NCBI GenBank assembly: GCA_032718865.1
Contig: JALUTQ010000039.1
Coordinates: 434,001-498,000 of the forward strand
Source: Tilletia caries
Taxonomy: Eukaryota; Basidiomycota; Exobasidiomycetes; Tilletiales; Tilletiaceae
Length of the DNA stretch: 64,000 nucleotides
Reading direction: 5' to 3'
Made by a program: the position numbers and the translations under genes. The first letter of the stretch is position 1; each line of letters opens with the position of its first letter. Under the pieces are notes generated by a model. It saw nothing but the letters and a program-made list of their open reading frames with translations, did no database searches and was not told the DNA's origin. Shown here one piece after another: positions 1-64,000 of this stretch.

Positions 1-297
1 CGGAACAAGCGCACAGAGCGACAAAGGAAGGTGACTCAATCAGGAGGGGTGCTGTATGCGGAGGAGGCCAGGGAGATTGCGGAAGAGAAGTTGGCAAAGG
101 AGGAAATGGAGGAAGCACGACGAGTTTGGGTGAAAGTCAGGACAGCCATCATGAAGCGGAAGGCAGATGGATGGGGCAAAGTTTATGTGCAAATGAGAAA
201 AGATGTCAAGCGCCGCCGCAGGATGGCTTCGGTCGAGTCCCCCGACAGTGCGGACGAGGATTTACTCGAGGAGGACGTGTTCCCATCAGCCTCTTAA
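1..297 (+). pseudogene. C-terminal tail of a possible DDE (pogo-like) transposase, cut by window edge
   Basis: The frame is open from the first base and stops at 295-297. The visible ~98 residues are highly charged: a lysine/glutamate-rich helix (GGVLYAEEAREIAEEK at about residues 15-30), then a basic stretch with KRRRRM and an acidic, serine-rich end. Fungal pogo/Tc1-type transposases often end in a charged coiled tail introduced by a Gly-Gly-[VR] motif, and this is the only reason for the call. No DDE catalytic residues lie inside the window. It could equally be the tail of an unrelated nuclear protein. What lies to the left of base 1 would decide. Confidence 0.3.
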
Positions 298-479
298 TCC
301 ACATCTCTGCGTTCCTGTTCACTGAGCTTGCGGACCCTCTCCACAGGAGAGGGTTTTTTAATTGACAAATCAAAAATGGGAACGACGTTCACATCATTGG
401 GCCCGAGTACCCCTTTAGTATGTAAGTGCTCGCAAATTTCGCAGTCAACCTCACTCTCAGTAAAAAATTTCGGCCGGGG

Positions 480-760
480 TACGCTGCCTTCTCGCTGCCG
501 ACACGCTGCTGAGACGCTGCCGGAACTTCTGTGACCCCATACAGAGCGCCAGCGCCTCAGCAGCGTGTCGGCAGCGTGTCGATACGCTGTGGACAGAAAT
601 CACTCGTATAAGCAGCGTGTCGCATCTCTCGAAATCTGTCATTTTTTTTCCTGATACGCTGCTCTTCCGCTGCCCACACGCTGGTCTCACACTGCTAAGT
701 TAATAGATAGAAAATTACTGTATTACGCTGGCCACACGCTGCCCACACGCTGACAGTACA
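480..760. repeat. Left subterminal repeat array, GCAGCGTGTC-type
   Basis: About a dozen degenerate copies of a 10-bp motif, GCAGCGTGTC or its complement GACACGCTGC, occur here at irregular spacing in both orientations. The array sits just inside the left end of the 457-2356 transposon. Subterminal repeats of this kind are typically transposase-binding sites. Confidence 0.8.
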
Positions 761-2097
761 CATCAGATAAACACGCATACATGCACTTAAGAGAGTCCTG
801 CCAAAGAGAGAGAGACGCGGTCAGCGCTGCTGAACGACGGATAGAACCATGTTACTCACGAGCTTCTGGTCCTGACACGCGAGGCATGATCTTTGAGGGG
901 TACAGGATCTGGAGAGGGAGAAAGGGTCAGCCGTTAAGTGTAAGTGAGTAGTCATTCGTGAACCATGGTTATGGCGAATAAGCGTCAGCAAATTTGGAGG
1001 CGATCAATAGATCGTCAGCAAGAGAAGAAGTTGAGAGTCAGCTATGAAGAAAGCTCAGCATGAAGAGAAGAGTCAGCATCAAAGTAAGCCGACGTCAGCC
1101 TGAATCAAATTGCTCGGAGAGGAGCATACGAGCGCGGAGCAGGACGTGGCTGTCGAGTTGCTCGCCGGCAAGACGTGTGTGTATGACGGGCCTGGATGGT
1201 GACATCGCGAGGGAGAGAAGACTGTTAGTGTGGAGCGAGGCGGAGGCAGGAGGTGCACAGCAGGGGACTCACGGGGCAAAGTCATGCGCACGAGTTGTCA
1301 AGACGTTGGCTGAGGATGAGCTGCTACGTCGGCAGAACGAGACTGCGGCCAGAAAAAAGAATGCAGTCAGTCTCATTGTCACTGTCACAGCATCACAGCA
1401 CGCGCTGGCTCACCTGTCCATCGTCGAAGCTTAAATCAGAAGGTCAATGGACACGAGTAGAACGGGAGAAGGATCAGCTGTGATGCACGACCGAGACGAG
1501 TGGTGAGCTGAAGCCGGAAGTAAGAGACGCAGAGGATGTAGGCAAGAACGGCGAGTCGGTGAGCCGCGTGTGCTGTGCGCACAAGAGAGGATGGTGTGTT
1601 GAGATGGATGGAATAAAGGGCCAGTAGTCAGCATTCAGCAAAGGAAGGATTGAGGAGACTGTGGGGTGAGGTAGTAAGAGACTGACCGTGATTGAATGGC
1701 GAGGCGGATCGAACCATGGCGCGGCTTCGAAGAGTGTCTGGCCTTTGCTACTGAGGCGCCGTCGCAGGGGATACCGAGCAGGAGCTTGGTGGCCTGGAAG
1801 CTGTCGGTGGGGAAGCGGGATGCCAGGTTGGCGGCGTCGGTCCCGAACAGGCGGTCGTGAGACGAGGGCGTTAGTCCGCCGAAACTGACGGATGCGAGGG
1901 GCAGGAAGAGACCGGCACGGGGAGGAGAGCGCCCATGTTGAGGTTGGTAGTTGCTTGCGGTACGAGATGCCGATGCTGATGAGGGGATAGGGAGGCTGGG
2001 ATGCGACGAGTTGGGTGTTGACTGACTACTGACTGTTGAGCAGCGGGTCGACAGCGTGGAGAGGTGAATCATTTTTCAAAATTGAACTTTTGATTTC

Positions 2098-2340
2098 ATA
2101 CAGCGGATCAGCAGCGTGCTGGCAGCGTGTCAGTGCTGCCAAAAATCAATGAAATCGTCCCAGCGTGACCGCAGCGTGTCGGCAGCGTGGTCAGAAAATT
2201 CAAAAAGTCATCACTTTTTCCACATTTTCGTGCAGCGTATCAGCAGCGTGTCAGCAGCGTGCTGAGACACTGTTGAAGGGGCTCCTCCTTTGGCAGCGTC
2301 TCAGCAGCGTCACAGTGTTTCAGCAGCGTACCCACAGCGC
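2098..2340. repeat. Right subterminal repeat array, GCAGCGTGTC-type
   Basis: A second cluster of GCAGCGTGTC-like units, including variants such as GCAGCGTATC and GCAGCGTCTC, lies just inside the right end of the 457-2356 transposon. It mirrors the left array. Confidence 0.8.
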
Positions 2341-2547
2341 CTCATTTTTTACTGAGCCTCACTCGAAGCCCAACTTTGCACACCAACCGCACCACTTGAC
2401 ACACACGTACGCAGACGAAACTTCGCAAGAGCATAGCCAGGCACAGTAAGAATCATCTCCAGGCTTCAGATCTCTGTTCGATAAGTAGCAGGGCTGGTGG
2501 TGTTGCTTTGCGTCCATAGCATGTCAGGGGAAAGGCTCCGAGCCGCC

Positions 2548-2643
2548 AGAGCAGTGTGTGTTTGCGCACGGACGAAACACTTCCGCGGCGCTGCCAGGCA
2601 TGCAGGCATCAGAGCAGTGTATTTGCGCACGGACGAAACACTT
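2548..2643. repeat. Two direct repeats of ~33 bp
   Basis: A unit starting AGAGCAGTGT and ending GGACGAAACACTT occurs at 2548-2582 and 2611-2643. The copies differ by a 2-3 bp length change near the start. They lie in the ~900 bp between the transposon at 457-2356 and the WD-repeat gene. No coding potential is visible. Confidence 0.75.
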
Positions 2644-2710
2644 ACTAAGTAAAATGGGTCGAATGCGTCCAGACCGTCACCACGGGATCAGTCCTGTCAT
2701 CACGTGCGTC

Positions 2711-2733
2711 GACGGTCTGGTGTGACCAGACTA
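2711..2733. repeat. Solitary end similar to the Mutator-like element at 46-47 kb
   Basis: This stretch, read on the minus strand, begins TAGTCTGGT and ends CCAGACCGT, with an internal TCTGGT/ACCAGA palindrome. It closely resembles the termini of the element at 46010-47445. No partner end or duplication is visible nearby, so it is probably a leftover or a deleted copy. Confidence 0.5.
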
Positions 2734-3258
2734 CGACGGAGCTCAGAAGCGGAAGCCGGAAAGTTTCATATGAAAGTTGAAACGGGATCGCGTCCGTGAT
2801 GTGTGATGAGTCCGTCCGCGCGGACTTTCTCGGTTCTCCTGCGCCTCACCGCCTCGCCTCTGGAGTCTGGAGCTTGGGGAGAGTTGGATCGGATTTTCCG
2901 GAAGCTGCGTTCCATATTCCATGCTGCTGAGTGCTGCGCGGCTCATCCTGGACAGCGTCACCTCCTTTCCTGCCTTCCTTCCCTGCTGCAGTCATAAACA
3001 CACGTCGTCTTCCTGCGCTGACTTTCACAGTCTCTCCCCATCTCCCCCCATCTCTTCCCCACGTCTTCCCTCCTGGATTATCTGGAGCCCGATAGGAGCT
3101 TCTTAACTCTTGTTCTCCTGTACGCGCTAGGAGCGAGCGAGAGGAGCGTGCACATAGCCTTGCATTTGATTTACCAAGGACACCCGCAAACCCACCGCCT
3201 TCTCCAGGAACAACGAAGCGAGCGTACAGCACAGAGCAGGAGGAAGCAGGAGGACGCG

Positions 3259-6200
3259 ATGGACCGGTCCAAGACTCCAACACCCGCTGCGATTCTGCAG
3301 CAAGCGCAGCTCAAGAAACAGCAGCAGCAGCAGCAAGAACAGCAAGAACAACAGGCTGATGCTCCCTCCCAACATCGGGCAGCGGGCTCCGACTCCTCCT
3401 CAGGAGCGGTCACTCCCTCCGGTCAGCCGGCCCAAAGCTCAACCTCCTTCTTCGGATGGATGCGCTCGGCCATCGCGCCTATCAACCCCCTCAGCGCCGT
3501 CCTGGGCGCCCCCGCCTCAGACGCGCGGCCCCATTCTCCATCTTCAACAGTGGACAAATCAGCTCGATCACAGACCCGCAAACACTCCAGCTATGCGGAA
3601 GATGGCGATGATGATGACGACCAGGACAAGACCGCCAGGAAGGTCACACAAACTTCCCGACGCAGTTCGTCATCTACAGACTTCGACACCTCCACCAGCG
3701 ACGCCGAGGACTCTGGCAACGAGGAGATCTTCACCCCTTTCCACAAAACCAACCGGGCCCACTCGCCCGTCTCCCCCTCGAGCGCGCTCAAACGACTTCC
3801 CTTTGGAAATCACATGCGCCGCTCGTCTTCTCCTGCCCAGCACGTTCCAGGCACCGTCGCAGCAGTCGCAGCAAGCGCAACAGCCACAGCACTCCACGGC
3901 TTGCCCGGGTCTGCTCAAGCAGGAGGGGCAGCGGCTTTTGCTGCCGCCCCCGCCAGTGGTGGTGGTGGTCCGCGCCTATTCAAACCCTCTGCTCGACGCG
4001 AAGCTTTGGTCCTGGATCAGTCAACTCCCATCGATGAGCTCGATCGGTCATCGTCATTCAGTAGCCCAACCGCCGATACGAACCCACAGGGCTCCCGGTC
4101 TCCTTTACCATCCCTGATCCTTACTCCGCCAGCTGTAAAGCCGTCCAGGAAGAACACTGGAGACCGCGTCGGCACTGAAGTGTCTTCCCTGACAGAAATG
4201 ATGCAAAGCAATTCCCAACAACACCATCAACAGCTATCCGCAGACGCGTCATTCGAACTCGAATCGCTCGAGAAAATTCGCATTGACATGGAAACTCCCG
4301 ACAACACCAACCAGCATCGCGAGATGGTCGCATTCGGACAGGCCGTTGCAGACATGCGCGCCACCCCAAAGCCTTTCTCCGGCGGCAGCGCGTCTTCAGG
4401 CAGCACTTCTGTCGCATCTTCGCCCGAGGAGGAGCTCGTCGTGGAAGAGCCGCCCGTTGACTCGCGCGCTACGCCCAAGCCCGGACAGCAGATGCGCGGG
4501 TCCCATCAGCAGCAGCAACAACAGCTGCGACAACAACAACAACAAGAGCCGAGTCTGCAATCGGGGACGAACTCGCCCCGCTCACGGAACATCTTCCGTC
4601 GGAACGCCAACCCCAAATCGCTGGAATTGAACACCGTGGATCGGCGCAACGGGGCCACCTTGGGCGATCTCTCACCCACCCTGCTGGGCGAGATCGATGA
4701 ACCTGTGGAAGAACTCGGCACCCCTTCGTCGAGTGGGATGAGCCCGAGCGCAGAAGGGATGTTCTTCTCATTACAGAAGCCAGGTGAGACGAGGGCTTCG
4801 CGTAGGAGCGCTTCGGAAGCGGATCCTTCTTCTTCGTTAGCAGCTAAGTCCAAAGTCTCGCGCTCGTCTTCGTCCTCTGGCTCTTTCTGGAAGTTCAACC
4901 GGAACAAGAAGAGACCGACGAGTGGCAGTGAGGCTGGAAGTGGAGGAGGAGGGAGTCACAGCGAAGCAGGACATTCGTCTGGAGGGATTCTCGGCGCTTC
5001 TGAGGCGATGGACATGTCTAGGGCGACCTCGTCTTCCTCGGCCCAGCTCTCAGTCGGTGACCCCGACTCGAGCGCGTCGAGCGTCTTCTCCTACGACGAG
5101 CAAGGCTCACCTTTACCGAGCGACCTGCCAGAACGTCGGGGCTCCATTCTCTCCCTGGCTTCGTCGTCGGGCGGCGGCGGCGGCGGCGAAACCACGCGCA
5201 CAAATCCCGACGCGACCAAACTCCGCTTCTCGATTGACGAGAGCAGTCTGCCTGGGCGACGGGCGGCGGCGGAGGACGCGGAACCAGAGTCGCAGTCGCA
5301 GGAGCCGCTTCATCGTCGGGTGCAGAGTATGGAGAGTCTTCGGAGTTCGTTTGGCAAGGCGAAGAGCTCCCCGAAGAAGGGTGGGAAGGATGCTGGTCTT
5401 ATTGGAGGTGTGCCGATGGCCAATCGGCCTGGGTCGGTGATGAGTGTCGGCTCGATGGGTGGTCTGGATAAGGGCACGGTGAAGGAGGCGGGGAAGTTGA
5501 GTGTCAAACTGTGGCCTAAGGCTGTCAAGGTGAGTTTTTTCTTTCTTTTTGGGTGCATGTATGCGCACTGAGAGGAGAAGAATGCCGTGTTGATCCTGGC
5601 TCTGACCGCGTCGGAACTACCTTACCCTGCAGATGCGCTTCCGCGGGAAGCCCGCCAAGGAACGCGACTTTGAGACACTCGTCCTCGCTCAGGAGCTTTA
5701 TCTCGGATGGGACCCCCTTCCCCCCAAAGGAAGACCTTCCGAGCCAAGTCGCCGACTGTCATTTGCCTCTTCGGTCGACAGTGGACACTCGCACGCTCCC
5801 GGCCCCGGCGCTTCCGCCCTTCAATCACCTTCCTCCACTCACTCTGGCGTCGATCCGATGTCGCCCGCAGGCTCGGCGTTCGGTATAAGCCAGTCGAATA
5901 GCCTGGCAAGTCTCGCGCGCTCCGTGTCGGGGTCTTCGGCGTCCGGGGGAGCGGGCTTGCCCTCTGCATCAGGCAGTGTTCCGAGCTTGGGCACGGCCCC
6001 AGCTTCTCGTCCTGGCTCGATCATGGGAGGCACGAGCGCAAACGGCGGAAGCTCCAAAGACACCAGGCCGCGCAAGAGTACGTGGGCGATGCGGTTCAGC
6101 ATGGATGGGCGGTACTTTGCGGTGGCGGGACAGGACTGTGTGGTGCGGGTCTATGAGGTGTTGTCGGTACCCGAGCAACGGCAGGCTGAGATTGACGCTG

Positions 6201-7821
6201 CGCTGTTGGCAACGGGCCATGGATTGGGTACTGGCGGCAGTACGACGAGCCTGGGTAGTCATCATGCGAGCGAGTCTGGCTTTGCGAGCAGTGTTGCCTC
6301 TACGGACAGCTTTGCGACTGCCCCTGGTCTCCCAGGACCAGACCTCAACAACGGCCGGGGCTCCGTCAAGTCGAACTCGTCCAGTCGATCGGCGCGAAAG
6401 GCGGCCAAATTACAGGCGAACGCGACAAATCGTGCCATCCCGGTCTTCACGTCCAAACCGATCCGCGAGTTCAGGGGGCACACCGCCGATGTGATCGAAC
6501 TGAGCTGGAGCAAGAACAACTTCTTGATGAGTGCGAGCACGGACAAGACGGCACGGCTTTGGCATGTGACGAGGCCAGAGTGTCTGTGTACCTTTGGACA
6601 TATGGACTTTGTGGTGAGTTCTCTCTTTTTCCCCCTTTCTTGTCTGGCATTCCAAGGCTGATGTCTGTATGCGAAATTTCTCAGACGGGTGCCTGTTTCC
6701 ACCCCACCGACGACCGATTCTTCCTGTCTGCGAGCTTGGACGGGAAACTACGATTATGGAGTGAGTTGCATATTCTACGTCTCGCGTGCTCGCATGATCA
6801 GTATGGAATGCTGATGTTGCGTGGGTGTGGTTCTACAGACATACCTGAGAAGAAGGTGCAATACAGCGCAGAGGTCCCTGGTCTCATCACGGCGTGCGCA
6901 TTCACGGCCTCTGGCAAAACGGCTTGCGCAGGCACGTTTGGCGGGGCTATCGTTCTGTATCACACCGACAAATTGACCTATTCGACTTCGATTGCTGTGC
7001 GTGCCGCGACCTCCAAATCGACCAAGGGAAGCAAAGTAACTGGCATCGAACCCGTGCCCAATTTCGGCTCCAATCACGAACGAATCTTGGTCAGCTCGAA
7101 CGACTCTCGGATTCGAATATACGACCTCGGCGACAAGAGTGTTGCGCACAAGTTCAAGGCTTCGGGCTATCACAACAAGGCGAGCCAGATTCGGGCGAGT
7201 ATCAGCACGGACGGGATGTACATCACTGCCGGCTCTGAAGATTCGAGTGTGTACGTGTGGGAGGCAGGGCAGGGGAAAGCCTATGGAGGGCTGCGAGGGG
7301 CAGGGAACAAAGTCTCGCGCAATGCCACAAAGCAATTTGCCGAGGCTGCCCACGAGTACTGGCACACCAATGGCGGTGCGGTGACATGCTCCGTCGTGGC
7401 TCCGTTGCTCACCCACAAGCACCTCGACGCGAGCGAAGACCCTATCATGCGGCGATCCTGGCGACACGAGATCGAACAAGCCCGGACGGCATCCTCCCGC
7501 CCGCTCTCGAGCCTCACGCTCTCGAGTGCAATCACGGCTGCGCTTCCCATCGCCTTCCGCAGTGGGCCTGGGCGACAACAAGTCAACGCGAGACTGAACC
7601 GGATCGTGGTCACTGCGGACGACACGAGCTGCGTGCAAGTGTGGCGCGCGGACAGCTTCCAGCTGCTGGGCTCCATCGCACAACCCATGACGCCCATGAT
7701 GAATAACGCCTCCAACAACGACAGCAGTATCGACATGACCGGTGGTAGCAGCAGTAGTCACCACTCATCAGTGGCCCCTGCTCCTGCGCCTGCTGCTACC
7801 TCTCCCGCCCTCAACCGATAA
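3259..7821 (+). CDS. WD-repeat protein, WDR44/Dgr2-like
   Basis: Four exons (3259-5529, 5633-6613, 6685-6760, 6839-7821) join in frame to about 1436 residues; every donor is GTGAG and every acceptor CAG. The first ~750 residues are low-complexity, rich in Ser/Gln/Gly with polyglutamine runs, and presumably disordered. The C-terminal half holds at least six WD40 units. Recognisable blades include MRFSMDGRYFAVAGQD..VRVYEV, a GHTADVIELSWS..DKTARLWHV unit, and units ending DGKLRLWN and DSSVYVWE. A long N-terminal extension before a C-terminal propeller is the layout of animal WDR44 (a Rab11 effector) and yeast YMR102C/Dgr2. A role in membrane traffic is family inference only. The start at 3259 is chosen because it is the ATG just before the disordered region, and an upstream in-frame start at 3148 cannot be excluded. 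Confidence 0.85.
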
Positions 7822-8067
7822 TGATGGACAGTAACTTTGAATTTTTTCGGAGTGGAAAGGACGACCCTTTTCTCTCAACCCTTTTCTGCTACCTCCGCAC
7901 CGCGCCTTGCAAATGCAAACTGGAATGAATGGATTTCTTGCTATGGCATCCTCGCGAGAAGAAAGCCTTCTGGCAGTATATTCACATGTTTCCGCAGGAT
8001 TCCTGTTTGGAGACCTGAGTCAATGTGGCCCTCGAGACAGGGCGTAAGCGTGAAGTTCTGCTGGTGA
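7822..8067. other. Gap between the convergent WD-repeat gene and Fanzor pseudogene
   Basis: These 246 bases hold the WD-repeat 3' UTR and, on the minus strand, the region just downstream of the Fanzor stop codon. Fanzor/TnpB guide RNAs are normally encoded at or just past the 3' end of the nuclease gene, so this is where one would be expected. I see no clear hairpin or element end here. Confidence 0.3.
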
Positions 8068-9687
8068 TCATTGGGAGCTGAGCCGCACTTCGTCTTTCGT
8101 AAGTGCGCGCAGAAGAATGTTAAACGCGCCCACGTTGTCACGTTTACCCCGGAGATGGCAGTAATGCCAGGTCTTGTTCCCACCGATCTTGCTGTGCAGA
8201 CCGCGTTGAAAGGGGTGCTGCTTCGTCGTGTACTCCTCCGATGTAACGATGACATCCTTTTGATGGTTGGGATCAGCTTGTGCTTTGGCCACCAACCGCT
8301 CTCGAAATTGCCGATGTCCAAAACGAGCTAAGGTAGCTCGAGAGCGCTTTGCCAAAACGAACTTGGCAGCTGGTTCCTCGTTTGCTTCATCGCCTTGTAC
8401 CGCCGCCTCTCGCTGCGGTACGTTGGAATATGGCATTCCTTGCCGTCGACGTCGGCGCTTGATCATCCGCGCGGTCATGAATTCCGGCAGTACCACCAGG
8501 TCGTAGTTGGATACGAGGGCATTAACGGTGCAGTTTTTGGGCCTGTGTGATGTGTACTCGAAGCCGTTCGTGTGCTCTCAAAATCGACCTTTCGTTAGGG
8601 CGGACGAAGTGGGGATGGCTCTTCTTGGCGGCCTTGCGGGCAGCGCGTTGCTCGGCCGAGCTAGACCGGCCCTTCTTCTTTTTGCCACCTCTTTGCTTGT
8701 TGACTCGCCGACGCGCTCGACGTCTTCTTCTGCCGGTATCGGTGTCCACCGTGGGCCCCGTCTCATTCTTGAGTTTGTCCAGCTTGGACTGCGCACTTGC
8801 GATGCTTGCATGGGCCCGTTCGATGTGCTCGTTGAAACCCGTCAGATAAGTGTAAAACTGCTGCCGTTGAGCATCGTAGCCGGTAAGCAGATCGCGAGCT
8901 CCGGGGTCCAATGCGATGCAGTTTCCGGCTCGCTTTGTCGGTTCGAAGACTGCTGTGTTGCGCGAGTTCCATCCCTTGTCCAACCCCTGCCGTTTTCCTT
9001 CCTCTGTGTATGGTCCCGTCCAAGCGTCGTGGCTCAGAAGCAAGTACCACTTACGGCCTGTCCTGTGAATGCTGAAGCTTCTGGAAGCTCCCGTGAGGAG
9101 CTTGACCCAGTCCGATCGCTTTCTCCTGCGCTCGCCCGGTCCAGCCAGCATGCGATCTCGCACGTAAAGGTTGGAGTCGATGTGCTTGAGGATGCGTGGG
9201 AATAGTGCTCCTCGCTTATCGATGGCGTCTGATGTGAAGAACAGAACGGATTTATTATCCTCGTCGGCGGAATCAAGTCGATAGGACTTTGTCCATCCAC
9301 GCTCCAGGTTTGTCTGCGCCGCTCGAGCGTTCGCCGCCACCTTGAGGACTTGTTCGCGTTGAAAATTTGTGGGGAAGTTCGATGAGGCGTTGACGGTTCT
9401 GATCGACTGAAGCCCTCTCCTCTGCAGTCATCTTGTTCCATTTCGTTTGGCTGAGACAAGTCTGGTCGGCCAAGACGAAGGCATCCGTTTTTCTCTCCGA
9501 CGTCCTTTGCTTTTTGGAGGCGAGCGCGAACCATCTGTCGCAAAGAGGCCGCCAATGATTCCCACTCCCGGAGCTTTGCTCCAAGTTCTGCCGAAGGATA
9601 GAGTCGAAGTCGCAAAGCTCGTAAGCATTCCGGCTCCTTCCGCTTGGGTGGAGCTCTCTTCTTGTCCTTGGCAGCACGTCTCTCGAA

Positions 9688-10475
9688 TAAGGTTGTCCCC
9701 GGAGTTGACGCGGAGCTGGGGTTTTGCGGACTCCGCACTCCTCCGACGGAGGGCTCCGCCGGAGGCGGAGCGCGGAGCTCACTTTTGACAAATTTTTGAT
9801 CTTAAAAAAGCACGGAGTCCGCTTGGAGGACTCCGCCGGAATTTGTGCGGAGGCGGAGCCCAATCCTGGGCCCACTTGCCAAATGTGCGGAGCGCGGAGT
9901 CGTCAAAATTGTGTGAAAATTCCGGCGGAATTTCCGCGGAATTCCGACGGAGCTGTGAGGTCACGTGATAGTTGAAAAATAAGGGTCACGTGACCTCATT
10001 TTGGGTGCGCTCCGCCGGAATTCCGCAAAATTTCCGCGGAAAGTGCGGAATTCCGAGAAAATAGGCATCCTCGAGACACCCGCAGGGAATAAAACAGGCA
10101 TCATCATCCGTTGAGAACTTCAAAATAGCACTAGAGTCAATACCGCAACAATGTCGGATGGTGAATGCATAGCTCTGAGTGTATTAGAGTCATTCTGAGA
10201 GCAACTTATACCACCACTGCGCTCCGACGGAATTCCGCGGAATTCCGAGCTCCGCATACACGGAGCACGGAGGAGCATTACGAAAACGCACAGAAAAAAC
10301 GCGGAGCGCGGAGCTGGGATTTCAACTTTTGTATAATTCCGTCGGAACGCGGAGCTGGTTTTTTTCCGCTCTGTCTTAGTCTGCGGAGGCGGAGCTCGCC
10401 TCAGAAAGTCAAAATTCCGGCGGAATTTGGAAGTGCGGAGGCGGAGCCCTCCGCGTTACTCCGGGGACAACCTTA
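9688..10475. mobile_element. hAT-like MITE inside the Fanzor coding sequence
   Basis: The left end TAAGGTTGTCCCCGGAGT is repeated inverted at the right end (up to 10475) and the match continues into ACGCGGAG with one indel. Flanks are CTCTCGAA (9680-9687) and GTCTCGAA (10476-10483), an 8 bp duplication with one mismatch. The YARNG-type terminus (TAAGG) and the 8 bp duplication fit hAT. The interior is non-coding and full of GCGGAG/CTCCGC and TTCCGCGGAA palindromes. It separates the Fanzor segments ending SKAAFE and beginning FERRAAKD, which join across the duplicated bases. Confidence 0.85.
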
Positions 10476-11440
10476 GTCTCGAAGGCTGCCTTAGAGTCGG
10501 CGTCGTAAGATAGCTTGCGCACTTTCTTTGAATCTCTGCTGCCTTCTCCGTCCTCCATCTTTCTTTTTCCCGTATCCCTCTTCGACCCCTTTGGCTTCGT
10601 GAGGGAGGAGGTATTCAAGCCCCGCGTCACGAATGCACCCCAAAGCCGCTGAGTTGCCCACGTCCTGCACTCCCAAAAGCTTGCCCCTTCTCGCGCATCC
10701 GAAACGTTTTGCCCCATGTCGTTACGAGAGATGAGTTGCTGTCGACTGAACCGCAGGGATGAAGCAGAAATGATGCCCTGTTCCCGATTGGCTCGTGGCT
10801 GATGGACAGTCGTTGCCCATTCCCAATCCTTGCCCGCAGAAAAGGCGTCTGAAAGCCTTGCGGATTCTTGCGTCCAGCTCTCTCCTGTGATGCCCCACAA
10901 TCTTCGCGAGAGTCTGCTTGACTCATCCGTAAACCATGGTGCGAAAATTGGTGCAGCCGCCAATAAAATCGCCACTCGAACTTCCGCCACCAAGGAGCTC
11001 GTCGCAAAGTCAAGAAGGTTGTTGACTTTGGCCTTCCAGTCATCTTTCTGACTGGACCGGAGTGCTTGAATTAGGGCATCCTGCTTGTCCTTCGCTGGTA
11101 GCCGCGCAATAGATTCCCATGATGAGGTGGGCGGTTGCGGCGGTTGCGGTGGTTGCGATGGTTGCAGTTCGAACCCGGGAGGCGGAGGGGGCCGATCCCT
11201 CTCAGCGAGAGTAGGGTCCAGCCACGGCAGTGGTGGCGGTGCGAGATCTTGCGGTGTTGGCGGTGGCGGCGAAGGGGGAGCTGGGTTGGACTGGTAGTGT
11301 TCGTAGTCTGCGGGGCCAAGCCGGGGCGGGAGATCGGGGTCTAGCCACGGCGGCCGTGGCGGAGGAGCTGGGTTAGGATGGCGTGCATCTGAACCAGAGA
11401 GAGAGGGTAATGAGTCTGTGTTCAAAAACATACTCCACGC

Positions 11441-12211
11441 TAAGGAAGAGCACGGAGTGCCCCGGAATTTCCGCACTCCGGGGAGGACCTCCGCAGCAAT
11501 TCCGGGGCCTCTCAGGGCATTCCGCATTCCGGTTAAATTACTCTTCTTTCGGGCGCAGAGCTCCGTATTCCGGGGAAAGATTCAAATTCGTACATCTGAA
11601 ATTCCGGCTTCCGTCAAAATTTAGGCTTTGATCAATTTTCGATTCCGCATTCCGCAGCTCCCGGAATGCGGAATTTCGCCGGATTCCGGGACTCTCCTCC
11701 GCAGTCGCAAGATCATATGAAAACGAGTCGACCCCTTTCTAAATCGGCTTTGTACTCGTCCACAGTCTACATTGAAGCTCTGCATTGGCCATTTGATGCC
11801 TCACTCGCGTCCATTTGCTCCTCTTCAAGCCTCATGTGTCCTGTTGAGACCACAAGACTGGGTCTCCTCATATGTGAAACTCGCCGGAGAGTCTCATTGA
11901 TAAATGAAACCCCGAATGAGACCCCACATCACGTGACCCCCCGGAATCTCCCGGAATCCGGCGGAATTTCGGGAGAATGAGCTTGTCTGACCACAGATTC
12001 CGCATTCCGCAAGAAAAGTTACGGCCAAAGCAAGATCTATTCCGCATTCCGGCTGAGCGGTACCAGGAAATTCCGGCTTCCTGCTTAAAAGGACTAAACT
12101 GACAAAAATTGAAAATTAGCATTCCGGGTTCCGGGTACCGCCGGAACTCTGCCCGGAGTGCCCCGGAATTCCTGCAAACCCATTCCGGGGTCTACTCCGT
12201 GCTCTTCCTTA
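11441..12211. mobile_element. hAT-like MITE inside the Fanzor intron
   Basis: Ends TAAGGAAGAGCACGGAGT and its inverted copy, flanked by a perfect 8 bp duplication CTCCACGC (11433-11440 and 12212-12219). The interior is non-coding, with many CCGGAAT/ATTCCGG units. It shares the TAAGG terminus and an internal CGGAGT with the element at 9688-10475, so the two probably use related transposases. Removing the element and one duplication leaves a 76-nt intron, the normal size here. Confidence 0.9.
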
Positions 12212-12403
12212 CTCCACGCAAGGACACCACTGCATGTACTCACCACCATCATCATGATCTGCATCCAGCATCGGAATCCCTGTTGGACGTCCGCGAGTTC
12301 GTGCAGCGCTAGGGCCAGCGACGCTCTGCGGCTCGTCCAAGAACTCGATGGGCCTCTTCGCAGGTTCCGGCTGAGTGATATCAAGTGGCGTCAGATCTTG
12401 CAT

Positions 12404-13241
12404 AGTACGCACAGCTATGCAACAAGATCTCCAGTGATTGCTTACCTCGTACGCAGGCATCTCCTTCATTCACCTCTCCAACACCTCCTGGGATTGGGCA
12501 GAAGCGGTAGAAGGTGGCGCTGTCTCTAAGAAGGGAGGCCGGAGGACGAAGCAAAGAAGGGGATGAGATGGGGAGAGCAGGTTGAAGAACTGGAGAGGGC
12601 AAGCACTCACCGCGAGGAGAAAGATATACCGGCAGACGATCGTACTCGTAGTATCCAAAGAGAGATCGACGTCTGTTCCGATCAGAGGCAATGCAATCAG
12701 CAGGCTTCGATCTTCGGGGATCTCGGTCGGATTCGGGAAGCGCGACTTACCGAAGGGACTTGCAAGTTGCAAGGGTGCAAGGGAGGAGAGCAAGCAAGCG
12801 TGCAAGCAAGCAAGCGTGCAAGCAAGCAAGCTGAATTGCAGCGACTGCCGATTGGTTGGGCATGAGTAGTCTGGCCTCCGGGTTCCGAGTGTTTCTGGGA
12901 AAACCAAGGCGGGCGGTGAGGAACCCATTGATGCTGAGCAAGCAGAGAGTTGCGATGGAAACATGCAGTGACAGAATATCAGAATTCAAAGGTGATGGAG
13001 GCCACAGAAAGTTGCATCTAAAGAAATCGGTTGGCAACGCCCGGCCCCATTCACGCCAAAAGCCTTGCCAGCGCCGACGTGCCAATTTGTCCGCCAGCTC
13101 CCTTTGTTACCCTCCGCACGGACGACGATCACTTTACATTCAGACGAGTATGCGAGCTGGAAGCAGAGAGCGCTCTCCTTAAGCGGAACGACCCAAGATC
13201 GTTCGTGGATCGTGTGTGCACCGAGTAGAGTACCTTCAACC
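12404..13241. other. Intergenic region upstream of Fanzor and carrier genes
   Basis: This divergent interval lies between the Fanzor start and the mitochondrial carrier start. Apart from the GCAA-type repeat at 12789-12831 I see no gene. The longest open frame (minus strand, 12470-12964) has no recognisable domain and overlaps the repeat. Confidence 0.4.
12789..12831. repeat. GCAAGCAAGCGT tandem repeat
   Basis: About three tandem units of 12-16 bp built from GCAA and GCGT tetramers. It lies ~410 bp upstream of the carrier gene start. Confidence 0.85.
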
Positions 13242-14630
13242 ATGGCTGCGCTTCCCGGCGACGAGGAACAGGCGGCAGCAGTCGGCGAAGATCGTAACAA
13301 TGGCAACAAGAATGCAGCTCAACGACAGGCTGGAATCAAAGTAACGGATGCGGCTGGCGACTTCCTCGGTCGCGCAGTGATGGGCGGCGCCGCCGCTGGT
13401 GTCAGCAAGGTCGTTGCTGCCCCCATTGAGCGAGTCAAGGTGAGCAGGAAGCGTTTCAGTCATTTGATGGAAGCAGCAAACGCAGTTCTCATCCTAACTT
13501 TGCTATCTCTCTGCGCGCAGCTCCTTCTGCAAAGCCAGGGCGAGATGATCAGCCAGGGCCGGCTTGACCGACCGTACAACGGCATCGGCGACTGCTTCCG
13601 ACGGGTCTACGCCAATGAAGGTCTCTGGTCCTTCTGGCGAGGGACGAGCGCAAACGTGCTGAGGATCGCACCGACCCAGGCCCTCAACTTCTCCTTCAAA
13701 CCGCTATATAATCGCATCTTTAGCGTTGCGCCAGACGCTTCCTACCCCGCTCGTAAGTGTGTCCATGGGAATGGCGGGAGAAAAAACGCGTTGTTTGCTC
13801 GGCAAGTGCTCAGGCAGAGGAGCGTCATGTTGAAAGTTGTCTTCTAACTGTACATCTGAACATCCTTTTGCTTCCACAGAGCTGGGTAGCAAGGTCGCCT
13901 CGGGCGGAGCAGCAGGTGCTACCTCCGCGCTCGTGGTCTACCCTCTCGATATGGCCCGTACCCGGCTTGCAAATGACGCAAAACCCACCGCTGCAGGCGG
14001 TGTCCGTCAATTCAACGGTCTGTGGGACGTCTTTCGCAAGATTTACAGGGTCGACGGACTGCCGGGTTTGTACCGCGGCCTTGTTCCTTCGCTGATCGGG
14101 GCGATTGCGTACCGGGGCGCGGAGTTCGGATTGGTGCGTGATCCACTACTATCCACTTCTGTCGAAGCTTGGGTCGAATGCTTACGGATCATTGACTACT
14201 TCACAAATACAGTACGATTTCCTGAAGCCAATTTGGCTCCAAGGTCCCCTACAGACTTCCTTCGCCGCGTCGTTTGCTCTGGGTTACCTCTGTACCGTCA
14301 CCGCCGGGCTCGTTGTCTATCCTTTCGACACGGTACGCCGGACGATGATGCAAACGTCGGGGGAGAAGGTTCGTCGTTACAAGGGTCTGGTTGACGTTTT
14401 CCTTCACATTGTCCGGACTGGCGGAGCTCGAGCGCTCTATAATGGGTCGGGAGCAAATATTTTGAGGGGCATCGCAGGAGCCGGAGCGCTGAGTGGTTAC
14501 GACGCGATACAAAGGGGTAAGCTCATGCACATCCTTCCACGTCTTGCTTCTGTTTTGAGCGCTTATCAACCATTCCTTAACAGTGGCGGTACAGGCAAAA
14601 GACAAGATTTCCGACGCAACATCTTCATAG
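13242..14630 (+). CDS. Mitochondrial ADP/ATP carrier-like protein with an altered signature
   Basis: Five exons (13242-13439, 13521-13752, 13880-14133, 14213-14516, 14584-14630) give 344 residues in frame. Three carrier repeats are clear. The first has [19 protein letters not shown] leading into LLLQSQ, the second [20 protein letters not shown] followed by RLANDAK, the third [12 protein letters not shown]. The first two blocks are close to the ADP/ATP carrier consensus, and the length is only slightly above the usual ~310. The diagnostic RRRMMM hexapeptide of ADP/ATP carriers reads RRTMMQ here, and the C-terminus is short and atypical. It should sit in the inner mitochondrial membrane. It may be a divergent paralogue with altered transport rather than the main carrier. 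It converges with Ku80, whose stop lies ~24 bp beyond its end. Confidence 0.85.
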
Positions 14631-14653
14631 AACAATCATATTGCTCGCCTTAG

Positions 14654-17600
14654 CTATAGAGCTTCCCACGTCTGTGCTCCCACTGATATCATGCTCTGCA
14701 ATAGATTGAATCTGCGATGGATTGCTGAACTTCAACTACCGATGAACTACATGGCGGTAAAACAAACACAGGGTTGAGCTCGTTATGTATGCGATGAACC
14801 TGCTCTGACTTTCATACTCACCTTGCGCGCCTCCGCTTGTGTTACCTTGACTTCACCACCAAGATCCTCCTCCGCAGTGATCAGGCCGCAGTCTGCAGCG
14901 TTTTGCAGGAACTTCGCCCAGAACTCGCGAATGGCCTCGTGCTGGGAACCAGTGAGCTCTTCTTTGAACTCGCGGATGAACCTAGAACAGTCACGAGAAA
15001 GAATCGGTTAGGAGACAGCATGAATTCGAGACCGCCCTCGATGCGACGTTGTCACTTACTGGTTGTACCGCTCAGACTCGTCCCACTGTAAAAGTAAGGT
15101 GTCAAGTCAGTCGACCAAGGAAGTAAATGTGTCAACGTCTACAAAAGCAGACGCTCACCTTGACAGCGGCCTGACGGTATGCCCGTACACATTCGCGTGC
15201 CTTTTGGTGATCCAATCTGCTCGCATCTCCGTCAGCTGATACCGTCAAACGGCGGATGATCTTCTCCATCGACTTCATCACGGAGATGATGCTATCGCCA
15301 GTGCCTTCGCCGCCGTCGCCATCATCGAGGCCGGAATGCTCCATGGCGGCGTCGAGCTCCCGATTGAAATCGGACACTGGTGAACTGATGCCGATCTTTT
15401 CTCGCACCGCTCCAGCGATCTCCTCTCTCGCATCGCCGCCGCCTTCGGACATATGCTCTGATTCCGTGCGGTCGGACTCATTGTCGCCGAGGTCCGGTTC
15501 CGCACGAACTTTTTTACGAGGCGGGGTGTCTTCAGTCTTGACCGCGGAAGTCGATGCTTCGTGCGCAAAATCCCTGTCAACAACTACACCCGTCCCGCCG
15601 ACCTCTTCGCCGTCGTCCTTCTTCTCCTCCTTGTCTTTGTTCTTCTGAGTCTCATCTCGAACGCGCTTCTTCGTTTTGACATTCTCTCTCCCACCTGCAA
15701 ATTGAGATGATCAGTCAGAAAGCCCTTTTGGACTATGCTGCTCGGCAACTCACGGTGAGTGGGCAGGAAGCCCTCGTGCTCAAGCAAATCCTTGACTTCC
15801 GCCATTGCCTCCAGTACGCTTGGTGGGGGGTGGAAGGACCGGATTAGCTCCTCGTGAGGAGCCAAAATCGGTCGGTCCGGGTGCATCGTACGGTTGACGA
15901 CGTCCTGCTTCAGCCGATGAATGTAAGGGTTGAGAATGTCGTCCGGGGCGCCGAATTCGTAAGGTTCGCTGTGGATAGGGAACCGAGATACGTCAGCTTC
16001 AGGTCTTTGAGCTTCAATTGGACCAAAGAAGACGTACTCATCCTCAGCATCTTTGATGTCGACCAACTTCATGCTGTCGACCAGACGGTCCGTAAGAGCC
16101 TCCATGCGCTCGGTGGGAAGGCTGACATGGTCGAAGATGGTTTCACCCAGCTTGTTTATCACCCGTGTCAAGGGTGGAAATGACCAGGCACGGACGTCAT
16201 TCGTATAAGGTAGCTGGGTGGGCTAACTGAGGTCAGTAATACGGTATACAGGCAATGTGAAGAGGCTTCATGATGCGACGTACCGCGACCAGTTGAAAGA
16301 AGTCAACATTCTCAGTCGACACAGGGGAAAGCGCCCCGATCTGCAAGAATGATGGGCGTCAGCAGTGACCCGCATACCTCACAGATACCTGATACGAACA
16401 AGAGGAGGATAATTGTCCTTCTTGACCCATCGGACGATCGCCCATCGTTTCAGCTGAATCATGGCCCTGACGAGAGCTCCGAGCTGTATCTGCGCCTCGA
16501 AGTCCTTCCCGTCTGCCTCGACATAGTAGACCTCCCCGAATTTCAGGTATGGGGGTACGACCTATAACAACACGTCAGCACTTGTCCAAGCAATAACTCG
16601 GACCTTATCCATGTTCTGACTCACATGACCCTTCTTCGAAAAGCCGATGATTTCAATTCCTTTCTTGGTTGCCAGATCGGTGTAAAGGTTTTCGTCAATG
16701 GGGATCAAAGTCTGGCCGAGCTTCCAGCCCCGGATAAAGGTAGACTCGTCCTCGTCCACCAGCTGGAGTTGGTGCTTCCCGTCTGGTAACTCGATTCGAA
16801 TAGCACCGGAAATTGGTTCCGCCCCTCGTTTTTCTTGCTTCTCAGAGCCGATGCCTTCGAGATCGTCCTTGTAGAAGAAAACCTTGCGATTCTTAATTGC
16901 GTACGTTGGTGCCTTGATGTGACTGGGAGCGCGATTGACTTCCTCCACTTCGGCCCCCTCAGCGGCTGCATTTCGCATGGCCTCAGCCAGTCGACTGTAG
17001 TCTGGCAATTCGGGTGCTGAGCTCGGTTGGCCGCTGACGTGCGCTTGCGCGCGTGCGAAGCCTGCTTCGACTCTTTGAATCAAGGGATTCAGCTGAGCAA
17101 CGCGGCTGATTTTGCGTTGGGTGATGGGCCTCGCGATGGATGTCATCTTTCCAACCTTGATGTCGATATTGATCAGTTTGCTCGCCTCCTCCGACGCGTC
17201 TTCGCTGTACGCATGATCTGGGTTTCCGAAGCTCAGTGTGGACTTGAGCATTTGCGAGGCAGTGAGTTTGACCTCCGGACGCAAATTGTCCTGAAAGACG
17301 TAGTCGAGAGAGGCCACACCCGCTTCAGGCACGCCGTCCAGGAACTCATGCCAGAACTTTTCGTTTTCTCGCTGCGAACGGAAGAGCTCAGTTGATCGGA
17401 GCGCTACTTTGGGCGTCCTGTTATCCATAGAAGGGAAACTCACCTTTATCGCAGGCTTGTTCTTTTGAACGTAGTTGACCAAATCGTCATCGAAGTTGAC
17501 GCCGCTGCAACACGAGACACGATGAGCTCTGAGATTCCTGACGGCACAGGTGTTCGTGAAACGTGACTTACACAATCTTGAGGCCAATCTTGTGCTCTTC

Positions 17601-18362
17601 GAGGGCCGACTTGATCTTATCTACTTCTGAGATATCCATGGTCTCGCTGGCATCGGTGATCAGGTAGATATTTCTGGTCCAGGTGTTTCGCTGGAGAGTG
17701 CCGATGCCGTTGTGCTCAGGGTTGAGAATGGTCGAGATGGCCACAACGAGAGCGTCCAGAGCTAGGGACCAGATATAAACTTTCGATCGTCAGCACTCGC
17801 GAGGAAACATGCCCTGAGATGGGAAATTGTACTCACGATCAGCCTTCTTTTCCGCTTGGCCTGGCTTCGTTGCGCGCAGTTTTCGTACGAGGTCGATCGT
17901 GTCGAGATTGGGAGGATTCGTCGGCCAAATCATGTCGATTCCTTCGTAGCCACCTTGCTCTTTGTTGGTGAGATTGTTGGTCCGAGGCGAGCCGAAGGTG
18001 AAGATGGTGCTTCTGTTCGTCTTCAGGCCGCCAAAGATCTGAGGAGAGGAAAGGAAGGAGTCAAACGATGCGATGGCCTCATATAATCGACAGAAATGCA
18101 TACCGCTTCTTTGATCTTCAGACACACGAGCTCTCCTGCGAGCTCGACAAGCGAGACCTGTCGATCTTCCTCTTCATATCGATGCTCGTCCTCTCGATAG
18201 ACCGTCTCCTTGATCGTCGTCTTCTCTCCCATAGAGGGAGAGAGGTCGATCAGGTAGGCAGTGATACTTCTTGCTCCCTGTTCGCAGAGAGGAGCCAATT
18301 GTCAGTACAAAATTCTTCCGCGAGATCGAGCGGAGGCAGATCTCTGCTCCACTCACACTCAT
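14654..18362 (-). CDS. KU80: Ku80, DNA double-strand-break end-binding subunit
   Basis: A multi-intron gene reading leftwards. The first exon is only ATGAGT (18357-18362), followed by the von Willebrand A-like domain (GARSITAYLIDLSPSMGEKT), the segments NIYLITDAS and EHKIGLKIV, and then the DNA-encircling beta-barrel core. The barrel includes RIELPDGKHQLQLVDED, FIRGWKLG, VVPPYLKFGEVYYVEAD and FFQLVA. A charged linker follows, then a helical C-terminal domain (WDESERYNQ...FIREFKEELTGSQHEAIREFWAKF). With Ku70 it forms the ring that loads onto broken ends in non-homologous end joining and protects telomeres. Most donors are GTRAGT-like; one proposed 57-nt intron near 17.4 kb ends in GAG and could instead be read through. 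The last exon is uncertain: a strong donor after EARK suggests splicing to a stop at 14654, otherwise translation ends at 14784. Divergent from dynactin p27. Confidence 0.9.
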
Positions 18363-18609
18363 GACTGCAAGTAAGAGCTACAGAACAGCCTCCTTCGCTC
18401 AGCTCGCGAAAAGCCTGATGTGGTGAACGAGACGCGTTCTTGCTTGTCCGCGTCGCGTTCTCGAGAACAACACTTTGTCGGGCCGAGTAGCCGACCCGAG
18501 TCCCTCTCCTGCTTCTCGTTCTCAGTTTCCTCATTTCGACTTCGTCCATCATCTGAAGCTCGGAGGACGAGCAAGAAGTATCGATCGCTGCTAGTGCAGA
18601 TCTCTCAAC
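18363..18609. promoter_or_regulatory. Divergent promoter between Ku80 and dynactin p27
   Basis: Only 247 bases separate the two start codons, so both promoters must lie here. No obvious TATA box is seen. Confidence 0.5.
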
Positions 18610-19749
18610 ATGTCTCGTCTGTGTGTAACGCGCCCTCTTGACGATCCCGTCGCCGCGTTTGACATTGTGCTGATACGTAGCATTCTGAACGCTCCTCGAA
18701 CAGAAAAGACAAGTTCACAATCGGATCCAACGTCATCTGTGCGGACGATACAGATCTGAGGTGAGTGAAGGGGTGTAGGTGGCGTAAGATGGGTCAGGGA
18801 AGACTGAAATCTCTATCTTCCTTCTGTTTTGGGCGGTTCATGAAGGGGCGAGATCAGCATTGGCTCAGGTGCGAGCTTCTCTTCAAACCGTGTCCGACGA
18901 GCGGACGGACGAGATTTGTTTACCATCTCCTCTTCCATTGCAGGCACGGTCATCCACCCAAAAGTTACGATTGTCGCGACTCAAGGCCCTATTGTCATCG
19001 GATCTGGCTGCATTATCGAGGATGGTGCGACGATTGTGAACAGGTGAGAAGTCAAAGAGATTCATTCCCAATCGCATTTAAATCGTCTGGCTTGCCCCTG
19101 ACTTCTCGTCGTATTGCGCACAGACAACGGGCGGTAATGCGAATCGGAGACAATAATCTCTTCGAGGTGCTTTGCAGTGAGTATTTCCCAGCGTGGAACG
19201 TTCGGCATGTCCCTGTGCTTATGTTTTCCTCCTCCTCCTCCTCAGGAATCGAATCGCCCCGTATCGGCTCGTTCAACACATTCGAAGCCCGCTCACGGAC
19301 AGCCCAAATCGTCAGCGTAGGATCGTACTGCACAATCGGCGCAGGCTGCTTTCTGACGTCCTCAGCTACTGCCGGCCTGAGCTCGGAGGATGCCGTCGCT
19401 GTCGCTGAGGTACCAGAGTCGGCCGGTTCTGCAGATTCGGCACCAGGTTCACCACTTACCACCGGTGCCGCATCCTCCGCTGCTGTGGAGGTCCTTGAGG
19501 ATATGACCGTCGTGTACGGTGCAGAGGCCAAACGGAGAACGTGGAGCGGGAATGGGATGAAGCAGGCACAGGCGTTACACGCCAAGCATCTAGAGTACTT
19601 GCGAGACAGTGAGTCCTCCTTTGGCCCCTCCACGATGTGCAGGCAACTGCCCCCCCCCCCCCCCCCACCCCAAATTTCTGACCCGTCTATATGATCCTGC
19701 AGCACTTCCGCGACACATCGAGCTGCGCGACTGGGATGAAGAAGAATGA
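18610..19749 (+). CDS. DCTN6: Dynactin subunit 6 (p27), left-handed beta-helix protein
   Basis: Seven exons join to 217 residues: 18610-18620, 18704-18760, 18846-18868, 18944-19043, 19124-19176, 19246-19608, 19703-19749. The product is built of hexapeptide turns: FTIGSNVICADD, RGEISIGSGTVIHPK, GPIVIGSGCIIEDGATI, MRIGDNNLFEV, PRIGSFNTFEARS and VGSYCTIGAGC. These match the pointed-end-complex subunit p27 of dynactin, the dynein activator. A Ser/Ala-rich insert (SSEDAVAVAEVPESAG region) interrupts the usual fold before VVYGAEAKRR, and a terminal helix follows. The 11-nt first exon and the 23-nt third exon are needed to keep the frame and complete the RGEISIG turn. Intron 6 holds a poly-C run. 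Identity is strong; exon edges are my own splicing. Confidence 0.88.
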
Positions 19750-19842
19750 GCACGTAGAAACGCGATGGACACTTGTACAATTATCTTCCAAATACACTCT
19801 AACTTCCGGAAGATGCCCAACTTGAGACCGTCGTGATCTGCT

Positions 19843-22800
19843 TTAGACTTGACCGGCAACCTGAATCCCCACTTCCAACACCTCCTCAGAGACCTTGACA
19901 GCCCACTCCAGCGCCTGCCGCGTGCCCTTCTTGATACCCGACCCTCCAACGACCTGTACCACCTCCGCAGGCCGCATATACCGCTTGACAAAGATCAACA
20001 GCCCGCGCGCCAGCTCCAAGTTCCCAGCCGTTCCGCGAACAAGGACGTTCTCGATCGAAGCTCGGTACCGAGAGGCTGACTTCTCGGCGTTCCAAGACAT
20101 TGTGAGTGTCTTGGTCGGCGAAGCGGTCTGTATACTGAGAAGCATGTGAACCAGCAGGAGCTGGATGAAGGCTCGTCCGCGTTGCTTGAGGCCAGCAAAG
20201 TTGACCGTCTGGAAAGAAGTGGGGCGATGAAGTTCAGCTCGGTCAGGCTCATGCACAAGTCCCCACACCGCTCAAAGGCAGCACTCACCCTCAGCATGTT
20301 GAGGTTCAGAGCATTCTTGGCGATCCACCAGCCGTAAGCGCGGGCCAGATGAATCATCTTTCGGCTCACAGATGCAAGCCCACCCTCCCCACCATCATTC
20401 GTCTCGCCAAAGACGTCGTCAAATCCTTTAAAGTCGTCCCCATCTTCACCATCGTCGTCGCCCTTGCCCGCAATCATGGTGGCACCTCCGACGTCACTCT
20501 CTCCGATCTCGCGGAAGTAATCCCATAGACAGTACTGCATTGTCACCCGTGTCGAGATGACTCCTGATGTGGATGAGGTCGCCAAAGCGGGACCGCCGGC
20601 GGCGCCGGAGTCCGATGCGAGCTGCTGTCCAATCAGGACGTAATATGGATTGTAAATCGGCTCCTACAAAGACGCCAAAAAAAAAAAAATAGAAGAGACC
20701 GTCAGACTGCGATACAGGATTTGCTACGCGTGACTGCATTTGACTCACGCTTCCGAGGCAGTGCAACAGGACCCGAACGACTTCTCTTCTCTGCACCTCG
20801 TTCAATCCAAGTCCAAGTAGCTTCTGCGAGGCATCAATGTAATCCTCGCTGCTCATGAGCGTGATAAACACACCCTTCCGCGCATCCGTGTTCATCCCGT
20901 GCTCACGAGCCAAGATGAGCAGGTTCGCCTCCTCTGTGCCTGTACTCGTCCCGACGACTCCAGAATTCGAGTCGCCTGCGCCTTTTGATCCCGTTTTGGC
21001 AAGTTTCCGCTTGGCAGTGACACCTTCTGCAGCAGGTTCCACGTCGTCTTCATCGTCCTTGTCGTGTCCTGTCCAAGCGGCACCGACGAGCCACCATCGC
21101 CCCTTCCGCGTCGAATCCGCCAAATCTCGCAGTCCAATGTTGAGTAATGGTTCGTCCGTGCTTCCCATACCCGACGCAGCCGAAGAGCGTAGCAGTCGAT
21201 CGGGACGTCGCACCATTCCAGCGATGTACTTCTTGTACCGCCCCAGAGCTTCCGCCGCTACCGTCCCGTCCGCACCAAAGGCAGCCGCTCCCGCTTTCGG
21301 CTTGGACCGCGCTTTCTGCAGGTCGACAAGCGCTTCCAGCATGAATCGTGAGCGACTTCCGAGCGACGAAGTGCCTTGCGAGCTTGCATCGTTGATGCGC
21401 TCCTGTGTCAGACTGACAATGTCCCGCAAAGCGGAAGGGTCGTCCGAGCGCATTTGACCACCGCAGGCTTTGACCAGCTTGAGCAAGAGCTCGACGTCAA
21501 TCTCGTACATGACTTTTGGTTCATCGCCGCCTTCCACAGACTCGATGGGTTGTTGTGCGGTGGAGCGAAGATGCATGGCTTCCAAGTCCCGGCCGGCGCG
21601 GATGGCAGCAGGTTCGCGCAGGCAGAGCCTGACAACGTCGTAAACGATGGGTGCGGCGATCAGATGCAGATTGTATGCATGAGCGAGTAGAACGGCAAGG
21701 TTGAGGCATTCGCGTCCAGCTTTGTCATCAAGTCCATCCGCTCCCACCGCAACGCCTGCTCCCCTCTGCCGCCGCCTGATCTGAGCATGCGCATGGACGA
21801 GCTTGCCAGTGAGTACCTGTACGGCTTCAGCTCCAAACTCCACACCCACACTCCGCCCAAGCGCGGCAAATAAGGCAGCATACATGATCACGATGCTGTC
21901 GACCAAATCAGGCTGGAGCGCGACCGTTTCCAGCACGAGACGGACGAGGGTCTGTGTGACGACGGCGCGTGGGTGTGACCGGTAGGTTTCCACGAGGTCG
22001 GCCATGATTGCATCCAGGTTGGCGGACGAGAGGCGATTGAGCAAGCCGTTCAGGGTGCGGGTGAGCTTGGGATCCGCTGTCGGGGCTGACGAGGCTGCCT
22101 TGACGAGGCTGCTGGAAGCCATCTCTGCTTCTGCAGCGGCACGGCGAAGAGCGGGAGGGATATATTTCCCAGAGGTTGATGGAGCAGAGGACGTTGCGGC
22201 TGTTTTTACACTCGTTTTGCCATCCTCCACGCGTTGCTCTGCCTCCTCCTCCTCCTCCGTCGCCGCATCTGCTTCCTCCTCCTCATCGGCACCTTCATTC
22301 AACTGGATTTCCTCGCCATCTTCGAGCTCGAAGTCTTCATCTGATTCCAGATCGTCTTCGCCCGCGTCGCCGTCTGAGCTCTCTTCCTCGTCCGATTCAT
22401 CCTCTTCCTCAGACACATCTTGCTCGTCCTCGTCGTCCTCGGCAGGCTTGTCGAACATGCCGGTTTGGTACCTGTCGAGCTCACGAATCAGAACTGATGT
22501 GATCACAGTCGCAGAATTGGATCAGCATATGATACAATAAATAATGCACAAGCTAAGGGGACCAAAAATGAACTTACCTCCAAGACCATCATCGGCCTCC
22601 CCGTCGTCGCCTCCCTCGCGATCCAGTTTGAGTTTGGCTTCGAGCCATGCGATCTCATCGGCCTCGTCCTTCTCGGCCTGTGTCATCTGAGAGCGCTTTT
22701 TCCGCGTTCGCGGGGCAGCATCACCTGGCATTGTCGAGGATGATGATGACGTCCCGTTGGATTTTTGTGCTGCGAGCATACGTTCGAGGGGTGTTTGAGC

Positions 22801-23271
22801 GGCTGCGTCGACGTGCTTTCGTTGCTTCCCTTTGGAAATAGCTGGGTCCTGGATCGCTGGCTTTGAAGAGACTCGCTCCTTGCCCTTCGCCTTGCTGCTG
22901 GCACTGTTGCCGCCATTGCTGTTGGGCCCTGGTGCAGGCACGGTCCTGGCCTTCTTGGGAGGGGGAGCTGAGGTCGTGGCCGCCCGTGACGGAGTACGTT
23001 GCCCCTCATCTCCGTACTTGCGCTTCAGGGTGCTATTCTGCGAATGGTTGAAGCCGCCTCGTGGGTTCTTACTTGCTGTTCGGGCGTCCTTTCTTGCATC
23101 CTTGCGACCGAAGACGCTGTTGCTGTTTCGATCTCGTCCGGAATGCTTCGCCCCACCGCCGTCCTCCGCCTCTATGCCGAGCTCCTTCCGGAGCGCAGCG
23201 GGAAGCAGAGTCGTAGTGTCGGGCTGCTGCTGTCTGCCGCCTGCGCCGCGCCGGTTGCCGTATCCTCGCAT
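19843..23271 (-). CDS. SGD1: Sgd1/NOM1-like nucleolar MIF4G-MA3 protein
   Basis: Four exons on the minus strand. The N-terminal ~250 residues are basic and low-complexity (MRGYGNRRGAGG start at 23271; nuclear-localisation-like KKARTV, RTRKKRS). Then comes an acidic block (repeated DEE/SDEE) and SGKYIPPALRR, the classic lead-in to the MIF4G domain of this family. A MIF4G helical repeat follows (LTRTLNGLLNRLSSANLDAI...AALFAALGRSVG...FGAEAVQ). After an intron comes an MA3 domain (EEANLLILAREHGMNTDARKG, SSEDYIDASQKLLGLGLNEVQ, EPIYNPYYVLIGQQL, MIHLARAYGWWIAK). NOM1/Sgd1 binds an RNA helicase and acts in 18S rRNA maturation; that role is from the family. Only 93 bases separate its stop from dynactin p27, and 288 from the COX4 start. 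Confidence 0.9.
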
Positions 23272-23559
23272 CTTTGTTCTTTCGTCCGTCGCTCCGGTTG
23301 TCCTTCTGTGACTGTGAGGCAAGTTCTGACAGGGTCCCAAAAAATTGAAGGGAAGGTGCTCGGAGCCTTTTCGAGTTGCTGCTTACATCATCGAAATGCT
23401 TTTCGGCCGAGTATTTTCAAAAGTGGTCCCTTTTTCGGGGCAGTCCGAGATTGAGAACCTTGACGCCGATGCCCTGCTGCCGTCTTCAGTCTGTCTGCCG
23501 CCTGCCTGACTTCCTCTCGCTCCCTTCCGCACTGCCAACTCGCCTCCCGGATTGCAACC
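23272..23559. promoter_or_regulatory. Divergent promoter between Sgd1 and COX4
   Basis: The 288 bases between the two start codons must serve both genes. The + strand side just before COX4 is pyrimidine-rich, as is common in fungal promoters. Confidence 0.5.
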
Positions 23560-24271
23560 ATGATCGCCCGCCAGCTCGCCTCTGTCGCTCTCCGGCAACC
23601 CGCCTTCGCGGCCCGCGCCGCCGCCGTGTCCCGCACTGCCGCCGCCGCCGCACCTGCCTTCACCTCTGTCCGGGCCCTGTCGAGCTCGGCCGCCATGCGC
23701 TCCTCGGCCCCACCGGTCATCCAGGGCGAGGGCTCCAAGGAGGGCGAGGTGCCGACGGACGAGGACCAAGCAACCGGTCTGGAGCGTTACGAGCTGCTCG
23801 GTCGCCTGGATGGCGTCGATGTCTTCAACCTCAAGCCGCTGGACGCCAGCCGGGTCGGCACCGTGAAGGAGCCCATCAAGGTCCAGAGTCTGGTCAGTTC
23901 TGTCGGCCTTCCTGCAATGCAGCTTCTCTCTGAGAGAGTGCGAGGCTGACCTCTATGCATGGTTCATCTGCGCATACATGATACACAGTTCCCCTCGCGC
24001 ATTGTTGGCTGCACTGGATCTCCCGCTGGCGCGCACGACACTATCTGGCTCCACTTGAACACCGAGCTCAAGCACCACCGATGCCCCGAGTGCGGATCTG
24101 GTATGTGTTTCGTTTGCCGAATGCGCCCCGATTATGCGTGCTTTGGCGTGAAGCATGCAAGCTAGTGGGTGTGGAGTACTGACTGATGACTTCGATTCTC
24201 AACCCACCTACGCTCTCACAGTCTACGAGTTGGACTTCATCGGCGACGAGCACGACGACCACCACCACTGA
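23560..24271 (+). CDS. COX4: Cytochrome c oxidase subunit 4 (Vb type), mitochondrial
   Basis: Three exons (23560-23892, 23989-24100, 24222-24271) give 164 residues. The N-terminus is a classic mitochondrial targeting peptide, rich in Ala/Arg/Ser and lacking acids for about 50 residues (MIARQLASVALRQPAFAARA). The mature part contains ATGLERYELLGRLDGVDVF, FPSRIVGCTGSPAGAHDTIW and a zinc site of the form KHHRCPECG then VYELDFIG. These match the zinc-binding nuclear-encoded subunit Cox4/COX5B of complex IV in the inner membrane. A histidine-rich tail (HDDHHH) ends the protein. Length and exon phases are all consistent. Confidence 0.95.
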
Positions 24272-24711
24272 GCATACGGAGCTGCCATCCTCATCGACGC
24301 TCCTTTTCCAGGTTTGCAGCTGAGCATGGCTGTGAATGTGTTGTCCCGATTTCCACTCTCGCAATAAACCCCGCGCATGACTCTACGGCTCGAGGCGTGC
24401 GGAAATTACATCTACAGGCACACCAAGCGAGCTGAAGCAACGCTGCCGGCCGGCCTGAGGTGCAACCATACATATGTCGGTACTCGACCTCCTCCCCATC
24501 TTTGGAACGAAGCTTGAGCATGTCTAAGACTCCGAGAGACCCCAAACCACATCTGTGTTTCTGACTCCGGGTTGCAGCGTTTTCCGGTTGAAAAGTTTCG
24601 GCTTTCTGGATTGCGTACGTAACGAGATGAGAGGACTTTGGGAAGAGCGAGCTGGAAGATCAGTCAGTCAGTCAGTATAAAGGCGGGAGGGGGAGTCATT
24701 CATTTCCTTCA
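24272..24711. other. Intergenic DNA downstream of COX4
   Basis: No gene is visible. A short GTCA/CAGT tandem (cagtcagtcagtcagt) lies just before 24680, close to the left end of the MITE. Confidence 0.4.
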
Positions 24712-25198
24712 TACGAGGTGGAGGACGAAAGTCTTCGAATGATTTCTGAAATACTTAGTGTTTACACTCAGAATCTTCAAACTTGGCTCTCAATTGAAGT
24801 CCACAACCAGTCAAACAACTTGTGAGCTGAAAGGTGGTAAGCATAGAACACACGAATAGGCACCTTTTTGCTCTTCAGAGCTGACTGCTTTTTGTCTGCG
24901 AATGGGTACGTGAGCAAAGTGTGAAAATCCGAGATTTTTATTCAATTAGTAAATTATTAAGTGATTTCATTTTTGCTCCTAACCCTATTGAGAGTCGTCT
25001 TTTTTTCCCAGACAGAAACCGGTCCGACAACTTAAGAACAAAAAGTTGCTCAAGTACACGCTGTATGATTTCCAGCTTTCCGCTCGCAAGTTGTTGTATT
25101 GGTTGTGGACTTCCTTTGAGAGCTCCGAAGGAGCGATTTGAGTGTAAACACTAAGTAAAATTGAGGTGCGTTCGAAGACTTTCGTCCTCCACCTCGTA
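24712..25198. mobile_element. TA-flanked MITE (Tc1/mariner-pogo type) upstream of chorismate synthase
   Basis: The two ends are inverted copies beginning CGAGGTGGAGGACGAAAG; the first 26 bp are identical. After a ~14 bp divergent gap the match resumes for 19 bp (ending GTGTTTACACTCA). Each end is bordered by TA (24712-24713 and 25197-25198), the duplication expected for Tc1/mariner/pogo transposases. The 483 bp interior is AT-richer than its surroundings and codes for nothing. The right end lies only 155 bp from the chorismate synthase ATG, so it may contribute to or disturb that promoter. Confidence 0.85.
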
Positions 25199-25199
25199 C

Positions 25200-25246
<47 letters not shown>
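25199..25246. repeat. (TC)n microsatellite in the ARO2 promoter
   Basis: About 23 CT dinucleotides with a few G interruptions abut the right end of the MITE, about 110 bp before the start codon. CT-rich tracts are frequent in fungal core promoters. Confidence 0.85.
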
Positions 25247-25248
<2 letters not shown>

Positions 25249-25353
25249 CCTCGCTCTCTCCTGCGCTCTTCAGCAGCAGCCATAGCTCCGCCTGAAGATC
25301 CAGAAGCACTCACTTCAATTGGCAAGCCATAGCAGCCATCGACATCAGCAAAC

Positions 25354-26661
25354 ATGTCCACCTTCGGTTCCCACTTCCGCGTCACCACCTATGGCGAGTC
25401 CCACTGCGCCTCCGTCGGCTGCATCGTCGACGGCTGCCCGCCCGGCATGGCCCTCTCCGACGACGACGTCCAGGTCCAGCTCAGCCGTCGCCGCCCTGGC
25501 CAGTCCAACCTGACCACCCCGCGCGATGAGAAGGACCGCGTCCAGATCCAGTCCGGCGTCGAGAAGGGTATCACCCTCGGTACGCCCATTGCCATGCGCG
25601 TCCAGAACCAGGATCAGCGCCCCAACGATTACACCGACCGCACGCTCGACCTCTACCCGCGCCCCTCCCACGCCGACTACACCTACCTTGAGAAGTACGG
25701 TGTCAAGGCGAGCTCGGGCGGAGGGCGCAGCTCGGCCCGGGAGACCATCGGACGCGTCGCTGCGGGTGCGGTTGCTGAGAAGTACCTCAAGGACGCGTTC
25801 GGCGTTGAAATCGTCGCCTTCGTCTCGTCCGTTGGCAAGATCCACATCCCGCGGTTCCCCGACGAGTCCCTGACCATCGGTCAGTCCGCCCAGGGCACCG
25901 ACCCGCTCGGCGAGGATGGCGAAGAGCCCCTCTCCGAGGAGTTCCGCAAGCTGCTCCGCACTGTGACGCGTGAGGCGGTCGACCAGAACCTCATTCGGTG
26001 CCCTCACACCGAGGCAGCCAAGAAGATGGAGGAACGCGTTATAGCCGCCAAGGATGCCCATGACTCCATCGGCGGCACCGTGACCTGTGTGATCCGGGGC
26101 GTGCCCATCGGTCTCGGCGAGCCCTGCTTTGACAAGCTCGAGGCAAAGCTCGCCCACGCGATGCTCTCCATCCCCGCCACCAAGGCCTTCGAGGTCGGCT
26201 CCGGCTTCCGCGGCACCGAAGTCCCCGGCTCGAAGCACAACGACGCCTTCGTCCGCAGGGCCGATGGCAAACTCGGCACCCTCACCAACTGGTCCGGTGG
26301 CATCCAGGGCGGCATCACCAATGGCGAAGACATCTACTTCCGCATCGGCTTCAAGTCACCCGCCACCATCTCGCAGGAGCAGCGCACGGCCAGCTACGCC
26401 GGAGAGGACGGCATTCTCACCACCCGGGGACGTCATGACCCTTGTGTCGTGCCCCGAGCCGTGCCCATCGTCGAGGCGATGGCCGCACTCGTCATCATTG
26501 ACGCCGTGCTCGCACAGGACGGACGCGTCGCTTCGTCGGCTCGGCTCCCTCCCGGCCCCGTTCGCGCGCTTCCTCCCAGCATGCGTCGCGCCGATGACCC
26601 GCAAGCCGAGGCAGAGAAGGCTGCCCATCAGGCGGGCGAGAAGGTCATTGATGCTCAGTGA
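25354..26661 (+). CDS. ARO2: Chorismate synthase
   Basis: One exon, 435 residues, no intron. It contains the three family signatures: [18 protein letters not shown] near the N-terminus, GKI-type central residues with [19 protein letters not shown], and [23 protein letters not shown]. It also has NGGIQGGI-like [20 protein letters not shown] and [19 protein letters not shown] near the end. It removes phosphate from EPSP to make chorismate, the branch point of aromatic amino acid synthesis. The fungal type also reduces its own FMN with NADPH. The absence of introns and strong C-ending codon bias contrast with its intron-rich neighbours and suggest high expression. The start fits: [17 protein letters not shown] is the standard beginning. 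Confidence 0.97.
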
Positions 26662-26942
26662 ATAAGGACAAGAACAAATCTGCCATGTTTCGCGCCTACA
26701 TGCTCAAATAGACATTGAATATTCCGTTGTCAGCAGAAGAGGCGCATAGTGTGACGCGTGCCAGCTTGTCAGGTCAAGATGATCCGCGGTCGAGGCTCAG
26801 TACTCAGTGCTTTGTTTTGAAGATTGAGTCCCCCAAGCTGAGAGAAGACCATGTATGACGGGACAAGGTAACACGGGCCTATGATACAAGAGAGAGCAAC
26901 TTTGAGAGTTGGAAACGATGAAATACGGAGAGGCAGGGGTAT

Positions 26943-27921
26943 TCACGCCTTGGTCGAGCCCAGGAAGGGAATAAGGACCGGGGTGCGATCCTTGTAGGCC
27001 TTCCACTTCGGGTCGTCCTTGAACTTCTTGTCGTTGGCTTCCTCCTGCATGGACACGCCGGACACATACCGGATCAAGAGCGCCTCGGAGATGGGACCCA
27101 GTGCAGCAGCAGCAATGGCGGGTCCAGGCGAAAAGAACGGCGCAGCGCTTGCCAGAGCTGTGGTTGCGAGCACGAACTCGGCAGTGTGCAGACCGATTTC
27201 GCCGAACATGTTGGGGTGACGAGACAGGCTCCACAGGCCGCGAGAGATGAAGGCCTCCTGATGCTTTCCCTCATCCTTCTCCTTGCGCCATGCTCCCTTC
27301 TGGTTGTCAGCGACGACCTCCATCAGGAAGGCGGCGAGCCAGAGACCGAGCCCAATCGCGTCGCGTGCTCCGAGCGCAGGCTGAGCGGCTGCCGGGATCG
27401 CGTTGACCATGTAGAGCGGGAGCGCGGTGAGGGTGATCCACGTCGCCTGTGCCGCCCATGCGCCTGCAAACTTGACCGGGCTCTCGCGCAGATCGTCAAA
27501 GCGCGAGTCCTTCCCGTCGGTCTTCTGGATGCGGCTGAAGAGAAACGAGCCCAGTCGGGCGGCCCAGATGACGGTGAGCGAGGTCATCAAGAGCTGTCGC
27601 GGGTGCAAGGAGGAGAAGGCGGGTGGGAACGCGGCCAGAGAGCCCTTCGTCAGGATGCCCGTGTTGACCTTCGAGGTCAAGAACGGCGCATACAGCGAGA
27701 AGACGGACGCGGTCAGGAAGCCCACGGAGCCGAAGAGGTCATAGTACCGCTCCGACTTGGTCACGATGGCGTGGGCAGCGCCGATAGCCTGCCGTCAAGA
27801 GGATACTGTCAGCGACCTTGCCGTGTGCTTTCAAGGATGCCCTCCAACCACTCACCTGCACACCAAAGATGAGGCCGATTGTGGGGCCGACGGCAGTGCG
27901 GAGTCCAGCGAGGAACACCAT
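26943..27921 (-). CDS. DUF1295 / steroid 5-alpha-reductase-fold membrane protein
   Basis: Two exons (27856-27921 and 26943-27788) encode 303 residues. Several hydrophobic helices are visible, including LTASVFSLYAPFLTS, MTSLTVIWAARLGSFLF, WITLTALPLYMVNAIP and AIGLGLWLAAFLMEVVAD. The reductase-family core follows: ADNQKGAWR, then FISRGLWSLSRHPNMFGEI, where Arg-His-Pro-Asn binds NADPH in relatives. DUF1295 proteins are predicted membrane reductases; the substrate is unknown. It converges with ARO2 (281 bp between stops). Confidence 0.88.
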
Positions 27922-28268
27922 AATCAAAACGAGAGTCGAGGAAGAAGATCGAGACAGGAGGTGGGCGGAGGCACGGAGAAAGCGCAGCGTTCCTTGTCCA
28001 ACCTTTTTATATACGTATCCAGCACACCGCTGACAACGACGACCTTCCCTGGCTTCACAACGTGCGGTGACGACATTCACGATCACGTCGGCTTCTGATT
28101 CCCAAGAAGGAAGAACAAAGGGAGTACTCCGGTGCGAACAAAGGGACAGGAGCGTGGGAACATCGCACAGGAATGTCTACGTGGACTCGCGAACCCTCGA
28201 GCCGGGAGGCCAACACTGACGGTGCCTTCTTCCCTCCGCGCAAGGCTCCAGTGCTGTCCAGTGAACCA
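27922..28268. other. Spacer upstream of the reductase-like gene
   Basis: A 347-base interval between two minus-strand genes. It must hold the reductase promoter and the 3' end of the upstream gene. No other feature is seen. Confidence 0.4.
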
Positions 28269-30447
28269 TCATAACCCCATGAGGCGCTGGATCAGATTCT
28301 TGAAGGCTGCGTCAGACTTCGGTATGAGGCGGCCACTGATAATGGGAATGGCGAGGAAGCAGAGACATGTGGTCAGACGCCAGGACCAAATTGTGAGGCA
28401 GAGCTCCCAGCTCCCAAGGAGGACCTTCCTGCACTCACCACTCGTCCCGCCTTCCTTTCCCACCGCCAGACGCTTGTTCATCTCGAATGGCCTGGATGGC
28501 CTCGAAGCAACCTGTATGAATGTCAAGAAGAAGCGAGCCAGGGACTCAGCAAGGTCTGTTCACGGGACCTCAGTTCTGAAACTTCGATTGGCTCACAAAG
28601 CACGAAGGCGACGTCCATAGGGGAGGCGTTGGGATCTCGAAAGCTGGTTCTCTGCGCGCCGCAGAACAAGGAGAACGAAGGCAGCATGATGGTCAGGACG
28701 ACAATCCAGGGAAGAAGTGGGACCAAGGCATTTGTTTACTCACAGCGGGCCGCAGCTCGACATAGAGGATCTGGTCGATCGGGTCATACGTCCCACACCT
28801 GGTCGCGCGGCCCTTCTCCACCACTGAGAGAACCTTCTCTGCGCTCGAAGTCCGCATCAGCCAATTACGACCTTCGCGACTGTCGGCAGAAGAAGAGGGT
28901 ATTTCCCAGTTGGGTGTCTTGTCAGCTCTTTGACTCTGCTTCTTCCGCAAGTGGTTGGCTCGGCTCACTCTGTGATGGACCACTCGTTGTTGTTGATGTC
29001 CTCGCTCTTGAGTCTTGTCGTGAAGCCGGATCGCAGGTGTCGAAGATACCACTCTTCACCCTTCTTCCTCTCCACCTTTTTCCTCCTCGTATCCCTGACC
29101 TGGCCTATCATGTCCGGTGTGAATGCTTCCCAGACAGGGGTTTCCAGTGTGTCGCCGTACATGACCTGGACTGGTGCCTCATACCGGAGCGACCCCGTTG
29201 ACCAAGCTGGTGCTTGGCACGAGGAACTGAATTCCAGAACAAGATAATGGAAGAAGGGCAATCGTTCAGCGAGATTAGGAACATCATAAGCGCATGTACG
29301 TGCACCCCACTCACCAGAAAAGAACCGGCTCCAATTTCACCGGTTTCCCTGTAGCCCCTTTCCTCCCTTTGCTCGTCGACCGCGTCCCTTTCCCTTCTTC
29401 CGCATTAGCTTCCGACGAAGCGTCCCCATCGTTGAAGTTCCTGTAGTGTAAAAGCGAGGCAGACCTCCCGTCCGAATCAGAGCAAAAACTCGCCAGCTGG
29501 TCTCTGCTGCCTTTCCGCAACGACGACTTCGACTTCTTCTTCTTGTTTTGGCGCTGAGAGCCTTCGGAGTCCTGGTTTTGAGGCCGGTTGTAGCCCGGAA
29601 TGTCCTGAGGCCATACCAGCTTCATGGCCAGATCGTCTTGGGGCCACACCCTTGACGCGCCAAGAGTATTCGGAGCTGGACCGGAGGGGGCAGGTACCTT
29701 GAAGACGACCCGTGGAGTTGTGGCCTTTACACCTCTTTGTGCGAGAGAGGATTCGCACGTCGACGCGTTGATCGGAGTCGAGTCGGCGAAAGGTCTATTG
29801 ACCGTATCCGTAGTCATATGCTGAGCAAAAGGCGAGGTTCGGGAACGCATTAATCGAGCTGCAGCCTTCACATCGTCAAGGCTAGGTCGAGGGCCAGAAA
29901 GATTAGGATCTGAGTTCGGAAAAGCGGCAAAAATCGCAGTCGTCGCAGTCGTCGTCGAAGAAATGATCGGGAGGGATGGCTTCCGAATCCCTGAGCGGAA
30001 TGATGCTTCGGCTCCTTCCGTTAATGTCACCTGAGTTCGAGCACGGAGGTGCATGCGCTGACTCAAGCTCGAGGTCCGCCCCAAGCCTTCTGATGCTGAT
30101 CGGCTTGCCATACGATTGCTGGAGAGCGCATGCTTGACAATTGACTCCGGCTCAGCAACCACGCCGCTGTGATAATCCTTCAATAGGGTCGTCTGGGATA
30201 TGCTGGTCAGCCGTGTTGTTGACCGAACAGCGCGAAAGATCTGAGCGTCCTCAGCCGTATCAAAGCTGCCCGAGCTCGAGGCTGCTGAGGCTGAATAGAA
30301 CGAGCCCGGTGCAGATGGTTCACACGCCCGCTTGACGGCAGGTCGACTGTGTTGCGGAAGACGTCTGTCATCTGGAGCACAGCCCCTGTCCCGCTCCGAG
30401 CGCTCCAGTACCGGACTGATCCTGTTCATCTCAAAGATGCTGAACAT
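28269..30447 (-). CDS. Unrecognised protein with disordered N-terminus
   Basis: I propose about six exons on the minus strand, starting MFSIFEMNRISPVLE (ATG at 30445-30447). The first ~380 residues are Ser/Arg/Pro-rich and look disordered, with repeated basic clusters (KKKKSKSSLRKGSRD). Downstream exons are better conserved in appearance. One has SLRYEAPVQVMYGDTLETPVW and EEWYLRHLRSGFTTRL, another REGRNWLMRTSSAEKVL and CGTYDPIDQILYVELRPA, then FRDPNASPMDVAFVL, CFEAIQAIRDEQA, and a last exon ending NLIQRLMGL. Donors and acceptors are consensus and the frames join. I do not recognise the family. The first exon boundary could lie upstream of 30447. Confidence 0.55.
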
Positions 30448-31304
30448 GCAAACTGTCGAAGAGGCTGAAGGGATAGCCGAATGAGATGGACAGAACGTCC
30501 GTCGAGGAGGGCAGCGCGAAGCTTGACGGGCCGGGGAAGCGCAGGGGGGTTGAGCGCGGCGGGAACTGTTGAAAGCAGGAAAGAAGAAGGTGCGTGAAGA
30601 TGGTGAGGAATCTGATGAGAGAGGAGTTATCAGTTCGAAGGTCCATGTACGAATCACAGGGGCCCTGGAATCATGGATCGACGGAGGGAAGAGAAATAAA
30701 AGTGAAGAGACCTGTGCTTATGAGCGCGCGCCCGCGCCCCGCGCCCATGACAAGGGTCGACGGCTCCGACGCCCTCACCGCTTAACCAGCGACGGTTCGC
30801 GAGTCGAGATCGAAATGAGCTGTCGCAGTCACGAAAGCGACCGCCTATCCCGCTTCACCTCATTTGCTGTGTTAGGACTGTGTCATGTGTGGCGACATCC
30901 AAATCCCGATGGCCGATACGGATAACGGATGTCTCTGCGACCTCCGTCAGGGACATGAAAGGCAAGGTAGATAAGGCCATAACATTGCACCGTCTGTTGT
31001 GCGAAATTCAAACGCCGAGGGTGCAAGTTGAGTTTATGAATAAGTGAACGACGAGGAAGCGTCCTGCTGGAAGACCTGATGGGGTAGATCGAAGAAGTGA
31101 AATTGTATCACAGAAGCGGGGCCTTGATGAGGGAGCGAGAGGTCAGGCTGGGAATGGGAGCTTGCCCGATATGGGTATTTTTAGAGAAGAAGTCAGACAG
31201 CTGGCATGAGGACACGAAAGGGTTGGAAAAAGGAGTGTGTCTGTGTCATCGGCGAAAGTGGGGTAAACGTTTTGCCTGCGTGTGCAGTGTGTGTGGCCGG
31301 TACT
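30448..31304. other. Intergenic region upstream of the unrecognised gene
   Basis: An 857-base interval between two minus-strand genes. No coding or RNA signal stands out, and no repeats are visible beyond short low-complexity bits. Confidence 0.4.
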
Positions 31305-34300
31305 CTACGCCCGACCGGTATCGGCAACCTCTGAGCCGGATTCGCCGTGCCAAATGCCGTCCTTCTGGTCGACCTTGCCGTAAAGGTGGGTACTCTGGTT
31401 TCGACGAAGCGCGTCCATCCACTCCGTGACGATCTCCTTCGAATCGACCATGACATTGATCTCTTGCGAGTGGAACCAGCTCTGCAAAGTATGGCACCCG
31501 AAAGGTCAGCCATCATCGCTATACGTATCTCTTGGCTTTAACTTACCTGGGTATCTTGATTCCCGGAGCCGAGGATGGCAACCTGGCCGTCATATGCGGC
31601 AAACTTGACGTGGCTGAGTTGTTGAAGCGTCGGTTTTCAGTTGACCGATCCTGAATCCAGTGCGGACGTGTTACGGACTCACCAATTGCGTTGTTTGCGT
31701 ACCGCGTTCAAGGGTCGGGTCATATCCTTGCCAGTGTACCCTGGGAGCTCAGAAAACAGTTCAGGCGTCCGCTTCGGGAAAGCCAACATGACGACCGGCA
31801 CAACAACTCACAGTACACATCGAGATACTTCTCGTCACCCTTGCCTTCCCTCCGAAGTTGACGGTACATGCCCGTCACGACGGACTCGTTCGTGCCTCCT
31901 TGGAAGGGCAGACTCTCACTCTTGTCGTTGAAGCCCAAGTCAAGCCAAAGCTCGACTCGGACATGTCGCCGCACACATCCAAGCACGGCAGCCTTGACGG
32001 GAGAAGAATTGAGCGTCGGACTTTGGATGAACACGTGCTTTTCGGCGTATCGGAAGCCGGCGAGCCAAGCTGCATCCTGAGGATTGCGGATATCAGAGTG
32101 GCCAGGGGTGCCGTGCGGTCGTCGGTTGACAAGCGCCATGGGAACCGGACGGTGGGGCTTGTGGAATACATAAGGCTGGAAATCGAGCAAGTCGTTGGAG
32201 ATTTTCGCCAGCTCGTCAGCCTGGATTCCGCCCTGAACTTGAGAATTGTTGGCGAAGTCAAGTGCTTTGGTGATAACGCTCAACCGCTCCGCGACCGAGG
32301 CACGCGAGATGGTGGATCGGGTCCGTTTGTTAATGCGGCGGAAAGCAGAGGAGCCCGGAGTCATCCCATCGTCCCCGACACCACCATCCGATGAGCTGTC
32401 GCTCACTGCCCCATCATCCAGAGTCACAGGCTTGCCGTCTTCGCCAATAATCTGGGGGACCTGTTTTGAACTCTGGCCTTGCTCGCTTCCACCGTTCTGC
32501 TTAGGTGCGAGAGTATGGTCGTGGCGCTCCACATCGCCTTCGCCTTCGACGATGGTACCGCTGCTGGCGTCATTCTCCGCGTTGGACACGTGAGGATTTT
32601 CCTGAGCAGGTGACATCGCAACGCCGTCGTCAGCCTCTTCTTTAACTGCGGAGGGAATCTGGAGCGTAAAGCCTGAAGAAGTTGTACGCGTGCTGCGGTT
32701 CTTGCGCACGGCGTCCTCCACGTTGCGGCTGCTACTTGGGCCGATGCCGAAGACTTCGAGCGCGCCTTCGGACCACCCGCTCGGCATAATGCCTTCCTTC
32801 TTCATTAACGCTTCGACTGCGTCGGCGAAGTGGCGTTTCTGGGAAGGATTCTCATTCTTGAAGCGCTCGCCCAGCACTTTCTGCGCCCAAACTTGTCCAG
32901 CGTGGCGTGCAGCTCCATGCCGGTCCACGTTGGCACTAGTGGGAGAGGAAGAATCGGTACCCGTTGGTGTTGGAACCCCGAGGGAGTCTCGTCGGCTCAA
33001 GCGGGTCAATGGGCTGCTCGGCACCTCGAGTTTCTCCTTCTCGCTCTCCTCGTCATCCAGAAGTAGTTGCTTGCGAGCCTCGAGAGATTTCGCCCTCAGA
33101 CCTTCTTTTGTCAAGGAAGGCAAAGTGGTATGTTCCCCGGCATAGAACGCGCTTTCTGGTGGTTCCTTCAGCGCAGGTGTCGAGAGACAGGGCAGTGGAG
33201 GGTTGAGACGATTGCCCCAACTGATCAGCGCATGATCGTAGATTGAGTTGACAATGTCGCCTTCCTGCGCACATTTAATAAGAGCAAAGTGTCAGTGTGT
33301 ATGCAGCCACTCTGGTCAGTGAAAATTAGACCCACCAGGCGCGTGCAAGCTTCCAAATTGGGGCGATCCTGTATGTTGTTTGAGTTGAGGAGGGCGACTT
33401 GTCGATCAACGATCAAGAGTTTGGCATGGAAAGTGCCCATGAGAGGGCGGTGGTAGTTTCTGTTGGTATGTGAGGGAAAAGCAACTGTTTAGCACCGCAG
33501 TCCATACAGACGTCACTATGTGCCCACCGAAACTCACAGAATCTCGACATTGAGGAAAGGAATCTCGCTCTCTGTGGGTAATCCGTTTGTCTTCCACATG
33601 GACGCGAACACCGGTTTTCGAAGGCGGAAGAGATCCGCTAGGGTCTGCGGTCCACGGTCCCACATCAGCTTGACAATGATGCGCTGCTCGAGCGGCACAT
33701 CCTTCTTTGTCTTGCTGCTAGATGAGGACGAGGCCGTGCTTTTCCCTACAGGGTTTGTGGTGGATTTTCCGTTGGTCGACCCATGTCCCGAAGGGCTGCC
33801 AGTGCCGTTTGTGATGCGCTCAGCCTGGCGAGCATTGAGCTCGCGGAGCGCGTCAGCGATCCGCTGCACGTTGGAACCACCCTGCCAGTAGTTGGTGAGT
33901 AGGATCACCTCCTTGCGCGCGGAGACGATGCAGTCGTAGTAGTGCCCAATGATGTCGGGACCTGTGGAAAAGATGGAGAGCGGGACGATGCCCGTTGTCG
34001 CCAGCAGGGGAGGGGATACGACACCACACATGGGATCTCGCGGCAAGGGCAGGAGCGCGTCCGCAAGAATCTGTGCATGCGCAAGAAAGAGGGACAAGTT
34101 AATTTTCAGAAATGAACAACAGCGAACGCATGACGGGCTGCGCAGTACTGACCTCGAGGTAAAGCCGGCTCGGTCCTCCGTCCTCTTCCGACTTGTAGCC
34201 ATATTGCTCGCGAATGCGAACGAGCTCTTCATCATCGGGCTTGACATTGCCCTCATGCAAGGCGCCTCGGTGCCAGCTCCACTTCTTTGCGCGGCCTTCT

Positions 34301-34464
34301 TCGAGCTGTTCCTTGATGCGAAAGCGGATGAAACCACGCTTACAGGCAGAGGGTGGTGGGAAGAGCTGCTTGGCAGCCTTGGAGGGAGCGAGATCAGGCT
34401 TGGCTGCCACAGCAGAGCTGATCGTGTCCTGGTACTTCTGGGGCTCGCGTTCGCTTGACGCCAT
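31305..34464 (-). CDS. Phospholipase D-superfamily protein with two HKD-type motifs
   Basis: Start ATG at 34464 (MASSEREPQKYQDTIS), first exon 34153-34464, then several exons to a TAG at 31305-31307. Two catalytic half-sites are visible: FHAKLLIVDRQVALLNSNNIQDR in the middle and HVKFAAYDGQVAILGSGNQD near the end. Both match HxK(x)4D with the downstream G/N-S-x-N. Between them lies a long Ser-rich, low-complexity linker of ~300 residues (RRDSLGVPTPTGTDSSS region). Upstream, GPDIIGHYYDCIVSARKEVILLTNYWQGG is the usual lead-in strand. The fold is shared by phospholipases D, cardiolipin synthases and nucleases. This soluble, long-linker layout is common in fungal proteins of unknown substrate, so the reaction is not assigned. 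Confidence 0.82.
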
Positions 34465-34998
34465 GTTAGGAGCTTCGCGGGATGAACGCAGTATGGGCGG
34501 TTCGGGATGGCCGCGTCGCACGTCGGGGGCGAGGTCGAGGGCGAGGAGGGGAGGACGGGAAGTGGGGGACTTTTGCCTAAGTACTGTACGGGTGGGATCA
34601 CGATGTCGCCTTTGAATGTCTCGATGGCAGAACTTGCCCTCTGCCTTGTTGATGGTCCAGTGCCGAACAAGTAACAAGTCATCAGAGCATCAGATATTCA
34701 GATTTCAGATCTTGGTCGCTCAAATTTAGGCTCAGCGTGTTTTCTCTCCGTCCACACTCCACAGCAAATTGGCCGTTGCCGCTGCGTACTACTGCCGCCT
34801 CCCATCTCATTCGCAGCAAACAGTGTCCATCTTTCGTGTACATGTCAAGCATGCAGCTCACGATCTTGTCTTCAGCGTATGTCGCACGTCGAGCCGATGG
34901 GCAAACAGCTGCTGGCGCCTGTTGCGCGACTCGTGTTCAATTGCGAACGTTCTCATGATACATGATCGAGGAAGGGGATCGCCAAACCTGGACCGCAT
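34465..34998. other. Spacer between PLD-like gene start and DRG1 stop
   Basis: Both neighbours are on the minus strand. These 534 bases therefore hold the PLD-like promoter and the DRG1 terminator. No further feature is seen. Confidence 0.4.
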
Positions 34999-36986
34999 TC
35001 AGTTCGCGCCAGCCTTCTTCACGATACTGACGATGTCGCCGTCTTCAAGGATGTGGCTGGGTAAGAATAGGAGTCAGCTACCAGGTCCGCGCTCTGCAAA
35101 GGTCGGGAAGATACTCACTCTCCTCCCACCCTCTGACCACGTGGATGCTTTGCACTCGTTCCCCATACCATGGCACTACAGCGGAAGAATCAAGGTCAAC
35201 GCCCGAAAATTCAACATATATGTCAAGCTCAGCGGAGTCGTGTACTCACAATTTGAACTGCCGGAAAATCTCCCGATGGATTGCATTGCAGAAGTGCTCA
35301 ATGCTGCACCTGCCCCGCTTCAGCACGACGGGTGCAGAAAAGTCTGGCGTCTTGCCGCGGGGACGAGTGTACACCCGCACCAGGTCGAGCTCGGACCAGC
35401 AGACGTCCAGAAGCTCGTCGATGTTCCATGCCTTGCCGGACGAGATCGGAACACTCTTGGGAATCCGGTAAAGCAAGTCGAGTTCTTCGATAGAGACTGG
35501 GGACAGAAGTCATGCGCATTGGTCAGATCGTGGATGTCTGTCCTAACGTCGGGGGAAAAAAGGCGACTCACTTGCGTCAATCTTGTTCAGGACATAGCTG
35601 CACAGTAAAGAAATAGAAAATTCATGAGCACAAAGAGCGAAGAAACTGTGACTGATTCACTCACATGGCTGGAATGTATATCCGGTTCCCTTCGACAACA
35701 CTGTTGAGACGCCAGCACATTTTAGTATCAGCGCGTAGAGAGGATGAGTCTTGTCACATCGTATCTCACTCAATCAACTGTTCCAGTGTTGCATCCTCTC
35801 GGAATGCAACTTCCGCATTGGCCATCCTGTACTCAGACATGACCGCTTTGACCTCGTCGAGATCGACCCTGGTGAGTGGTACCGTCTGCCATCAGGGATA
35901 AGAGTGAGCACAATCATGCGAAAGGGGACGAGAGGGATAGGCAAGCGGCTCACATTGGTGATTGACAGGCCACCCTTGTCTTTCTTCTTGATCAAAATGT
36001 TGGGTGGTTGCTTGTTGAGCCGAATGCCAAATCCTTCCAGTTCGTTCTCAAGGATCTCCTTGTCTTTCTGCAAGCGGACGGTCAGAAGGTCCATGAGTCA
36101 CCTCATTTTCATAAATAATCTGCTAATGTTTGCACATACTCACCAGCGGTTTTGTGACATCCAGGACGATGAAGATGAGGTTGCATGTTCGAGCCACAGC
36201 AATAACCTGTCGACCACGACCCTTGCCGTCCTTCGCGCCCTCGATAATACCGGGCAGATCGAGAATCTGGAGCTTGGCGCCGTTCAGCTCCAATGTTCCT
36301 GGCACGGTTGTCACTATCCAATCGAAAACCAAAAGACCGGATCGATCAGTACACAGGAGGCTACGAAGAAAGCTTTCAGCATTTGATACTCACAGGTTGT
36401 GAATTCGTATGCTGCTGCCTCCGAGTGTGTTCCAGTCAGGTGGCTCATTCTGCGGCGTAAGACAGACGGTCAGTATCTATGTCCGCCAGTACGCGGCAGC
36501 AGCTGAAAAAGGAGCTCACAGAGTACTTTTCCCGACCGAAGGAAATCCGACGAAGCCTGAAGAACATAAAACGAGAAGTTGGATGAGGCATTGGTCAAGT
36601 GGCAGCGACGCACAACTTCGGACACGTACCAACACTTGCAATACCAGTACGGGCTACGTCAAAGCCGACACCAGCACCACCTCCACCGCCTGCGCTCGAG
36701 GGTGAGATGAGCTCGCGCTGAAGCTTGGCCAGCTTGGCCCTGAGCTGACCCAAATGATACGAAGTGGCCTTGTTCTTCTGGGTCTCTGCAGAACAAAAGT
36801 GCAGGCTTTTTTCAGCAGGGGCTTCGAAACCAAGCGCTGGTAGGTATTCACTCACTGGCCATTTCATCTCTACCGCCGCGCCGATTGGGAGCCAGAGTCG
36901 TCAGAGGAGTCCCTGGAAGAATTTTGCTCGCTTCTACCGGCCAAACCTACTCACTCGATTTCCTTGATTCGCTGAAGCGTCGTCAT
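34999..36986 (-). CDS. RBG1: Developmentally regulated GTP-binding protein 1 (DRG1/Rbg1)
   Basis: A multi-exon minus-strand gene starting [11 protein letters not shown] (ATG at 36986). It runs [30 protein letters not shown], then the G1 loop [29 protein letters not shown] follows, then G3 [38 protein letters not shown] (G4), and the C-terminal TGS domain ([54 protein letters not shown]). The family forms a complex with Tma46/DFRP1 on polysomes and helps stalled ribosomes. Introns are short (50-80 nt). Identity is secure; small errors in exon edges are possible. Confidence 0.93.
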
Positions 36987-37369
36987 GTTGGCAAACTTCC
37001 TCGCAGCTGCGGATGAGCGTGTTCGTATGTGCTAATTCGGAGCCTCGCCGCCTGGATCAATGGCCGAGTTGTTGTCGCTGCTATCGTCGATGAATGGATG
37101 ATTCCCTGTCCCTTATTTCTTTCCTGCAAATTCTCTTCTCATTTCGCGGCCAATCTCATCTCATGTTCTTCATTTCGGCGTCGGTCGCGGCGGGGTACGG
37201 TCCGGGTCAGCCCGACAGGGAGGCAAGCAGCGCTTTTAAGGTTTCTGCTTGATCAAAATGAACCCTGTCATCGGTTGCCAGTCGCCACAGCCAATTGCTT
37301 GCTCTTCTACTACGGTAGTACATCAGTGTATAACAACAGCAATGTGGGAGCGTCATGTGTACATTAGAT
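36987..37369. other. Upstream region of DRG1
   Basis: Contains the DRG1 promoter on the minus strand. No other gene is visible. Confidence 0.4.
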
Positions 37370-37456
37370 CTGTTCTGTGGCTTAGCGGGGTTGGACGCTT
37401 CCTTGCTTTTCTGCGGACAGACAAATGTCCGGGGTTCAAACCCCGGTGCAATCGAA
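37370..37456 (+). ncRNA. tRNA-like sequence with A and B boxes, probable SINE head or tRNA pseudogene
   Basis: A box TGGCTTAGCGGGG and a perfect B box GGTTCAAACCC are spaced as in a tRNA gene, and the T-stem CCGGG/CCCGG pairs perfectly. The last seven bases, TGCAATC, do not pair with the expected 5' acceptor bases, and the anticodon stem is poor. So it does not fold as a working tRNA. A tRNA-derived SINE or tRNA pseudogene fits best. The following ~200 bases have no coding potential and could be the SINE body. Confidence 0.4.
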
Positions 37457-38212
37457 AATGATTGTGAAAAATGGCATCGCATGGGAATTGGTGGCTTAAC
37501 CATAGGTGGCCACCATGAACCATGAGGCATGAGGGTTCGGGGAGGATTGGTCGGAGCCCTTTGGGCGTTCTTTTATTGCCCGAAGGGCTCACTTCCATTC
37601 CGCGGGCTCCCGTTTTGCTTCAGTCCCTCATGAGGAGCAAACGTTATTGTTATCTCAAATCCATATGTTGCTCACAGCTCACTTGCTCCTGCTTTGTGCG
37701 GCTGCTGTGCAGTCTGCTGTGACTGCAGCAGTGGTCCGTGCGGCTGAATCGGGGTGACAAATTTTGAAAGGCTCCGGAGAGCTAACCAGACACCAGCAGT
37801 CACCTCCGTATCCACCACCACCACAACTCTCACCCACCGCCCGCCGCCGCCCAGTCACCACCAGAAGTCACGACTCACGACCAGCAACCACCATTCCTTC
37901 GTAGCTCTTTCTATTTTGCACCTCGACTCTAACGACAACCGGTGCGTCTCTCACTCTCTCTCATAGTTCCACTCACCTGTCCTGTGCCCATCTGCTGACT
38001 TCACACCATTTCAACAGTTACTACACCACCGGGTACCGACCATGCAGCGCGCTCTCTCTCTCAGTCTCTCCACGACCCTCCCTTTTGTCAGGCCAGTACA
38101 GCTTCGGTTGCAACAACGGAAAGAATGTACCGGAACCTCTTTCACAACACACAGCACAGCACTCCGGCACCCTGTACAGACCACGAGCAGGCCAATCAGC
38201 TTTCAAGCACCA

Positions 38213-38331
38213 GGGTGAGTACTTGCTGCCGTCTCTTCCTCTCGCATGCGACTCCACTTTACAGTCCCACTGACCGTCGAATCCATGCATGATGCACTGC
38301 CAGGCTCCTAAGTCTCGATGTCGACTCCACC
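38213..38331 (+). repeat. Imperfect direct repeat, copy 1
   Basis: Starts GGGTGAGTA, continues through TCTTCCTCTCGCAT and CTGACCGTCGAA, and ends TCTCGATGTCGACT. The same series recurs at 38440-38552. Each copy looks like a short intron (GTGAGT...CCAG) plus an exon start, so this may be an internal duplication in a spliced transcript. Confidence 0.6.
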
Positions 38332-38439
38332 TAGCTTTGCACGTCACAAGCAGCATCCCCGCCACTCGACCGCCCGAAGCCTCGACCCTTATCGCTCAGA
38401 AGACGCTCTTGAACGGCTGGGCCCGGCTGGGCCCGACAA

Positions 38440-38552
38440 GGGTGAGTATTTGCAACTTTCTCTTCCTCTCGCATACAGCTCCACTTCACAGTACAGCTGA
38501 CCGTCGAACCCACGCATTGCCAGACTCATCCGTCTCGATGTCGACTGCATCC
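38440..38552 (+). repeat. Imperfect direct repeat, copy 2
   Basis: Second copy of the segment at 38213-38331, with the same order of blocks and about 80% identity by eye. Confidence 0.6.
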
Positions 38553-38750
38553 GACTCCACCGCCTTCCCTTGGCACATGACGCACGCATCCCCACCAGTA
38601 GAAGGGTGAGTACAGTCCTTGACACGATTCCGCAATACCTTGCATTGCCCCAGCACTGACCCGCACCCGCATATCACAGAGCGCAACATGACAAGCAAGT
38701 CATCCCAGCTCATCGCGCAGCCGCCGATGCCTGCCGTGTGAAGGCGCAAC

Positions 38751-38864
38751 GAGAACGCATTCACCCACTCGGACTACCTTGACCTCGCCTTGCGGCAGTC
38801 CCATCTAAGCCGACGAGAACGCATTCACCCACTCGGACTACCTCAACCTCGCCTTGAAGCAGTC
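38751..38864 (+). repeat. Tandem 50-bp repeat encoding ENAFTHSDYL
   Basis: Two copies (38751-38800, 38815-38864) of a 50-bp unit. Read in one frame each copy gives ENAFTHSDYL then (D/N)LAL(R/K)QS. The substitutions mostly keep similar amino acids, so this may once have been coding. I found no complete gene around it. Confidence 0.65.
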
Positions 38865-39686
38865 AGGATACAAGGTGCTGCTCTTTTCGGTACGTGCTTG
38901 GATCATGTGCCGGTATGTCGTTGAAGCAGGGATATACTGACACGCTTCATACGGCAGTAAAACCTTGGACTGCTGGACTGGCTGGACTCCTTGGTCCAAA
39001 TCTCTGGCTTCAAGATCGGTGGTGAGTCCTGTCCAACGTACATCTGCTGCACCCAGGGCATACCAATGAATTGACCGGTCCTTCTTCTACAGTCTGGACG
39101 TCACAACACCGCAACCTCTGCGCGGCTGCGCCAGCCTCAACCTGACCGCAGCCACAGCGGCGCCACGACTTCCTCACCCGGAATCAGTCATCAGCACCGT
39201 GGCCGCCGGATACAGAGGCCCACAAAGGACTACCTCACGCCCTCTTCCGGCGTGCTCGCCGACGATACGACGATCAGCTCCGTCGGTGGACCGGACCTCG
39301 CTAGAACTTAGAAGCGAGAACGATACCGGATACAGCCTCTGCATACATACAGGTCTCAAAGACGTTATCCCTGTTCCTTATCCACCGTCATTGCGTGCGC
39401 TTCATCTCGCGTTCCGATACGTGTTCGCAGTGCACACAGCGGCCCTCTTGCCTTGCACCGTGCCGATGCCGATGAGTTCTCATATCTCATTTGCCAAATC
39501 AGTCTGTTTTGTCGTCTCATCATATCGACTACTCATTACTAGACGGTATCACGTGCCACTACCTTTCATCTGCATTTGTTCCCAACAATCTCACCCAGGC
39601 GATGCTCGCCAAACTTCTTTCTTGCCGTATCCAACCATCATCCTTCCCTGACGTCTATCGCGACAAACTACATCTTCCAAAGCACC
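38865..39686. other. Region upstream of Helitron gene, no assignable gene
   Basis: Several short open stretches with plausible splice signals occur (for example one reading NLGLLDWLDSLVQISGF near 38970), but I could not join them into one frame. They may belong to the Helitron 5' part or to an older element. Confidence 0.35.
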
Positions 39687-42600
39687 ATGCATTTCACCAT
39701 CTGCACTGTCGTCTTCTACATTGCTCTCTTCTTGTCCGTATCCATACTGCAATTGACAGTCGACATCTTGCCTTTCCAGAACAACGTTGCCGACCCGATT
39801 GACCGACTTCCTCAGCCTCTTGTCGTACCATCACAAGCACGAGCACAAGATGTCAACCTTCCGCAACCAGCGATCGTACCATCCCAGCTGCGGGCACCCA
39901 GTCCGCCGGAAAACCTTCTGCAGGCTCCTGTTGTGCCCTCCCAGCAAGGGATCCGGATCCATCAAAAACGGCCCCGTGTTCTACCCCAAGTCAGTTCATG
40001 TCATCTTGCTCACGACCTCTTTCAGATCGTCTGACTTCTTATACGGTTTCCCACACAGAACGAGTTGAATGACCTTGCGCATCAACTACTTCACGGACCT
40101 CAGCCCCAAGTCCAAGCTCGAGGACATGAGAGCGACGCTGATCAACAGCAACCTGGCCGTTCATGGTGGTCGAGACATGCCGCCAAGGTGGACCGAATCC
40201 TGCGGCAAGATCCAGATCCCTTGCGATGCACCTGGCGTCAGAACCCTTGCCCGTATTGCAACGCGATACTCTTGGAGGAAGAGTCCGCCGGCTTTTGCTG
40301 TCAGCACGGCAAGACGTTGGAAGAGCCTCTGCCCGGTCTCCCTCCGTTCCTCGACTCCCTTGAACTGCATCCTCTCGCCGGACGCCTCTCCCTACAGCTC
40401 AATCAGGCCATACATTTTGCAGCACAAACGTACACAAAGCCGCGGATCACTTTCAGCAGTGGACCGGGAGCGATGGCCATCCAAGGTACGATCTTCCACC
40501 GGCTGCTTCCTGCCGACCGACATCTGTCCCCTCTCAACATGTTCCTATGGAACCCAGACGGTCAACTGCAGTATGCCGGTAACGACATGCCGGCCGATTG
40601 GATCCCACAGCTCCGAGAAGAGCTCTTTGAGGTCAACCCGCTCACGGAGCAGTTCCAGCTCTTGACGGACATCCATCCTGAGGTCGAGTCGGCAACACTC
40701 GAACTTCGCGAACAAGGTCCCGCCAATGAAGTAGCTGGCATTCTCCACTTCGGCGCTCCAGCAAGACGGGATCCTCGGTCGGTCTATGTCCATCTCCGCG
40801 AACGCGATGGAGCAGTCCGTCTGACTCCCGACAACCCTTTCTACGACGCACTAGCCTACCCCCTTCTCTTTCCACACGGGACACGGACAAATCTAGGCCG
40901 AGGCAAGACCATCCGCAAGCTTGCGCGCTTCTACCTGCTAACGGAGCCACGGTTCCAGAATTTTTGGCGCGTCTCCAACCTTTATGCGCTCGACGTAGTC
41001 TGTCGCATGGAAGAAGCGCGGCTTCAGTTTATCACCGACAGCATCGCCGCTCATCATCAGCACAATCGCGTAGCTGCAGAGGCTCATGAGGTTGCGGAGC
41101 TAGATCCACACGAAGACGACAACCCTGAGCGGACACCTAACGCTTCTTTGCCCTCTTCTTTCGTGGGGTCGCGTGCCTATCGTGCCGAGCACGTCGCCGA
41201 TGCGCTTGCCCTCGCCACCCGCTTTCGTAAACCACAGGGGATGGTGACAGTGACGACCAATCCCGAGTGGGCAGAGCTGAAATCCATGCTCCGTTCCAAC
41301 GCCGGCCAAAGCGCGACAGCTGTTGCTGCTTTGACGGTGCGCGTTTTCAACCAACGTCTTCAAAAGTTCATTGCCAGGTTCAAAAGACTTTTTGGGAAAC
41401 TTCTGTACATCATCCAAATAATCGAGTTCCAGAAGCGAGGCCTGCCCCACTCACACATCGTGTTTGCGGTGAGTATTACGGTCACGAAAATCAAACCTCA
41501 CACCTGACTAACTTCATATGCTCTCTCAAGGTGGATCCCGAGCTTCCGGTCGCCGCTATCGACAAGATTGTTTCTGGTGAAGTGCCGCCCGAGACCAGCC
41601 CACGTCTGCGCGAATTGGTCCTCAAGTACATGGTGCATCCGGACACGCACATCTTCAACAGAGACGGTACTCCTAATGAGCGATCCCGATGTTAGAAAGA
41701 CGGAAAATGCACCTTTGGATTTCCGCAGCCTCTCTCCGACCTTACCTACGTCGACCCCAACACCCACCGAGTCATCTATCGCCGTCGGCAGGAGCAAGAC
41801 CGCATGATTGCCCAGTACTGTCCTGCCTTGCTGCTCCTATGGGAATGTCACTGCCACATCGACTTAGCTATGTCGGCCCACACGTTCGTGTACATGTTTA
41901 AGTACATCAGCAAGGGACCAGACTATGCTCACTACCGCATTCGACCAGATGGCGAGAACGAGCCCAGTGTGGAGCAAGCCGCTCAGGCGGCCGCCGACGA
42001 CTACATTCAAGCTCGATACCTTTCAGCAACAGAGGCTACATGGCGCATTTTTGGACTCCATCTGACCTCCAAAACACCCACGGTTATTCGACTCGGCGTA
42101 CACGAGAGCCAACGCAACATCGCACGCTTCCAAGGTCAGCGTGGTCCAGGATCGAATGCGAGCTCCCTTCTCCGCTATTTCCTCCGTCCCGATCACTTCG
42201 CACACCTCACCTACGTGGAGTACTTTGAGAGCGTCACGTTTCGAAGAGCACTCGACAGTGAAATCGCACATCCAGACACTTTGCCACCTCACGAGCATCT
42301 GGAGAAGACCGAACGCGGCCTGACCTTCCGTCAGCAAGTGGTTCATCGACGGATCTCTGGGAAAGGAGTCGCACGGATCAAAAGTGTTCGGCCGTCGGCA
42401 GGAGATGTTTTCTACATCAGACGCATTCTCCTTCAACGGCCCGTGTCCTCCTGGGTCGATCTGAGAACGTCGGCAGATGGCCTCATTCATGCGACATGTC
42501 GCGAAGCTGCGATTCACGACGGTTTGGTTGCTCAGGATGACGAGCCGAACCAAGCCCTTCACGAAGCCACGGATATGCATCAGTCTCCCGCCGACCTTCG

Positions 42601-44399
42601 GTTCCTGCTCGCCCTTCTCATCTACGAGGGCGCCCTCAACCCGCGAGAGCTCTGGAACAACCACAAAGAAGCGCTGCTCCGAGACTTCCTTCCTCTCATT
42701 CACCCTTCTCTTCTCCAAGCGCCCGAGCCAGTCCAAGCGGCTGCTGAACAAGCTGCTCTGGATGCCCTCGATCGTCTTCTGTCCAGTTTTGGCCTGTCTA
42801 ACGCCGCAGTAGGTCTGCCGTCTGCCTCTGCCCGACCGCCAATGATCGAAGAGGAGCTGGCCTTCTTTGCTCCGCTACGACATCGACTCCGACAATCCGC
42901 TGCAGAACGAAGGTCGCAGTTTACTGCTCATCAGAATCAAATTCGGGACGAAGTCCTCGCGTCTATCTTCTACAATCCAGAAGTCCCCCATGTTCGGCAA
43001 CACCTCATCCGCAACACCTCATCCAAGGTCGCGCCGGTCGCGGAAAAACGTTCGTCGTCAAAGCAATCATCGATGAGTTGCGTGGAAACGGTCACGCCCT
43101 AGCGGTCTGCGGGGCAACGGGCCTCTCCGCGTCTGCCTTCACCCGTGGCTCGACTGTCCACAAATGTTTCGGCGTTCCTGTGAAGGAGGACGATGACGAC
43201 GGTCTTCCTCTCGAATGTCTTCTCCCACTGACCTCCAGACGTGCCCAGTACCTGAAAGACTGCATCGCCATCATAATTGACGAGATTTGGGCCTTACCAG
43301 CAGCAGTTATCGACGCTGTCGATCGGTTTCTGCGGAGAGTCACAGAAGACAACTCTCAATTTGGCGGCAAATGCGTTATTGCGGTGGGAGATCCACGCCA
43401 GACAGCCCCGATCACCAGAGACAATTCCAGGCAGTCTACCATTGAGGCGTCTTTCCTTTCTTGGCCACTATTTGCGTCTTTCCAACTCCACGAACTAGAG
43501 GCAGCCCAAAGGCAGGCCAGCGACCCAGAGTTCGCCGCCTGGGTGGACTCCATCGGCGACGACTACACCATGCAGCCTGTCAACCTCAACGACATGTTCA
43601 CCTCAGTCATGACCGAGCAAGCCGCAGTGGACTTCCTCTTTCCCCTCCCTGCTCTGTCCAATCCTTCCGAAGCGGTGAAACGATGTTTCCTTACACCACT
43701 GAATGCAAACGTTGACGCATTCAACCGCATGGTGACTGACCGGCTCCCAGGTATCATTGGTGAGCATGATGATCGGTCTTTCTCTTTTCAGCGAGCTACA
43801 TAGACCGTTGACTTCTCTTCTTCTGTCCCTCAGAATGCAAGTATGCCACGGATACGATCAAGGGTTCGGATGACGCCGAGCAGGCGCAGAATGAAGATGT
43901 CACTGCTGCGACATCACAGACTCTCGCCCTGCTCGCCCATCCCGGAGTTCCTGATCACGATCTCCACCTGAAAGTCGGCCAAGTCTGTTCGCTGATGAGG
44001 AACATGAGCGTTGAGAAGGGGTTAGTGAAGCACGCAAGGGTCGTCATCACCCGAATCAACACGGCCAGCATCGGGATTCGACTACTCTCCACCGGCGCCA
44101 CCCATGCTCTTCCACGTATCGTTTTTGAGTTCACGCCGATCGGGAGTCCCTTCAAGCTCCTTCGTCGCCAATTTGCCCTTCGAGCCGCGTACGCGGCAAC
44201 CTTTCACAGCTGCCAAGGTCTTACGCTTGACCAATCCGTCATTGATTGCACCATCCCCATCTTCGCTCACGGTCAACGATACGCATGTCTTTCACGAACC
44301 CGCCGTCGTCACGACGTCCGCACATACCTCCCCGCCGACACATCATCCACAGTAAACAACATCGTGTACGAAGAGTTTGTTACCCTACAGATGGAATAG
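39687..44399 (+). pseudogene. Helitron Rep-helicase (RepHel), inactivated
   Basis: Exons 39687-39989, 40059-41468, 41531 to about 43757, and a last exon from ~43834 to the TAG at 44397-44399. N-terminal: a Pro-rich repeat VVPSQ.RA, then a zinc-like region (CPYCNAILLEEESAGFCCQHGK). Rep nuclease: FRKPQGMVTVTTNPEW, EFQKRGLPHSHIVF (the HUH-type metal site), and KYISKGPDYAHY with catalytic Tyr. Helicase: Walker A GRAGRGKTF, IIIDEIW, VIAVGDPRQTAPI, FNRMVTDRLPG, and the Pif1-like AYAATFHSCQGLTLD and YACLSRTR. Two lesions break it: an in-frame TAG at 41693-41695 (before KDGKCTFGFPQP) and a 14-bp tandem duplication at 42997-43024 that shifts the frame just before Walker A. Helitrons move by rolling-circle replication using exactly this fusion. 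The N-terminal start is uncertain. Confidence 0.9.
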
Positions 44400-44472
44400 T
44401 CTCTGTGTCTTCCTGCAATACCACAGTCCACATGCATCTTTCCCTCCTCTGATTTCATTCAACCTTCTTCCG

Positions 44473-44573
44473 TTCTACAGAGACAGCACATCTCCGCCCC
44501 AGCACGCGTTCTACAGAGACAGCGCATCTCCGCCCCAGCACGCACCCCAGCACATCTCCGCCCCAGCACGCAC
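44473..44573 (+). repeat. Tandem repeat 3' of the Helitron gene
   Basis: Two full units and one partial unit of ~35 bp, built of TCTACAGAGACAGC, CATCTCCGCCCCAGC and ACGC blocks. It lies ~75 bp after the Helitron stop codon. Confidence 0.75.
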
Positions 44574-44768
44574 CTCAGTCCTCGCTGCATCTCATCACCC
44601 ATGAAGCACAGTACGGAGGGCCAGCATCCCAATTCCCAACAGACACTGCTGACTGCTCCGTGCACATCAAACTATAATGCGTACATAAACGGTCTTGCTG
44701 ATCGTTCCATTCTTTATCCTCTGCCTCTCTATACTCACTCCTCTACTCCTTCTAAAGATACAGCCATC

Positions 44769-45702
44769 ATGGACAAGCTTCTCTTCGCGACACTGGACGG
44801 TACGCTCCAAATCAATTCCGTCACACGCGACAAGAAGCTATTCAAGTTTGACGGTGCTGTGAGTACGTCCAGAAGTCCCCTACGTCCTCCCCTTCAGTCT
44901 CAACGATACCTTCTTCCCATCTCTTAGGTTGCACTCCCAAAGAACGACGAAGACCTCATCGTCTGCGGTACGGTCTACAACACGACGGACATCAACTTCG
45001 CGACCCTCAAAATGCCTGCCATCCTCAACGTCACCGGTAAAGATCTCTCCCTTCGTCGTTCCGCACGCCTCAGCTTCTTTACTCACCCAGCACACTCTCT
45101 TTTTCCTTTCACGTACAGCTGGCATCATCTTCAACGTCAAGCCAGTCCTTCACATTCACGACGCTCAGCTCCGCGCCAACGGAGACGACGCCGACGTCGA
45201 CATCAACCCTCCCAACATTCACGGAGTTATGCAGGTGATCAGCAAGGACATCAAGGTCAAGTCCTACAAATGCAAGGCGCGCGCATACGACCGAGAAGTG
45301 AGTACTCTCCAGACTCCACGGTCTAAACCATACCAGAAGACGACAGCTAACTGTCACACTTCTCACTTCAAATAGTCGGGAAACAAAATCGATTCCACCT
45401 TCTTTCTGTGGCGCGGACGCGAGCAATTCAAGAACGGTCCGTGGGCGGATGACGGCACCTACATGGCGTTTGTCGGCCACCTCCTCAGCCAGGAGCCAGT
45501 CTCCTCCGCCATCACCATCGATCTTCTCGACTCTGCGTGGACGACAGCCCCGCCCCCCTCTCCCAGCACCTCCGCATCCGCTACCGGCTCACCCAACCGT
45601 CTCAAACGCCGCCGCATCCAGGCCGTCACCAACAACGCCGATGCTGGCCCTTCCAGCTCCAGCTCCACCAGCGCTCTCTCTTCCTCCACTCGCACCACCT
45701 GA
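44769..45702 (+). CDS. Unrecognised spliced gene next to the Helitron, possible passenger
   Basis: Four exons (44769-44858, 44928-45036, 45119-45297, 45376-45702) with consensus splice sites join to 234 residues. The N-terminal 170 residues look beta-rich and folded: MDKLLFATLDGTLQINSVTR, DLIVCGTVYNTTDINFATL, MPAILNVTAGIIFNVKPVL, and NKIDSTFFLWRGREQF then DDGTYMAFVGHLLS. The C-terminal ~60 residues are Ser/Thr/Pro-rich with a basic patch (NRLKRRRIQAV). I do not recognise the family. It follows the Helitron gene on the same strand, 370 bp away, and precedes a possible Helitron 3' end. It may therefore be a captured or accessory gene, perhaps a nucleic-acid-binding beta-barrel; that last point is inference only. 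Confidence 0.7.
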
Positions 45703-45724
45703 ATCTTCAACCTTCCATGCCCGT

Positions 45725-45759
45725 CATGAGTCATGAGTCATGAGTCATGAGTCATGACT
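45725..45759. repeat. ATGAGTC tandem repeat containing bZIP-type sites
   Basis: Five tandem 7-bp units just after the stop codon of the unrecognised gene. Each junction creates TGAGTCA, the consensus of Gcn4/AP-1 bZIP factors. Whether this is regulatory or just a microsatellite cannot be told. Confidence 0.8.
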
Positions 45760-45857
45760 CCTGGATTCTTCTTTTGTCTTTTTCCACATGTGCAATAAAA
45801 CTTTTGTTTTGCCTTACATTCAAGTACTTTCAAACATAACAGCTATGATGAAGGGCA

Positions 45858-45885
45858 CGCGCAGCGCAGCGCGATTTTTGTCTGT
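45858..45885 (+). other. Possible Helitron 3' terminus
   Basis: A perfect 5-bp GC stem (CGCGC/GCGCG, 6-nt loop) is followed after 8 T-rich bases by CTGT. Helitrons end in a short hairpin ~10 bp before CTRR; here the last base deviates. If right, the Helitron would include the unrecognised gene at 44769-45702. Confidence 0.35.
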
Positions 45886-46009
45886 CTTGTCCACCTGTTA
45901 ATTTCGTCACTGAGAAAGTGAGAAGGCGAGAAAAGCTCCGAGCTCCGAGCTGCATCACGTGATCCCGGTCGGTCCATGTGGCTGGACGAGAAATTTGACA
46001 GGCAGCCAC

Positions 46010-47445
46010 TAGTCTGGTATGAGACCAGACCGTGACTTCAGACTTGTAGCAGCGGAGGCGCAGCGTACCCGTCCGAAGGACGGTCTCACTGGAGGTTGAG
46101 GGGTGTTATTCACTGGTGAATACACGTGAATACATGTAATTGCGCCCGCTGTTCAGAGTTAGTACTTCTCCCGGAATAACGACAGCTGTTCGTCGCTGTT
46201 CGCCGCTGTTCGTACTTATTCATAGTTAGTACTTCTCCCGTAACAACCACAGCTGTTCGTCGCTGTTCGTCGCTGTTCCGTACTAGTATTCCGGAGGCAG
46301 CCCAGACTCCTCGGTTTTCGGCCCATCTTGTGAATTTCGAGGGTCTCCACGCGTCTTCACTGGATCTGAAAAAATTCATACCTTTTTTTTGGCCCAAACG
46401 ATGTTGCTTTTTGAAGACACAAAACCTCGTTTTTCAGTATTGCTACACGTATGTATGATGGAGAGGGATGTACTCCCCCGCACCAGGCATGCTCGATTGA
46501 CCAGGACGAGTGCGTGGCAGACCAGAGTGTGGACTACCGCGTCGGGTCATGATGCATGATGAGACGTGATGGACGATGCGTGATACGTGATGCGTATGTA
46601 ATGCTCAATGCTGCCATGGTGCGCTGGTGGAGAGTTTATCTATTGGAGAGAGCCTTAAATTTGCTAGCTGGTTCCTCCCCTGTTCACACTTGGTCACGGC
46701 GTTAATAACGGTGAATAACGGTGAATAACGATCGTTATTCACGCAGATGAACAGCGGTGAACAGGTGTCGCAAGGTTTCGTGTATTCGGGCCTTAATAAC
46801 GATCGTTATTCATCGTTAGTACCTCTATGGAATAACGACCCCCAAACCCCTGTGTCTGGTAGAACTCAACACTATTTTAAAGGAACCACCGACGCTGAGG
46901 GTCGTCTTTTGAGGGAAATACCACAACTGTTGGACCTTCGACCACTTATAAAATGTCACTCAAACACTTAGAAAACCACATGAGCAGTTGCTCTACTCCT
47001 CACAGACCATGCTCGTGTCATCTTTGGCCTGATCACTTGGAGGAATGGGGGTCAAAATCGACTGGCAGTAAGAGGCATTTCGCTGCCAACATGATTAAGC
47101 TTTCCTTATAGATGGTCGGCGATGATCATGGCTTTTCTGATCATTTCTTGAAAGGTCAAATACTGGGAAACACCACCAGACCACAGGCCACAGGACAACA
47201 TGACCTGAAGCATTAAGCAAAGGTGGTGGCGACTTGTTGGAGCAGGTACTGCCGCTTTCCGTTCTGTAAAAGGTGTTGTATTGGCTCAGATACGTGACAT
47301 GCGTCCGGGAAAAAATGTGGAGGCCAACGCCGGAGGCCTCTGAGTGAGGGGTGGTGTTAAGTAAATCGCCTCGAATCTTGCCAGACCGTGTACACGGCAA
47401 GATGCTCTGGCATCACGTGACACGGTCTGGTCTTCTACCAGACTA
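46010..47445. mobile_element. Non-autonomous Mutator-like element, 1.44 kb
   Basis: The ends are inverted copies of TAGTCTGGTA.GA(A/G)GACCAGACCGTG type (~25 bp), each with an internal TCTGGT/ACCAGA palindrome. The flanking sequence AGGCAGCCAC is duplicated perfectly at 46000-46009 and 47446-47455. A 9-11 bp duplication points to Mutator-like transposases. The interior has no credible gene but many GCTGTTCGTCG and GTTATTCACG motifs in clusters near both ends. Confidence 0.88.
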
Positions 47446-47675
47446 AGGCAGCCACGTGAGCGGCATGAGCTCATGCGCCACGTGTTTGTTCTATAAATCA
47501 ATGTCTCAATCACAATATCACAACACGTGCTTAGATAAGTATTAACCTGACAGAGATCCATATGGCGATCAGACTGGTGCCTCCGCACCTGTTCGGCTGC
47601 GGCCGCTGTGTGGTCGCTAGTGCACTTGTAACTCACAATGAGGCAATGTTAGTTGGGGGCAAGACGGCTTTCGCA

Positions 47676-49165
47676 TTACTGCCGTCGGAAACCGCTTTGG
47701 GTCCCGGCCGACGCGTGCGCGCCACCCATCGTTGGAGCGAGGAGCTGAATAATGTTGAGCTGCTCGCGTGCGTCGCGCTCGTGTGGGACGTGGCCCCCAA
47801 TAACCCCAGGTCTTGCTCGTAAGCGAAAGTGCGCCTCTGCGTCGGCGAGAAGGCTGCGCAGCTCTGGGTCGTTGTTCGCCAGCGTGTCCAGTGCACCCTG
47901 CTGAACGGCGAGGAAAGGCGCCAAAATTTCTGCATGCTCACGGACGTAGCGCTTGAAGCTGTCGCCGTGCCACCGGCCGTGCATCATGACCTTGTCAACC
48001 GGCACACCCATGAGGAGCAGGACGGTGCATCCACCAATGCGCATCGAGTGGCCGTAGATGGAAGGCAGCTTGGCGCGCCGGGCGAAGGAGTCCGCCGTGG
48101 CGAGCAGCTCGGCGCGAGACAGCGGACGGAGGCTGTTGCCATCCCTGTACGCGAACAGCGCAGTCTCCGAAGGGTTCGCCGAGGGACTGATCGACAAATG
48201 ATTCCGCAGCCAGAGGAGGGGGTCACAGGCGGGATGGCGCTCTGGAATGACGATAGTCTCGCCAAAAGGCTCGGTCTTGGTGCGGGGCAGACGAAGGGTG
48301 AGGACGCTTTGTCCGCGAGCGGTGAGAGAGAGGCGCGCAGCGGTCCTGGTGACGTGGAGGCGGGGGTCGAAGGCGCCTGAGGAGATGGTGAGTTCGCCGA
48401 TGCGGCAGAGACCCCAGAAGCCGCAAATGAGGGCGGCAATGGCCGCAACCTCCTTCGGGGCAGTCGCCTCGACAACGGGGATAATGCTCACCAGCCAGCT
48501 GAGGGTCATGGGAGGGCGGGGGGGCTTAGGCGGCGGTTGTAGCAGCACCGCGCCGCGCTTGACGAGGCGGAGGCGGTCCTCGTCCACTATCCATGGGACG
48601 TCGTTGGCGGCATGCCAGGTCCTGAGCGCCGCAACTTTGTTGCTCAGATATTTGCCGCTCTGCCCGCCCGCGTCCTCCGCGATCCAATGCTCGACCAGGC
48701 ATTGCGCGGCCGGCGCGCGATGGTGCTCCTGTATCCCGTGCCGGTCGCAGTAGGCGTTCCACGACGCCAGCGCCGTGGAGTACTTCTCCTTGGTGCTGGC
48801 GGCGAGGCCCGCTAAGGCGATTAGCCGAGTACGCTGCTGGTGGTTGGGGGCGAGGAGCGAAGGACGTGGGGCAGAGGACGGGGGGCGCCAGGTATCGAAC
48901 CGGAGGGCGCCGGCGCACCGAGGCCGAAGGGCGTTGTGCCGCACCTCGATCTGTTTTGTCGTGTAGGTGCGACGAGAGATCCGAGAGGGGCAGCCGAGCG
49001 GTTTGTAGCAGAGGCCACGGCGAGGGGCTTGCGCGCGGCGGCGTCCGGTGCCGGCGAGAAGTTGGAGCGCCAGGCGCTGACAGCGCGCAGCAGTGCCGAG
49101 TCGTCGGGGGGGGGCTGGGGGGGGCAGAGCGCCAGGCTCCGACAGCGCGCAGCATGGCCGAGTCC
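47676..49165 (-). pseudogene. Tyrosine recombinase of a DIRS-like element
   Basis: The frame reads leftwards to a stop at 47676. N-terminal core-binding part: LAGLAASTKEKYSTALASWNAYC and WIAEDAGGQSGKYLSNKVAALRTWH. Catalytic part: first Arg in LICGFWGLCRIGELTI, beta region TRTAARLSL...LRLPRTKTEPFG, the HxxR box GHSMRIGG, then GRWHGDSFKRYVREH with the nucleophile Tyr. All of R, K, H-x-x-R and Y are visible, so the enzyme core looks intact. The open frame to the right enters the gypsy LTR at 49166, which supplies an artificial start; the true N-terminus is lost or uncertain. Together with the RT/RNase H on the same strand at 63-64 kb this forms a DIRS-like element split by the gypsy insertion. 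Confidence 0.85.
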
Positions 49166-49462
49166 TGTGATAGACGGTGGCTCTCATCCTCTCCTCTTCC
49201 CTTTTCTCCTCTCTCATTTCTCTTCTCTCAATGCTGCTCGCTTTCATAGATAGTAAATCCACGTGGCAAACCATGTGGCTTTACTATCTTATCTCCCTTT
49301 CCCTCTCTTATCTCCTTTCCCTTTCTTCCTCTCGCTTCTCTTCTCTCGGCCGAGTTCTTTCCCTCTCTCGTCCTCATCATCTTCCTGCTCACCACTCTCT
49401 TGTAGATAGCTTCCCCCATTATTCAACTCGCTTTCACTTGCCTAATAGCACCTGCTATTACA
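49166..49462 (+). repeat. 5' LTR of gypsy element B
   Basis: Begins TGTGATAGACGG and ends CTGCTATTACA (TG...CA borders). It is 297 bp and matches the copy at 62643-62939 almost base for base. It contains a strong palindrome at 49249-49288 around CCACGTGG. Confidence 0.95.
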
Positions 49463-49477
49463 TGGTGATGAGAGTGG
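49463..49477 (+). other. Primer-binding site of element B
   Basis: TGGTGATGAGAGTGG directly follows the 5' LTR. It is the complement of a tRNA 3' end CCACTCTCATCACCA, the same tRNA whose longer fragment is found at 60041-60076. Confidence 0.85.
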
Positions 49478-49563
49478 ATACTGCTCGCTGACTGACAGAC
49501 AGAAGCCAGCCACCCACCGCTAGACCCTTCGTCCTCTCCCAACCCCCGCTTGTTTCTCCAACA

Positions 49564-51024
49564 ATGCCGCCCAAAGAGACCACACCCGCCATCACCCGCG
49601 GAAAGCAGCGCCAGCAGGGCGTTGAGTCCGACACTCCGACGGACATCCCTGCCACCGAAGTCGCGTCGGCTTCTGAGGCCCCGGTCGCGGAAAAAACCAT
49701 CGGCCAGCAACTCCGGGAGATCATCGACGGCCAGACAACTTTGATGGCCCGGGTCGAATCCCTCCAGCAATCCCATGACGAGATCTCCACGCGTGTTGAC
49801 CGCGTCGAGGTCGCATCCCCTCGGTCCTCCACGCCGAAGCCCTCTTCTGCGGCCGTTTCTGCCGCCCCGGAAATCTCGACGTCGACGTCGACGGGCTCTG
49901 ACCCGTCCTCGAACCAATCCGCGTCCTCGGCGTCGCGTTCCGGCCCCGCTCTCCCGATCACGATGCAGGACCTGCTCGGTACGATGACCCCGACTGACCA
50001 GAACGAGTTCCGTGCCCTCCTCGGAAAGTACAACTCGTCGATCACCAAGCTCTCTGCTGCGGGAGACAGCATGCAGTCAGTCCGGCCGGTAGCGCTGGTG
50101 GGTGGCAATCGCTCACTCACCTGCAAGAAGGACTCCTTGGGCGAGTTCGACGGCGACCCGAGCAAGCTCGAGCGTTTCCTGAGCAAGCTGCGGGACATCG
50201 CTCGCTCCAACAGCGATCCGATGTGGGAGCCGGCCGTGGTATGCACCCTCCCCCAGTGTCTCACTGGTGACGCCGAAACTTGGCACATCGGCCTTTCCAA
50301 CACGGCCGCCGCTGAGCTCTGCACGGTCGCGGACTGGATTCGCGTCATGCGTCTGCGTTTCCGCGTCAACAAGACGGATCAACGTCAGCAAGCTCGCCTC
50401 CGTGCCTGGAATGCTCCTTCGGAGCGGGCGATGACTTACTACTTTGACAAGATCCAGCTTTACCGTCAAGCCTTCGGAGATCTCTTCGCCGAGGCTGCCG
50501 TCGCACAGGAGGTCATTGCCGGCCTCCCGGCTTCGATGCGTGCGATGCTGCGTCTGCCGCAAGACGGTATTTCCCCCGAGGACGTTCAGGACGCCCTCAG
50601 CGACTGGGAGCCGACGTGGAGAGAAGTTAGCAACACGCCTCTCGTCATTACGACGTCGGCCGCTCAAACCGGAACCTCTGTTCCTTCAGCCTCGCCACTC
50701 ACCGCTCCTGCACCCGTCCGCCCACCTCGCTCCGATCTGCGGACCTCCCCGGCTTTGACTCGTCCTGCTGTACAGTCGACGTCGGGTGACAACCGCTTCG
50801 ACCCTTCTCGCGTCGTCGAGGCGACCGCAACCGAGAAGCGAGGGTATCGGCGGAACAACGGGTCGATCATGCGCCTGAATCGGCCATGCGGCCAGTGTGG
50901 CGAGCCCCACTTCGACTTTGAGCACGTCTGGCTCAAGGAGGGCGCCCGCGCCTTCCCGCTGGTCGCTGTGGGCGAGTACGATGTCGAGCTCCCCGAGATC
51001 GACAACGGGCAGTCTTTTGCCTAG
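49564..51024 (+). CDS. Gag of gypsy element B
   Basis: 486 residues. A coiled-coil N-terminus (IGQQLREIIDGQTTLMAR) is followed by a Ser-rich stretch. The capsid-like helical region comes next (GEFDGDPSKLERFLSKLRD, TGDAETWHIGLSN, QARLRAWNAP). The C-terminal zinc knuckle reads CGQCGEPHFDFEH, which is Cys2-His2 in spacing rather than the usual CCHC. The frame is intact, unlike pol. Confidence 0.9.
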   Translation: MPPKETTPAITRGKQRQQGVESDTPTDIPATEVASASEAPVAEKTIGQQLREIIDGQTTLMARVESLQQSHDEISTRVDRVEVASPRSSTPKPSSAAVSAAPEISTSTSTGSDPSSNQSASSASRSGPALPITMQDLLGTMTPTDQNEFRALLGKYNSSITKLSAAGDSMQSVRPVALVGGNRSLTCKKDSLGEFDGDPSKLERFLSKLRDIARSNSDPMWEPAVVCTLPQCLTGDAETWHIGLSNTAAAELCTVADWIRVMRLRFRVNKTDQRQQARLRAWNAPSERAMTYYFDKIQLYRQAFGDLFAEAAVAQEVIAGLPASMRAMLRLPQDGISPEDVQDALSDWEPTWREVSNTPLVITTSAAQTGTSVPSASPLTAPAPVRPPRSDLRTSPALTRPAVQSTSGDNRFDPSRVVEATATEKRGYRRNNGSIMRLNRPCGQCGEPHFDFEHVWLKEGARAFPLVAVGEYDVELPEIDNGQSFA

Positions 51025-51143
51025 ACCGCGATGTCGTAAAACTAGAGGCCGTCCCTGATCGGCCATGCCTCCTCTCGGTTCCGCCTGAGCCACCCGATCG
51101 CGTTTGCCGCGTCACGCCTGACGGGGTTCAGACCGGGCCCGAG

Positions 51144-53364
51144 TTGAGAAGGGATGACGGCACCCATCCACTGCCGATAAGCAGTAGAGACGGTCAGTTC
51201 GATCGTCTCGGTGAGTCGGTGCAACAAGCGACTCACAGCAACCCGCACCATCTCGCTGATGGTGGATTCAAGGGTCGTGGGGAGAGGGTTGCGTCCTGCT
51301 CTGGTCCAAGACAGGACCTCCCCACGGCGTACCACGACGACGCGGAGGCCATGTGCGGAGATGGCCGGGGACCCGGACCACCCCCGGACCTGAGACCCCA
51401 TGGACCCTTTTCAAGGGGAGTACAGACTCCCCCTTCTGTGAAAATAGGACGGCCTAATGAGCACGTTCTCCCTTTTACAGATTCTCTAACTAGTTTGCTG
51501 AATACGAGAGATTGTTTGATTGAGACGGCGCCGGCGCCGACGGGTGGGAAGGTACTTACCATCGTGCCCAGCCCCCACTTGTTTACCGCCCGCACGTTCT
51601 CCGTCGATCGTGAAGCGAAGCCCCTGCGTCAGAAGACGAGACGGAAGGGTCAGACGGTGGTGTTGCAGCCCGGACCGGAGGTGGGGACCGGCCTGGCTTA
51701 TCGCCGCCACGTACCACTCACAACTCTGATCCGTGTCAACGACACAGACGGCGCACCGCTGTCCTCGCTCTTGGACACGGGCGCTTCGTTGTCTGTAATC
51801 GATCGGAATCTGCTGGAGTTGTTGGGAGGCACCGTGCAAGGTCAGCCGCTGCGGATTCAGGGCCTGGGCCCGGCGTCATCTCTCGGCTGGAGCACACTCA
51901 CGTTCTTTATCGATGCTCGGAGTGCGCTCGGTGGCCGGTGTCGATCGAGTGCTCCGTGGACTTCCATGTCCTGGAGGCGTTCGCGCCGGGGCTGTGTTTG
52001 TGACAAGACTTCGTCAGTACACATGGCGTCGTCATCGACTCCGCCAAAGGCGCGGCGACTGTCGATAGCGGCGGCACGCTGCTCACCTTCTCGGTGCACG
52101 AGCACATGCCTGCACCTTATGCTACGGCTGCTGAGCTGTGTGTGGCGCGCGACGTGGTAGTGTCGGCCCGCTCTCACGCGTGGGTGCCCGTGGACGTTGC
52201 TTGTTTGGCGCCTGGGGTGGACTATACCGTGTTTCCCCGCTTGACTGTCGACGCCTCGGAGACCGTCCAGCTCGCCGGCCCGGTGGCTATCACCGGCCGC
52301 TCTGCGTCCCAAGTCCTCCTGACCAATGTTGGCACAACAGATGCTGTCTTGGCGCGCCGCACTCCTGTTGCCGACGCCCTTGTTGCGCGCCTCGGAGACG
52401 CCCAAGTCCAAACTGCTCGGACCTTCGAGCTTTCCTCCGTCTACCCCGTCGGCGCTGGTGTGCATCTGGCCGATGCCATGCCTGCCTCATCTGCTGATGT
52501 CGACGTGAGCCCGTTGGACATCTGCGAGGAGGCCGCTTCTTCGGTTCCCCCCGCTGTGCCTGCGGAGCCGACGACGGTGATGGTCGATGAAACGTTCCGG
52601 GTCGGCGTTGCTGCTACTGGCGAGCCGCATGCGGAGATCGTGGCGGTCCTTCGTCGTCATCGTGCTGCTTTCGCGTTGGACGGGCGACCTGGTCGGGTGG
52701 TGGGGCACGAAATGCCCATCGATCTGCGCGTCGACGCCGCTCTGCATCCTGAGGCTCCGCGCCGGGCAAGTCCCGAGAAGTGTCGCGCGATGGACTCCGC
52801 CATCGACCAGTTGTTGTCATGGGATGTGATCGAGCCCAGCTCCAGCCCGGTTTCCTTTCCCGTCTTGATGATACGCCAATACGACAAATGGCGGTTCTGC
52901 ATAGATTATCGTCAGGTGAACGCCCAAACCATCCCCGACTCCTATCCACTGCCGACGACCGACTCGGTGTTTAACTCACTGACGGGAAAGCGCATCTTTA
53001 GTTCCCTTGATGCGCTGCGTGGGTATCACCAGTTGGGCGTTCGCGAGCAGGACCGGTGGAAGACAGCGTTTACCTGTCATCGTGGCCTGTTTCAGTACAA
53101 GACCATACCGTTCGGGCTGCGCAACGCCCCAGCTGTCTTCCAACGCCTGATGGATGCGCTGCTGGGCGAGCTTCGTTGGAGGGATGCGGTCGTATATATT
53201 GACGACGTCGTTGTGGCGACCCACACCATGGCGGAGCATGTCGTTGCGCTCGAGACCCTGTTGGCGCGCATGGCCTCGGCGGGCCTTCGCTTCAGTCCGG
53301 CGAAGTGTACCTTCGCAGTGTCGTCGTTGGTGCTGCTTGGGAGGAAGGTATCCGGTGCTGGTGT
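51144..53364 (+). pseudogene. Pol of element B, part 1: protease and reverse transcriptase
   Basis: Spacer homologous to element A (PDLRPHGPFSRGVQ), then aspartic protease LLDTGASLSVID, then after a frameshift near 51.93 kb the RT. An in-frame TGA lies at about 51999 where A reads CLGQDF. RT shows RFCIDYRQVNA, FSSLDALRGYHQL, FGLRNAPAVFQRLMD and the catalytic AVVYIDDVV. The frame ends abruptly at LLGRKVSGAG where element A was inserted, and continues at 60367. Confidence 0.92.
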
Positions 53365-53656
53365 TGTAATAGACTAGCTATACAAGTGCTTCAGAGTTGT
53401 GATTCCATGTCCGGAGCAAGTAAGTACAAGTGCAGGGAGCAGCGAGAAGGTGACGAGCACGAGAGAGGGAAGGCACTCGGCCGAGAGAGGACAAAGGGAA
53501 AGGTAGCGACGTGAGGGGAGCGAGCAAGAAAGATAAGAGAGAAAGGGAGATAAGATAGTGAGTCCACGTGGAGTTGCCACGTGGAGCCACTATCTCCGGA
53601 AGCGAGAGCAGTAGAGAAAAAAAAGAAAGAAAGAAAGGCCTGACCCGTCTAGCACA
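53365..53656 (-). repeat. 3' LTR of gypsy element A
   Basis: 292 bp, bordered on the plus strand by TGTAATAGAC and TCTAGCACA. It holds the palindrome at 53554-53594 (GATAGTG...CACTATC around two CCACGTGG). Confidence 0.93.
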
Positions 53657-56600
53657 TCCCCGCGTCGAGCAGAACGTCCGTCTCGGGACGAACGACCAGC
53701 CTGGACAACGCATCAGCATTGGTGTGTGTGGTGCCTGGCCGATGAACGAAGCGCAGATGCGCGAGATGCGGCATCAGCTGCGCCCGGCAACGCGAAATCA
53801 CCGGTCCATAGCGCGCCCCGGCCGAACTCGTGAGCATCGCCCCCAACGGAGCGTGATCCGTCACCACGGTTACGTCGGCCCCCTCCAACAAGTGGAGGAA
53901 TCGCCCAAAAGCCCACGCAAGGCACGACAGCTCCAGCTCAGGCGCGACAAGCTTTTGCTCCGATAGCATGGTCAACCGGGACAAGAAGGCGACAGGTCGC
54001 TCCGTCAAGATCACCGTCCGGCCATCAACCTCGAGACGCCGAGCGCGATGGAGCGGACCACGCAAAGCATCGTACAACGAGGACGACATAGCATGGACGC
54101 GCGCCGACACGTCATACTCTCGCAACACACCCGGAGTGCGCCGAGCCCGCGGGGGGGACGAGGAACCGGAGAGGAAGCACGAGAAGACGGTGCGAAAGGA
54201 GAAGCAGGCGCAACCCGATCAGCGTCCTCGACGGGCGAACCCGCACGGTGAGTGACGTACGGATCCTCATCCCCAGGGACAGCATCCAACTGACTGACCG
54301 CAAACGTGTCTCCAATCCTCAGGTCCGCCGGCAGCTCCAACCGCACCCGGTGGTCACTAAGGACCGCACTGATCCGGAAAGGACCCATCTTCTGCGGCGC
54401 CAGCTTATTCTCCTGGGAACCCGGAATCGGTCGATCCGGCAAACGCACAAAGACGGCATCCCCTACAGCATACGAGGGCAACGGCGCCCGGACCGCATCA
54501 TAGCGCGCTTTTTGAGCGCGACGAGCTTCCGCCAGCGAGGCACGAGCATCCTCCAACCGCGCTCCCGCCGCCGTCAACCGCTCAACAAATGATCCGACAC
54601 CCTCATGCTCTTGCGCATCAAAGACGGCGTGTACCACATCCGGATGGGCAACGAAGACCAGGTCGAACGGACAAACGCCGGTGGACACGGACGGGGTGGA
54701 ATTCATCGCCAACTCCGCGGCAGGTACGGCGCGCTTGTCCCAATGAGCACGGGAGTCCAAGCACAACGTCTGCAGGACGCGCTTGACGGTCTGGATAGAC
54801 CGTTCGACCGGGTTGGCTTGGTGGTGATGAGGGACCGACGGCGACAACACAGCTCCCAGCGACGTCGCTAAGGCAGACATAACGACGCCGGACAACCGCG
54901 CTTCCGAGTCCGGGATCAAGCGACTCGGTCGCCATCCGTAACGGAGCACGCGGTCGCTGAGGATAGCGGCGACACCCTCAGCCGTGACCGACGCGGCGCA
55001 CGGCTCGAGCAGGATCATGCGCGAGAACAGGTCCAACACCACAAGGACGGCATCATTACCAGCCCTCGACCGCGGGAAACCCAGCAATAAGTCCACCGAG
55101 ATGGACTGGAACGGGAGGGAGGCGTCATCCTCGACATCTAACCGTCCGGTCCGGCGTGCCAACTTCGTTGCAACGCAAGGTGGGCAATGCTTAACCCAGG
55201 CTCGAACAGCAACTGACAGCGCCGGACGCCAGAAATGTCGCCGAACAGCCAGATACGTCTTGGTGAATCCGAAGTGACCGCGTTGATCATGGACGGTGCG
55301 AAGGATGTCCGGAACACCGCCTTCGGGTAGCGCGAGCAGCCCATCTTGGCGGCGAATGAGGAGACCATCCTGCATCACCCACTCAGGCTCCTCAACACCA
55401 GCATCCAGAGCGCGAAGGATTGGGCCAAAGTGGCGGTCTCGACATAGCCAGGCATGCCAACGCTCGCGTGCGACCGTGGATGGAAGCAACGAGGACTGCT
55501 GCACGGGAATCGCCGCAGCGGAAAGCGACACAGCCGGTGCCGGATCATCCACCTCAAAGACCTGGTGCAATACCGCACCAAAACCATCCTTACTCGCGTC
55601 CACGTAAAGCACATAAGGCCGAGCGGGATCCGGATGCGCGAGGACCGGCGGAGAAGCAATCGCCCTCTTCAACGTCTCGAACGCGGCGTCCTGCTCGTCA
55701 CCCCACGGAATCTCGACCCTATCCGCAGAGGCAGGGGACCCATCGGTCGCGACGAGCCGAGTGCGATCCCCACACCGCTCATACCGCCATCCCCGTGTCA
55801 AGGCGGTCAATGGGGCCGCAACGGTTGCAAATCGAGGAATGAACGAGCGGTAGTACCCAAAGAGCCCCATGGCATGGTACAGTTGCCGCAACGTCTTTGG
55901 TCGAGCCAAATCCAACACAGCACGAGCACGATCGGACCAGACCGCCACCCCCCGCGCCGGACACCTTCCTCCCGAGTAGCGTCAGGGACGGCACGCCGAA
56001 GGTGCACTTCGCTTGGCTGAAGCGAAGACCGACGTCTTCCGCGCGAGCCAGCAAGGTCTCTAACGCGTGTACATGCTCGTCCATGGTGTTCGTCGCCACA
56101 ACGACATCGTCAATGTAAACCACAGCCACCTTCCATCGCAGATCCCCAAGCAGCGAGTCCATCAGCCGCTGGAACACCGCGGGCGCATTGCGCAAGCCGA
56201 AGGGCACGGTGCGGTATTGGAAAAGGCCACGGTGACACGTGAACGCCGTCTTCCACCGGTCGCTTTCCCGCACACCGAGCTGATGATACCCCCGCAGGGC
56301 GTCCAGTGAACTGTACACTCGCTTCCCTGCCAACGAGTTGAAGATGGCATCAGTGGTCGGAAGAGGATACGCGTCCGCCACCGTATGCGCATTCAGCTTT
56401 CGATAATCCACGCAAAAGCGCCACTTCTCGCCCTGGCGGACCATCAAGACGGGGAAGGAGACCGAACTGGAGCTGGGCTCGATCACCTCCCACTCCAACA
56501 GCTGATCAATCGTTGCATCCATGGCGCGCTGCTTCTCCGGACTCGCGCGGCGCGGGGCCTCGGGGTGAACGTTGCGATCGTCGTCAAGATCAATGGACAT

Positions 56601-58589
56601 CTCATGGCCGACAACTCGACCAGGCCGACCGTCAAGAGCAAACGCTGCCGAATGACGACCCAGTACCGCAACAATGTCCGGATGCGGACGACCCTCAGCG
56701 TCAAGCCCGACTTTGAACACACCGTCGACCATCGCAACGGACACCTCCTCCGTCGGCGACGGGAGATCGGACCCATCGACCGATTCACACACGTCCAGCG
56801 GGTCGATGTCGACCTCGACAGAGAAAGACAAGGACGAGCCGGCCGCATGATACGCCTCTCCCGGCATGGCCGCAGGCAAGTCGAAGACGTGCGCCGCATG
56901 CACCCCCACCTCACCAAGTTGGGCGACCACAGCGTCGGCGACCGGAGTACGGCGAGAAAGAGAGGTGGAGAGGGTACCGACATTGGTCAGGAGGACATGC
57001 GCCGTCCGGGAGTCGATCACAGCCAGTGGCCCCGCCAAGCGCACGGTCTCCGCGGCGTTGGACATCAGTCGAGGAAACGCGGTGTAGTCGAGACCGGGAG
57101 CCAATGGGGCGGTGTCGACGGGGACCCAGGCATGGGAACGAGCGGGAATAACGATGTCGCGCGTCGTGCAAAGCTCGGCTTGACGGGCATAGGGCCCCGG
57201 CATGTGCTCACGCACTGGAAACGTGAGTGGATTCCCATTGTGCTCCAGCACGGCAGTGCCACGACGAGAGTGGATGGCGATTCCATGTGTGCTAATGAAA
57301 TCCTGCCCCAAACACAGTCCGGGCGCGAACGCCTCGAGCACATGGAAGTCGACGGTGCACTCCATGCACAAGGACTGGCCGACGGCATCATCGACGGCGA
57401 CGAAGAACGTCATCGTACTCCACCCCAAGGACGACTTGGAGCCGATGCCGTGGATAGGCAGGGGTTGGCCTTGGACCGTGCCTCCCAACGTCTCGAGCAG
57501 CTGGCGATCGATTATGGAGAGAGATGAGCCAGTGTCCAGGAGGGAGGACAGGGGGTTACCAGAGGCGTCATTAATGCGAATGTGCATGGTAAGTGGCACA
57601 TGATGTCTGTATGCTGTCCCCGTGCCCACCTCCGGTCCAGGAGCAATTGTCACGATCTTTCCAATGCGTCGCGTCTTCTGACGCAATGGTCTATTCTCTC
57701 GGTTCACAGGGAACGTCCGCGCAGTGAAGAACTGCGGCAGAGGTTCGATGCGTAAAGCAAGCGCCGGTATGGGCGCGTTTCCACTTGTGGACGGTTGTCC
57801 CTCCCCATCCTCAGGTGCGTTCACAGCTTCATCTCTGACTGTGCATTCTAAATCTGTAAATGGAGAAACGTGCTTATTAGGCCGTTCCAACTCAGCAGAA
57901 AGGGGAGACTGTACTCCCCTAGAAAGGTGCCCATGGGGTCTCAGATCAGGGAGTGGTCCAATCTCCCTGTCATCTCCACACATGGTCATGCCTACATGGT
58001 ACCCGGCAGGGAGGTCCCGTCTTGGACCAGAGGGGGACGTAGCCCTCTCCCTGCCGCTCTTGAATCTGGTCTCAGTGTGAGTCCAGGGGCTACGACGAGC
58101 TGTCTCCGGCGCGAGCTCGTCAGGACAGTCGTGCTGACCATCCTTGCTGCTTGGCAGCGGAGGGGCGCTTCCCTCCCTTCCAAGATCCAGCCTCACCGCA
58201 GCTTCGACAGGGCTGGCATAGGGCCCTGCGTCAGTCTGGTTAGAGGAAGGATGTGGGATGGACCAGTGAGTATTGGTCGATAGTTTAACGTCGTCACGGA
58301 CAAATGAGACTGAATCAGACTCCGTCTCCGTCACTTCCAAGCTCTCCACGACCGCAGCATGTACGACGGGCGCATCGGGAGGGTGAGGAGGCGGGCGGGC
58401 CCGTTCGACGTCGGTGCCCGCCACTAGTTTACCGTCGTTGCGGACGCTCAAAAAAAGGGGCCAGGCCAAGATCAGCCTCATCGATCTCCGGATAGTCGGC
58501 GACCGTGAGTGTGTTGATTTGGCCGGCTTGGAGCAGATGTTCGTGCTCAAAGTCAAAATGCTCTCCCCCCACAGCGATTGCAGTTCCAA
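53649..58589 (-). CDS. Pol of element A: protease, RT, RNase H first part, integrase, RNase H second part
   Basis: Minus-strand order. Protease: LLDTGSSLSIID. RT: RFCVDYRKLNA, SSLDALRGYHQL, VVYIDDVVV. The connection follows, then the first RNase H segment YVDASKDGFGAVLHQ (Asp near 55600). Integrase comes next: zinc motif HDQRGHFG...CPPC, catalytic SVDLLLGFP, IPDSEARL, QANPVERSI. A C-terminal region with VAVWS-type start is separate. Finally the remaining RNase H: RPVAFLSRLT, the glutamate in PELELSCLAW, VTDHAPLGAM and NADALSRL (53999 down to ~53690). The frame changes near 55.95 kb (six-base C run, one base too many by comparison with B) and near 54.15 kb (seven-base G run). The usual family order is RT-RNase H-integrase with RNase H whole; here it is split. 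Confidence 0.9.
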
Positions 58590-59841
58590 CCCAGCCGCAA
58601 CACCTTATTGGAGTTGGGCCGGCGGTACATGCGCGGCAGCCCATTCGCGGCCGGCACGATCCGAGCGGGATCGTATGTCGCCGGCAAGGAGGTCTGCGGG
58701 CCCGGGGCCGTCACCGATGCGGGAGGAACGGTGTGATGCACCGCACGGGGAGGACGAGGAGGGGGGGCGCGGACGTCGGAGCCTGCCGGATCGGGGCAGA
58801 AACCGGAGCTGACGGGGTTTTGACGACCTTGTCCGACGACATCGAGCTCGAGTCGAGGAGAGGAATGTTGTGCACCTTCCTCCAGACTGGCTCCCAACGG
58901 ATGATGGCGTCCTGAAGATCATCGAGGACGGCACCTTCCTCCGGCAAGCGAATGTACGCATACATGGAGGGCGGCAACTTGTCGGCCACCTCTTGCACCA
59001 GAACGCTCTCCGTGTACGAATCGCCGAACGCGTAACGCAAGAGCTGGACCTTGTCAAACAGGTAAGCCATTCCAGACTCCTGAGACTCTTGCCACCGGCG
59101 ATCATGCGCGTCCTGACGAAGCTGCGCCCGGTTTACAGCAAAGGCGCGACGCATCAGACGCGCGTAATCCTCCACCGTGCGGAGGCCGCGCACAGTCGTC
59201 GTTGGCAGGCCTGCATGCCAGCGAGCCGCGATCCCTTCCAGCGCCTGGGGAATCGCCACCACGACCGCAGGTTCCCACGCGGGATCGGAGTTGGAGCGAG
59301 CCATATCGGCAACCCGACTGAGGAACCGCTCCAAGCGGGTGGGCTCGCCGTCGTAGGAGCCAATGAGCTCCCGCTGGCACTTGAGCGGACGCGACACGGG
59401 AGGGGCCGCTGTCGGAGGGCGCGAGTCGAGATCGGTGAGGGTGTATCCCGCGCGACCAAGCGCGGAAGTGACGACACTTCGGGAATCGGAAGGCAGACGC
59501 GACCACAACGCCGGATGTTGCGCGGCGAGTCGTGCGGCTGCCTGCTCGGTAGGGGACGAGACCGATCGAGCGTCGTCAGAGGGGGATTTGGTGGCCACGT
59601 CGGGTGCGACGTTGGTGGAGGTGTCGGGAGCAACCGCAGCCGCAGCGATGGGCGGTTGAGCTGGGGTGGCCAACGTGGCCAGCTTGTAGTCCACAGCGTC
59701 CATCCGGGAGTCCATCCTGGTCATGAACGAAGCCAGAGTCGAGGCAACATCTTCGAGGGTGATGGCGGGTGGGTCGGACAAAGGAGAACCGGACCGAGAG
59801 GTGGTCGGCTCTTCCTTAGACTTGCCGGATCCTTTTGGCAT
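58429..59841 (-). CDS. Gag of element A
   Basis: Starts MPKGSGKSKEEPTTS at 59841. A helical capsid region (GSYDGEPTRLERFLSRVADMARSN, GIAARWHAGLPT, LFDKVQLLRYAFGDSYTE) parallels Gag of B. The C-terminal zinc motif NCNRCGGEHFDFEH is reached only after frame changes at a seven-base G run (~58.75 kb) and a six-base C run (~58.57 kb), and the protein then ends near 58429. The zinc ligands are Cys2-His2. Confidence 0.85.
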
Positions 59842-59916
59842 GGCGAATGTGAGTGGGGAGATGGCTGGGGGGGTGGGTGTGTTCCTTCTGTCGTTCAGTG
59901 TAAACTTGGAATCTAT

Positions 59917-59929
59917 ACTCTCATCACCA
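59917..59929 (-). other. Primer-binding site of element A
   Basis: On the minus strand TGGTGATGAGAGT directly follows the end of the partial LTR, the expected position and sequence for a tRNA primer site, and the same tRNA as in element B. Confidence 0.85.
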
Positions 59930-60040
59930 TGTAATAGACTAGCTATACAAGTGCTTCAGAGTTGTGATTCCATGTCCGGAGCAAGTAAGTACAAGTGCAG
60001 GGAGCAGCGAGAAGGTGACGAGCACGAGAGAGGGAAGGCA
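59930..60040 (-). repeat. Partial LTR (inner copy) of element A
   Basis: 111 bp identical to the plus-strand start of the LTR (TGTAATAGAC to GGAAGGCA). It stops abruptly, and the tRNA-derived 36 bp follow. In the element's own orientation this is the last 111 bp of the LTR, possibly R-U5. Confidence 0.88.
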
Positions 60041-60076
60041 GAAAGGGCGTGGGTTCGAATCCCACTCTCATCACCA
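60041..60076 (+). other. tRNA 3'-half fragment with CCA between two LTR copies
   Basis: Reads GAAAGGGCG, then a full T-arm (GTGGG TTCGAAT CCCAC), then TCTCATCA and CCA. The CCA is not encoded in nuclear tRNA genes, so the source was a mature tRNA or a copied primer. The bases before the T-arm look like a long variable arm, as in Leu or Ser tRNAs. It is not a tRNA gene: the 5' half is absent. Confidence 0.85.
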
Positions 60077-60366
60077 TGTAATAGACTAGCTATACAAGTG
60101 CTTCAGAGTTGTGATTCCATGTCCGGAGCAAGTAAGTACAAGTGCAGGGAGCAGCGAGAAGGTGACGAGCACGAGAGAGGGAAGGCACTCGGCCGAGAGA
60201 GGACAAAGGGAAAGGTAGCGACGTGAGGGGGAGCGAGCAAGAAAGATAAGAGAGAAAGGGAGATAAGATAGTGAGTCCACGTGGAGTTGCCACGTGGAGC
60301 CACTATCTCCGGAAGCGAGAGCAGTAGAGAAAAAGAAAGAAAGAAAGGCCTGACCCGTCTAGCACA
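60077..60366 (-). repeat. 5' LTR of gypsy element A (outer copy)
   Basis: 290 bp, nearly identical to 53365-53656; its right border (AGCACA) abuts the target duplication GGTGT. In the element's orientation it is the first LTR. Confidence 0.93.
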
Positions 60367-62642
60367 GGTGTGGCCGTGTGGGGTGACCGAGCGAAGGCCG
60401 TGTTGGATCTGCCTCGGCCGAGGACTCTCCGCGACCTTTATCACGTACTTGGGCTCTTCGGCTATTACCGCGCCTTTGTGCCGAGGTTCGCTACCGTTGC
60501 TGCTCCCCTGTCCCAGCTCACACAGGGGCCAGGGCTGGCGGTACGATCGGGTTGGCGAACGGTATCAGCTGGTGGGCGCCGATGGCGTCGCCGCGTCTGC
60601 TGCTCGTGTCGAGATTCCGTGGGGGGATGCTCAGCAGTCGGCTTTTGACCTGTTGAAGGCCGCTATTGCTTCCCCTCCCGTCCTCGCGCACCCCGATCCA
60701 ACGCGCCCATACCTCCTGTACGTGGACGCCAGCAAAGAAGGGTTTGGAGCCGTGCTGCACCAGGTATTTGACCGAGACGTTGAGCCGAGCGCTACGAGGA
60801 TGTTCCCTCTCGCCGCGCGCTTGCTGCCGTCGACGGTGACGAAGGAGAGATGGCGCACCTGGCTGCTGGGTAATCCCTTTTCGGGCCCATTGTGCGGTCG
60901 CTGGAGGACGGCGAGGGGGCCTCCGATGAATGGCTCGTGGAGGATGGCGTTCTCGTTCGTCGTGTTGAGGGCGTCCTGGCCCTGCCTGACGCTGGTGTGC
61001 CGTTCATTCTTCGGGCGGCTCACGACTCCGCCGGGCACTTCGGTTTTTCGAAGACGTTCTTGCGCGTCCGTCGTCACTTCTGGCGCCCGAGTCTGTCAGT
61101 TGCGGTGCGCGCGTGGGTGCGGCACTGTGCTGCGTGCATCTCCACGAAGTTGATGCGCAGGACGGGAGAGTTGGATATCGGGAAGGATGCCGTGTTGCCT
61201 TTCGAAGCGATCTCCATCGACTTGCTGCTTGGGTTTCCCCGCTCTCGGGCGGGACACGACGCCGTGCTGGTTGTCCTCGACCTGTTCTCGCGCATGGTTT
61301 TGATGGAGCCTTGTTCTTCGTCCGTTACGTCGGAGGACATTGCGGCTATCTTGAGCGACCGTGTATTGCGAATGGGATGACGTCCACGATGTCTGATTCC
61401 CGATTCGGAGGCGCGTTTGACTGGCGATGTGATGCGTCGGTTGGCTGCCTCTCTTCAGGCCGAGCTTCGTCCCTCCCTTCCTCACCACCACCAGGCAAAC
61501 CCTGTAGAGCGCACCATCCAGACTGCCAAATTCGTTCTTCAGTCCCTCTGCGTCACGTCCAAGGCGCACTGGGACCGCCGGGCCGTTCCGGCGGCGGAGC
61601 TTGCCATCAACTCCACCCCGTCCGTGACCACCGGTGAGCGGCCGTTCGACTTGATCTTTGTGGCTCATCCCGACCTGGTCCACGCCGTGTTTGACTCGGA
61701 GGAGCACTCTGGCGTAGGCAGCTTTGCGGAACGCCTGGCTGCGGCTGACGCAAGGTTGGCGGAGGCGCGGGAGTCGGTGTCCGTGGCGCGTGCGGCGCAG
61801 AAGCGAAACTACGACCGATCGCACGCCGCTCTTCCGATTCTGGAGCGGGGCGCGCGTGTCTTCGTTCGTTTGGATGATCGGCCGATGCCGGGAGCCTCTC
61901 GGGATAAGTTGTCGTCGAGAAAGCAGGGCCCGTACGAGGTGATAGAGGTGCTGTCGCCTCACCGCGTCCGGCTAGCGCTCCCTGCAGGAATCGGCATTGG
62001 AGATGAGTTTGATGTCAGTCAGTTGGATGTCGAACCGGCCCTGCCCGATCCTTTTGCTGCTCACCGTGTCGCGTCGCCGCCAGCGGACCCATCATCTCCT
62101 GCCCCCGGTTCTCCTGAGCTGCCCCCTGTCACATCTCCCGCGCTTCTTCCTCGTGTGCGGCGTCCTCCTCCTGAGCTCCGCGAGTACGAGCTGGGACCGA
62201 CTGCGTTTCCGCTCACGGCCGTCCCTTTGGAGGCATTGCGGGGCCCGTACCGTCGTCCTCGTCACCTTCAGCTGGACGATGGGCGAGAGGTGGTGTTGGA
62301 GGAACGGCCGGTGGCCTTCTTGTCGCGGTTGACGGCGCCGGCCGAGCGGAAGCTGGTGGCCGCGGAGCTCGAACTTTGCTGCTTGGCGTGGTCCTTCGGT
62401 CGGTTTCTTCACCTCTTGGAGGGCGCAGAGGTCACCGTCGTAACGGATCACGCGCCTCTCGGCGCGATGTTGACGAGCTCGGCCGGGGCGAAGTACGGGC
62501 CTGTGATTTCGCGATGTCGCGCGCTCCTCTTGCCGCATTTGTCGAATCTTCGGTTCGTCCATCGACCGGGTAGCGCCCACACCAACGCTGACGCGTTGTC
62601 TCGGCTTGTGGTTCGTCCCGAGACGGACGAGCTGCTTGGGGA
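60367..62642 (+). pseudogene. Pol of element B, part 2: RNase H first part, integrase, RNase H second part
   Basis: Continues directly from 53364 with AVWGDRAKAVLDL. First RNase H segment LYVDASKEGFGAVLHQ at ~60.72 kb. Integrase: HDSAGHFG...CAAC, SIDLLLGFP, IPDSEARL, QANPVERTI, to about 62.05 kb. Second RNase H segment RPVAFLSRLT...ELELCCLAW...VTDHAPLGAM...NADALSRL at 62305-62606, right before the LTR. Defects: a 7-bp insertion near 60.53 kb, a single-base loss near 60.88 kb, and TGG to TGA at about 61378 (RVLRMG then stop, where A has YGW). Confidence 0.92.
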
Positions 62643-62939
62643 TGTGATAGACGGTGGCTCTCATCCTCTCCTCTTCCCTTTTCTCCTCTCTCATTTCTCT
62701 TCTCTCAATGCTGCTCGCTTTCATAGATAGTAAATCCACGTGGCAAACCATGTGGCTTTACTATCTTATCTCCCTTTCCCTCTCTTATCTTCTTTCCCTT
62801 TCTTCCTCTCGCTTCTCTTCTGTCGGCCGAGTTCTTTCCCTCTCTCGTCCTCATCATCTTCCTGCTCACCACTCTCTTGTAGATAGCTTCCCCCATTATT
62901 CAACTCGCTTTCACTTGCCTAATAGCACCTGCTATTACA
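62643..62939 (+). repeat. 3' LTR of gypsy element B
   Basis: 297 bp, almost identical to 49166-49462, with the palindrome at about 62726-62765. It borders the DIRS-like RNase H. Confidence 0.95.
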
Positions 62940-62954
62940 AGAGGGTCGGGGGGC

Positions 62955-64000
62955 TCACCAGCTGGTGCCGAACCAGCACCTGACTGCCCCAGGAAGATCT
63001 GGAACAGGGAGGCGACTCGGATTGCCGTTGGAGGCGCCACGGGAAGGGACGTCAGCGGGGTTCGCCTTGGTATTGACATACCGGAGGTGGACGCAAAGCA
63101 GGTGAGCTCGTTCCAAAGCCGCAACGCGCTCGAGCACGGCGTTGGGCTGCTCGGACGCCATGCGACCGGCTTTGTAGGCCCCGATGACCGCTGTGCTGTC
63201 TGAATAGATGAGGATGGCTTTATTAGTGTGTCCGAGCAAGATCGCTGTCCGGACGGCCAGCTCGAGAGCGAGCGCCTCCACAACTTTGATGTCGACACGA
63301 CCCACGTGCTCAGGGAGCAAAGGGTAGCTGCGCTCCACGCCAGCAATGTGTAGGCCCGCGCCATAAGACGTCGAACCGTCACAGAAGCAGGAGATGTCGA
63401 TGGGAGGAGCTGGATCGAAGCAATGCCAGTAGTTGTCGAGGTAGAGCCGCTGCTCCCACCAGTCCAGATCTGCCCGGAGCCGCGGCCCGTCGTGGCGAAG
63501 CTGGTAGCGCCGGCCTGGCTCGCGGGCGGCAGAGGCGACGAAGTTAATGAGCGCCTGGACGTGCCACTTCCCGTCTTCGTGGACGGCTCGAGCGTGCTGG
63601 AGTTTGCCGAGGAGGGACTGAGCTTCGGCCAGCTGGTGGCGCTGTCCGTCGGACTTCCAGGCTTCGATACTGCGCAGGTACTTGAGGCGCTTCTTGTCGG
63701 GAAGGGCGACTTCCCGGGTCGGGATGTTGAAGCGCAGCCCGGTGAACTCGAAGACGCCGGACCAGGGCGCGTCTTTCCGAGGTTCCCAGGGCCACCCGAG
63801 CTCAGCGGAGACGGCGTCGATGTCGCCAACGCCGCAGTTGTACCCGTCTTCGGCGCCGGGCTGCACCGTGAGCTCGGCGGCGTAGTCCTCGTCGTGCTGC
63901 TCGCCGTCGGCGTCCACCCAGCTGAGCCGGCCACGTTGTGACGTTGGAGCAGTGGCGAGGCGCCTCCGCTGGGCAGCGCGGGCGGCGTTGACCTCGGCGA
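62955..64000 (-). CDS. RT C-terminus and RNase H of a DIRS-like element, cut by window edge
   Basis: Open leftwards from the window end to a TGA at 62955. The right part resembles the RT thumb of fungal DIRS-type elements (LGWPWEPRKDAPWSG, FTGLRFNIPTREVALPDKKRLKYL). RNase H follows: ISCFCDGSTSYGAGLHI (first Asp), the acidic VVEALALELAVRTAI, IYSDSTAVIGAYKAGR, and VRYVNTKANPADVPSRG. Same strand as the tyrosine recombinase at 47.7-49.2 kb and the right order (RT-RNase H then recombinase). The two are therefore taken as one element split by gypsy B. Confidence 0.8.
   Translation of the reverse strand, partial: AEVNAARAAQRRRLATAPTSQRGRLSWVDADGEQHDEDYAAELTVQPGAEDGYNCGVGDIDAVSAELGWPWEPRKDAPWSGVFEFTGLRFNIPTREVALPDKKRLKYLRSIEAWKSDGQRHQLAEAQSLLGKLQHARAVHEDGKWHVQALINFVASAAREPGRRYQLRHDGPRLRADLDWWEQRLYLDNYWHCFDPAPPIDISCFCDGSTSYGAGLHIAGVERSYPLLPEHVGRVDIKVVEALALELAVRTAILLGHTNKAILIYSDSTAVIGAYKAGRMASEQPNAVLERVAALERAHLLCVHLRYVNTKANPADVPSRGASNGNPSRLPVPDLPGAVRCWFGTSW

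What the first reader, a model, noticed from the sequence alone, without database searches (positions are those of the whole stretch)
53649..62642. RNase H split by integrase in two related Ty3/gypsy elements
In elements A and B the first RNase H strands with catalytic Asp (YVDAS..GFGAVLHQ) lie between RT and integrase. The rest of the domain (RPVAFLSRL, the E of ELEL, TDHAPL, NADALSRL) lies after the integrase C-terminal region, next to the LTR. No RNase H continuation follows GAVLHQ. The same order in two diverged elements, in opposite orientation, argues against a chance rearrangement. The break sits at the turn after the first hairpin, where a nested domain could be tolerated. Canonical Ty3/gypsy order is protease-RT-RNase H-integrase with RNase H whole. 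I know of no described lineage with integrase nested inside RNase H.
Basis: partly seen in the sequence, partly recalled or inferred. Interest (0 to 1): 0.92.

Follow-up and report, generated by a model that had tools for sequence, protein, structure and literature searches.

The report
Retrotransposon RNase H split by integrase
A large family of jumping genes in one fungus-like genome carries an essential enzyme, RNase H, cut in two with the whole integrase enzyme lodged between the halves, yet both halves look kept working by selection.

Summary
In A and B, Pfam RT_RNaseH positions 1-25/26 lie between RT and integrase, and positions 29/30-89 after the integrase SH3-like domain, near the LTR. 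B is nested inside A. A search of the window's genome with the C-terminal half gave 152 matches. In 30 of 30 copies that I chose the order is RT-RNaseH(N)-IN-RNaseH(C); in 20 of 30 all four parts share one uninterrupted frame. In 10 of 10 distant Ty3-like controls of that genome the halves are side by side. They lie 513-580 aa apart in 27 split copies, 8-13 aa in 9 controls. All four catalytic acidic residues are present in 29 of 30 split copies. Both halves are under purifying selection like IN's, weaker than RT's; the long linker is loose. On RT, split elements form one side of a 100/100 branch. Splicing, a second RNase H and assembly error are not supported. Best reading: a Ty3-like lineage whose RNase H assembles around a nested integrase. 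Fold and catalysis are inferred. Novelty in print is untested: every paper search failed.

The parts
49166..49462 (+). Element A, 5' LTR (TGTGATAGAC...TATTACA)
   Evidence: 297 nt, 2 mismatches to 62643-62939
49492..51024 (+). Element A gag-like frame
   Evidence: Retrotrans_gag 17.2 bits, below the cut-off of 24.1; long open frame
52883..53341 (+). Element A reverse transcriptase (RVT_1)
   Evidence: E 2.5e-30; coordinates computed from the residues given
60620..60775 (+). Element A RNase H N-terminal part (YVDASKEGFGAVLHQ, first catalytic Asp)
   Evidence: PF17919 positions 1-52 (E 6.1e-16), PF17917 positions 1-25 (below cut-off)
61006..61149 (+). Element A integrase zinc-binding domain (H2C2)
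   Evidence: E 7.1e-15
61207..62025 (+). Element A integrase core to SH3-like C-terminal domain (one in-frame stop at 61378-61380)
   Evidence: rve 16.7 bits, below cut-off; SH3_Tf2-1 32.7 bits; one TGA inside
62227..62607 (+). Element A RNase H C-terminal part (RPVAFLSRL ... AELEL ... TDHAPL ... NADALSRL)
   Evidence: PF17917 positions 29-89, E 2e-12
62643..62939 (+). Element A, 3' LTR
53365..53656 (-). Element B, 3' LTR
   Evidence: 293 aligned columns, 0 mismatches, 2 gap openings to 60077-60366
53697..54077 (-). Element B RNase H C-terminal part
   Evidence: PF17917 positions 30-89, E 3.5e-11
54284..54463 (-). Element B integrase C-terminal SH3-like domain
   Evidence: E 1.1e-10
54824..55315 (-). 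Element B integrase H2C2 and core
   Evidence: H2C2 E 1e-13; rve 16.9 bits, below cut-off
55547..55705 (-). Element B RNase H N-terminal part (YVDASKDGFGAVLHQ)
   Evidence: PF17919 positions 1-53, E 4.1e-16
55971..56429 (-). Element B reverse transcriptase
   Evidence: E 2.1e-30
57432..57578 (-). Element B aspartic protease (LDTGSS)
   Evidence: Asp_protease_2 22.9 bits, just below the cut-off of 24.3
60050..60076 (-). Element B primer-binding site; its complement reads like a tRNA 3' end (GGTTCGAATCC ... CCA)
   Evidence: sequence printed; recognised by eye, no host tRNA compared
60077..60366 (-). Element B, 5' LTR

Best explanation
A and B belong to one large Ty3/gypsy-like lineage in which two neighbouring pol blocks, the last two thirds of RNase H and the whole integrase, changed places once in an ancestor. 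The polyprotein now reads protease - RT - RNase H beta-hairpin with the first catalytic Asp - short tether - integrase - long loose linker - rest of RNase H with Glu, Asp and Asp. The break is in a turn and the long linker is loose, so the C-terminal piece can fold back onto the hairpin and complete one RNase H active site, which still removes the RNA template during reverse transcription. I think the first folding is intramolecular, in an RT-RNase H-integrase precursor (about 60:40 over assembly in trans after protease cuts the tethers). Shown: order, conservation, uninterrupted frames, selection, a single branch on RT. Inferred: fold, activity, cis or trans, and how the swap arose (for example tandem duplication of RNaseH(C)-IN and complementary loss).
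For: Profile positions are complementary and nearly gap-free in A, B and the further copies whose positions were shown; all six pol families match in 17 of 17 members of A1. 30 of 30 chosen copies have the split order, 20 of 30 with RT, both halves and IN in one frame; 10 of 10 controls have the halves side by side, 9 of 10 in one frame. Distances 513-580 aa (27 copies) against 8-13 aa (9 controls). Genome-wide, 97 of 113 IN hits are flanked by the N part 5' and the C part 3'; the other 16 lack one flank; four apparent reversals are tandem neighbours. Counted from the C part, of 132 hits 107 follow an integrase, 6 directly follow an N part, 19 have neither nearby in the tables. All four catalytic residues in 29 of 30. 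dN/dS, finite values only, of 10 pairs that are not all independent: RNaseH(N) 0.01-0.11 (6), RNaseH(C) 0.05-0.12 (8), IN 0.04-0.14 (10), RT 0.01-0.04 (5), long linker 0.21-0.64 (10). RT tree: 25 split rows on one side of a 100/100 branch. No other RNase H family in seven whole pol frames. That LTR elements need their own RNase H is stated in PMC5348765 (passage seen).
Against: No structural model: AlphaFold2 of the C-terminal part with two rows gave pLDDT 48, and no model of the whole was made. Activity is not shown. One otherwise open copy (L026) has Asn for the first Asp. A and B themselves carry frame breaks. The RT tree comes with a long-branch warning. All copies come from one genome; no relative was found elsewhere, in collections that hold viruses and prokaryotes.
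Confidence: 0.8

Rival explanations
1. The halves work in trans (a mode of the best explanation, kept apart): protease releases RT-RNaseH(N), integrase and a small RNaseH(C) peptide, which rejoin without covalent link, like a split enzyme. This would let processing control RNase H.
For: The long linker before the C part is loose and fast-evolving (dN/dS 0.21-0.64), as cleavage linkers often are; the frame ends soon after the C part in most of the 17 aligned copies.
Against: No cleavage site was sought; a loose linker serves cis folding equally well. The short tether has too few codons (18-23) to judge.
Confidence: 0.32
2. RNase H is not functional: RNaseH(N) survives only as the end of the RT connection and RNaseH(C) as an integrase appendage with another role; the host supplies RNase H.
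For: Activity is not shown; one open copy has Asp to Asn (L026).
Against: All four active-site residues kept in 29 of 30 copies spanning IN identity to L009 down to 46%, with dN/dS about 0.1 or less in both parts. PMC5348765 (passage) states that LTR elements need their own RNase H.
Confidence: 0.12
3. The C-terminal part is a complete RNase H by itself, its extra upstream segment (DGREVVL-like) replacing the first hairpin and its Asp.
For: A strand-like segment precedes RPVAFLSR in the 17 aligned copies (by eye).
Against: An Asp before the Gly of that segment is present in 7 of 17 copies (by eye; a few others have an Asp one or two places away), while the Asp of the N part is present in 29 of 30.
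Confidence: 0.05
4. Splicing removes the integrase stretch from part of the RNA and restores a contiguous RNase H.
For: 14 of 17 copies have GT just after the HQ codon.
Against: 0 of 17 copies have a GTRNGT donor within the 114-141 nt scanned from the first Asp on; the best AG column near the C part reaches 10 of 17. The frame is open through the integrase in 20 of 30 copies with all four parts. Weak or shifted splice sites were not sought.
Confidence: 0.02
5. Assembly error or a chance rearrangement in decayed copies.
For: A and B have frame breaks; four B-family copies differ from B by 1-2 substitutions but 12-16 gap bases over 5.80-5.96 kb, which suggests indel errors in the sequence.
Against: Indels cannot reorder domains; the same order occurs at 97 integrase hits on many contigs and in diverged families.
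Confidence: 0.01

Closest known systems
Ty3 of yeast and Ty3/gypsy (Metaviridae) elements in general
   Same: LTRs, gag-like frame, aspartic protease, RT closest among solved structures to Ty3 (4ol8_A, E 5.2e-56), H2C2 and DDE-type integrase after RT, SH3-like integrase C-terminus
   Different: RNase H is in two parts, with the integrase between them
Canonical Ty3-like elements of the same genome (L039-L048)
   Same: RT, RNase H and integrase families
   Different: RNase H in one piece: PF17917 positions 1-102/103 in one stretch in the 5 scanned, halves side by side in 10 of 10
Dual-RNase H elements (plant Tat, oomycete Archon and Chronos; PMC5348765, abstract and passages seen)
   Same: Unusual RNase H make-up in a Ty3/gypsy pol
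   Different: Those carry an additional archaeal-type RNase H; here one RNase H is divided and no second was found
Gmr1-like gypsy elements (recalled, from no call)
   Same: Changed order of pol domains
   Different: In those integrase precedes RT and RNase H is whole
RT-integrase fusion subunit (beta) of avian retroviruses (recalled, from no call)
   Same: RT, RNase H and integrase in one chain
   Different: RNase H there is whole and precedes integrase

Membership tests
Ty3/gypsy (Metaviridae) | Paired LTRs | tested here: met
   for A and B; not tested in the other copies
Ty3/gypsy (Metaviridae) | RT of the Ty3 kind | tested here: met
   best PDB match Ty3 RT/RNase H
Ty3/gypsy (Metaviridae) | Order protease - RT - integrase | tested here: met
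   (RT before IN in 30 of 30); protease before RT in the seven whole frames scanned (protease matches are weak, some below cut-off)
Ty3/gypsy (Metaviridae) | Whole RNase H between RT and integrase | tested here: not met
   split in A, B and 30 of 30 copies
Ty3/gypsy (Metaviridae) | tRNA-primed reverse transcription | tested here: inconclusive
   PBS of B reads like a tRNA 3' end with CCA; no host tRNA compared
Chromovirus | Chromodomain after integrase | tested here: not met
   no chromodomain family at E 0.01 or better in 17 RT-to-end frames (L027's row was cut short there; its whole frame shows none)
Dual-RNase H (Tat, Chronos, Archon) | Additional archaeal-type RNase H | tested here: not met
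   none in seven whole pol frames
Gmr1-like (feature recalled) | Integrase before RT | tested here: not met
   IN after RT in 30 of 30
Active split RNase H | RNase H activity needing both parts | not testable with these tools
   needs protein and assay

The most novel reading that the evidence does not exclude
A whole retrotransposon lineage runs on an RNase H whose active site is built from two segments on either side of a nested integrase, so that RNA removal, DNA synthesis and integration are bound into one RT-RNase H-integrase machine, with protease cuts in the tethers able to switch RNase H off.
Probability: 0.55. Interest if true: 0.9.

Novelty: new variant of a known kind. Interest (0 to 1): 0.82.

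Why it matters
The pol domain order of retroelements is treated as a defining trait, and RNase H as a compact unit attached to RT. A successful lineage in which a multi-domain integrase of some 500 residues interrupts the RNase H fold would be a natural split enzyme. It makes testable how far RT, RNase H and integrase act as one machine, and it breaks annotation rules that expect RNase H in one piece. Uninterrupted frames in many copies, young LTRs (2 of 297 mismatches in A, 0 mismatches in B) and 11 integrase hits of the B family with the same score fit a lineage that has spread recently.

Tried and rejected
Splicing out the integrase: no strong conserved donor or acceptor. A second or archaeal-type RNase H: none in seven whole pol frames. 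C-terminal segment from another family: PF17917 matches 17 of 17 members of A1, at the C part in the member whose positions are shown. Decay: both halves are under purifying selection. Wrong-order loci: the four candidates are neighbouring split elements on C3 and C5. AlphaFold2 of RNaseH(C) from the window (two rows): pLDDT 48, not used, and no fold search was made with it. Relatives in other organisms: none in viral contigs or genome contigs. Organism: not named; one STE3-like receptor locus in three pieces suggests a fungus; the hydrophobin search found none but its control was silent too; the rRNA search did not complete. Window tRNA scan: none.
Full report
What is in the window. The window is G000:C34:434001-498000 of a 38.1-Mb genome in 40 contigs. 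Two LTR elements lie at its right end. Element A (+) has LTRs at 49166-49462 and 62643-62939 (2 mismatches in 297 nt). Element B (-) has LTRs at about 53365-53656 and 60077-60366 (no mismatch, 2 gap openings) and is inserted inside A, between A's RT and A's RNase H start. A itself sits between two frames that I read by eye as the RT/RNase H and the tyrosine recombinase of a DIRS-like element; Pfam support is weak (recombinase 18.1 bits, cut-off 27.1; no clear match for the other).

The observation. In both elements Pfam's RT_RNaseH profile is cut at the same place: positions 1-25/26 before the integrase zinc domain, positions 29/30-89 after the integrase SH3-like domain; PF17919 is cut likewise, 1-52/53 and 55-100. 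Some of the single pieces are below the curated cut-offs. Against Ty3 RT/RNase H (4ol8_A) the N part ends at residue 375 and the C part starts at 383, so a turn of seven residues is all that is missing. The match of the C part alone is weak there (E 1.4; 0.25 for 7q5b_A), while its Pfam match is strong (E 2e-12 in A).

Is it general? A six-frame search of the genome with A's C part gave 152 matches, some of them second pieces of one copy and the weakest of them canonical elements. I fetched 30 of them, chosen for long frames and spread, and 10 of the 12 listed hits of 38% identity or less as controls. All 30 read RT - RNaseH(N) - IN - RNaseH(C); in 20 of 30 all four parts are in one uninterrupted frame. 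All 10 controls have the two halves side by side, 9 of 10 in one frame. An integrase match follows in 3 of the 10 controls; the other 7 gave none to this query. The five control frames scanned match RT_RNaseH over positions 1-102/103 in one stretch, and three of them show the start or all of the H2C2 domain after it. The distance between the hairpin and RPVAFLS is 513-580 aa in 27 split copies with both parts in one frame and 8-13 aa in 9 controls. Genome-wide, of 113 integrase hits 97 have the N part 5' and the C part 3'; 6 lack the C part and 10 the N part; four apparent reversals are neighbouring elements in tandem. Counted from the C part, of 132 hits 107 follow an integrase hit, 6 directly follow an N part, and 19 have neither nearby in the retyped tables.

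Is it kept by selection? The four acidic active-site residues are all present in 29 of 30 split copies; L026 has Asn for the first Asp. In ten pairs of copies, not all independent, dN/dS where dS was finite was 0.01-0.11 in the N part (6 pairs) and 0.05-0.12 in the C part (8 pairs), against 0.04-0.14 in IN (10 pairs) and 0.01-0.04 in RT (5 pairs). So both halves are held about as tightly as IN and less tightly than RT. The long linker before the C part gave 0.21-0.64 (10 pairs); the short tether gave 0 to 1.11 (9 pairs) over 18-23 codons, too few to weigh. Many dS values are saturated, so these are guides. The RT tree puts the 25 split rows on one side of a 100/100 branch against 9 control rows; the program warns of long branches. 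The split thus seems older than the spread of the lineage (IN identity to L009 down to 46%).

What it is not. None of 17 copies has a GTRNGT donor in the 114-141 nt scanned from the first Asp on, and no AG column near the C part exceeds 10 of 17, though 14 of 17 have GT after the HQ codon. No second RNase H family was found in seven whole pol frames. The segment before RPVAFLSR has an Asp at its Gly in 7 of 17 copies (by eye), so it hardly replaces the first catalytic Asp. Four B-family copies differ from B by 1-2 substitutions but 12-16 gap bases over 5.80-5.96 kb, so many frame breaks in A and B may be sequence errors; they do not touch the domain order.

How it most likely works. The element needs RNase H to remove its RNA template (PMC5348765, passage, calls element-encoded RNase H obligatory in LTR elements). 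The N hairpin stays joined to the RT connection; integrase follows on a short tether; a loose linker of variable length then lets the C part reach back and complete the site. Whether this happens within one chain or after protease cuts is open; I favour one chain, about 60:40. The swap needs one exchange of two adjacent blocks, for example by tandem duplication and complementary loss. Fold, activity and mode are inferences; the one model made was too poor to use.

Novelty. From memory I know no described lineage with this order; changed orders that I recall (Gmr1-like) and dual RNase H elements (PMC5348765, abstract and passages) differ. Every paper search failed (listed under Tried and rejected), so absence from print is untested, and relatives could be sought only in viral and prokaryotic collections (none). 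I rate it a new variant of a known kind.

Noticed in passing
window 47676-49280 (-) and 62955-63998 (-): Frames that look by eye like the tyrosine recombinase and the RT/RNase H of a DIRS-like element, with element A inserted between them (Pfam support weak).
   Followed up: partly
window 59917-60040 and 60064-60187: A 124-nt exact repeat, 147 nt apart, at the 5' end of element B; it holds the end of the LTR and 13 nt of the primer-binding site.
   Followed up: no
L011, L012, L037, L038 against window element B: Near-identical B copies differ by 1-2 substitutions but 12-16 gap bases over 5.80-5.96 kb, suggesting indel errors in the sequence.
   Followed up: partly
L028 and L037, RNaseH(C): Two different families have a frame break at the same spot of the C part, after the residues HLLE (query 64-66); chance, error or a real signal was not tested.
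   Followed up: no
window 52004-53377 (+); L009 pol: A weak dUTPase-like match between protease and RT (18.6 bits in A, below the cut-off of 22; 14.9 bits in L009).
   Followed up: no
L009 pol, end of the RT connection: About 25 more residues than Ty3 between the RT connection and RNase H (32 against 7).
   Followed up: no
G000:C3:1428189-1434447 and G000:C5:1297523-1303859: Two split elements in tandem at each place.
   Followed up: no
L026: Asn for the first RNase H Asp in an otherwise open frame.
   Followed up: no
window 46152-46284: A two-copy tandem repeat with a 67-nt spacing, about 91-92% alike.
   Followed up: no
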